A stretch of 31,624 nt of DNA from the IMG/VR virus record IMGVR_UViG_3300030109_002592, positions 1-31,624 of that record, one strand, 5' to 3'. Within the stretch, counting starts at the first letter, position 1; each line of letters opens with the position of its first letter. Under the pieces are notes generated by a model, which searched no databases, was not told the origin of the DNA, and was given only the letters and a program-made list of their open reading frames with translations. This stretch comes from a virus. Below, piece by piece: positions 1 to 31,624 of this stretch. The position numbers and the translations under genes are program-made.

Positions 1-1412
1 TTTCCGTCAATAACTTCTAATTGTCCTGGCTCTAATTGTTCATCTTGAACAATATACGCCTTTGCTATATTACCAAACTTCTGTGGTAAATTATAACATC
101 TTGTAATGTAGTCTTGTCTTGTTACTGCCCTATTTTGTGCATTAAAATAAGCTCCTGCATTTTGTTTTATTTCTATAATATTTTCCCCACTTGAACCACC
201 AGAAGAAGGTAAGTCATTAAATACTCTTAAACTTTGTTCTGATGTTGTAGCATTAGCTTGATTTAAATTAGTTTTGTCTAATGTGTAAGTTAATCTATTG
301 AATCTTGTGATGTCATCTGAAGGGACATTGTGCTCAATCGCACCACCATAAGTGTATTCAACAGTAAGTGTAGTATTGTTTGGTGCCAATCCAAATGTTT
401 GTGTTTTTAAAAAATTACTTGGGTCAAATGACTCATCTAATCTTGATACACCAAAACCCAATGCTGAACCAACATTATCTGGATTCGGAATTAAATCTTC
501 ATCTGCATTATCACTAACACCTGCTCCAAATCGTAATTCCATTTTGTCATTTTCCGTAACATAAGTTGTAAATCTTCTGGCTGTCTTGATTAACTTTAAT
601 AAGTAAGGTGTATCGTTTTGGTATGTTGATAAACTTGGGTCATTTAAAGAAGTATTTTCAACACTATCAAACACTGTGTCTTGTGCTAAAAATGGAACTT
701 CATAATATTTGTTGTTATTACTATCAGTTACTGAAATAACTTCGGTTGGTTTTGCATTTTTTAAAACTATTTTATCAAACTTTTTGGCACTTGTAAATGT
801 AAATGTTTCAACTGCTCTTTTACCTGATTTAGCTAATACTCTTTTTCGTAATCTAAAATTAGTAGGTGGACCGGCAGCAGCTGGTTGTAAAGTTTCTACT
901 TCCATTGGGTCTAATGAACTCGACACTTTAAAGTTTACTGCGTCTAATAAATTAAATTCTACTCCGTTTCCTGCTAATACACTACTATTTGCTTCTAAGA
1001 CACCTGCAAAAGTCAAATCTGGTTTTGAAACTGCGGAAGCTCCTGTGCCAGTTGTAGTTGCAGGAACATCAACTTCAACGGTTAGTTCTACGGTTGAAGG
1101 TGTTGCTAAATTTGGTTTATATCCATAGGATTGTGCGATTGCCAATATGTTCTTTTTTTCTTCTGCGTGTTGTAACATTGTTTCTCTGAATTGATTGTCC
1201 ACATAGTAGTTCAACACATCTCCAACATACGCTGCCATTTCAATAAACATCATACCTGGTGATGCTTCATTAAAATCATTATATGAATTAGGAAAGTAAG
1301 TTTTAGCAAACTCAATAAGATTCTGTCTTATATCAGAAAAATCTCTACCAAGGTAACTAACTTCTTTACTAACTATTTTTTTACTTGTTCCGTAATCTAT
1401 TTCTTTTGCCAT
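1..1412 (-). CDS. gp6: Baseplate wedge protein, T4 gp6-like (3' end outside window)
   Basis: The reading frame is open from an ATG at 1412 to the window edge (about 470 codons); the C-terminus is missing. The N-terminus begins MAKEIDYGT and continues through segments such as FSDIRQNLIEFAKTYFP, SPGMMFIEMAAYVGDVLNYY and DNQFRE. These resemble the N-terminal region of T4-type gp6, which dimerises to build the inner ring of the baseplate wedge. It lies 16 bases after the gp25-like gene in the same orientation, which is the usual 25-6 order of T4-type phages. It is probably expressed late, from the TATAAATA promoter near 4304. Assignment rests on motif resemblance plus gene order; the start is clear. 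Confidence 0.85.
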   Translation of the reverse strand, partial: MAKEIDYGTSKKIVSKEVSYLGRDFSDIRQNLIEFAKTYFPNSYNDFNEASPGMMFIEMAAYVGDVLNYYVDNQFRETMLQHAEEKKNILAIAQSYGYKPNLATPSTVELTVEVDVPATTTGTGASAVSKPDLTFAGVLEANSSVLAGNGVEFNLLDAVNFKVSSSLDPMEVETLQPAAAGPPTNFRLRKRVLAKSGKRAVETFTFTSAKKFDKIVLKNAKPTEVISVTDSNNNKYYEVPFLAQDTVFDSVENTSLNDPSLSTYQNDTPYLLKLIKTARRFTTYVTENDKMELRFGAGVSDNADEDLIPNPDNVGSALGFGVSRLDESFDPSNFLKTQTFGLAPNNTTLTVEYTYGGAIEHNVPSDDITRFNRLTYTLDKTNLNQANATTSEQSLRVFNDLPSSGGSSGENIIEIKQNAGAYFNAQNRAVTRQDYITRCYNLPQKFGNIAKAYIVQDEQLEPGQLEVIDG

Positions 1413-1428
1413 TTATGCTCTCCGATTC

Positions 1429-1872
1429 CTAATACTGGGCGCCCATATTAAATTGTAATAGTAATGAATCAAATGTTTCAGGGTCTAATGTTACTGAAAA
1501 TTCTAATTGAATATTCAATTGATTTGAGTCATCAACTGAACTACCTACAAATATATTATTTATCAAAATGTAAGATAATTGTTTACTGACTGCTTCTCTA
1601 ATAATCTCATCAACTTTATCTGATATCTCAACTATATTTTGGTCAAACAAAACATCAATAAGATTACAACCAAATTCTGGTTGTCCAACCCTCTCACCAG
1701 GTGTGGTGAGTAGTAGATTTCTTAGATTGGATTTTGCTTGTTCTAATACGGTTTTTGTTTGATTAAATAATCTTCCGTCAACGTTGAATCCAAGTGGAAA
1801 TCCAATTCCAACATATCTATCATCATCACTATCTATTGCTTTTACAGCGTTTGTGTATGCGTCTCTATTCAT
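1429..1872 (-). CDS. gp25: Baseplate wedge subunit, gp25-like (GPW/gp25 family)
   Basis: At 147 residues it is close to the usual size of gp25 (about 130). The N-terminal part has the family hallmarks: YVGIGFPLGF, then a helix QTKTVLEQAKSNLRNLLLTTPGERVGQPEFGCNL broken here only for description, and a C-terminal strand-rich half (LNIQLEFSVTLDP). The PGER and PEFG signatures are typical of the GPW/gp25 fold. In T4-type virions gp25 is a sheath-nucleating wedge component at the base of the tail. The gene sits between an unknown small protein and the gp6-like gene, as expected. The ATG start is separated by 3 bases from the previous stop codon. Confidence 0.93.
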   Translation of the reverse strand: MNRDAYTNAVKAIDSDDDRYVGIGFPLGFNVDGRLFNQTKTVLEQAKSNLRNLLLTTPGERVGQPEFGCNLIDVLFDQNIVEISDKVDEIIREAVSKQLSYILINNIFVGSSVDDSNQLNIQLEFSVTLDPETFDSLLLQFNMGAQY

Positions 1873-1875
1873 TTA

Positions 1876-2349
1876 TTATGGTCTAAAGGTTTCTTTCTTT
1901 TTGTTTATTGCTTTCATCAATCCAGAATAATCACGAGTTAGTGCGTTTTGAACACCTTCTGGAACTGCGTCTACTGAAACACCTTGTTTCTTGATTGTAT
2001 CAACTGCTGCCATTTCTCGTGCCACTTCTTTATCTTGACCTCTACCTAAGTCTCCGTATCCTAATACTTCTGCCATATTGTCAGAACCTAAAACACCACC
2101 ACCCAAACTTGGATATTCATCAGTTTCTGATGTTCCTAATGGTTTGGTGTTATTCAATACCTCGTTTAACGCTGTGTTTTTTGAATATTGTTTTTTAGTT
2201 TTCTTGACAACCTTTTTAGGTATAGGTTTAGAAATCGTTTCTGCTAACTTGATTTCTTTTTCTTCATTAATAAATATCTCACTTAGTTGTTTTTTAACTT
2301 CTTTACGGACAACTAATTCAATTATATTTTTTAACTTATTTTTGTTCAT
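1876..2349 (-). CDS. Unknown protein of the baseplate operon
   Basis: A 157-residue protein that I do not recognise. It starts with a charged helical segment (NKLKNIIELVVRKEVKKQL), then a lysine-rich linker around residues 40-55 (PKKVVKKTKKQ), then a low-complexity glycine-rich middle (LGGGVLGSDNMAEVLGYGDLG) and a short helical C-terminus. No membrane segment or enzyme motif is visible. It lies between the gp5-like and gp25-like genes with gaps of 2 and 3 bases, so it is almost certainly co-transcribed with them. A structural or assembly role is inferred only from position. It could be a minor virion protein or a chaperone for tail assembly. Confidence 0.75.
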   Translation of the reverse strand: MNKNKLKNIIELVVRKEVKKQLSEIFINEEKEIKLAETISKPIPKKVVKKTKKQYSKNTALNEVLNNTKPLGTSETDEYPSLGGGVLGSDNMAEVLGYGDLGRGQDKEVAREMAAVDTIKKQGVSVDAVPEGVQNALTRDYSGLMKAINKKKETFRP

Positions 2350-2351
2350 TG

Positions 2352-3866
2352 TTACTCCTGCTTTGTTAATTTTAAAATTTTTCCAAATGATTTCATAATT
2401 TTTAAATCATCTTTACCTGTGCCAGCTTCTGCTATGTAATCTTCAATAGCAGAGAATACTCCGTTTTCTTGTGCTCTTTTTAGGTCGTCACTACCAACAT
2501 CTTTATCTTGTGCGATAGACAACGTGTTACTAAATCCTGGTATTTTATTTCGTTCATCTTCTGATATATTTTCTAATACATTTAATAAAGATTTTCTATC
2601 ACCTGCACTTATAGCGTCATCAATTTGTTGTGCTTGTTCTGCTATTTGTCCACTATCTTCAACAAACTTTTCTAATTTTTCTATATTACCTTCAATGTCT
2701 TCTGCAAAAGTTTCTATATCTCCAACTATACTTTTAAATCCACCAGGTATTGGTAGAGCTGCAGCAATCTCGGAAGGTGTTTTTGTAGTCAATACATCTT
2801 TTTCTAAAAATTCTAAATTTGTTGTTGCTTCAACAAAGTTTTTTGCACCTTTTAATCCCTCTACAATATCTTTAACACCTGATGCTAAAGTAAGTGGATT
2901 TGATAACTTTGGAACACCAAACGTTAAACCTTGAAATACTTTTTGTATTCCCATTGTTTGTTTTAAAAATCCTGCTATATTTAAATCTGGAAATGGAATA
3001 GCATTTTCTTTTGTCTTGTTGATAATCTGTCCACCATTTTTACTAATGTCATTTGTTATTGTGTCAGCTTTAATATTAACACCACCATTAGTATTTTCAA
3101 TATCTACTTTACTACCTTTGATTAATACATTTCCTTCTGCAAAAATACCAATGTCATCTGATTTTGCATTTATTATAATTCTATCAGAGTCAAAGTTTAT
3201 TTGTGGCCCATTGTAATCTAAATTAATAAGTTCAGAAAATTTAAGTGTTGGTTCTGAATAATCAACCTTTTGATTTTGCGTCATCATAACTTGGCCCTCA
3301 CCATTCTGTATATTTGTTATTGGTGAATTAAGTGTTGGTTGATTACTACTCAATGTTATTGAGTTATCGAATCTACCTTGTATAATTGTATCACCCTCGT
3401 TTACGTCTGTTCTTATATTTTGCTCATCAATAAAAATTGAATTTCTTATATTATCAGGACTACTCGTACTACTAAGATTAGGTTGTTGTGAATTAATTCT
3501 TCTCGGTAAAGGATTTAAGTCTGAAAAATAATATCTTTTACCTACTGGGTTATTGTCAGGACCTATTGTTGCAAATACCTCTAATCCAAGAACTATTTCG
3601 TCAACTATTGGATATTGTATTACATTTTGATTTAGTGGTAAAAATGTTTTAAGTTCTGATGTGGGTTTGTCGTGTTCCGAAACACAATATCTACCCTCAA
3701 TACTCCCATCAGGATTAAAGCTTTTGACTTCAACTGGTTCTATTTCATATTGAAATGTTTCACCTAAAATTTGATTTATTAAAAGTTTAACATCGTCGGT
3801 GGTCATCACTTTACTACTTATAGGACTTGATTCTCCACCACTATCCTTCTTTTGTTGAAAGGCCAT
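2352..3866 (-). CDS. gp5: Baseplate hub/central spike protein, gp5-like without lysozyme
   Basis: A 504-residue protein with three visible parts. Residues about 45-140 look like the OB-fold found in gp5/VgrG proteins (EGRYCVSEHDKPTSEL, IQYPIVDEIVLGLEVF, GKRYYFSDLNPLPRR). Residues about 215-275 are short alternating strands ending in repeated I/V-x-I patterns (NFDSDRIIINAKSDDIGIF, GNVLIKGSKVDIENTNGGVNIKA), typical of the trimeric beta-helix needle. The C-terminal part is helical. There is no lysozyme domain between OB-fold and helix, unlike T4 gp5 itself; this arrangement is common in other T4-type phages. It would form the membrane-puncturing spike. The start overlaps the upstream stop by one base. 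Confidence 0.83.
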   Translation of the reverse strand: MAFQQKKDSGGESSPISSKVMTTDDVKLLINQILGETFQYEIEPVEVKSFNPDGSIEGRYCVSEHDKPTSELKTFLPLNQNVIQYPIVDEIVLGLEVFATIGPDNNPVGKRYYFSDLNPLPRRINSQQPNLSSTSSPDNIRNSIFIDEQNIRTDVNEGDTIIQGRFDNSITLSSNQPTLNSPITNIQNGEGQVMMTQNQKVDYSEPTLKFSELINLDYNGPQINFDSDRIIINAKSDDIGIFAEGNVLIKGSKVDIENTNGGVNIKADTITNDISKNGGQIINKTKENAIPFPDLNIAGFLKQTMGIQKVFQGLTFGVPKLSNPLTLASGVKDIVEGLKGAKNFVEATTNLEFLEKDVLTTKTPSEIAAALPIPGGFKSIVGDIETFAEDIEGNIEKLEKFVEDSGQIAEQAQQIDDAISAGDRKSLLNVLENISEDERNKIPGFSNTLSIAQDKDVGSDDLKRAQENGVFSAIEDYIAEAGTGKDDLKIMKSFGKILKLTKQE

Positions 3867-4255
3867 TAATTTTCCTTTTTAATACTTGACTCGATTTCGT
3901 CTTTCTTTATTTGTAACTCTTGAACATCTGTTTCTATTGCACTCATCAGTTGTTCTTTTTCTGCTTCTGATAAACCGAACTCATCTCCTGAATCCGATAC
4001 TCTTCCTTCTGCTGCTGTAATTCTTTGGACGATTGTTGCCAACTTAACAAGTTGTTCGTCGTTCTTAACATTGATTTCCAAATACTCTTTTAGCATAGGA
4101 ACTATTTGGACGGCTGTATCTCCGTCCTTGATAAATCCCACAACCTCTTTCATCAATACTTCTAATTGTTGTTTGTTGGTTTTGGAATTGTCATAGATGT
4201 CTTTGAAGACATCAGAAAGGGTTTTTCCCTCGAATATTTCATAGTCTTTTGCCAT
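3866..4255 (-). CDS. Unknown helical protein, first gene of the baseplate operon
   Basis: A 129-residue acidic protein predicted to be almost wholly helical. The C-terminal third (SEAEKEQLMSAIETDVQELQ followed by IKKDEIESSIKK) has heptad-like spacing compatible with a coiled coil. No enzyme motif or membrane segment is visible and I do not recognise a family. It is the promoter-proximal gene of the late operon that continues into the gp5-, gp25- and gp6-like genes, with which it overlaps by one base. The late motif TATAAATA lies about 49 bases upstream of the ATG. A structural or assembly role is inferred only from its position. Confidence 0.8.
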   Translation of the reverse strand: MAKDYEIFEGKTLSDVFKDIYDNSKTNKQQLEVLMKEVVGFIKDGDTAVQIVPMLKEYLEINVKNDEQLVKLATIVQRITAAEGRVSDSGDEFGLSEAEKEQLMSAIETDVQELQIKKDEIESSIKKEN

Positions 4256-4303
4256 AGTTTTTACCTAATAATAAATAGGTAAATGTTAAAAAATAGAGAT
4301 ATA

Positions 4304-4311
4304 TATTTATA
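4304..4311 (-). promoter_or_regulatory. Candidate T4-type late promoter (TATAAATA)
   Basis: The minus strand reads TATAAATA at 4311-4304, an exact match to the T4 late promoter core recognised by gp55-loaded RNA polymerase. It lies 49 bases upstream of the first baseplate-operon ATG, and a gp55-like gene is present at 4669-5394. A 7-bp inverted repeat (TTACCTA/TAGGTAA, 4261-4282) lies between it and the gene. In DNA this AT-rich an 8-base match is expected several times by chance, so position is the main support. Confidence 0.6.
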
Positions 4312-4317
4312 TACTCG

Positions 4318-4344
4318 TTGATTTTTTTGATTTTACCTTATAAT
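4318..4344 (+). promoter_or_regulatory. Candidate sigma70-type promoter of the plus-strand gene
   Basis: TTGATT (4318-4323) and TATAAT (4339-4344) are separated by 15 bases, slightly short. A start near 4351 would place the hairpin at 4354-4371 at the very 5' end of the mRNA. This is the only plus-strand promoter in the window with a clear gene behind it. The -10 is perfect, the -35 is 4 of 6. Confidence 0.5.
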
Positions 4345-4353
4345 TATTATACG

Positions 4354-4371
4354 AGTCGGCAAAAACCGACT
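4354..4371 (+). promoter_or_regulatory. 5' leader hairpin of the plus-strand gene
   Basis: AGTCGG and CCGACT pair perfectly around a CAAAAA loop, followed by TTTATT. It lies just downstream of the -10 box, so the transcript would begin with it. A hairpin at the extreme 5' end commonly protects mRNA from 5'-dependent decay. It also resembles a weak terminator, but no upstream plus-strand gene needs one. Confidence 0.55.
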
Positions 4372-4399
4372 TTTATTCATTAAAAGGGGGGAAACTAAA

Positions 4400-4621
4400 A
4401 TGAAAGACACAATCAAAATGATTATGGAAGGTGTATCTGGTATTAAAGATATGCTACTTCACATAATCGGCTTAGGTGTTCTCGTGCAATTGGTATTTGT
4501 AGGGGGATTCTTAGGTATTGATGTTGTTGGTAATTTGATTAATTTAGTAAATACTTTCGCTAACGCGGGATTTGCTGGATTTATATCACTAATCGTGATA
4601 CTCGGATTACTTAACAAATAA
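4400..4621 (+). CDS. Small two-segment membrane protein, only plus-strand gene
   Basis: A 73-residue hydrophobic protein with a short charged N-terminus (MKDTIKMIMEG), one hydrophobic segment at about residues 18-38 (LLHIIGLGVLVQLVFVGGFL) and a second at about 53-71 (NAGFAGFISLIVILGLL). The ribosome site is unusually strong (AAAAGGGGGG, 8 bases before the ATG). It is the only convincing gene on the plus strand, has its own promoter, a 5' hairpin and a clean terminator directly after it, so it is a monocistronic, probably highly expressed unit. Function is unknown. Size and topology would fit a holin or another small inner-membrane effector, but no gene for a lysis partner lies next to it. Confidence 0.85.
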   Translation: MKDTIKMIMEGVSGIKDMLLHIIGLGVLVQLVFVGGFLGIDVVGNLINLVNTFANAGFAGFISLIVILGLLNK

Positions 4622-4633
4622 AGGTGGAATTAC

Positions 4634-4657
4634 AAGGGCAGTAGAAATACTGCCCTT
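4634..4657 (+). terminator. Intrinsic terminator after the plus-strand gene
   Basis: A perfect 10-bp stem (AAGGGCAGTA/TACTGCCCTT) closed by a GAAA tetraloop, followed on the plus strand by TGTT. It starts 13 bases after the stop of the plus-strand membrane gene and ends 11 bases before the end of the convergent sigma-factor gene. On the minus strand the run after the stem is weaker, but the hairpin could act on both converging transcripts. Confidence 0.85.
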
Positions 4658-4668
4658 TGTTACATCTG

Positions 4669-5394
4669 TTATAAATTATCCCAACTACCTGTAAACTTGG
4701 TTTCGATTGAACCAGTAGTCAAATAATTCTTTTGTAAATTGAAGTGATGTTTCTTCATCACATTGACAACACGAGTTATGTGTTGTGTATTTGAATTAGT
4801 CATTTCTCTAATCATAATGTATAGAGCTTTTTTGTTGAAGTTATCAATGTTCTCTCTGTGTTCCATAAGATACAATACGGCATTAGCAACATCCATATCT
4901 TGTTTTCTTTTGAAAACCGTAGTCAGATTATTATCCCAATACTCTACGAATAAATCAACATACTCTTTTTTAGCAGTTATCAAATCTGTTCGTGTTGCTT
5001 CTGATATTGGGTCTCGTTTGTAATCAGTAACTTCCTCTCCGTCAGTTTGCTTCATCTTTTTGTAATTATTGTTGTTGTGTAGAATCAAATAGTTCTTAGC
5101 AACAATACTAAAGTATGAGAATGCCTTACCTTTACCCTCGGTAAACTTATGCATATTCATATATAGAAAACTAACTACCTCGTGCATAACATCAACACTC
5201 GGAACATCAAAGTAATAAAATTTAAATGTATGAATTATATTTTCTGCCAGTTTCTCAAAGGGTTGTCTAATATGTTCATTGTAAATTCGTTCTCTCATAT
5301 GTGGACGAGTTTCTTTATTGTGTCTAATGATTGCGTCTTCTGTTCCTTGGTGGAAGTAATATCTTGGTGAACCCTTTTTTGCTTTTCTTGGCAT
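4669..5394 (-). CDS. gp55: Late-transcription sigma factor, T4 gp55-like
   Basis: A 241-residue basic protein. Residues about 55-115 resemble sigma region 2 as preserved in gp55-type factors: FKFYYFDVPSVDVMHEVVSF, then GKGKAFSYFSIVAKNYLI, which matches the promoter-melting/-10-binding helix (F-S-Y-F-x-x-x-A-x-N-x-L). The rest is helical and charged. T4-type gp55 replaces the host sigma and directs RNA polymerase, with the sliding clamp, to TATAAATA promoters; such a motif is present upstream of the baseplate operon. It is transcribed with the upstream small membrane protein and HD hydrolase (1-base and 4-base overlaps). It converges on the plus-strand gene with the shared terminator between them. 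Confidence 0.85.
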   Translation of the reverse strand: MPRKAKKGSPRYYFHQGTEDAIIRHNKETRPHMRERIYNEHIRQPFEKLAENIIHTFKFYYFDVPSVDVMHEVVSFLYMNMHKFTEGKGKAFSYFSIVAKNYLILHNNNNYKKMKQTDGEEVTDYKRDPISEATRTDLITAKKEYVDLFVEYWDNNLTTVFKRKQDMDVANAVLYLMEHRENIDNFNKKALYIMIREMTNSNTQHITRVVNVMKKHHFNLQKNYLTTGSIETKFTGSWDNL

Positions 5395-5648
5395 TATAAA
5401 TCCTTTTCTGTTATTTCGTTTAATTCATCTACGGTTTCTTTAATTGCTGTAAACACTACACCGACTTCGTCGTCTGCTTCAAAGTTACCTTTATCATCAA
5501 TCTGTTTTAATGTTTCTTGTGTGTCAATTACACGTTGTGCATAATCTTCTACCCAAGTTTCCAATCGTTCAGTTTTTTTCGTTAAGTTAAATATAACATA
5601 ACTTTCAACCAAAGTCAATAGAATAAACAATATTAAAAAATAAATCAT
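5394..5648 (-). CDS. Small membrane-anchored coiled-coil protein
   Basis: An 84-residue protein with one strong N-terminal membrane segment (IYFLILFILLTLVESYVIF, residues 2-20), a basic stop-transfer (KKTERLE), and an acidic helical domain ending in a likely coiled coil (FTAIKETVDELNEITEKDL). The topology suggests a soluble C-terminal part held at the inner membrane. Its ATG overlaps the stop of the HD-hydrolase gene (ATGA), and its stop overlaps the sigma-factor start, so all three are translationally coupled. I do not recognise a family. A role in anchoring or phage-host membrane interaction would be guesswork. Confidence 0.75.
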   Translation of the reverse strand: MIYFLILFILLTLVESYVIFNLTKKTERLETWVEDYAQRVIDTQETLKQIDDKGNFEADDEVGVVFTAIKETVDELNEITEKDL

Positions 5649-6433
5649 TTCTTCGCCTCCCCAAATAGTTCGTTAAATATATCCTTAGCGTCTGTTGATT
5701 TAGTAAACTTTTCTTTTACTTCATTGTCAACTGCTGCTTTAATATTTGTTACTGACTTTTGAACCTTAGCAGATTCTTTCTTGTCTTCTCTGTGCCACTC
5801 ATCATATTCGGTGTGAGTAGCCATCATATCTGCTTGGTGTATAATGTAAGCAATGTTACTTTTTAATCTCCAAGCCGGATTATATCCTTTTAGATATTTT
5901 TCATTAGCGTCTTCATATAGTCCGTCAGCTAACTTCAACCCAAGGTATTCAAACTCAGACATTTCTATTCCATAATGTTGTAGAATAAATAATGACCTAT
6001 CCGTAACATTCATATATGACGACAAGTCATTATTATGTGTATAGATTTCACCCATATTCTTTACTCTCCAATCATTGTCTTGGATAACATAATAATCATT
6101 ACCCTCTAAGTCTCCAATCTTTCCTAAGTCGTGATGAAGAGCTGCAAATACTAATTCCTCATCTGTAAAATTAATCATAGCTCCATTTGACACCCAAACA
6201 TCTTTAATTTGTTTTGACATATTGATAACGTGTAATATGTGTTCTACATATCCACCCACCATAGCATTGTGAAATGCTTTTTTAGCACTTGCTGGTGCCA
6301 CGACCATTCTGTCCTCAAAGTCGTCATACATCTTGTTGAGTTTTTCTAATCTATCTCCACTAAATGTATTGTTGATAATTGTTCGTAAGTCTTTGTAATT
6401 ATCTGTTATTTGTTGTTCTGTTAATTGCTTCAT
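5645..6433 (-). CDS. HD-domain metal-dependent phosphohydrolase
   Basis: A 262-residue protein with the HD-superfamily signature. HNAMVGGYVEHILHVINMS (around residues 55-75) supplies the first His, FAALHHDLGKIGD (about 95-108) gives the HD dyad and glycine turn, and later acidic residues (HQADMMATH, near 200) supply the last metal ligand. Such enzymes hydrolyse phosphoester bonds in nucleotides or RNA; the substrate cannot be read from the sequence. In a phage, dNTP/NMP hydrolysis or destruction of a signalling nucleotide are both possible. The gene overlaps its neighbours on both sides by 4 bases and lies directly downstream of the glycosyltransferase, so it belongs to the 4669-10420 transcription unit. 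Confidence 0.85.
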   Translation of the reverse strand: MKQLTEQQITDNYKDLRTIINNTFSGDRLEKLNKMYDDFEDRMVVAPASAKKAFHNAMVGGYVEHILHVINMSKQIKDVWVSNGAMINFTDEELVFAALHHDLGKIGDLEGNDYYVIQDNDWRVKNMGEIYTHNNDLSSYMNVTDRSLFILQHYGIEMSEFEYLGLKLADGLYEDANEKYLKGYNPAWRLKSNIAYIIHQADMMATHTEYDEWHREDKKESAKVQKSVTNIKAAVDNEVKEKFTKSTDAKDIFNELFGEAKK

Positions 6434-7767
6434 TTTTCAATAACCTCGTATTTATTTTTTGTTAATCTTATATCTTTTTCATTTCTTAATCTATTTCTAT
6501 ATCCATCAAACTTTATTCTAACTCCCCAACTACCCATATGTTCCATTATTTGATTTTTAGTTACGGACTTTTTACTCCTAATAAATTCTACCATTTTATC
6601 ATATACATTACTTTTATCAAACACTCTAAAACTATCAATCGCACTTTGAAACATATCATTAATTTTTAAAATTTGTTTATCCCATTTACTTTCTTCGAAT
6701 CTCTGTAATGACTTTTTCGAATACTTATTTCTAAATTTTTTATTATCCAATGTTTTGTTCATCAGTTCAAGGAACTCATCTGAATCCTTATAGTATATTC
6801 CTGCTTCATCTGCTAACTCGTGATAACTTCCGTCATCTGAAAACATATAAGGAACTCCAACTGACATTCCGTCCGTAGCAGAAACTGCCCAACCCTCATA
6901 CTTTTGTTTACAACAAACACCAACTTTACAAGAAGATAGTTTAGAGAAATAACCAAATCTATCATACTTATCTATTGTCATATAATCCTTTTCTTTTTTA
7001 TCTGCCAATGGAACCCACACTTCAAAGTCTTGTCTTTGTTCCCAAAGTTTATCCATTTGTTCTAAGAACCAAGGATAGTTTTTATATGTGTGTGGTCTAT
7101 GATTATATACGATTATATTCTTATCTGTGGTTTGTTGTTCATACTCTGGTGTTTCCCAACCAAGATAATGTGGTTCAAGAATTTTATCCAACTTCGTTAC
7201 AACATCTTTATTAAAATACTCTTCTGCGTTTTTTAATATTAAATCTTTCTGTGCTTGAGTATTTACACCACACTTTTCTTGTTCTAACAAACCAATGATA
7301 TTAAGTGCTAAACCAACTTGATATGCATAATTTGTTATTTCTTTGAACTCGGTCCAATGTGTATATCCAACTATCGCTGGTTTTACATTGGTTGTTACGT
7401 AAAATAAATTTTTCAGTTGACCAGTATGTTCTGGCAAATGGGAATACACGATATCATAATCCTCGTGTCTCCAATTTACCGCATCATATACTTCTTTAAA
7501 TGGAAATGACATTCTCATAGAGTTTGGATAATTGAGTTGTGAAACAATTCGTTGTTCAGTATTATCAAATTGTAAGCCGTATATAAGTTTTGGTGATATT
7601 ATTGTCCAATGAAAGTCATCTCTAATTTTATTAAGTTCTTTGATTATATTTTTAAGAACAATAACATAACTATCTTTTTCTAAATCTTTTTGGAAAGTTA
7701 TGTTTGGATATACGAGTATTTTATACTTATATTCTTTGTCTTCTGATACAAATTTACTATTATACAC
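6430..7767 (-). CDS. GT-B glycosyltransferase with a C-terminal winged-helix-like domain
   Basis: A 445-residue protein. The second half of the catalytic region has the GT4/GT1-type donor-site pattern: NIIVYNHRPHTYKNYPWFLE (start of the C-terminal Rossmann lobe), KVGVCCKQKYEGWAVSATDG then MSVGVPYMFSDDGSYHELAD, with the E-x-x-G/S and G-x-P motifs of GT-B enzymes. Residues about 385-445 form an extra domain (YDKMVEFIRSKKSVTKNQIM, GVRIKFDGYRNRLRNEKDI, then a basic strand) that reads like a winged helix. That suggests contact with DNA, which would fit a phage DNA glucosyltransferase, but could equally be a protein-interaction module. Translation starts at a GTG overlapping the upstream TAG by one base. 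Confidence 0.75.
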   Translation of the reverse strand: MYNSKFVSEDKEYKYKILVYPNITFQKDLEKDSYVIVLKNIIKELNKIRDDFHWTIISPKLIYGLQFDNTEQRIVSQLNYPNSMRMSFPFKEVYDAVNWRHEDYDIVYSHLPEHTGQLKNLFYVTTNVKPAIVGYTHWTEFKEITNYAYQVGLALNIIGLLEQEKCGVNTQAQKDLILKNAEEYFNKDVVTKLDKILEPHYLGWETPEYEQQTTDKNIIVYNHRPHTYKNYPWFLEQMDKLWEQRQDFEVWVPLADKKEKDYMTIDKYDRFGYFSKLSSCKVGVCCKQKYEGWAVSATDGMSVGVPYMFSDDGSYHELADEAGIYYKDSDEFLELMNKTLDNKKFRNKYSKKSLQRFEESKWDKQILKINDMFQSAIDSFRVFDKSNVYDKMVEFIRSKKSVTKNQIMEHMGSWGVRIKFDGYRNRLRNEKDIRLTKNKYEVIEK

Positions 7768-9227
7768 TATTTTCCAAGTCCAAGATTTTCAAAGTTATGG
7801 TCAGCTATCCAAATCTTACCTTGTTGAGTTCTCCAGAAGTCCTCTGGATTTACCTTGGTATCTGGTCTTGTGAATGGCATCGGTATCACCGTCACCTTAA
7901 TACCTAATGGTTCACAATAATGTATCAACTTACTTTTATATTTATCCCCCTCAATATTTTCATACTCGACTCTCGCATCTGGCGTTGGAGCGTGAACAAA
8001 AACCATCAAATGGTTTACTTCTTTTCCGGTCGGTTGTAAAAAACTCTTCTTGTCTGAGCTGTAAAGTCGTTTATGGATATCTTCTAAAGCTCTTAAACCT
8101 AAAGTTTCTGATGATGAATAACACACCAATGTCTTATCATCGTTGTCGTCTACAACTTTCTTTATAAGGTCAGTTAAGAGTCCTTTCCAACCTTCACCTG
8201 CCCAATGAATGTGAGTTTCGTGTAAGTGATATGTTTGTCTTTGAACATCTCGTCTTGCTTTGTTAATAATTCTACTTGTCTCAGTAGGATTGAATCCAAA
8301 AGCATCAAGCATTGTCACATTACCTTCGAAGTCAACATCAACATTAGAATTAATAGCCATAGTAACTAATAGTTTAACGGCGTCTTTTTCATTCATCTCA
8401 TTCGTGCGAACTTCTGGTTTTGGATTTAGCATATTTGCCAACACACGATACTCTTCATCTGTCCAACCTGCTGTAAAACTATCTTGAACTTTAAGGACTG
8501 GTATTTCAGTTACTTTGTCTGCACGATAAACACCTGCTCTTGTGTGATGTCCATCTAAAACAAAATCACTTACAATCACAACTGGTGAGCATTTATCAAC
8601 ACTCATAGCTTTATTTACACACTCTTTAATGTAAGTAATTAAATCGGTGCTCATTTCTTGTCTTGCTTGTTTACTATCCATATTGTAAACTAACTCTTTG
8701 TCTTCAAGAAAAATATCAAATTGACAATTTTTAATCATACCGAATTTTACTAAATTACCATATTCGTTAGATGAATACTCTAAAATCATATCACGAAGTA
8801 ATATAATTTTATCCATATCAACTGGTTTAAAGTTTGGTGAACCATTACTATCGTTATACCAATCATCATTACTTTGGGCATCAACACTTACCAGTTTTTC
8901 TGATTCATAATATGTCATTATATCATATGAACCATATCTCAATACTTCATATCTTAAGTTTGATGATGGGTCATTACACACTTTAATAAATTCTTTGTTT
9001 TTTGATGAGTGCCAATATGTCCCATCACCAGGAAATTCGGTTGCTTTGTATTTATGGACACCAATGTATTGTTTCGAATTATCTAAATTTGTTATTAAAT
9101 ACAAACACGAATCTGGTTTGCTATTATATGGAAGTATTTCCATTTCGGTAAAGTTTGCTTTAACCTTTTTTTGTTTCATCTGCTTTTCTTGATTTCGTTG
9201 TTTCATTCTTTTTACTTGTCTACTCAT
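7767..9227 (-). CDS. GIY-YIG nuclease-like / ParB-like fusion protein
   Basis: A 486-residue protein with at least three parts. After a basic N-terminus, residues about 38-115 look like a GIY-YIG nuclease (CLYLITNLDNSKQYIGVHKY; then YWHSSKNKEF and a glutamate in YYESEKLV). Residues about 185-250 resemble the ParB/sulfiredoxin nuclease-like fold, with VVIVSDFVLDGHHTRAGVYR in place of the usual DGHHR motif. Residues 340-486 are an unassigned domain (HIHWAGEGWKGLL, VNHLMVFVHAPTPDARVEY). The combination is unusual. It lies between a DruA-like gene (2-base gap) and the glycosyltransferase (1-base overlap). DNA cutting or site-specific DNA binding is the likely theme; the target is unknown. Confidence 0.7.
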   Translation of the reverse strand: MSRQVKRMKQRNQEKQMKQKKVKANFTEMEILPYNSKPDSCLYLITNLDNSKQYIGVHKYKATEFPGDGTYWHSSKNKEFIKVCNDPSSNLRYEVLRYGSYDIMTYYESEKLVSVDAQSNDDWYNDSNGSPNFKPVDMDKIILLRDMILEYSSNEYGNLVKFGMIKNCQFDIFLEDKELVYNMDSKQARQEMSTDLITYIKECVNKAMSVDKCSPVVIVSDFVLDGHHTRAGVYRADKVTEIPVLKVQDSFTAGWTDEEYRVLANMLNPKPEVRTNEMNEKDAVKLLVTMAINSNVDVDFEGNVTMLDAFGFNPTETSRIINKARRDVQRQTYHLHETHIHWAGEGWKGLLTDLIKKVVDDNDDKTLVCYSSSETLGLRALEDIHKRLYSSDKKSFLQPTGKEVNHLMVFVHAPTPDARVEYENIEGDKYKSKLIHYCEPLGIKVTVIPMPFTRPDTKVNPEDFWRTQQGKIWIADHNFENLGLGK

Positions 9228-9229
9228 TT

Positions 9230-10420
9230 TTATCTACCTATATCCTTTAAATATTTTTCTTTTGCTTCTTCCCACGAGATGTTAATCATTCCGGAATAGA
9301 ATAATTTCTCTGGTTTTATTTTATTTTGTTCTAATAATTTAGTATAACGATTTACTGCTTTACGCTTCCACCAACTATCAATGTATTCAATATCTCTATC
9401 AAACATATTTCTGATTTCCAATTGGTCCTCGTTGATTTCACTTCTTAGAAATTCTTTTCCGTTTTGATATATGTTTGCAAAGTAACAACCTCGTTTAAAT
9501 CCGTGTTCATACTTTGCTCGTTTAATATCTAACTCTTTATATATCATTTGAATAATCTTTTGTTTAATACCCGTTACTGGTTGTCCGTTTGCTCTTACAC
9601 CAACTTTACTATCATATTCTTCTCGTTTGTTATCTTTAATCCATTGGTGCCAAGTATCATAAAATGTATCATCTGGTTTCAAACTAATCTTACCTTTGGT
9701 TTCACCTAATGTTTTCCATTGTGGTATTCCATTATACATTGAGTGAATACCATATAAAGCAGTAGTGGATATACCAACTAATGTTTGTCCATATAGTTTC
9801 TTCCAAGTATCACGAACAACTTTTGATGTAACCATTTGTGCTACTAACTTACCACCCAACATATTGAAACCTAATGGTTGAACACAACATATCGTAGTTC
9901 CGATTGCAGTATGGTTTAGTTTTCCGTCTTGGAACTTGTTTTCTTTAGACCAACCAATCAACTCATCTCTAACACCTAATGAAGTTACATCACTACCTAA
10001 ACAAATCATACCTAACACTTTACCAGATACTTTATCCTTAACATAAAACTTTACATTACGACCTGGATTAGCTGTGAACTCCATTGAGTGAATTAGTCTT
10101 CTTGTGATAATCCAATCTTCGTTTTCTTTTGCATTACCTTGCGTAACTGGTTCGACGATTGGTTCTATTGAATTGATTTCTTGAATTGTTAATTCTTTAT
10201 TGTAAATGTCTGTTGGTTGCCAGATAGTCTTTTCTAATCTATCTATTGTGTCTGCCCTATCCATAAAGAATTGTGGGTCTTTATTGAACTCTTCCCACTT
10301 CTTCCATAAGACTGATTCTTGGACTGACATCTCTTTTAGAAAGTCCATATTGTCTATGAACTTTTGTTTCTCTGCTTGATAGTTAAACTCGGCTTCACCG
10401 AAAAAATTTTCAAAACTCAT
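9230..10420 (-). CDS. DruA-like (DUF4338) protein
   Basis: A 396-residue protein. Its middle part follows the order of motifs I know from the DruA/DUF4338 family: VSGKVLGMICLGSDV, then GVRDELIGWSKE (RDxxIGW), then a segment rich in G and L (FNMLGGKLVAQM), VRDTWKKLYGQTLVG, and SMYNGIPQWKTLGETKGK. DruA belongs to the Druantia anti-phage system; its biochemical activity is not something I can state. The N-terminal 100 and C-terminal 110 residues are extra. The gene has a good ribosome site (AAAAGG, 6 bases) and lies 35 bases behind an early-type promoter. An 8-residue mini-frame (10421-10447) fills that leader and ends immediately before the ATG (TAGATG). A phage copy could be a counter-defence or modification protein. 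Confidence 0.62.
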   Translation of the reverse strand: MSFENFFGEAEFNYQAEKQKFIDNMDFLKEMSVQESVLWKKWEEFNKDPQFFMDRADTIDRLEKTIWQPTDIYNKELTIQEINSIEPIVEPVTQGNAKENEDWIITRRLIHSMEFTANPGRNVKFYVKDKVSGKVLGMICLGSDVTSLGVRDELIGWSKENKFQDGKLNHTAIGTTICCVQPLGFNMLGGKLVAQMVTSKVVRDTWKKLYGQTLVGISTTALYGIHSMYNGIPQWKTLGETKGKISLKPDDTFYDTWHQWIKDNKREEYDSKVGVRANGQPVTGIKQKIIQMIYKELDIKRAKYEHGFKRGCYFANIYQNGKEFLRSEINEDQLEIRNMFDRDIEYIDSWWKRKAVNRYTKLLEQNKIKPEKLFYSGMINISWEEAKEKYLKDIGR

Positions 10421-10455
10421 CTATAACCTTTTTATTTTAAATTTCATATAACCTT

Positions 10456-10484
10456 AATATACAACATTTTTGTTCCGTTGTCAA
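10456..10484 (-). promoter_or_regulatory. Early-type promoter P1 (TTGACA-N17-TATATT)
   Basis: On the minus strand TTGACA (10484-10479) and TATATT (10461-10456) are separated by exactly 17 bases, with an A-rich tract upstream. It sits between the stop of the 3D-domain gene (10493) and the DruA-like start (10420). It would drive the 4669-10420 unit with a leader of about 28-30 bases. It is one of eight matching promoters in the window. Confidence 0.85.
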
Positions 10485-10492
10485 GAACTTTT

Positions 10493-11029
10493 TTAATTAT
10501 CTGAAACAAATTTTATATCCTCATTTAAATTTGCTTTTTTAATCTTAGCATCTGTAAACTTATATGGTTTGGTTCCCGGTGATTCCAAGATATCAATACG
10601 ATTTACAAATCGTCTATTCATAGTATCTTTAACTTGATAGACTCCGTCTTTACCACCTGTTCCACTCAATACAATAAAGTCACCATAATCTAACCAACCA
10701 CCCCAACGTTTCAAAAGATTTCTACTCACCGCAACATACTTGTATTCTGATGCTTTATGTATTCTGATTTTAGTTCCGTCTGCTAATATATCTGGTGTTC
10801 CGTCCGTTTGATGTTTGACTGGATGATACATTGTAACCACGACATCAAGTCCGTCTAATCTATAACCATTTTCTAATTCATCAATTTTTAATTGCAACCT
10901 AACTCTATCATCTTCCAATGAATCGATTGTTACCATATAATATTCACGATACCCTTTGAATAGTTTATCCCAAACCAATCCATTGAATAAAGTAAAAAAT
11001 GTTATAAATATAATAAAATATTTTTTCAT
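10493..11029 (-). CDS. Membrane-anchored 3D-domain (MltA/RlpA-like double-psi barrel) protein
   Basis: The start chosen is the ATG at 11029, 8 bases after AGGAG; an upstream in-frame GTG lies inside that ribosome site. The protein (178 residues) has an N-terminal membrane segment (KKYFIIFITFFTLFNGLVW), a short coiled region, and from about residue 65 a double-psi beta-barrel of the 3D type: VVTMYHPVKHQTDGTPDILA, VAVSRNLLKRWGGWLDYGDF and VYQVKDTMNRRFVNRIDIL, ending SPG. Aspartates typical of 3D domains are kept. Such domains occur in lytic transglycosylases and other cell-wall enzymes, so it may act on peptidoglycan in the periplasm during lysis. The 3' end directly abuts promoter P1. Confidence 0.78.
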   Translation of the reverse strand: MKKYFIIFITFFTLFNGLVWDKLFKGYREYYMVTIDSLEDDRVRLQLKIDELENGYRLDGLDVVVTMYHPVKHQTDGTPDILADGTKIRIHKASEYKYVAVSRNLLKRWGGWLDYGDFIVLSGTGGKDGVYQVKDTMNRRFVNRIDILESPGTKPYKFTDAKIKKANLNEDIKFVSDN

Positions 11030-11054
11030 AGTTTCCACTCCTTTATAGTAATAA

Positions 11055-11948
11055 CTATTTAGTTCCTATCTTTTTCTGTATGAAGTCTACCATTTGTTCC
11101 GCTACATTTATCTTAGTGTATTTTTCCATACCTTTGAAACCTGGTGCTGAATTTACTTCACATATTACGTAACTTCCATTACTGAATAATAAGTCAACAC
11201 CCGCTATATCCAAATCTAATAATCTTGCACACTCACCACCAATCCACTCAATGTCTTCATCAATCTGATAAGGAATTGCTTCTCCACCTCGTGTGATGTT
11301 TGCTCTAAAATCTCCATCAATGGATTGTCGCATCATACAACCAACTACTTTACCATTGACTACTAATACTCTTAAATCTTTTCCTAATGAATCCTCTATA
11401 CACTCTTGTATAATAATGTTGTATCTGGCATTAGATAGTTCTGCCATTTTCATCAGTTGTCTAAATTGTTTTCTGTCCTCAACCATAAAAACTCCACTAC
11501 CATAACTACCACTTAAAGTTTTTACAATCATTGGATACTTAATATTTTTCTCTACCAACTGAACATTAATTGGATGCTTTACCAACATAGTCTTTGGAAC
11601 GGGTAAAGATGACTGACCTAATATTTGTTGTGAATATAATTTGTCTTTAACATTATCAATAGCATCACTTCCATTAATCATTGTAACACCCAATTGTTCC
11701 ATATGTCTGATGATTGCTTTGATAAAGTATGTGGTTCCACTACCTGTTCTCGGTAATACAAAGTCAGGTAATTTTCTTGGTTCACCACTAACGATAATAG
11801 ATTTTCTGTCATCTCTATCTACAAAGATATCTACATCTTGTGGATTAACCACACGAACTTTAATATCTTGTTTTTCAAATTCTTCCACAAGTCTTTTGAC
11901 TTCGTGGTTTTCACCTAATGCCTTTTTATGTATTATCCAGCCGTTCAA
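11055..11948 (-). CDS. rimK: RimK-type ATP-grasp ligase
   Basis: A 297-residue protein of the RimK alpha-L-glutamate-ligase family size. N-terminal pre-ATP-grasp domain, then NVKDKLYSQQILGQSSLPVP, the ATP-grasp lysine strand YPMIVKTLSGSYGSGVFMV, the second nucleotide segment NIIIQECIEDSLGKDLRVLV, and the metal-binding end IAGVDLLFSNGSYVICEVN. RimK-like enzymes add glutamates or other amino acids to protein or peptide ends. In a phage the substrate could be a ribosomal or virion protein. It begins with TTG, placed 6 bases after GAGGA and overlapping the TGA of a 51-codon gene (TTGA). This couples the two. Confidence 0.85.
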   Translation of the reverse strand: MNGWIIHKKALGENHEVKRLVEEFEKQDIKVRVVNPQDVDIFVDRDDRKSIIVSGEPRKLPDFVLPRTGSGTTYFIKAIIRHMEQLGVTMINGSDAIDNVKDKLYSQQILGQSSLPVPKTMLVKHPINVQLVEKNIKYPMIVKTLSGSYGSGVFMVEDRKQFRQLMKMAELSNARYNIIIQECIEDSLGKDLRVLVVNGKVVGCMMRQSIDGDFRANITRGGEAIPYQIDEDIEWIGGECARLLDLDIAGVDLLFSNGSYVICEVNSAPGFKGMEKYTKINVAEQMVDFIQKKIGTK

Positions 11949-12100
11949 TCCATTTCCTCTTCTTGATATTGGTCAAATGGATTTTCATATTCCAATTCCA
12001 TTTCGATAGTATTTAGTAATTCTTGAACTATTGTCCAATCTTCTTTTTGAATTGCTTCTTCTAATTTCTCTAAAACTTCTTTTAATGTTATTCCGTTCAT
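11945..12100 (-). CDS. Small acidic helical protein (51 residues)
   Basis: A short frame between the UV endonuclease and the ATP-grasp ligase. It reads MNGITLKEVLEKLEEAIQKE, then DWTIVQELLNTIEMELEYEN, and ends DQYQEEEMD. It has a ribosome site (GGAG, 8 bases before the ATG). Its ATG overlaps the TGA of the UV-endonuclease gene (ATGA) and its own TGA overlaps the TTG of the ligase. Such chained overlaps strongly argue that it is translated. It is amphipathic and acidic, without enzyme motifs; it may be a partner of the ligase. Confidence 0.78.
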   Translation of the reverse strand: MNGITLKEVLEKLEEAIQKEDWTIVQELLNTIEMELEYENPFDQYQEEEMD

Positions 12101-13011
12101 TTTATAAACTCCTTTATCGATAATTCTTTGTGTTTTGCTTCTACCATAATATCTACTTTATTACCATAGGTATTTGGTAATTCTTTAATCAAGTCTGAAT
12201 GTGCTTGCGGTCTGATTGATTCATCTAACTGATGTTCTGCTTTTGATTCTGAATAATGAACCACCGGAACAATGTCATCTGGCCAGGTTGATATTGCCAG
12301 TTCTAACGCTTCTTGTTCCGATAAACCACCATCGCAAAATCTGTGGTGATGATAATCAAACACAATAGGGATATTAATTCGTTTGTATATTCCATCGTAT
12401 AACTCCTTTACTGAATACATTGATGCCTTGTCGTCGTTCTCGACGGTAAGTCTTGTCTGAACTGACTCTGGTAGTCGTTCAAAGTTTTTACAAAATCTGT
12501 CTAATGCAGATTGTTTATCTCCATATACACCATTACAATGTATATTTAGTTTGTTGTATGGTGTTCTTGATAAACCCATCATATCAAATATTTGTCCGTG
12601 GATAGTCAAATCTGTGATTGTGTTCTGAACTACATCTTCGTTCGGTGATACCAATACATTAAACGGACCTGGGTGAGATGTAATTCTATGACCATACTCT
12701 TTTGCTTTTAGTCCAGCGTTCTCTAACCACATTTTTATAAAGTCAATGTGTGGAACACTATCCCAATCTTGATAATACTCAGATGCCCAAGGAAACATTT
12801 CTGATGATAGACGAAAGAACTTAATGTTGTTTTGTTCGTTCCAATCGATAATTTTATTTAAGTCAACAACATTTTGTATAATCAACTCAGACGCATAGTC
12901 CACACCCTTATCGTTAAATGTTTTTTTAATCATTGAACGATTAGTTGTAATTCTATCTTCACCTTTACGGGCGTTGAGTTCCATATTGATACAAGCATAA
13001 CCTAAATTCAT
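12097..13011 (-). CDS. uvsE: UV damage endonuclease (UvsE/UVDE family)
   Basis: A 304-residue TIM-barrel protein of the usual UVDE length. It opens with the family signature MNLGYACIN, then FFRLSSEMFPWASEY, GHRITSHPGPFNVL, the metal-binding NIHCNGVYGDK, LTVENDDKASMYSV, IPIVFDYHHHRFCDG and VHYSESK, all in the standard order. The histidines, glutamates and aspartates that bind the metal cluster are kept. UVDE nicks DNA 5' of UV photoproducts, which suits a phage of sunlit water. The start is fixed by the conserved N-terminus. It lies only 6 bases downstream of the -10 box of promoter P2, so its mRNA is predicted to be leaderless. Confidence 0.95.
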   Translation of the reverse strand: MNLGYACINMELNARKGEDRITTNRSMIKKTFNDKGVDYASELIIQNVVDLNKIIDWNEQNNIKFFRLSSEMFPWASEYYQDWDSVPHIDFIKMWLENAGLKAKEYGHRITSHPGPFNVLVSPNEDVVQNTITDLTIHGQIFDMMGLSRTPYNKLNIHCNGVYGDKQSALDRFCKNFERLPESVQTRLTVENDDKASMYSVKELYDGIYKRINIPIVFDYHHHRFCDGGLSEQEALELAISTWPDDIVPVVHYSESKAEHQLDESIRPQAHSDLIKELPNTYGNKVDIMVEAKHKELSIKEFIK

Positions 13012-13017
13012 AATTCT

Positions 13018-13046
13018 AATATAACCTTTTTTTGTTTAGTTGTCAA
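13018..13046 (-). promoter_or_regulatory. Early-type promoter P2, leaderless type
   Basis: TTGACA (13046-13041), 17 bases, TATATT (13023-13018) on the minus strand. The ATG of the UV endonuclease follows the -10 by only 6 bases, so transcription should begin at or within a base of the start codon. The -35 box also encodes the last residues (LDN) of the upstream 62-residue protein. Confidence 0.87.
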
Positions 13047-13224
13047 GTCTTTTTTTTATAACATCTTGTTGATGTTGTTCTGGCGAGATGTAAACACCTT
13101 TTCCGTAATCATTCAATAAAGACTTTTCTAATTTAAGTCTTTCCTTATATTCTACAAAGGTTTCTCCGTCTAATCGTTTATCACCCTTCATCAATTTACC
13201 TATCTCTAATCTTTTTCTCATCAT
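13036..13224 (-). CDS. Small basic hypothetical protein
   Basis: A 62-residue charged protein (MMRKRLEIGKLMKGDKRLDG, ETFVEYKERLKLEKSLL) with no membrane segment or known motif. Its ATG overlaps the TGA of the upstream gene (ATGATG), so it is translationally coupled to it. Its last residues KKRLDN and stop are written by the A-tract and -35 box of promoter P2, so the promoter is embedded in the end of the gene. The same arrangement is seen at 26739 (ending KKKLDN). Function unknown. Confidence 0.65.
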   Translation of the reverse strand: MMRKRLEIGKLMKGDKRLDGETFVEYKERLKLEKSLLNDYGKGVYISPEQHQQDVIKKRLDN

Positions 13225-13670
13225 TTTTCAACATCTCCCATTAAGAATTTCTTCTGTTTATCTAAATCTTTTTTTAATTGTCTTTGAGCTTTTAACTTCT
13301 CTTTATGACGAGCAACCAAGATTTCATCTTTGGTTTTTCTTTTCACTTTCTTTTTTGGTTTAACCTTAGTTGGTTTTAATGTTCCTTTTAACTTCGGTTG
13401 TTCCTTACCTTTGTGAAATACATTACCATCTTTATCAACAAACTCATTCATAAAATGCCATCCTGCTGGACGACCTGTTGGTTTATATTGTTTGGTCTTG
13501 TTCTCAAAATCCTCTGGAAACATTTTATACATTCTTGATTGTAGTGCTTTATCACTTACCACATATTTTATATTAGTGCTTACATTACGAACTGGTTCGC
13601 CTGTATATTTACAATCCATATGCGGAACACCATCAATGTAATAACCACCATTATCTTCAAACTTACTCAT
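13221..13670 (-). CDS. Hypothetical protein with C-x-x-TG-x-P motif and basic tail
   Basis: A 149-residue protein. The N-terminal half is compact (MDCKYTGEPVRNVSTNIKYV, MYKMFPEDFENKTKQYKPTG, AGWHFMNEFVDKDGNVFH), suggesting a small fold with a single-cysteine knuckle rather than a full zinc finger. From residue 95 on it is extremely lysine-rich (VKPKKKVKRKTKDE, RQLKKDLDKQKKF), which suggests nucleic-acid binding. A good ribosome site (AGGAG, 5 bases) precedes the ATG and is written by the end of the upstream gene. I do not recognise a named family. Confidence 0.72.
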   Translation of the reverse strand: MSKFEDNGGYYIDGVPHMDCKYTGEPVRNVSTNIKYVVSDKALQSRMYKMFPEDFENKTKQYKPTGRPAGWHFMNEFVDKDGNVFHKGKEQPKLKGTLKPTKVKPKKKVKRKTKDEILVARHKEKLKAQRQLKKDLDKQKKFLMGDVEK

Positions 13671-13677
13671 ATAACTC

Positions 13678-13908
13678 CTATGCTTGCGCTATTGAACCAG
13701 AATACATTGCTCGTTCAACAACCTTTTCTTCAATTGTTTTATCTATAAATTCTTTTACTTCTTCACGAAACGCTTTTTCAGCTTTCATATCATCTTCGAT
13801 TAAATCCTCGACAAGTCTTCCAACCATTACTAATGTATCTTCATCATTGTTTTCTCGTAACTTATCTTCTATCTTTTCTAATCTTCTAACTAACTCTCGT
13901 ATATTCAT
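13678..13908 (-). CDS. Small acidic coiled-coil protein
   Basis: The start chosen is the ATG at 13908, preceded by AAGGACAAGT. The frame extends 20 codons further up, but that part lies inside the tRNA-Cys gene and its trailer, so it is unlikely to be protein. The resulting 76-residue product (MNIRELVRRLEKIEDKLREN, LVEDLIEDDMKAEKAF, EVKEFIDKTIEEKVVERAM) is almost entirely helical and acidic with clear coiled-coil spacing. No function can be assigned. It follows tRNA-Cys by 18 bases and would share its transcript. Confidence 0.72.
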   Translation of the reverse strand: MNIRELVRRLEKIEDKLRENNDEDTLVMVGRLVEDLIEDDMKAEKAFREEVKEFIDKTIEEKVVERAMYSGSIAQA

Positions 13909-13926
13909 ACTTGTCCTTTTTGTTTG

Positions 13927-14000
13927 AGTGGTGGGTCGGACTCGAACCGACGAGTAATGGATTTGCAATCCACCCCATTAACCAACTCTGGCACCACCAC
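13927..14000 (-). tRNA. tRNA-Cys (GCA)
   Basis: A complete cloverleaf: acceptor GTGGTGG/CCACCAC, anticodon loop TTGCAAA with GCA, T-stem GTCGG/CCGAC with a TTCGAGT loop, discriminator U73 as expected for tRNA-Cys, no encoded CCA. The D-stem is weak (three good pairs). The 5' part overlaps the last 23 bases of the SWIM-protein gene (stop at 13978) on the same strand. Confidence 0.93.
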
Positions 14001-14220
14001 GGCCTTGATGATGTTGCCTGTTTTCTTGTATTTCTTTAATATGTTTACAAGTTTTGTTTCCTCGTTTAAATTTATAAGCTGGACAACTACATTCCCATTC
14101 TAAAGTCATAGGGTGAAATCTAATGTCGTAAGTCTTATCTTCTACACGATAATGTTGCCAACCCCTATCATCTTGATAGGTTCCACCAAATACTTGCATA
14201 GCATATTCTATATTATTCAT
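13978..14220 (-). CDS. SWIM zinc-finger protein
   Basis: An 80-residue protein with the SWIM signature C-x-C-x(n)-C-x-H: EWECSCPAYKFKRGNKTCKH (residues about 45-65). The N-terminal half is a small beta domain (AMQVFGGTYQDDRGWQHYRV). SWIM domains bind zinc and usually mediate DNA or protein contacts. The start used is the ATG at 14220, 6 bases after the -10 of promoter P3; a longer frame from 14238 would begin inside that promoter. Its last seven codons (GGARVG region) and stop lie within the tRNA-Cys gene, so processing of the tRNA would cut the mRNA's 3' end. Function in the phage is unknown. Confidence 0.82.
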   Translation of the reverse strand: MNNIEYAMQVFGGTYQDDRGWQHYRVEDKTYDIRFHPMTLEWECSCPAYKFKRGNKTCKHIKEIQENRQHHQGRGGARVG

Positions 14221-14226
14221 ACCACT

Positions 14227-14255
14227 AATATACAACATTATATTAGTGATGTCAA
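14227..14255 (-). promoter_or_regulatory. Early-type promoter P3, leaderless type
   Basis: TTGACA (14255-14250), 17 bases, TATATT (14232-14227) on the minus strand, with an A-tract and GC immediately upstream of the -35 as in the other copies. The ATG of the SWIM gene follows the -10 by 6 bases. It would also transcribe tRNA-Cys and the genes down to the UV-endonuclease region. Confidence 0.87.
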
Positions 14256-14264
14256 GCTTTTTTT

Positions 14265-14426
14265 TTATTTTTCTTTAATTCTGTTAATTAACTTCTTAAT
14301 TCTCATCTCTCTAAACCACACTTTATCCTCTGAATGACCTGGATTACAAGCCGTTCGATACAACCTTTTTTGTAATTGGTGTACCTTTGCAAACAATTTA
14401 TACTTATATTCGAACTTCTTACTCAT
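14265..14426 (-). CDS. Small basic hypothetical protein
   Basis: The start chosen is the ATG at 14426, 7 bases after a strong AGGAG. The product (53 residues, MSKKFEYKYKLFAKVHQLQK, NPGHSEDKVWFREMRIKKL) is basic and probably helical. A longer frame begins at an ATG at 14477 that overlaps the stop of the upstream membrane protein (ATGA) but has no good ribosome site, so a 70-residue coupled product remains possible. No motif identifies a function. It is the last gene before promoter P3. Confidence 0.65.
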   Translation of the reverse strand: MSKKFEYKYKLFAKVHQLQKRLYRTACNPGHSEDKVWFREMRIKKLINRIKEK

Positions 14427-14473
14427 AGTATTCTCCTGTTTCATATCTGTGAGTGTTTTAATTAAATATCCTA

Positions 14474-15472
14474 TCATTTAATTCTTACCCCACCTCTTGC
14501 TGTTGGTTGTGGATTCAATATTTGTGGATTTGGATTATTATCATCACTTGGTTCTATGTTATCATAATGTAATCCGTCATTTCCATTTTGACCAATGATA
14601 TCCATTCGTTCATCATCTTCTTCAATCATTTCTTCTTCAACTGAAAAATCTTCATCATCCTCTACGATTGGTGTTGCATAATCATCATCACCATATGGAT
14701 TTGGATTATTTGCAGAAGCACTTTCAATGTTGATGCTCCCACCCGCCGGAACATTATCTTCTTTTCTTGTAGTTCTATCTATTAGTGCTTGGTTATATGC
14801 TATGACTAACATAACTGCTAATGGGTCAAACACAAAGATAAGAATAAAGATAAAGAACTTAACAACAGTATCGATATCTGTTCCAAAGGTTCTTGCCAGA
14901 TAAATTGCTGGCCCAACATCAACACCTGTTGATACTAATTGTATTTCTAAATCTGCTCTTGTCTTTTTGTAATTCAAGATTTCTTCATTGACTGATAGTA
15001 TCTGTGGATTATAATCCTCTCTTAGTTTTCGTTTAGCAGTAATATAGTTATCTGGTAATTCAGATATAGCAACTGATAGTTCTTCTTTTAAAAAAATCTT
15101 ATCATCTTCTAATTGTTCTATTCGTTCTTCAACTGCTATGAGTTCCGTAGATTGTTTTTCAAATTCTAATGTAGCACCTTGATATGCATTTGATAAATAT
15201 CCAAAGATACCTGCTGATGTAATGAATACCAATACAATGGTTGCTATGGTCATATAGACTTTTTGAAACCAATTAATCATATTCCAATAACGATATAAAA
15301 ATGATGCCGTAACTAATTTACCGAGTTCTAATGAACCTGCCATTATCACTACTGATAAGAAAGCACCACTAAATAGTTTTGCTAATCCATATACTGAAAA
15401 TGCTGCTGCACTACCTGCAATTAGTAATGCCGATAATCCAATCCAATATATAAAGTATTTTGAGTTTTCCAT
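14474..15472 (-). CDS. Four-helix membrane protein with central coiled coil and acidic tail
   Basis: The ATG at 15472 is preceded by GGTGGAG at a good distance; the in-frame GTG at 15487 lies inside that ribosome site. The 332-residue product has hydrophobic segments near residues 5-28, 33-55, 72-92 and 208-230. A coiled coil sits between the third and fourth (QSTELIAVEERIEQLEDDKI and following, about 105-185). The last 90 residues are strongly acidic, with D/E runs and asparagine-proline repeats (NNPNPYGDDD, NNPNPQILNPQP). Topology suggests an inner-membrane protein with long cytoplasmic parts. I do not recognise it by name. The preceding 240 bases hold a structured RNA candidate that would be its 5' leader. 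Confidence 0.82.
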   Translation of the reverse strand: MENSKYFIYWIGLSALLIAGSAAAFSVYGLAKLFSGAFLSVVIMAGSLELGKLVTASFLYRYWNMINWFQKVYMTIATIVLVFITSAGIFGYLSNAYQGATLEFEKQSTELIAVEERIEQLEDDKIFLKEELSVAISELPDNYITAKRKLREDYNPQILSVNEEILNYKKTRADLEIQLVSTGVDVGPAIYLARTFGTDIDTVVKFFIFILIFVFDPLAVMLVIAYNQALIDRTTRKEDNVPAGGSINIESASANNPNPYGDDDYATPIVEDDEDFSVEEEMIEEDDERMDIIGQNGNDGLHYDNIEPSDDNNPNPQILNPQPTARGGVRIK

Positions 15473-15507
15473 AATTCTTTTCTCCACCTTTAATATAAAT
15501 AGAGAAC

Positions 15508-15713
15508 AAACGCACTAATCTGTCGTTTATTTCAAGTTCTTCCGACTTTCTGCTATATCAAAAAATCTCAATCTGTATCTACTACTTTCGAGTCTACAAC
15601 CTCGCCTAACTTGTAGTGTGATACTCTATGTCCTTTTAGTTAGGACTTTTGTTTGGTCGCTCATCCAAACCTTTCACTCATTTCCGTTAAAATTAAACCC
15701 AAGAAGTTTTGGG
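15508..15713 (-). ncRNA. Candidate structured RNA or long structured 5' leader
   Basis: This gene-free stretch contains consecutive perfect hairpins: CCCAA/TTGGG (15698-15713), GTTTGG/CCAAAC (15651-15670), GTCCT/AGGAC (15630-15646), CTACAA/TTGTAG (15594-15616) enclosed by GTATC/GATAC (15575-15624), and AAACG/CGTTT (15508-15528). CCTAAC (15605-15610) is the exact complement of GTTAGG (15639-15644), which allows a kissing-loop or an alternative pairing that would break the GTCCT stem. Strand is assumed from the neighbouring genes. A weak alternative is a short frame from ATG 15664 with an internal TAG; its codons (AGG, CGA, CGG, CTC) are unlike the neighbours. Confidence 0.5.
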
Positions 15714-15731
15714 AATAAAAACTCTACGATG

Positions 15732-15968
15732 TCAATTCTCGGTTTTCGTTTTTTTGTCTGTCTCTGAATTTTGAATTTCTATATATTCTGCGTCAATAAG
15801 TTTCATACAAGCATAATAATACTCGTTGTTCTTAAGCACAGTGTCGGCTAAGCCCCACATAATCTTAATGTCTTCTGGTGTATACTTTTGATTTTCAACC
15901 GACACTCTACCTAATACATAAAACCTATCATCATTGATAGTAATAAGTTTATCTTTTAACTTATCCAA
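15732..15968 (-). CDS. Small hypothetical protein downstream of hsp20
   Basis: A 78-residue protein starting at TTG, overlapping the end of hsp20 by 8 bases; no ATG is available nearby (the next methionine is residue 38). The first 60 residues look folded (INDDRFYVLGRVSVENQKYT, IMWGLADTVLKNNEYYYACM), the tail is charged (TDKKTKTEN). No ribosome site is obvious, so translation may depend on coupling to hsp20. No family recognised. The structured RNA candidate begins right after its stop. Confidence 0.68.
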   Translation of the reverse strand: MDKLKDKLITINDDRFYVLGRVSVENQKYTPEDIKIMWGLADTVLKNNEYYYACMKLIDAEYIEIQNSETDKKTKTEN

Positions 15969-16434
15969 TCTTTACTGATGTTTTCTTTGGTTTTACTTGT
16001 TCTACTTTAGGAATCTCTACTGAGAGTAGTCCGTCTTTAAATGAAGCTTTAATCTTGTCTCCATTTAATTGTTCACCAAGTTCAAACTGACGCTTGAATG
16101 ATGAGCCCTTAAGTTCTCGTCTAAGAACCTTTGCACCCTTATCATCAAACAATCCGTGTTTGTCGCCCGATATAATTAAGATACCATCTTCTACTTCTAT
16201 CTTCAAGTCTTTTTTATCCAAACCTGGTATTTCTGCTATGATACCAACTTTCTTGTCGTATTCATAAACATTTACCTTTGGATATGCTGTTCCTGAAAAT
16301 GGTTTGACACCAACTTGTTTTTCAATTTCTGGAAATTGAGTGTTGATTATTTGGTCAAACATTCTGTCAAATGGTGTTAGAAATTCGTCCCTATCGATTG
16401 CAGGGAACCTGTGATTGTATATTACTTTAGTCAT
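15961..16434 (-). CDS. hsp20: Small heat-shock protein Hsp20
   Basis: At 157 residues it has the normal length of bacterial IbpA-type chaperones. The alpha-crystallin domain spans about residues 45-145: YPKVNVYEYDKKVGIIAEIP, GLDKKDLKIEVEDGILIISG, SSFKRQFELGEQLNGDKIKA and the hallmark SFKDGLLSVEIPKVE. A C-terminal KKTSVKIG provides the I-x-I-like anchor in shortened form. Hsp20 holds unfolding proteins in the cytoplasm and is a known accessory gene of T4-type cyanophages and pelagiphages. The ribosome site is AGGAG, 8 bases before the ATG. The leader (16435-16500) can form two hairpins. Confidence 0.95.
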   Translation of the reverse strand: MTKVIYNHRFPAIDRDEFLTPFDRMFDQIINTQFPEIEKQVGVKPFSGTAYPKVNVYEYDKKVGIIAEIPGLDKKDLKIEVEDGILIISGDKHGLFDDKGAKVLRRELKGSSFKRQFELGEQLNGDKIKASFKDGLLSVEIPKVEQVKPKKTSVKIG

Positions 16435-16452
16435 TGTTTTTCTCCTATTGTT

Positions 16453-16496
16453 GTTAACTATTGTAGTCTAACTGATAACCTCTCTTGAGCGTTATC
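16453..16496 (-). promoter_or_regulatory. Hairpin pair in the hsp20 leader
   Basis: GATAAC/GTTATC (16474-16496) and GTTAG-ACTA/TAGTTAAC with one bulged base and a 3-base loop (16453-16472). Both lie between the likely promoter region near 16500-16520 and the hsp20 ribosome site. Neither covers the AGGAG directly, so a thermosensor role is only a possibility. They could stabilise the mRNA. Confidence 0.35.
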
Positions 16497-16527
16497 ATAT
16501 ATAAATATAATGTTTATGACAAAAACA

Positions 16528-16692
16528 CTATATTTTTTTTAACATTTTTTGTGGCACAAACCATATCTTACCCATATTATCTTTTACCCTAATATGACCT
16601 TCGAGTGTAGAGTTATTGTCTTCTTTGACAATTTCCTCTTTATAGAGTGTGCCATCTGTGGTATAGTAATCCACGACAACTTTATATTTCAT
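16528..16692 (-). CDS. Small hypothetical protein
   Basis: The start at 16692 is preceded by GTAGGTATAGT; a longer frame to 16755 would overlap thioredoxin heavily and lacks a ribosome site. The product (54 residues, MKYKVVVDYYTTDGTLYKEE, GHIRVKDNMGKIWFVPQKML) reads like a small all-beta fold, possibly SH3-like. No function can be named. It follows thioredoxin by 7 bases and shares its transcript. Confidence 0.72.
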   Translation of the reverse strand: MKYKVVVDYYTTDGTLYKEEIVKEDNNSTLEGHIRVKDNMGKIWFVPQKMLKKI

Positions 16693-16699
16693 ACTATAC

Positions 16700-16993
16700 C
16701 TACTTCTTTGCTTTTTTTTCAGCAGGTAGTTTAAGTGGTTTGTGATAAATGTCAATTCGTTTTTTTAATCGAGTAACATCTTCATATCCTACAACTCTCT
16801 CTACAAGAACTCCGTCTTCATAGATAGCAGTCGTTGGAACTCCACGAACTTCTGCGGATTCAGCTATTGTGGGTTGCTCGTCAATATCAATGAATTCAAC
16901 CGGATAACCAGCTTTAACTAATCTATCCATTTGTGGTTTCATTTGTTTGCAAGGGCCACACCACTCTGCGTTAAAGAATTTAACATTTACCAT
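16700..16993 (-). CDS. trxA: Thioredoxin
   Basis: A 97-residue thioredoxin-fold protein. It has the active site FFNAEWCGPCKQMKPQMDRL with an intact WCGPC (residues 11-15), the cis-proline strand EVRGVPTTAIYEDG, and the expected acidic strand FIDIDEQP. It is slightly shorter than E. coli Trx (about 108) and ends in a lysine-rich tail. It would reduce disulfides in the cytoplasm, possibly serving a phage ribonucleotide reductase not seen here, or act as a partner of another phage enzyme. The AGGAG ribosome site lies in the end of the small upstream gene. Confidence 0.96.
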   Translation of the reverse strand: MVNVKFFNAEWCGPCKQMKPQMDRLVKAGYPVEFIDIDEQPTIAESAEVRGVPTTAIYEDGVLVERVVGYEDVTRLKKRIDIYHKPLKLPAEKKAKK

Positions 16994-16994
16994 A

Positions 16995-17147
16995 TTAAGC
17001 TCCTATTTCAAATCCAAGATTTAAAACCATAAATCTGAACTTGTTGTTTTTCAAATTAAGATGTAAAAGTGTAATCTTTCCCAAACGAACTTCGATGTTC
17101 CATTGAGCTTTTTTACGACTCTTCCAACTATTAATGTAATTAAACAT
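16995..17147 (-). CDS. Small basic protein upstream of thioredoxin (50 residues)
   Basis: This frame fills the gap between thioredoxin and the nuclease gene. It starts at an ATG with AGGAG about 10 bases upstream and reads MFNYINSWKSRKKAQWNIEV, then RLGKITLLHLNLKNNKFRF, ending NLGFEIGA. The stop lies one base before the thioredoxin ATG (TAATATG), and the thioredoxin ribosome site is inside its end. The product looks like a small beta-sheet protein with a basic face. Spacing, ribosome site and fit between neighbours support it; function unknown. Confidence 0.8.
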   Translation of the reverse strand: MFNYINSWKSRKKAQWNIEVRLGKITLLHLNLKNNKFRFMVLNLGFEIGA

Positions 17148-17168
17148 ATTATTTAATCTCCTATTTTA

Positions 17169-17615
17169 TTAACCATTAAAGACTTTTTTAGTCCCACCAT
17201 CATATTCATATGCGTGACCTTCTTCCATTAAGATATCATTTACTGATACCCATCCGTCAGAACTTAAGTCTATTTTACTTTCTGGATTTGATATACATTC
17301 TTGTATATGGTCTCCAACGAAATCTGGTGCTACAAAAATCTCACCCAATACTCTTCCGTATTTACCTGTTCCAAAGCTTCTTAATTTAAAAATACCTTGT
17401 TCAAGTAATTCATTATTTCTTGCTTTCGCAAGTAAACCTTTTGCCTTTTCTTCTAAATCTCTTGTTCTTGATTCCCAAGTATCGAGTCCCATATATCTAA
17501 CTCTTGCTTTCCATTTAACTTTAAATCCTAAATCAATCCAACAATCGATTGTATCTCCGTCTACAACTTTAATCAGTTCGCATTCATACTCCCTGAAATC
17601 CATTTTTTTTGCCAT
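17169..17615 (-). CDS. Staphylococcal-nuclease-type endonuclease (thermonuclease family)
   Basis: A 148-residue SNase-fold protein with all key residues in place: VVDGDTIDCWIDLGF supplies the calcium-binding aspartate, ARVRYMGLDTWESRT supplies the catalytic arginine, second aspartate and glutamate (D-T-W-E in place of D-T-P-E), and KYGRVLGEIFV supplies the second arginine. No signal peptide is visible, so it would act inside the cell on DNA or RNA. Host DNA degradation for nucleotide scavenging is a reasonable guess. Ribosome site GGAG with good spacing; 12-base gap to the upstream gene. Confidence 0.92.
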   Translation of the reverse strand: MAKKMDFREYECELIKVVDGDTIDCWIDLGFKVKWKARVRYMGLDTWESRTRDLEEKAKGLLAKARNNELLEQGIFKLRSFGTGKYGRVLGEIFVAPDFVGDHIQECISNPESKIDLSSDGWVSVNDILMEEGHAYEYDGGTKKVFNG

Positions 17616-17627
17616 TGCTTTTCTCCA

Positions 17628-17915
17628 TTAAAAACAACGAATTCCTAAATCTACACAAATGTATTTTATCTTATCAAATTGAGAAGTATATTTGCCTGTG
17701 TCTAAACACTCTTGTATGTTATGAATTTCAGAATTCGTCAGTCTGCTAACATATACCTCTCCATTATAAGTATAAGTATTGGCATTTTTATTAGCCATTT
17801 GGATTAGTGTGAACATAAGTTCTTTTAGTCTTATGAACGCTGGATAAGTTCCTACTGCGAACCTCGAATGTTCTGATATAAGAATATATTTTTCATAAGG
17901 TGTTGGTGTAGCCAT
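17628..17915 (-). CDS. Hypothetical protein
   Basis: A 95-residue protein with a good ribosome site (AAGGAG, 9 bases). It reads as a compact alpha/beta protein (PYEKYILISEHSRFAVGTYP, AFIRLKELMFTLIQMANKNA, SRLTNSEIHNIQECLDTGKY) and ends in a cysteine pair region (ICVDLGIRCF). No membrane segment, zinc site or enzyme motif can be recognised. It lies 2 bases after the upstream gene and 12 before the nuclease gene, in the operon that runs from the CobS-like gene to Hsp20. Confidence 0.75.
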   Translation of the reverse strand: MATPTPYEKYILISEHSRFAVGTYPAFIRLKELMFTLIQMANKNANTYTYNGEVYVSRLTNSEIHNIQECLDTGKYTSQFDKIKYICVDLGIRCF

Positions 17916-17917
17916 AA

Positions 17918-18325
17918 CTATTTCTCCTTTGGAAATTTAATTTCCATTTGTTTACTTTTATCTTTATCTAAATACTCATTGTATGCATTCTCGTGTTCGA
18001 GCTCACACTTTAAATGATTAGTTCCATTACCTAAGTAATCGTAATCAACTTCGTGTGTGTGTTCATCACAAATTTCACAAGTCCAATGGTCTAAATATTC
18101 TTTTGTTAGTGGTTCTTCTTTTCCGTCCCAACCTTTCCACATTTTAATATTAAGTGGATTGTCCACTGCCTTTTGAACTTCTTTGACATTTGTATATTGA
18201 GTCGCTCTATCCAATACAGCGGCAATCTCAACTGACAAGACATCTATTCTATTTTTATCAAGTGTGCGGTTTTTGTGTCTATTCAAAACACCACCGACTA
18301 CACCTTGCACGAAAAATTCGTCCAT
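17918..18325 (-). CDS. Hypothetical protein with a C-x-x-C pair
   Basis: A 135-residue protein, ribosome site GGAG about 9 bases before the ATG. The N-terminal half is helical (GGVLNRHKNRTLDKNRIDVL, EIAAVLDRATQYTNVKEVQK). The C-terminal half holds HWTCEICDEHTHEVDY and a later cysteine in HLKCELEHE, together a plausible zinc site with nearby histidines. No named family is apparent. It is the first gene after the double hairpin that follows the CobS-like gene. Confidence 0.75.
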   Translation of the reverse strand: MDEFFVQGVVGGVLNRHKNRTLDKNRIDVLSVEIAAVLDRATQYTNVKEVQKAVDNPLNIKMWKGWDGKEEPLTKEYLDHWTCEICDEHTHEVDYDYLGNGTNHLKCELEHENAYNEYLDKDKSKQMEIKFPKEK

Positions 18326-18362
18326 AATCGTTTCTCCATATTTCCTTTATTAATTAATGGTA

Positions 18363-18413
18363 GTGGGGCGAAAGGAAATAACTCCCCACCACCTGAGTAG
18401 GATTAACCTACTC
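18363..18413 (-). other. Double hairpin at the 3' end of the CobS-like gene
   Basis: Two stems sit in tandem: GAGTAGG/CCTACTC with a 5-base loop (18395-18413), which begins inside the TAG stop codon, and GTGGGG/CCCCAC with a 15-base loop (18363-18389). Neither is followed by a U-tract, so simple intrinsic termination is doubtful. They may instead protect the 3' end of the CobS-like mRNA or lower downstream expression. Confidence 0.5.
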
Positions 18414-19582
18414 TAAAAGTTATCTGAATCATACTCATCATCTAACTCATCCTCATTGAACAAGTCTTCATCAGAGCCATCATTGATATACTTCTGAACT
18501 AATTGTTTCACATAAGTTCTCTCAGAATCAACACCGCCGTCATTACTGAACTGCGGATAGACACTAACTTGAGCTGCTTCGTCAAGACCAAAACCATCAA
18601 ACAATAGTCCAGCCATTTCAACCGAAGTTCTCGTAGAGATAGCGGAATCAATTTTGCCAGTCTCTGAAGAAGATTCTATTCTCGTAGTGTTAGCTATGTT
18701 AGCAACAGCGTTCAATGAATCCACATCAACATGCGGAAACATATATTGAAGAAGTTCTAACTCTTGAGTATTATCAAGAACATCCATTTCTACAATTGTG
18801 AATCTGTCCATTAAGGCCTTATCCATAACTCTTGTAGAAGTGTATTCATTACCAATGTTAGCAGTGGCTACAAATGTAACACCTTCAGCGACATTGATAG
18901 TTTCTTGACCAGAAGCCTCGTCAAGTCTGAGATATCTTTGACCTTGGTCAAGGACTGTCATCAGAATATTCCAAGCGTCTGGATGGGCTCTTGACAACTC
19001 ATCAAGAAGAATCACAGCGTTCGGTGTCTGAATCGCTTTAACAAATAAAGACTCAGAGAAATAAGTTCCCTGCTTTTTGTCAAAGTGAACATTACCAATC
19101 AATGTGGCTCTTGGGTCTTGAGTTCCACCCATATTGAAATAGAAGTCAGGTCTATCTAAGGCATTTACCAAAGACTTAGCTGCCATTGTTTTACCACATC
19201 CGGCAGGACCTGTCATCAATATGTTCTTACCTCTTACGGCAGAACGGATTAGATATTTCCACTTTAACTCATTCATCATCAAACCTTGTGGTTTTAGAGA
19301 ATAAGAATTGTGGATAAAATTCAAGACTTCATCGTGTTCCGCTGGAACATCAACCGAAGAAGTCGGCACTACTGGTCTCGTAGTTGCTTCATACATATCC
19401 ATTGGAACTGCCCACCAATAATTCTTACCAGATTTATTGACACGCTGTTCTAACGCCATATTGTTATTGAAGGCTTTCTTACGAGCGCCAGTCGTAATTT
19501 GAGAAGTATACTTTTGACCATCAGCGTCAAAGGCATTGAATCTGTTACCAGATTTCTCTACTCTTACAACTATATTATTCAT
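18413..19582 (-). CDS. cobS: MoxR-type AAA+ ATPase, CobS-like
   Basis: A 389-residue protein from the ATG at 19582, which has AAGGA upstream; an in-frame ATG at 19618 (12 codons longer) sits 7 bases after the -10 of promoter P4 and could be a leaderless alternative start. It has Walker A GPAGCGKT (about residues 125-132), Walker B VILLDELSRA, a sensor-1 region TFVATANIGNEYTSTRVMDK and the MoxR-type MDRFTI box. A small DNA- or partner-binding-like domain precedes the ATPase; the tail is acidic. In T4-type marine phages this gene is called CobS. No CobN is present, so a role as a chaperone-like motor working with the adjacent vWA protein is more likely than cobalt chelation. Confidence 0.9.
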   Translation of the reverse strand: MNNIVVRVEKSGNRFNAFDADGQKYTSQITTGARKKAFNNNMALEQRVNKSGKNYWWAVPMDMYEATTRPVVPTSSVDVPAEHDEVLNFIHNSYSLKPQGLMMNELKWKYLIRSAVRGKNILMTGPAGCGKTMAAKSLVNALDRPDFYFNMGGTQDPRATLIGNVHFDKKQGTYFSESLFVKAIQTPNAVILLDELSRAHPDAWNILMTVLDQGQRYLRLDEASGQETINVAEGVTFVATANIGNEYTSTRVMDKALMDRFTIVEMDVLDNTQELELLQYMFPHVDVDSLNAVANIANTTRIESSSETGKIDSAISTRTSVEMAGLLFDGFGLDEAAQVSVYPQFSNDGGVDSERTYVKQLVQKYINDGSDEDLFNEDELDDEYDSDNF

Positions 19583-19625
19583 AACTTTTTCCTTTTCGTT
19601 ATTTTCGTTTCTCATCATATACCTA

Positions 19626-19655
19626 AATATACGAATAAATTATTATTAAAGTCAA
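19626..19655 (-). promoter_or_regulatory. Early-type promoter P4
   Basis: TTGACT (19655-19650), 18 bases, TATATT (19631-19626) on the minus strand, preceded by an A-tract and GC identical to P3, P5, P6 and P8. It lies between the vWA gene's stop (19679) and the CobS-like gene. The first in-frame ATG is 7 bases past the -10; a second, with a ribosome site, is 36 bases further. Confidence 0.8.
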
Positions 19656-19678
19656 GCTTTTTTTTCATTTTTTTCAAT

Positions 19679-21769
19679 TTAATTTTTTTCCAAGAATAAG
19701 TTGTTCATTGTCTTGGCTAATGATGTTACACTTGTTACATCAATGAACTGAGCGTCTTTACCATACATTGTTTTGAAGTCACCCATATTTCTATCTGATT
19801 CATAACTATCACCAATAAAGTAACTCATTACTGAAATACCTTTTTTGACAATTTCTTTAACTTGTTTTCTTGTATGTTGTAGAGCTGAATCACCATAGTA
19901 TTCAAATCCTTCATCACTAAACATTGGTTGTCCGTCAGAGAAGTTTAAGAAATAAGAATCTCTGTTGTTAGTCCCACCAACAAAATCTTTCATAATAGCT
20001 TCGAAACATAATCCTTCAGGAGTAGTTCCGCCAGGATGAAGTGCAGGCCACAATCTTTCAATCTTTTTAAACTTGTCAACTCTTGAATCAAATCCAATAG
20101 CAACCATTGGTCGTCCAGCATATCTTGAACCACCATAGTGAGTAGTTCTGAAAGATACAACTACATCTAATCCACTAACCATTGAAGCTGCTTTACAAAT
20201 AGCAACCACGGCGGTCATAGTGTTTATCCATTTGTCACCACCCATACTACCACTAGCGTCAACACTAATGTGAAGAATAGCATCATTGTATTGTTCTACG
20301 AAAGTCGTAGAGAAAACTCTTGAGTTATCAAAACCTAACTCAGCAATTAATCTTTTGTCAATTCTACCACTATCTAATCTTGAATTCTTTAGAGTTCTTG
20401 ATTCAGAACGAACTTGTAATTTTTTACCTAACATAGTTCCAAGTTTTTTACCAGCGACAATAGAAGGTTGAGTTCTACCACCATAGTAACCACCATCAGT
20501 AAGTAAACTTGGAAACACATTATCATCAATCATTTGTTGAGTAATCTTTTTAACAAACAAACATTGTGTAACACTTTTGTAATTTGAACTTGCCTGTCTC
20601 CAAGAAGATTGTTCAACATCACCACCAACGGCTTTGTTCTCAACACCAGACTCTTCCATAGTCTTAACAATAGAAGCGTCTTTCTTAGTTAGTCTACCAA
20701 CTTTCTTCTGTTCGCCAGACATAAAATCTTTTTGTCTCTGAAGAGCGTTATTCAAAGTCTTAGCTTGTTGTTCTGTTAAGTCTGAATACTCATTAGAGTC
20801 AGTTGTTTTTTCAATAGTGTTTAATTCTTTTCTTACTTCAGACCAATCAGTATTATTAATCTTGTCCATAGTATCTTGGTATCCGTGATAGTCACCATTT
20901 TTTAATTGTTCAGCTGCTTGTGACATCATTTCTTTTTTAGACATTGGTTTACCTTGACCACTACCTTGACCAGCGTCATTACCATTACCACCTGAAGCGA
21001 CTTCTTCCATATCAGAAGTATCAATTGGTTTAACATTATTGTAAACCATTTGTAAACAATCACAAGCGACATTGAACGCTCCGTTCATATCATCAAGGTG
21101 TTTGACCGAACTAAATACTCTTTTGTAAATCTTTCTCAAATCAGGTAAAGCATTCAAGTCAGAATGCTCATTAGTAAAGTTGATAATACGATTCATATAA
21201 TTATCAAGTGTTGGTTCATCACCGAAAGTATTATTCTTCAAAGCTTTTGTAATAGCTGGTGAATGGAAATACTTATTATACATAGCGTGATAATAACCCT
21301 TGTAGCCAGGTGAAGAAGTAAAGACATAATAGTCAATACGCCTGTCTTCTACATAGTTCAACATATTTTTAAGATGACCGACAACTTCGTTCTCAGAAAA
21401 ACCTAAGTCTTCACCAACCATAATTAATTCTCGTGGTGTGTTTTGTCTTAGTTGTCTTAAGAAGTTAAAGTCAGATAATAAAATGTGTGAGCCTTCGTGT
21501 AAGGCAAGACCAACAACGTGGTCGAAATTCTTTTCTTCAATCTTAGAACCAATCGTTACGGTTTTTCCGTCAGTATAAGAATCACCATTTTGTTGGTATC
21601 TTACTTTGATGTCAGAACGATTAGTTACGATGTTGACAAAGTTTGCAATAGCTCTACGATATCCAGCTAATGCGACATAATCTACTTTTGGTTTTACGAA
21701 ATCATCATCAACAACACCATTGTTGACTTGAATATCGTTCCAAAAGTTAGTATAGTTTCCGTAATTCAT
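19679..21769 (-). CDS. cobT: vWA-domain protein with HExxH-like motif, CobT-like
   Basis: A 696-residue protein. Residues 91-95 are HEGSH (in GLALHEGSHILLSDF), a zinc-protease-like motif with a downstream helix (SENEVVGHLKNMLNYVEDRR). Residues about 255-400 are a low-complexity acidic linker (GGNGNDAGQGSGQG). The C-terminal von Willebrand A domain has the MIDAS residues D504-x-S506-x-S508 (VDASGSMGGDKW), a later threonine (GGTTPEG) and NFSDGQPMF. MoxR-vWA pairs commonly act as ATP-driven metal insertion or disassembly machines; phage homologues are annotated CobT. Gene order (vWA gene then ATPase) and separate promoters suggest coordinated expression. Its ATG lies 5 bases past the -10 of P5, so its mRNA is predicted leaderless. 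Confidence 0.9.
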   Translation of the reverse strand: MNYGNYTNFWNDIQVNNGVVDDDFVKPKVDYVALAGYRRAIANFVNIVTNRSDIKVRYQQNGDSYTDGKTVTIGSKIEEKNFDHVVGLALHEGSHILLSDFNFLRQLRQNTPRELIMVGEDLGFSENEVVGHLKNMLNYVEDRRIDYYVFTSSPGYKGYYHAMYNKYFHSPAITKALKNNTFGDEPTLDNYMNRIINFTNEHSDLNALPDLRKIYKRVFSSVKHLDDMNGAFNVACDCLQMVYNNVKPIDTSDMEEVASGGNGNDAGQGSGQGKPMSKKEMMSQAAEQLKNGDYHGYQDTMDKINNTDWSEVRKELNTIEKTTDSNEYSDLTEQQAKTLNNALQRQKDFMSGEQKKVGRLTKKDASIVKTMEESGVENKAVGGDVEQSSWRQASSNYKSVTQCLFVKKITQQMIDDNVFPSLLTDGGYYGGRTQPSIVAGKKLGTMLGKKLQVRSESRTLKNSRLDSGRIDKRLIAELGFDNSRVFSTTFVEQYNDAILHISVDASGSMGGDKWINTMTAVVAICKAASMVSGLDVVVSFRTTHYGGSRYAGRPMVAIGFDSRVDKFKKIERLWPALHPGGTTPEGLCFEAIMKDFVGGTNNRDSYFLNFSDGQPMFSDEGFEYYGDSALQHTRKQVKEIVKKGISVMSYFIGDSYESDRNMGDFKTMYGKDAQFIDVTSVTSLAKTMNNLFLEKN

Positions 21770-21774
21770 ATCTA

Positions 21775-21803
21775 ATATTACACAATTCCTTGCTTAATGT
21801 CAA
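21775..21803 (-). promoter_or_regulatory. Early-type promoter P5, leaderless type
   Basis: TTGACA (21803-21798), 17 bases, TAATAT (21780-21775) on the minus strand, with the A-tract-GC element in front. The vWA-gene ATG follows the -10 by 5 bases. P6 lies 70 bases upstream, giving the gene tandem promoters. Confidence 0.83.
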
Positions 21804-21849
21804 GCTTTTTTTTAATTATTTTATTTAGTGTTTTTCTCATTTATACCTA

Positions 21850-21879
21850 AATATACGGAATAATTGCAATACGAGTCAA
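21850..21879 (-). promoter_or_regulatory. Early-type promoter P6, tandem with P5
   Basis: TTGACT (21879-21874), 18 bases, TATATT (21855-21850) on the minus strand, nearly identical to P4 down to the following TAGGTATA. A 20-codon frame (21778-21840, MRKTLNKIIKKKLDIKQGIV) begins 9 bases after the -10 and spans P5. It may be a leader peptide or chance. The arrangement looks like a duplicated promoter cassette. Confidence 0.78.
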
Positions 21880-21888
21880 GCTTTTTTT

Positions 21889-22119
21889 TTATTTTTTTTC
21901 GTAACCCATAACTTCCATAGCTTTGAGTATCCCATTAATTATATCTTCAACATTGTTAGGCATAATCGATATACCTTTCTTGGTTGGTTTATATTCACCA
22001 GAGTTCTTATCCATATAATAAATACGAACATCTATAAACTTGTATCCTTCATATTCTTTTTCATATATACGATATACTTCTGATGAGTTCTTTTTAATTT
22101 GTGTTATTAAGTTTTCCAT
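21889..22119 (-). CDS. PC4-like single-stranded-DNA/transcription coactivator protein
   Basis: A 76-residue protein whose core FIDVRIYYMDKNSGEYKPTK followed by KGISIMPNNVEDIINGI matches the pattern of the PC4/p15 C-terminal domain (V-x-I-R-x-Y-Y-x-D ... G-x-x-x-P-x-x-K-G-I-S-L ... helix). PC4-fold proteins bind single-stranded or melted DNA as dimers, and phage T5 has a known relative. It could modulate transcription or replication here. Its ATG overlaps the stop of the DruA-like gene by one base (TAATG), so it is co-translated with that gene and the Mom-like gene. Confidence 0.8.
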   Translation of the reverse strand: MENLITQIKKNSSEVYRIYEKEYEGYKFIDVRIYYMDKNSGEYKPTKKGISIMPNNVEDIINGILKAMEVMGYEKK

Positions 22120-22709
22120 TATAATCCTTTGTAAAAAATTAGTTTCTTATTTTCGCCTGTCGGTTTGACAAATAATTCTTTTAGTTCTTCTTTATTATGC
22201 CACTTCATACTCGAAGACTTGTGTTCAGGTAATCCTGCAGTCTCTCCAATCATTTTCCAATTGTCTGCTTTGTAAACCGCACCATTGTTATCTCCACCCA
22301 CGAATGTTAATAAATGTTTTAAATCATCACCATACTTTTTATACCAAGCAGACTTACAATGTTGTCTAACTTGTTTTAGTATTTGAGTTCCTGCATTTTT
22401 AATCGTGTGTGGTTTCATACAAAATCTCCAATTGTTTGCGAACTCATTAAAGACATCTTTATATTCATATTTAGATAAACCTACTTGTGTTAACAAATCT
22501 TTTGGTGGTGGATATACTGATGAACCAATACCAACCATTCCAATTGGTTGTGGTATATTGAATTGATTAACAACTGAATCATCAAAGATTAACCAATCTA
22601 TTCTACGACCAACTGATACTGCACTTGGAACATAAGAGTGATACTCTTCGATAATAAACTGAACTAATTGTTTTTGATTATCGGTATGAACTTCTTCTAA
22701 GTATATCAT
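22119..22709 (-). CDS. DruA-like protein, compact form
   Basis: A 196-residue protein with the DruA/DUF4338 motif order: YHSYVPSAVSVGRRIDWLIF at the start, IGMVGIGSSVYPPPKDLL, then FANNWRFCM, NAGTQILKQVRQHCKSAWYK, KYGDDLKHLLTFVGGDNNGA and VYKADNWKMIGETAG. The NNWRF, G-x-x-Y-x-A-x-N-W and G-E-T-x-G elements are especially close to what I recall for that family. It is about half the size of the copy at 9230-10420, lacking its extra end domains. It overlaps the Mom-like gene by 4 bases (ATGA), which suggests that the two work together. Activity unknown; a DNA-modifying or counter-defence role is inferred. Confidence 0.7.
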   Translation of the reverse strand: MIYLEEVHTDNQKQLVQFIIEEYHSYVPSAVSVGRRIDWLIFDDSVVNQFNIPQPIGMVGIGSSVYPPPKDLLTQVGLSKYEYKDVFNEFANNWRFCMKPHTIKNAGTQILKQVRQHCKSAWYKKYGDDLKHLLTFVGGDNNGAVYKADNWKMIGETAGLPEHKSSSMKWHNKEELKELFVKPTGENKKLIFYKGL

Positions 22710-23449
22710 TGATTGACCTTTATCTTTATTACTTCTACATTTTTTATATCTTGTACTTTAGGATATGTTAATGCAGGATACTTCAATCCTTCTTTTGCTT
22801 TTTTGATTTCTGTTTTATTACCTAAGAAATAAACATATCTATGTTTTCTTAATTCTTTCTTTACCCAAAAATCTTTAGGCACTAAGTTACGAAGTTTCTC
22901 AATGTTGTTAGTTCCGTAATACGGGAAGATTGTTCTTCCGTGTTGCCACTCACCTTCTTCTTCCCACTTATATAACCAACTATCATTAGGTCTAATCTTA
23001 TTACCTTGATAAATCCAATTAGTTGCCTGATAAATAGTTCCGACGTGTCCGGCTTGCGGGTCGGCATATGATATTAATGCCTTGATATGTGGTTGGTTTT
23101 CTTTTAACCATTTGAATCCTTGACCGATTAAATATGATTCTATATTACTACCATAACCATCGTGTATAAATAACCTTACTAACTCATACACATTTTCTCT
23201 TGGTATCTCAGTTGATATAGAAGCGCCTGAGTGTCTACCGATTGGGTCACCATAACATATAACACCAATTAGTTTCTCGTCTTCCATATCAAAGAACTTA
23301 TGTTGTGTTCCATCTGAATAATATAATCCTAATGCCACACTACACTTAGTCCACTTTTGTGAGTAATGATTTTTTACAATCATATCTCTTGCTAACTTCC
23401 TATCTATTTCTCTGATAGATAGTTTGGTTGTGTCTAAGTATTTACTCAT
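22706..23449 (-). CDS. mom: Mom-like DNA-modification protein (GNAT fold)
   Basis: A 247-residue protein. The GNAT-type core runs from DMIVKNHYSQKWTKCSVALG through KLIGVICYGDPIGRHSGASI, ENVYELVRLFIHDGYGSNIE and ALISYADPQAGHVGTIYQAT to NWIYQGNK. The HY motif, E-L-x-R-L strand, S-Y-A-D-P and G-H-x-G-x-x-Y-x-A-x-N-W elements match the Mom family. In phage Mu, Mom converts adenine in DNA to a methylcarbamoyl-type adenine that blocks many restriction enzymes. The last 70 residues are an added lysine-rich part (KKELRKHRYVYFLGNKTEI). It overlaps the upstream membrane-protein gene by 8 bases and the DruA-like gene by 4. Confidence 0.83.
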   Translation of the reverse strand: MSKYLDTTKLSIREIDRKLARDMIVKNHYSQKWTKCSVALGLYYSDGTQHKFFDMEDEKLIGVICYGDPIGRHSGASISTEIPRENVYELVRLFIHDGYGSNIESYLIGQGFKWLKENQPHIKALISYADPQAGHVGTIYQATNWIYQGNKIRPNDSWLYKWEEEGEWQHGRTIFPYYGTNNIEKLRNLVPKDFWVKKELRKHRYVYFLGNKTEIKKAKEGLKYPALTYPKVQDIKNVEVIKIKVNQ

Positions 23450-23789
23450 CTACTACATTTGTAAATTGTATTAAAATAATTGCTACGGCTAATAGTATAC
23501 ATATAATAGTTTTAAGTGTTGGAACTTCTCTTAGTGTTAAGTATGACATAATACCAAACACAATTGTTCCTACTCCGAATCCTATCATACGCATATTCCA
23601 AGTGAAACCAAAGTGTTCATATGAAAGTTTAGTCGCATACCAAAACAACATACCAACTGGATATCCAATCATTGATGTTGTCCAAGGATTATGCCAATAC
23701 CATTCTTTCAAAAAGAACTGACCATTTAATTGATAGTATGCAATAACATTAGCTATAAGCAAACATACTATACTATAATACAATAACAA
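23442..23789 (-). CDS. Four-segment small membrane protein
   Basis: A 115-residue protein with four hydrophobic segments, at about residues 2-19 (LYYSIVCLLIANVIAYY), 37-53 (TSMIGYPVGMLFWYATK), 66-86 (MRMIGFGVGTIVFGIMSYL) and 92-112 (LKTIICILLAVAIILIQF). The start is a TTG with GAGGA 7 bases upstream; no ATG is suitably placed. Size and topology resemble small DMT-like transporters, but no diagnostic motif is present. It precedes and overlaps the Mom-like gene by 8 bases, so it is part of that operon. A role is not evident. Confidence 0.75.
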   Translation of the reverse strand: MLLYYSIVCLLIANVIAYYQLNGQFFLKEWYWHNPWTTSMIGYPVGMLFWYATKLSYEHFGFTWNMRMIGFGVGTIVFGIMSYLTLREVPTLKTIICILLAVAIILIQFTNVVDE

Positions 23790-24020
23790 TTAAATTTCCT
23801 CTCCATATAAAGAGAACTTCTTAATTGGTTCTGGCTTTGCTTTTCCGTCTTCTACGTGAACTTCACCTTTCTTAGCATCCATATAAAACTCTCCCATACC
23901 TGTTTGCATAAAGATAGCATTTAATACTTCCGTTAATGATGAATAAATTTTATCATCATCACCATCTACTATACTCCACCTATCACCAGGTGGAACTCTT
24001 GTTGCTTTTAGTTCTTTCAT
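23790..24020 (-). CDS. Small hypothetical protein
   Basis: A 76-residue protein (MKELKATRVPPGDRWSIVDG, DDKIYSSLTEVLNAIFMQTG, EFYMDAKKGEVHVEDGKAKP) that reads like a small alpha/beta fold with a disordered end. Its ATG overlaps the TGA of the 51-codon upstream gene (ATGA), and its stop directly precedes the TTG of the membrane protein. Its final codons supply that gene's ribosome site (GGAGAGGAA). No family recognised. Confidence 0.7.
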   Translation of the reverse strand: MKELKATRVPPGDRWSIVDGDDDKIYSSLTEVLNAIFMQTGMGEFYMDAKKGEVHVEDGKAKPEPIKKFSLYGEEI

Positions 24021-24172
24021 TTCTTTTCCTCACAATCGCATTTGTCGACCCAACACAATGTGTTATCGTCCCAACGCTTTTGATGTGTTAATTGCCAATC
24101 AATTCCCATAAATCTCATATCATACATTCTTTGTTTATGTTCTTCAATGAGTTTTTTATCTCGTTTTGACAT
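24017..24172 (-). CDS. Small protein with C-terminal cysteines (51 residues)
   Basis: A short frame with a good ribosome site (GAGGA, 5 bases) reading MSKRDKKLIEEHKQRMYDMR, then FMGIDWQLTHQKRWDDNTLC and WVDKCDCEEKK. Its TGA overlaps the next ATG (AAATGA). The C-x(4)-C-x-C group and two tryptophans suggest a small metal-binding or disulfide-free knuckle. The coupling with its neighbour and the ribosome site make translation likely. Function unknown. Confidence 0.78.
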   Translation of the reverse strand: MSKRDKKLIEEHKQRMYDMRFMGIDWQLTHQKRWDDNTLCWVDKCDCEEKK

Positions 24173-24186
24173 TGTTCCTCTTTCTT

Positions 24187-24489
24187 TTATTCTGGTTCAG
24201 AATCAAAGTTTTCTTCTGCACCATTGTGAACTGAATATCCTTGTTCTTCTTGTAACAATTCTTTTTCAGATTTTGGTTGACTTGTAAAATGTTTATCTAA
24301 CGCATTTATTTTACCTTGCGCATCTTCTAACATATCAAGATACTTATCTACTTCTGCTAATAAGTCTGGATGTTCTCCGATTGCTACTGCATTAGTAAAG
24401 TATATTTCAAGTGTTGCGATTGCTTCAACTATCTGTGCTTGATACCTTGCTTTAGCTGCTTGGAATAATCCGTTTTTTGTTCCTATCAT
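24187..24489 (-). CDS. Hypothetical helical protein
   Basis: A 100-residue protein, helical in its first 70 residues (NGLFQAAKARYQAQIVEAIA, TLEIYFTNAVAIGEHPDLLA, EVDKYLDMLEDAQGKINALD) with an acidic, probably disordered tail. No enzyme or membrane motif. The ribosome site GGAG precedes the ATG by 8 bases. It sits just after the HNH gene (gap 1 base). I do not recognise the family. Confidence 0.73.
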   Translation of the reverse strand: MIGTKNGLFQAAKARYQAQIVEAIATLEIYFTNAVAIGEHPDLLAEVDKYLDMLEDAQGKINALDKHFTSQPKSEKELLQEEQGYSVHNGAEENFDSEPE

Positions 24490-24490
24490 T

Positions 24491-24979
24491 TTATTTACTC
24501 CATTTCTTATAGTTTACTTTCTTCTTTCCTTTTAGATGTACTTCAGAGTTAGTTTTCTTTCTATGACAACTCTTACATAATGTTTGTAAGTTATCTAAAG
24601 AATAATAACTCCAATCTAAATCTTTTTCTTTAACATGCTTCTGTTCCACCAATGGTCTGATGTGGTCTGCATGCCAAGTTCTATTTTCACAACCACAATG
24701 ATTACATTTACCTTTGTCACGATTCCACAATTGTGCTCGTTGTTCACCACTATGGTATATTAATAAATATTCAGTAGCACAATCTTCGTGCCAAGTTTTT
24801 CTTGTGTTGATAGTTCCGTCTTCATTTAGTATTGTGTTTCCACACCAACGACAACTACCTTTTGTTTCTACATAATAACTATCTGGTTTAGGTGGTAAAC
24901 GAAAGTTTCCGTCCCACTTTTCTTTTTTCTTCTTATTAAATGTTTTCTTATGTCGTGAACTCCATCTACTTAAAGGCAT
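24491..24979 (-). CDS. HNH endonuclease
   Basis: A 162-residue protein with a basic N-terminus (SRWSSRHKKTFNKKKKEKW), a first zinc-knuckle pair (GSCRWCGNTI, with HEDC further on) and a C-terminal HNH motif: KCNHCGCENRTWHADHIRPL, then DNLQTLCKSCHRKKTNSE. The catalytic histidine pair (WHADH), the asparagine (DNLQ) and the final C-x-x-C zinc ligands are all kept. It may be a free-standing homing endonuclease or a host-DNA nuclease. It is not inside an interrupted gene. It overlaps the upstream zinc-ribbon gene by 14 bases, which argues that it is a stable part of the operon. Confidence 0.9.
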   Translation of the reverse strand: MPLSRWSSRHKKTFNKKKKEKWDGNFRLPPKPDSYYVETKGSCRWCGNTILNEDGTINTRKTWHEDCATEYLLIYHSGEQRAQLWNRDKGKCNHCGCENRTWHADHIRPLVEQKHVKEKDLDWSYYSLDNLQTLCKSCHRKKTNSEVHLKGKKKVNYKKWSK

Positions 24980-25469
24980 TTAATGCTTGTTTCCTTTCTT
25001 TTCTATTCATCACGTGAATGGAAGTTAAAAAGTTTGTTAGTTCAGTTCTTGTCATAAGATTGATTTTGTTTTGTTTGTATAACTTTTTTACATGCTGTAT
25101 AGTCTTTGTATAACCATACTTAATATAAGTATCCTTACAACCTACGAAACAATCAGAAAAAGTTTGATGATTGTAATAAACCTTTTGTTGTGGTTTAGGT
25201 TCTACCTTTGGTTTAGGTTCTGGCATTTTCCACTCTCGTGCCTGTGGTGCATTAATCTTACCACCAACCTTAACTGCTCGTCTATCTAATCTTTGTAAAT
25301 CTTTCTTAATTGAACTTGATACTGGCTGAACGAATGCGCCAGTCTTGTGTGGATACACAACATGCGCTGAATATGGTTCTACTTCTGAACAACTTACACA
25401 TTCACGATAACCAAGATGAACTCTCTCATCTGGCATAGTGGCATCACACTTTACACAATTCTGAATCAT
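24966..25469 (-). CDS. Zinc-ribbon protein with DksA/TraR-type knuckle
   Basis: A 167-residue protein. The first 25 residues carry C-x-x-C and C-x-x-C (NCVKCDATMPDERVHLGYRE then CVSC), close to the DksA/TraR finger pattern (C-x-x-C-x-x-x-I/M-P-x-x-R...C-x-x-C). The middle is a proline-lysine-rich linker (PEPKPKVEPKPQQK) and the end a basic helical domain (TKTIQHVKKLYKQNKINLM, HVMNRKERKQALNAF). Binding to RNA polymerase or nucleic acid is possible. The start is fixed by the finger at residue 5; the ATG lies 6 bases past the -10 of P7, so it is predicted leaderless. Confidence 0.78.
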   Translation of the reverse strand: MIQNCVKCDATMPDERVHLGYRECVSCSEVEPYSAHVVYPHKTGAFVQPVSSSIKKDLQRLDRRAVKVGGKINAPQAREWKMPEPKPKVEPKPQQKVYYNHQTFSDCFVGCKDTYIKYGYTKTIQHVKKLYKQNKINLMTRTELTNFLTSIHVMNRKERKQALNAFK

Positions 25470-25475
25470 ACTTTA

Positions 25476-25504
25476 AATATACGAAATAATTTATCGTTTG
25501 TCAA
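25476..25504 (-). promoter_or_regulatory. Early-type promoter P7, leaderless type
   Basis: TTGACA (25504-25499), 17 bases, TATATT (25481-25476) on the minus strand. It lies between the GroES-like gene's stop (25508) and the zinc-ribbon gene's ATG, which follows the -10 by 6 bases. The upstream A-tract is weaker than in the other copies. Confidence 0.85.
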
Positions 25505-25507
25505 GTA

Positions 25508-25807
25508 TTATTTTTCCTCGATAACTGCTATAACATCCTTTTCAGCCATAAGTATAAATTCTTCACCATTGTGAATAACTTCTGTGCCACCGAATTTAGT
25601 ATACAGAATTGTTTCTCCAACTTCTATTTGCATTGGCATTACTTCACCAGACATCATATTTCTTGAACCTGGTCCAACTGCTATTACTTCACCGATTGCA
25701 GTTTGTCCTTGTTCATTTACTGTATCTGGTAATATAATACCACTTGCAGTTTGTTCTTCTCTTGCTGGCTTTTGAACAACTATTCTTGCGTCTACTGGTC
25801 TTAACAT
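25508..25807 (-). CDS. groES: GroES-type co-chaperonin
   Basis: A 99-residue Cpn10 protein: RPVDARIVVQKPAREEQTAS, a mobile loop with SGIILPDT that contacts GroEL, GEVIAVGPGSRN, VEVGD-like IEVGETILYTKFGGTEV and the ending EEFILMAEKDVIAVIEE. T4-type phages replace host GroES with their own (gp31 in T4) to fold the capsid protein, and true GroES homologues occur in marine relatives. The ribosome site AAGGAG is 7 bases before the ATG. It follows the PNK-type phosphatase by 14 bases. Confidence 0.96.
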   Translation of the reverse strand: MLRPVDARIVVQKPAREEQTASGIILPDTVNEQGQTAIGEVIAVGPGSRNMMSGEVMPMQIEVGETILYTKFGGTEVIHNGEEFILMAEKDVIAVIEEK

Positions 25808-25821
25808 TATTTTCTCCTTAT

Positions 25822-26340
25822 TTAAAAATGTGCGTCTTCTACTTCAAAGCAAGTTAGTCCTAAGTCTCTCCACATATCAACAACTTTCTTCCTATCATCA
25901 AATACACAAAAGACATTGTCTTTGTTTATAAAAGTATCTAACATTACTTTCTTTAATTTATCATCTGGCATAAATCTCATAGCCGGTGTAGCAGGATTAC
26001 CATCTGCTATTGGCCAAGATTCATCCTTAAACTTATCTGGTCTTAATACTAACAAGTCATATGGTATGTCGTGTTTGTCTAACCACTTTTTAGTATTGTG
26101 ATAACTCCTATCATTCCTACCACTAAATATTACAATCTTATATCCTTGTTGTTTAAACATTTGTGCACATTTAATAACTGGTGGATTAGGTTTGTCTAAT
26201 TGAATATTACCAGGTTTAAAAAAGATATCCCAATCTAATTTACCATTTGGTTTAGTTGCTAACTTTCTTCTATAATCTATATTAGCGAGAGTTCCATCTA
26301 AATCAAATATCACTACATTTTTTTGTTTAATTGCTATCAT
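25822..26340 (-). CDS. HAD phosphatase like the 3'-phosphatase domain of T4 polynucleotide kinase
   Basis: A 172-residue HAD enzyme. It has motif I VVIFDLDGTLANIDYRR, motif II VIFSGRNDRSYHNTKKWLDK and motif IV FCVFDDRKKVVDMWRDLGLT, ending CFEVEDAHF. The order, the D-x-D-G-T-L-A motif and the DDR-x-x-V-x-M-W-R ending closely follow the C-terminal phosphatase domain of T4 Pnkp. The kinase domain is absent. It would remove 3'-phosphates from RNA or DNA ends, for example to repair tRNAs cut by host anticodon nucleases; it lies next to the tRNA cluster. The ribosome site is AAGGAAAGG. Confidence 0.87.
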   Translation of the reverse strand: MIAIKQKNVVIFDLDGTLANIDYRRKLATKPNGKLDWDIFFKPGNIQLDKPNPPVIKCAQMFKQQGYKIVIFSGRNDRSYHNTKKWLDKHDIPYDLLVLRPDKFKDESWPIADGNPATPAMRFMPDDKLKKVMLDTFINKDNVFCVFDDRKKVVDMWRDLGLTCFEVEDAHF

Positions 26341-26359
26341 AACCTTTCCTTATTTGTTG

Positions 26360-26432
26360 AGCTTCGAATTGGACTCGAACCAACGACCTGCTGATTACAA
26401 ATCAGCTGCTCTACCAACTGAGCTATCGAAGC
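26360..26432 (-). tRNA. tRNA-Thr (UGU)
   Basis: A full cloverleaf with acceptor GCTTCGA/TCGAAGC, D-arm GCTC...GAGC, anticodon stem CTGAT/ATCAG with a TGT anticodon, T-loop TTCGAGT and discriminator U. No encoded CCA. It lies 19 bases upstream of the phosphatase gene. Confidence 0.95.
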
Positions 26433-26437
26433 GTTTG

Positions 26438-26509
26438 TAGCCCGTAGGGTAATCGAAACCCTGTTGCGTGGATGAAAACCACGAGTCCTAACCACTAGAC
26501 GAACGGGCC
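26438..26509 (-). tRNA. tRNA-Glu (UUC)
   Basis: A full cloverleaf with acceptor GGCCCGT/ACGGGCT (G1-U72 wobble), the tRNA-Glu-typical TCGTCTAG after the acceptor, anticodon loop TTTTCAT with TTC, T-stem AGGGT/ACCCT and discriminator A. No encoded CCA. Separated from tRNA-Thr by 5 bases. Confidence 0.94.
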
Positions 26510-26521
26510 AATCCATTTAGT

Positions 26522-26599
26522 TTAACCTCTTACATCTCGGTAAACTAAGTATAGTACACCGGCAAATGTCAAAAGATGTGCATAAAACATAATATCCAT
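26522..26599 (-). CDS. 25-residue membrane peptide inside the tRNA cluster
   Basis: A very short frame with a near-perfect ribosome site (GGAGG, 6 bases before the ATG). It encodes MDIMFYAHLLTFAGVLYLVY followed by RDVRG. Residues 3-20 form one hydrophobic helix and the end is positively charged, a classic single-span inner-membrane peptide with an N-out or N-in tail. It fills the 122-base gap between tRNA-Ala and tRNA-Glu. The quality of the ribosome site is the main evidence. It could be a small regulator of a host membrane protein; nothing more can be said. Confidence 0.68.
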   Translation of the reverse strand: MDIMFYAHLLTFAGVLYLVYRDVRG

Positions 26600-26631
26600 T
26601 ATAACCTCCGTTTTTTGTTTATATAACTTTG

Positions 26632-26704
26632 TGGAGCTGACAGGAATCGAACCTGCGACCTACGCAGTGCAAGTGCGTTGCTCTCCCAACTGAGCTACAG
26701 CCCC
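26632..26704 (-). tRNA. tRNA-Ala (UGC)
   Basis: A full cloverleaf with acceptor GGGGCTG/CAGCTCC containing the G3-U70 pair that identifies tRNA-Ala. Anticodon loop CTTGCAC with TGC, T-arm GCAGG/CCTGT, discriminator A, no encoded CCA. It is the first gene behind promoter P8. Confidence 0.96.
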
Positions 26705-26720
26705 ATATATTTATACCCTT

Positions 26721-26749
26721 AATATACAACATTAATAATTAGTTGTCAA
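26721..26749 (-). promoter_or_regulatory. Early-type promoter P8 of the tRNA cluster
   Basis: TTGACA (26749-26744), 17 bases, TATATT (26726-26721) on the minus strand, preceded by the A-tract-GC element. It lies 17 bases before tRNA-Ala. TATAAATA, the late core, lies between it and the tRNA (26715-26708), so the cluster may be read both early and late. The -35 encodes the last residues (LDN) of the upstream ASCH-like protein. Confidence 0.85.
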
Positions 26750-27065
26750 GCTTTTTTTTAACATATTTTCTTTCTTCAATAATTAACTCACTATTAATGT
26801 CAATAGCATAATGTTTTTTGTTGTCTTTCATTACTTTAGTATAGCCAGTATAATTATATAATCTAAATGGTCTTGTATCGTTTCCATATCCATTTGTTAT
26901 TCTTAAATAATTGTAGTGTCTATTTTTTATTCGTTTGTCCCAATACTCACCACACTCTCTATACTCTATGGTTTTATCACCACTAATGATTCTATCCCAT
27001 ACTTCTTTTACAACTATCAGATATAATGTATCATTCTTCACAACAACCATCGCCACAACAATCAT
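26739..27065 (-). CDS. ASCH/PUA-like small protein
   Basis: A 108-residue protein with LYLIVVKEVWDRIISGDKTI then EYRECGEYWDKRI, the K-x-x-W/F...G-x-K-x-x-E-Y-R pattern of ASCH domains, and a later strand-rich part (NYLRITNGYGNDTRPFRLYN). ASCH domains have a PUA-like fold and bind or process RNA or nucleosides. The exact start is uncertain: the ATG at 27065 overlaps the upstream gene by 35 bases, and an in-frame ATG at 27050 or GTG at 27041 would also serve; none has a good ribosome site. The C-terminus KKKLDN is written by promoter P8. Confidence 0.72.
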   Translation of the reverse strand: MIVVAMVVVKNDTLYLIVVKEVWDRIISGDKTIEYRECGEYWDKRIKNRHYNYLRITNGYGNDTRPFRLYNYTGYTKVMKDNKKHYAIDINSELIIEERKYVKKKLDN

Positions 27066-27258
27066 CTTCGTATGGTAATACTACATTAGGTTCTTTTACA
27101 TCAATCAGTTCCCAAGTTAATGGTTGACGATTTCTTTGATACTGACTCATTGACCAAGCCAAGTCATCAGTCTTTAATGTGATTACTTCTGAGTCTTCAC
27201 TTCCGTGATATGTTATTTCTATAAGGTATTCTTGTCTTTCCATATTGTCCCATTTCAT
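27031..27258 (-). CDS. Small protein with a cysteine-rich tail
   Basis: A 75-residue protein whose ATG overlaps the TGA of the dehydrogenase gene (ATGA). The first 60 residues look like a small beta domain (RQEYLIEITYHGSEDSEVIT, LAWSMSQYQRNRQPLTWELI). It ends with EDDCCGDGCCEE, a C-C-G-D-G-C-C cluster that could bind a metal. Nothing identifies the function. Confidence 0.68.
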   Translation of the reverse strand: MKWDNMERQEYLIEITYHGSEDSEVITLKTDDLAWSMSQYQRNRQPLTWELIDVKEPNVVLPYEDDCCGDGCCEE

Positions 27259-28085
27259 TCATCTTCCTCTAATACTGCTCTACCAACCATATGCTCCCAA
27301 TCTCTATCCTCTCGAACTTGATTGTTTACATCTTCTACTGCTTCTAATAATCCGTATGTATCGAACTGATTAATGATAGCAGATAAATCTTTTGGAAAAC
27401 AATGTCCACCAAATCCAAAGTCTCCGTCAGGACCTGGCACTGCCCAATGTGATTTACCTAGCCTCTCATCATAAATAGCATACTCAACTACTTTGTCATA
27501 GTCGATACCTATTTGTTCACATACCGAATACATCTCATTAGCAAACGATACCTTAGTTGCTAAAAATGTGTTGGTAAAATACTTAACCATTTCTGCGTGT
27601 TTAGCACCTGTCTTGACAATAGTGGCTTTTGGAAACACCTTAGAATATACTTGTCTAAGTTTGTTTGTTCCTTTTCTATCACCACCTAAAATAATACGAC
27701 TTTGATTCTTAAAGTCATCCAAGAAGTTCTCTTCAGTTAAGAACTCTGGATTAAATATCACGGTAGAGTGTGTATACTCTTCGTTAATCCTATCAGTAGT
27801 GCCTGGTGGAATCGTTGACTTAATCACTATAATGTGGTCATCAGCTGTTTCGTTAATCTCACGAATAACTTCTTCTACAATACCTGTATAACAAGTTCCG
27901 TCTTTTCTCATTGGTGTCGGAACACATACAAATATAACTTTTGCTTCTTCTACCAAATCTGATATCTTACTATGTGTTGATTTTGCTAAATCAAACTTAT
28001 CATAAGTAAGAACATTGTAGTGGTCTTCAAAACCAAGTTTAATTGCAGTCCCAACATATCCTTGTCCTATAATTCCTATTTTCAT
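27255..28085 (-). CDS. Short UDP-glucose/UDP-ManNAc-type 6-dehydrogenase
   Basis: A 276-residue protein with the N-terminal NAD-binding Rossmann fold (MKIGIIGQGYVGTAIKLGF), VIFVCVPTPMRKDG, VIKSTIPPGTTDR, NPEFLTEENFLDDF, the central helical domain (AEMVKYFTNTFLATKVSFAN) and the catalytic cysteine in FGFGGHCFPKDLSA. Full-length family members have about 390-450 residues; the C-terminal UDP-sugar-binding domain is missing here, and the end is a clean stop coupled to the next gene. It may use a smaller or different substrate, or need a partner. It overlaps the carbamoyltransferase gene by 4 bases, so they likely serve one sugar pathway. Confidence 0.87.
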   Translation of the reverse strand: MKIGIIGQGYVGTAIKLGFEDHYNVLTYDKFDLAKSTHSKISDLVEEAKVIFVCVPTPMRKDGTCYTGIVEEVIREINETADDHIIVIKSTIPPGTTDRINEEYTHSTVIFNPEFLTEENFLDDFKNQSRIILGGDRKGTNKLRQVYSKVFPKATIVKTGAKHAEMVKYFTNTFLATKVSFANEMYSVCEQIGIDYDKVVEYAIYDERLGKSHWAVPGPDGDFGFGGHCFPKDLSAIINQFDTYGLLEAVEDVNNQVREDRDWEHMVGRAVLEEDE

Positions 28086-29557
28086 CTGTATACTTTAACT
28101 CCATATTTTTTTGTAAATTCTTCTACATCATTTTCGTCATTGACGATTGGTTGTCCTTTAATGTTTAGACTTGTGTTCAATATCATTGGACAACCTGTCT
28201 CTTTGTAAAACTCTTTGATTAATTTATAGTAGCCAGGATTATCTTCCTTACTTACGGTTTGAACTCTTGATGTATTATCTATGTGACATATCGCTGGATA
28301 TTTATCAGGATACTTACACTTTGCAACATACTGCATAAACTGAGACTTCTTGGTTGGCATATCGAATATCTCGTGAGCGTGTTCTTCCAATACACTTGGT
28401 GCAAATGGTCTGAACTCTTGTCTATTCTTAATCTTGTTCATCTTTTGTTTGATGTCTTTACCTCGTGGGTCTGCTAACAATGAACGATTACCGAGTGCTC
28501 TCGGCCCGAACTCTGCCCTACCATTAGCGACACCCACAAGATTTCCTTTTAATAATTCTTTTAATACTGGCTTAACGGGATACTTTCCTTTGATATCATA
28601 ACCTAAAAAAGCACTATCGAAATCAATGTGTTGTCCACCTACATATGCAGCACAACCTAATGACGAACCTGCGTCGCCGGGATTTGGTAGTATCCATAGA
28701 TTAGGATTCTCTTGAACAACTATTGAGTTAGCAACACAATTCAAGGCAACTCCACCACTATAACAAACATTAGTAGTTTCAGGAACTAATGTAGGTAGTT
28801 TAGCAAATATCTTTTGTATCTCTTCCTCACATACTATCTGAACATTATGTGCTACATCAAACTTCCACTCTGATGTTCCTTCGTCTGGATGAAAATCACT
28901 ATCCCAATCCATACAACCTTTATGTAGGTTTTGTTTTAGTAATTGTCTTAACTCATCTTGTAGTTCTTTACTTTCTCTACCCCAAGCTGCCATACCCATT
29001 AGGATGTATTCATCTTCTTGTGGTTTCAATCCTAATCGTTGGGTCATAGCTGAATACCATAGACCTAATGAATTAGGATAAGTTTGACTCCATCTCTTTT
29101 CTAACTTGTTTCCTTTGGCATACCAAATACTAATTGTATCCCACTCTCCAATCGCATCAATAACTACAACTGCACTTTCATCATATGGTGAAGTAAAGTA
29201 AGTAGAACTTGCGTGTGATAAGTGATGGTCTACATATTGGTCTATTCTTGGTTGTGAACCTTCAACAACACTTAATATTTCTGTTAAGTGGTTGAGTGGT
29301 AAATTCTTTTTTGTAAATACTTCTGAATATTGTCCTGCATATAATTGTCTTGACTTCTTTACATAAGGTCTTTCAAACCATACAACCTTTTTAGGAACTC
29401 CATAATCCCACATATCCATAAACATTTCTAAGTTTAAGTTTGGGTCATTCTTAATACCACTATATCTTTCTGCGTGTCCTGCCCATAGTATCTTACCATC
29501 CTCTATAAGTGTCATAGCGGCATCGTGGTTTAATGCGTTGATACCCAAGATTTTCAT
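28082..29557 (-). CDS. NodU/CmcH-family carbamoyltransferase
   Basis: A 491-residue protein. The N-terminal Kae1-like domain shows MKILGINALNHDAAMTLIED, the metal-binding YVDHHLSHASSTYF, AVVVIDAIGEWDTISIW, VCYSGGVALNCVANS and NPGDAGSSLGCAAY. The C-terminal YrdC-like domain shows GRAEFGPRALGNRSLLADPR, FRPFAPSVL and ILNTSLNIKGQPIV. These enzymes transfer a carbamoyl group from carbamoyl phosphate to a hydroxyl of a sugar, antibiotic or Nod factor. Homologues are common in marine T4-type phages; the substrate is unknown. It is coupled on both sides (ATGA overlaps) to a dehydrogenase and a possible barrel protein. Confidence 0.93.
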   Translation of the reverse strand: MKILGINALNHDAAMTLIEDGKILWAGHAERYSGIKNDPNLNLEMFMDMWDYGVPKKVVWFERPYVKKSRQLYAGQYSEVFTKKNLPLNHLTEILSVVEGSQPRIDQYVDHHLSHASSTYFTSPYDESAVVVIDAIGEWDTISIWYAKGNKLEKRWSQTYPNSLGLWYSAMTQRLGLKPQEDEYILMGMAAWGRESKELQDELRQLLKQNLHKGCMDWDSDFHPDEGTSEWKFDVAHNVQIVCEEEIQKIFAKLPTLVPETTNVCYSGGVALNCVANSIVVQENPNLWILPNPGDAGSSLGCAAYVGGQHIDFDSAFLGYDIKGKYPVKPVLKELLKGNLVGVANGRAEFGPRALGNRSLLADPRGKDIKQKMNKIKNRQEFRPFAPSVLEEHAHEIFDMPTKKSQFMQYVAKCKYPDKYPAICHIDNTSRVQTVSKEDNPGYYKLIKEFYKETGCPMILNTSLNIKGQPIVNDENDVEEFTKKYGVKVYR

Positions 29558-30138
29558 ATCTCGTATTCAACTCCTATTTTCATTTTGTAAAATTCTATTC
29601 CTCTGAAGTTATTGTAGTCAAACAAATTAGTCAATGATAACTTATCACTAAACTTATATTTGAACTCTAAGTAATTTTCATAATCAATTCTATTATTTGC
29701 TACCGATGTTTTAGCAACATATCCGTCTAACATATATGTGAAACTCCATTTATCATCTATCTCTTTCCTATATTCATAACCAACTGATACTGAGTTCTTT
29801 GTTGTATCACCATAGTCAAAGCCAGTATAACCAACTGACAATCCTTTAAAGTAATCTGGCTTATATCTTAAATCTAATTTAGTATACTTTAGATTCCTTG
29901 ATGCTTTGTTTACATATTGTGGTTTGAAATAAAAATCACCTGGCTCAGTCTTGAACCAATACTCATCATCAACATAGTTTAATCCGTCTTGTCGTTCCCA
30001 TTGTCTATTAAGAAATATGTTCTTGTTCTTTACTCCAATGGATACTTCGTAATCTGGTGTATCTTGAAAGTTAATATCATTTGGTGTTCTCATTGATAAA
30101 CTACCAAACAATGTTAATCCTATTAAAAAACTATTCAT
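29554..30138 (-). CDS. Predicted beta-barrel, possibly outer-membrane, protein
   Basis: A 194-residue protein. After a hydrophobic start (MNSFLIGLTLFGSLSM, which could be a weak signal peptide) the rest consists of alternating amphipathic strands with many aromatics (YEVSIGVKNKNIFLNRQWER, NLKYTKLDLRYKPDYFKGLS, NSVSVGYEYRKEIDDKWSFT, YENYLEFKYKFSDKLSLTNL) and ends MKIGVEYEI. Paired hairpins with short turns and a strand-like C-terminus are typical of small outer-membrane barrels, of perhaps 8-10 strands. A phage-encoded barrel might block superinfection or change permeability. It could also be a virion adhesin. Ribosome site GGAGG. Confidence 0.65.
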   Translation of the reverse strand: MNSFLIGLTLFGSLSMRTPNDINFQDTPDYEVSIGVKNKNIFLNRQWERQDGLNYVDDEYWFKTEPGDFYFKPQYVNKASRNLKYTKLDLRYKPDYFKGLSVGYTGFDYGDTTKNSVSVGYEYRKEIDDKWSFTYMLDGYVAKTSVANNRIDYENYLEFKYKFSDKLSLTNLFDYNNFRGIEFYKMKIGVEYEI

Positions 30139-30241
30139 TTAAATCCTCCAACTCTTGTTGTAGTTCTGCTTTTAAAGCACTACGATTATACTTCTTTTTA
30201 ACACTATGAACTTTTCTTGTCGGTATAGGATGAGTCTTCAT
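30131..30241 (-). CDS. Small basic protein (36 residues)
   Basis: A short frame with an AAGGA ribosome site 9 bases before the ATG. It reads MKTHPIPTRKVHSVKKKYNR, then SALKAELQQELEDLNE. The TAG overlaps the start of the barrel gene and its end carries that gene's GGAGG ribosome site. It may begin earlier at a GTG within the end of the nucleotidyltransferase gene, adding 14 residues. A basic first half and an acidic amphipathic helix at the end are visible; function unknown. Confidence 0.65.
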   Translation of the reverse strand: MKTHPIPTRKVHSVKKKYNRSALKAELQQELEDLNE

Positions 30242-30254
30242 AGTTTGTATCCTT

Positions 30255-30617
30255 CTAAACTTCTTTGGTTTTTGTTTCTTCACTTCTCATCTTCTCTCTA
30301 ATCTTGGTAGCAGATATCTTACCTACATCCGTTGGTGGTATATGTTCAATAATATCATATCCAACACCTCTACCATAATTTACTGATTCGATATCAGGTA
30401 TAATCATTACTTTGACTCTACCTAAATCTATAAGTCCTTTTAATTCTATTTGTAAGTTATCATATACTTCTTCGCAAGTATAAGGGTTATTCTTATCTGG
30501 CTCCATATCACGAATGCATACCAAAACATTCTTATTCTCTTTTAGTCTTTGGTCAATCAACCATTGATGACCATCGTGCCAAGGTTGCCATCTACCCACA
30601 AACATTGAGTATTTCAT
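30255..30617 (-). CDS. HxGH-type nucleotidyltransferase
   Basis: The start is the ATG at 30617, 7 bases after AGAGGAG; a TTG one codon earlier is less likely. The 120-residue product begins MKYSMFVGRWQPWHDGHQWL, with the H-x-G-H nucleotidyltransferase motif, and ends with VGYDIIEHIPPTDVGKISAT then KIREKM, the I-S-x-T-x-I-R motif. This is the cytidylyl/NMN adenylyltransferase fold; it would form a nucleotide-activated product with release of pyrophosphate. Next to the APS-kinase-like gene it could activate a sulfated or phosphorylated small molecule. A late-type TATAAATA (30652-30645) lies 28 bases upstream inside the preceding gene. Confidence 0.85.
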   Translation of the reverse strand: MKYSMFVGRWQPWHDGHQWLIDQRLKENKNVLVCIRDMEPDKNNPYTCEEVYDNLQIELKGLIDLGRVKVMIIPDIESVNYGRGVGYDIIEHIPPTDVGKISATKIREKMRSEETKTKEV

Positions 30618-31026
30618 CAAACGACTCCTCTTCGGTTTTATCTGTATTTATATCGATAAAGTTTTCTAATGGTGGTTCATAGTTTTCAACGAAGTAATTC
30701 TCTCTACCTCGTGTTTCTGTGGTATGACAATAGAACTCTTTTACATCATACTCTGATTTGAACTTCTCTCGCATATCTCGATAAGGTGATACAAAAGAAC
30801 ATATTACGGTATATCCTTTATTATCCAATACCTTTGCCATATTCATAGCAAACTGAATATTTGCTTTCCTACCTTTTTCGGAATAGTCTTTATTATCCAA
30901 TACATCTCGTGTATCATCACCATCTAAGTGTATAACTTCATCGGGTAATGTTAATGAATGGTGATATAGTTTTTGAGCTAATGTAGTCTTCCCACTACCT
31001 GGCTGACCTGTAAACCAATATATCAT
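30592..31026 (-). CDS. APS-kinase-like (CysC-like) P-loop kinase
   Basis: A 144-residue kinase. P-loop FTGQPGSGKTTLAQKLY, then EVIHLDGDDTRDVL (the L-D-G-D-D/N-x-R motif of adenylylsulfate kinase), KGRKANIQFAMNMAKVLD and YTVICSFVSPYRDMREKF, with the serine of the phospho-acceptor loop kept. It is shorter than E. coli CysC (about 200), lacking the C-terminal lid portion. It could make PAPS or phosphorylate a related nucleotide. It is coupled to the 92-residue gene upstream (4-base overlap) and overlaps the nucleotidyltransferase by 26 bases. Confidence 0.85.
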   Translation of the reverse strand: MIYWFTGQPGSGKTTLAQKLYHHSLTLPDEVIHLDGDDTRDVLDNKDYSEKGRKANIQFAMNMAKVLDNKGYTVICSFVSPYRDMREKFKSEYDVKEFYCHTTETRGRENYFVENYEPPLENFIDINTDKTEEESFDEILNVCG

Positions 31027-31301
31027 CTTGCGAAATCATCCTCGGTGTAATTGTTAGTAAAAGAACCCTCTCCGTGAGCCGCTTCCGCTCCCTCTAAAGT
31101 ATGATAGTATTTAATGACCACACCAGGTATATCTTTCCTTAGTTTTTGTTTCTTAGGATTATAGGTTGGTAATTTAGTTCCACCTTGTGAATCAAATGGT
31201 GGTATATAATAGTATTTGTAATTCACTTGTTTAACTGATTGAGTATCTTCACACTTTCTTCTTATGGGTGCAACGATAGGTCGTTTCTGCATTCTTGGCA
31301 T
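31023..31301 (-). CDS. Hypothetical protein, first gene behind tRNA-Gly
   Basis: A 92-residue basic protein (MPRMQKRPIVAPIRRKCEDT, VNYKYYYIPPFDSQGGTKLP, DIPGVVIKYYHTLEGAEAAH, TNNYTEDDFAR). Its second half looks like a small alpha/beta motif with an exposed GEGSF. The ribosome site is AAGGAG, 5 bases before the ATG. It overlaps the APS-kinase-like gene by 4 bases (ATGA). No family recognised. Confidence 0.7.
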   Translation of the reverse strand: MPRMQKRPIVAPIRRKCEDTQSVKQVNYKYYYIPPFDSQGGTKLPTYNPKKQKLRKDIPGVVIKYYHTLEGAEAAHGEGSFTNNYTEDDFAR

Positions 31302-31376
31302 TATAGCTCCTTTGGTAAGTAATTGGTTTTATTTGTTTTGATATGTAACATCTGTGTTCGGTTCATTTGTTAATTG

Positions 31377-31447
31377 AGCGGTTAGTAGGAATTGAACCTA
31401 CATCTTCTGACTGGTAGTCAAATATAATAACATTATACTATAACCGC
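31377..31447 (-). tRNA. tRNA-Gly-like gene with ACC anticodon
   Basis: Acceptor GCGGTTA/TAACCGC pairs perfectly; D-stem GTAT, T-stem GTAGG/CCTAC, T-loop TTCAATT, discriminator U. Aligned with E. coli tRNA-Gly the anticodon loop is CTACCAG in place of CTTCCAA or similar, giving ACC (reads GGU). The D-loop AATGTTATT lacks one of the two conserved guanines, and C32-G38 could pair and shrink the loop. It is 71 bases long. It may be an altered functional tRNA or a decaying one. Confidence 0.75.
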
Positions 31448-31519
31448 AATAATATATATAATGGAAAAACCTGAAAATGTAATTTATTTTTGGAATCGTC
31501 GATTTTGTGGGTAAGCTCG

Positions 31520-31590
31520 GCAAAGTTAAAGCAAAGTTTACGACACTTTTAGGTTATCTTTTTCGGTGGGGGTAAAGTTAGCAAAGTAAG
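31520..31590. repeat. Cluster of four G-C/T-AAAGTT-type repeats
   Basis: GCAAAGTTAA (31520), GCAAAGTTTA (31531), GTAAAGTTA (31572) and GCAAAGTAAG (31581) lie in 71 bases, two pairs about 50 bases apart. The surrounding 31448-31624 has no convincing minus-strand gene. On the plus strand a 17-codon frame starts at 31471 and another open frame without ATG follows one base out of phase. The repeats may be protein-binding sites. Confidence 0.4.
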
Positions 31591-31624
31591 ACGATTTTTG
31601 TAATTGTTTATGTGACTTATAGAA

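What the first reader, a model, noticed from the sequence alone, without database searches (positions are those of the whole stretch)
22119..23449. Mom-like and DruA-like proteins encoded as an overlapping pair that share a motif
The Mom-like protein has G-T-I-Y-Q-A-T-N-W-I-Y-Q-G and the DruA-like protein G-A-V-Y-K-A-D-N-W-K-M-I-G at comparable positions. DruA proteins as I recall them share this G-x-x-Y-x-A-x-N-W-x-x-x-G element. The genes overlap by 4 bases. This suggests that DUF4338/DruA and Mom may be related folds and that both could handle DNA bases, which would bear on how Druantia works.
Basis: inference. Interest (0 to 1): 0.8.

Follow-up and report, generated by a model that had tools for sequence, protein, structure and literature searches.

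The report
Phage enzymes linking DruA and Mom
A marine phage carries, next to its Mom-type DNA-modifying enzyme, a small relative whose sequence lies between Mom and the bacterial defence protein DruA, so the unexplained DruA can now be tested as a possible DNA-modifying enzyme.

Summary
Two minus-strand genes, Mom (22706-23449) and a 196-residue protein ("Small", 22119-22709), overlap by 4 bases and share G-x-x-Y-x-A-x-N-W-x-x-x-G. In 3,159 ORFs from the window and related loci this motif occurs in 211, all Mom or Small proteins, and never in reversed or shuffled sequences. Profile searches tie Small to both families: 24 of 26 Small proteins match Pfam DruA, 18 match Mom, and no other acetyltransferase family appears. 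Small's model is a GNAT fold with Mu Mom as third-best PDB hit. Mom and DruA do not match each other directly; Small is the bridge.

That DUF4338 and Mom are both GNAT folds is already published. The pairing is recurrent but not fixed: the closest Small (88%) has no Mom beside it, whereas eleven other loci do, one with a DruA-Small-Mom-Mom-Mom array (L211).

Best reading: a DruA-Small-Mom lineage of GNATs, probably acting on DNA bases. Homology is well supported; Small's and DruA's chemistry is inferred.

The parts
22706..23449 (-). Mom gene (247 aa), homologue of phage Mu Mom
   Evidence: Pfam Mom 6.4e-49; phrog_1384 1.4e-54; PDB 8bv8 Mu Mom E 4.9e-13
22119..22709 (-). Small DruA/Mom intermediate GNAT gene (196 aa)
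   Evidence: Pfam DruA 2.2e-7, phrog Mom 2.2e-5; 26-member family; GNAT model with 8bv8 as third hit
22706..22709 (-). 4-base start/stop overlap between Mom (upstream) and Small
23003..23041 (-). Motif GTIYQATNWIYQG in Mom (residues 137-149)
   Evidence: conservation
22245..22283 (-). Motif GAVYKADNWKMIG in Small (residues 143-155)
   Evidence: G143, Y146, N150, W151 and G155 present in 26/26 Small proteins
23135..23137 (-). Mom Ser105, the column holding Ala in the solved Mu Mom chain (S124A inactive mutant)
   Evidence: S in 20/22, T in 1, A only in the Mu chain; PDB title. Mapping is an inference
22386..22388 (-). Small Thr108, aligned with Mom Ser105 (T in 24/26, S in 2/26)
9230..10420 (-).
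   Evidence: Pfam DruA 82 bits over positions 19-296 of 297; PADLOC DruA 4.4e-23; confident model, GNAT topology
21889..22119 (-). PC4-like single-stranded-DNA-binding domain protein, next gene downstream, overlapping Small by 1 base
   Evidence: Pfam PC4 1.7e-11

Best explanation
Mom, Small and DruA form one lineage inside the GNAT (acyl-CoA N-acyltransferase) superfamily, and this phage encodes one of each. Mom most likely adds its acyl-type group to adenine in the phage DNA, as Mu Mom does. Small, probably translated from the same message, most likely is a second nucleic-acid-directed GNAT working with Mom: either acting on another base or site, or carrying out a further step. It keeps the GNAT core, the conserved Tyr and Asn of the shared motif, and an Asn plus Thr/Ser at the place of Mom's essential Ser, but has Gly where Mom has an invariant Glu and Asp. 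The motif lies in the GNAT stretch after strand 5, where GNATs usually place the Tyr that serves the CoA leaving group (general knowledge of the superfamily). Shown: genes, overlap, homology links, fold of Small and DruA by prediction. Inferred: catalysis, substrate, partnership with Mom, and any DNA role of DruA.
For: Mom identity. Links Small-DruA and Small-Mom: 24/26 and 18/26 members match Pfam DruA and Mom, with no other acetyltransferase family. Single-profile hits: the Mom profile finds Small proteins at about 4e-5 and the DruA profile at about 5e-5; no reversed ORF is hit and no shuffled ORF below 1e-3. Profile-profile: Small-Mom probability 91-95%, Small-DruA 90-98%. A further intermediate, L211 3307-4008, has a DruA body (Pfam 60.6 bits) and the Small motif GSVYKADNW. 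Folds: GNAT topology in both models; Mu Mom 8bv8 third among PDB hits of Small. Context: Small abuts Mom in 11 other loci in several layouts, and MT-A70 or N6/N4 methylase genes in others. A full-length DruA is also found in 13/22 Mom records.
Against: Direct Mom-DruA profile match absent. The Small model is only moderately confident (mean pLDDT 69; motif loop 139-145 below 50), and its TM-score to Mom (0.55) is no better than to generic GNATs. The DruA model matches PDB GNATs only weakly (best E 1.2e-3) and Mom is not in the top 50. The pair is not fixed: L003 Small (88%) lies beside an S1/P1 nuclease, L022 Mom (82%) beside an unrelated gene, and 22 Mom records show no Small, though they are fragments. 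Small lacks the equivalents of Mom's invariant Glu104 and Asp130.
Confidence: 0.55

Rival explanations
1. Small is a non-catalytic partner of Mom: a degenerate GNAT that binds DNA or Mom and sets target site or timing rather than transferring a group itself.
For: Gly replaces Mom's invariant Glu104 and Asp130; recurring start/stop overlap with Mom; strongly conserved stretches GRRIDW and GSSVYPPPK.
Against: Motif Tyr and Asn, and Thr/Ser at the S124-type column, retained in 26/26; Small exists in many loci without nearby Mom.
Confidence: 0.22
2. The shared motif is just the general late-motif region of any GNAT; Small, Mom and DruA are no closer to each other than to other acetyltransferases and have unrelated substrates (for example Small and DruA acylate proteins).
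For: Foldseek lists 170 PDB chains at E<=1e-3 for Small, the listed ones nearly all GNATs, with Mom only one of them; PMC10853773 suggests that DUF4338-type GNATs might target proteins; no direct Mom-DruA profile match.
Against: None of Pfam's other acetyltransferase families is matched by any of the 26 Small proteins even at E 10, while DruA and Mom are; the exact motif is confined to Mom and Small among 3,159 ORFs; recurrent adjacency to DNA-modification genes.
Confidence: 0.13
3. The phage DruA-type proteins are counter-defence mimics that interfere with host Druantia, and their position near Mom is coincidental.
For: The phage encodes a DruA homologue and no other Druantia gene was recognised in the window; phages often carry defence-protein mimics (general knowledge).
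Against: Phage DruA is widespread with many conserved residues, and in 18 of 57 loci it abuts an HD phosphohydrolase gene, which fits nucleotide metabolism better than mimicry; Small is distinct from host DruA.
Confidence: 0.07

Closest known systems
Mom family (Pfam PF25680; phage Mu Mom, PDB 8bv8)
   Same: The 22706-23449 protein is a clear member (6.4e-49); Small shares the G-x-x-Y-x-A-x-N-W-x-x-x-G element, the Asn and a Ser/Thr at the S124-type column, and a GNAT fold.
   Different: Small scores below the curated Mom cut-off (13 versus 27.1 bits), has HSY in place of Mom's HY(S/T), and lacks the invariant Glu and Asp; its N-terminal part reads as DruA.
DruA / DUF4338 (Pfam PF14236; Druantia type I)
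   Same: Small passes the Pfam DruA cut-off (30.8 bits); its GRR-x-x-W and GMIGIGSSVY stretches match DruA's GRR-x-x-Y and GLIAIGDPVF; the 9230-10420 protein is a full-length DruA homologue.
   Different: Small covers only about 120 of 297 profile positions, lacks DruA's C-terminal part and GGKL motif, does not match PADLOC DruA, and no other Druantia gene was recognised nearby.
Phage DruA-like proteins reported by Phold (PMC12774648, Synechococcus phages such as S-PRM1)
   Same: Same family as the window's 9230-10420 protein; S-PRM1 is hit here at 3e-12.
   Different: The passages read there do not link them to Mom or describe the Small intermediate.
Predicted GNAT DNA-modification systems in jumbo phages (PMC7824862)
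   Same: GNAT enzymes, including Mom, predicted to acylate DNA bases.
   Different: Those have Mom fused to nucleases or a GNAT coupled with an ABC ATPase, not Small or DruA.

Membership tests
Mom (PF25680), for 22706-23449 | Full-length match above curated cut-off | tested here: met
   166.8 bits versus 27.1, positions 2-202 of 202
Mom (PF25680), for 22706-23449 | Conserved residues shared with Mu Mom (H28, Y29, N102, E104, D130, Y140) | tested here: met
   Invariant in 22 Mom sequences including Mu
Mom (PF25680), for 22706-23449 | Adenine modification of DNA | not testable with these tools
   Needs nucleoside mass spectrometry
Mom (PF25680), for Small 22119-22709 | Match above curated cut-off | tested here: not met
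   13 bits versus 27.1
DruA (PF14236), for Small 22119-22709 | Match above curated cut-off | tested here: met
   30.8 bits versus 27, but only profile positions 52-172 of 297
DruA (PF14236), for Small 22119-22709 | GGKL motif and DruA C-terminal region; PADLOC DruA match | tested here: not met
   AGTQIL at that place, protein ends early; no PADLOC hit for Small
DruA (PF14236), for 9230-10420 | Full-length match above cut-off and PADLOC DruA match | tested here: met
   82 bits, positions 19-296; PADLOC 4.4e-23; hhalign to bacterial DruA 99.6% over 261 columns
Druantia type I system | DruB, DruC, DruD and the DruE helicase beside DruA | tested here: inconclusive
   None seen among the window proteins scanned with Pfam and PHROGs; not every ORF was scanned, no dedicated DruB-E search was made, and the record is a fragment
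GNAT superfamily, for Small and 9230-10420 | GNAT strand-helix order and fold | tested here: met
   Predicted strand-helix order and nearly all listed PDB hits GNATs for Small; same core order for DruA, with weaker PDB matches

The most novel reading that the evidence does not exclude
DruA descends from the same line of nucleobase-modifying GNATs as Mom, so Druantia type I works by DruA acylating (or recognising acyl-modified) bases in DNA; phages hold the surviving intermediates, including whole arrays (DruA-Small-Mom-Mom-Mom in L211) that put several different acyl marks on their DNA.
Probability: 0.2. Interest if true: 0.85.

Novelty: new variant of a known kind. Interest (0 to 1): 0.58.

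Why it matters
DruA is the name-giving protein of Druantia and its activity was not explained in the papers found here. A protein family that sits between DruA and a DNA-base-modifying enzyme, found in phages beside that enzyme, gives a concrete and cheap hypothesis: DruA is a nucleic-acid-directed acyltransferase. Arrays of several Mom-type genes with Small and DruA also suggest phages with more than one acyl modification on their DNA.

Tried and rejected
Small against 50,697 phage records: no match at E 0.01, so no relative in a deposited phage was found. DruA query against genome contigs: no relative confirmed; bacterial DruA was taken from plasmid hits instead. Direct Mom-DruA profile comparison with broad alignments: 8%, so no direct homology claim. 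Idea that the pair is a fixed module: rejected, because L003, L007 and others have Small without Mom beside it and 22 Mom records show no Small (fragments). Idea that the exact motif is a DruA hallmark: rejected. A binomial estimate of Small-Mom adjacency (11 of 38 against an assumed 3-6% by chance) is only a guide: loci are related, the chance rate is a rough guess, and the tree needs only about three to four changes (L206, counted as 'none', is cut off just upstream of Small).

Full report
What is there. The window is a 31,624-base uncultivated virus fragment. Mom (22706-23449) and Small (22119-22709) lie on the minus strand and overlap by four bases; a PC4-domain gene follows, overlapping Small by one base. 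Mom is a clear Mom-family member and matches phage Mu Mom of PDB 8bv8. Small gets two Pfam hits, DruA over residues 4-129 and, weakly, Mom over residues 95-171, and a PHROGs Mom hit.

Is the shared motif real? G-x-x-Y-x-A-x-N-W-x-x-x-G occurs in 211 of 3,159 ORFs of the window and fetched loci, all Mom (156) or Small (55), and in none of the reversed or shuffled ORFs. In 26 Small proteins G143, Y146, N150, W151 and G155 are invariant; in Mom Y140 and N144 are invariant, W145 is W or F, and G149 mostly G. Mu Mom reads GRAGVVYQASNFDFIG at this place.

Where does Small belong? Among 26 family members, 24 match Pfam DruA and 18 match Mom; no other acetyltransferase family is matched even at E 10. 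Profiles built here from Mom and from phage DruA both find many Small proteins at 1e-3 to 1e-5; no reversed ORF is hit and no shuffled ORF passes 1e-3, the best shuffled score being 0.004 with the Mom profile. hhalign gives 91-95% for Small-Mom and 90-98% for Small-DruA, across most of the protein and with the motif Tyr, Trp and Gly in register. Mom and DruA do not match each other directly. The L211 protein 3307-4008 narrows the gap: it passes the DruA cut-off (60.6 bits), has DruA's RDKYIGW stretch, and carries the Small element GSVYKADNW.

Folds. The AlphaFold model of Small has GNAT order (pLDDT 69; the motif loop is poorly placed), and nearly all its listed PDB hits are GNATs, with Mu Mom third. 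The full-length DruA of the same window (9230-10420) gives a confident model (pLDDT 89) with a GNAT core; its PDB matches are mostly GNATs but weak, and Mom is not among the first 50. A known inactive mutant of Mu Mom is S124A (PDB title). The aligned column is Ser in 20 of 22 Mom sequences and Ala only in the solved chain, so it is taken to be window Ser105; Small has Thr or Ser there. Small has Gly at the places of Mom Glu104 and Asp130.

Context in other viruses. Among about forty Small loci, eleven have a Mom gene directly beside Small: same order with a 4-base overlap (L194), upstream with 14-23 base overlaps and a different Mom subfamily (L196, L197, L198, L208, L209, L210, L212, L213), or downstream (L192, L211). 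L211 is an array of DnaB-type helicase, DruA, Small and three Mom genes. On a tree of Small proteins the adjacency label needs about three to four changes, so it arose or was lost several times; the closest relative of the window's Small (L003, 88%) has no Mom beside it. Many Mom loci carry two Mom genes in tandem. Full-length DruA occurs in 13 of 22 Mom records and in 18 of 57 of its own loci is directly followed by an HD-hydrolase gene; in Pelagibacter phage Mosig it is followed by a MazG-domain gene.

What was known. DUF4338 was called a GNAT domain by PMC10853773, which suggested protein targets. Mom is a GNAT (PMC7824862). Phage DruA-like proteins were noted by Phold (PMC12774648). One cyanophage record already labels a DruA-family protein 'methylcarbamoylase mom'. 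I found no paper that joins DruA and Mom or describes the Small family; searches covered open-licence papers only.

Judgement. Homology of Small with both families is well supported; a DruA-Small-Mom lineage is the best reading. That Small and DruA modify bases is an inference from kinship and gene company. It is a good, testable lead for Druantia, not a demonstration.

Noticed in passing
window 9230-10420 (-): Full-length DruA homologue in the same phage fragment, with no other Druantia gene recognised in the window; relatives in Pelagibacter and Synechococcus phages.
   Followed up: yes
L211 1949-6547: Array of DnaB-type helicase, DruA-type protein, Small and three consecutive Mom genes.
   Followed up: partly
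L028-L101: Many viral loci carry two diverged Mom genes in tandem or close by (second copy about 40-50% identical to the window Mom).
   Followed up: no
window 28082-29557 (-): Carbamoyltransferase (phrog_1601, Pfam Carbam_trans N and C) of the family in which a 5-hydroxymethylcytosine carbamoyltransferase was shown (PMC8670742); no thymidylate-synthase-type gene was noticed among the proteins scanned.
   Followed up: no
L104-L160, beside the DruA gene: An HD-domain phosphohydrolase gene (window homologue 5645-6433) directly abuts or overlaps the DruA stop codon in 18 of 57 loci; in the window two genes lie between.
   Followed up: partly
L189 2728-3849 (Synechococcus phage S-SCSM2R): A DruA-family protein annotated as 'methylcarbamoylase mom' in the public record.
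   Followed up: no
window 21889-22119 (-): PC4-type single-stranded-DNA-binding protein gene overlapping the end of Small by one base.
   Followed up: no
BFVD hits of model m4928e9acc19b: Fold matches of phage DruA to unannotated giant-virus proteins (Faunusvirus, Yasminevirus, Dasosvirus).
   Followed up: no
L205 4001-4609: The Small gene is interrupted and reads as two adjacent pieces near an N6/N4 DNA methylase gene.
   Followed up: no
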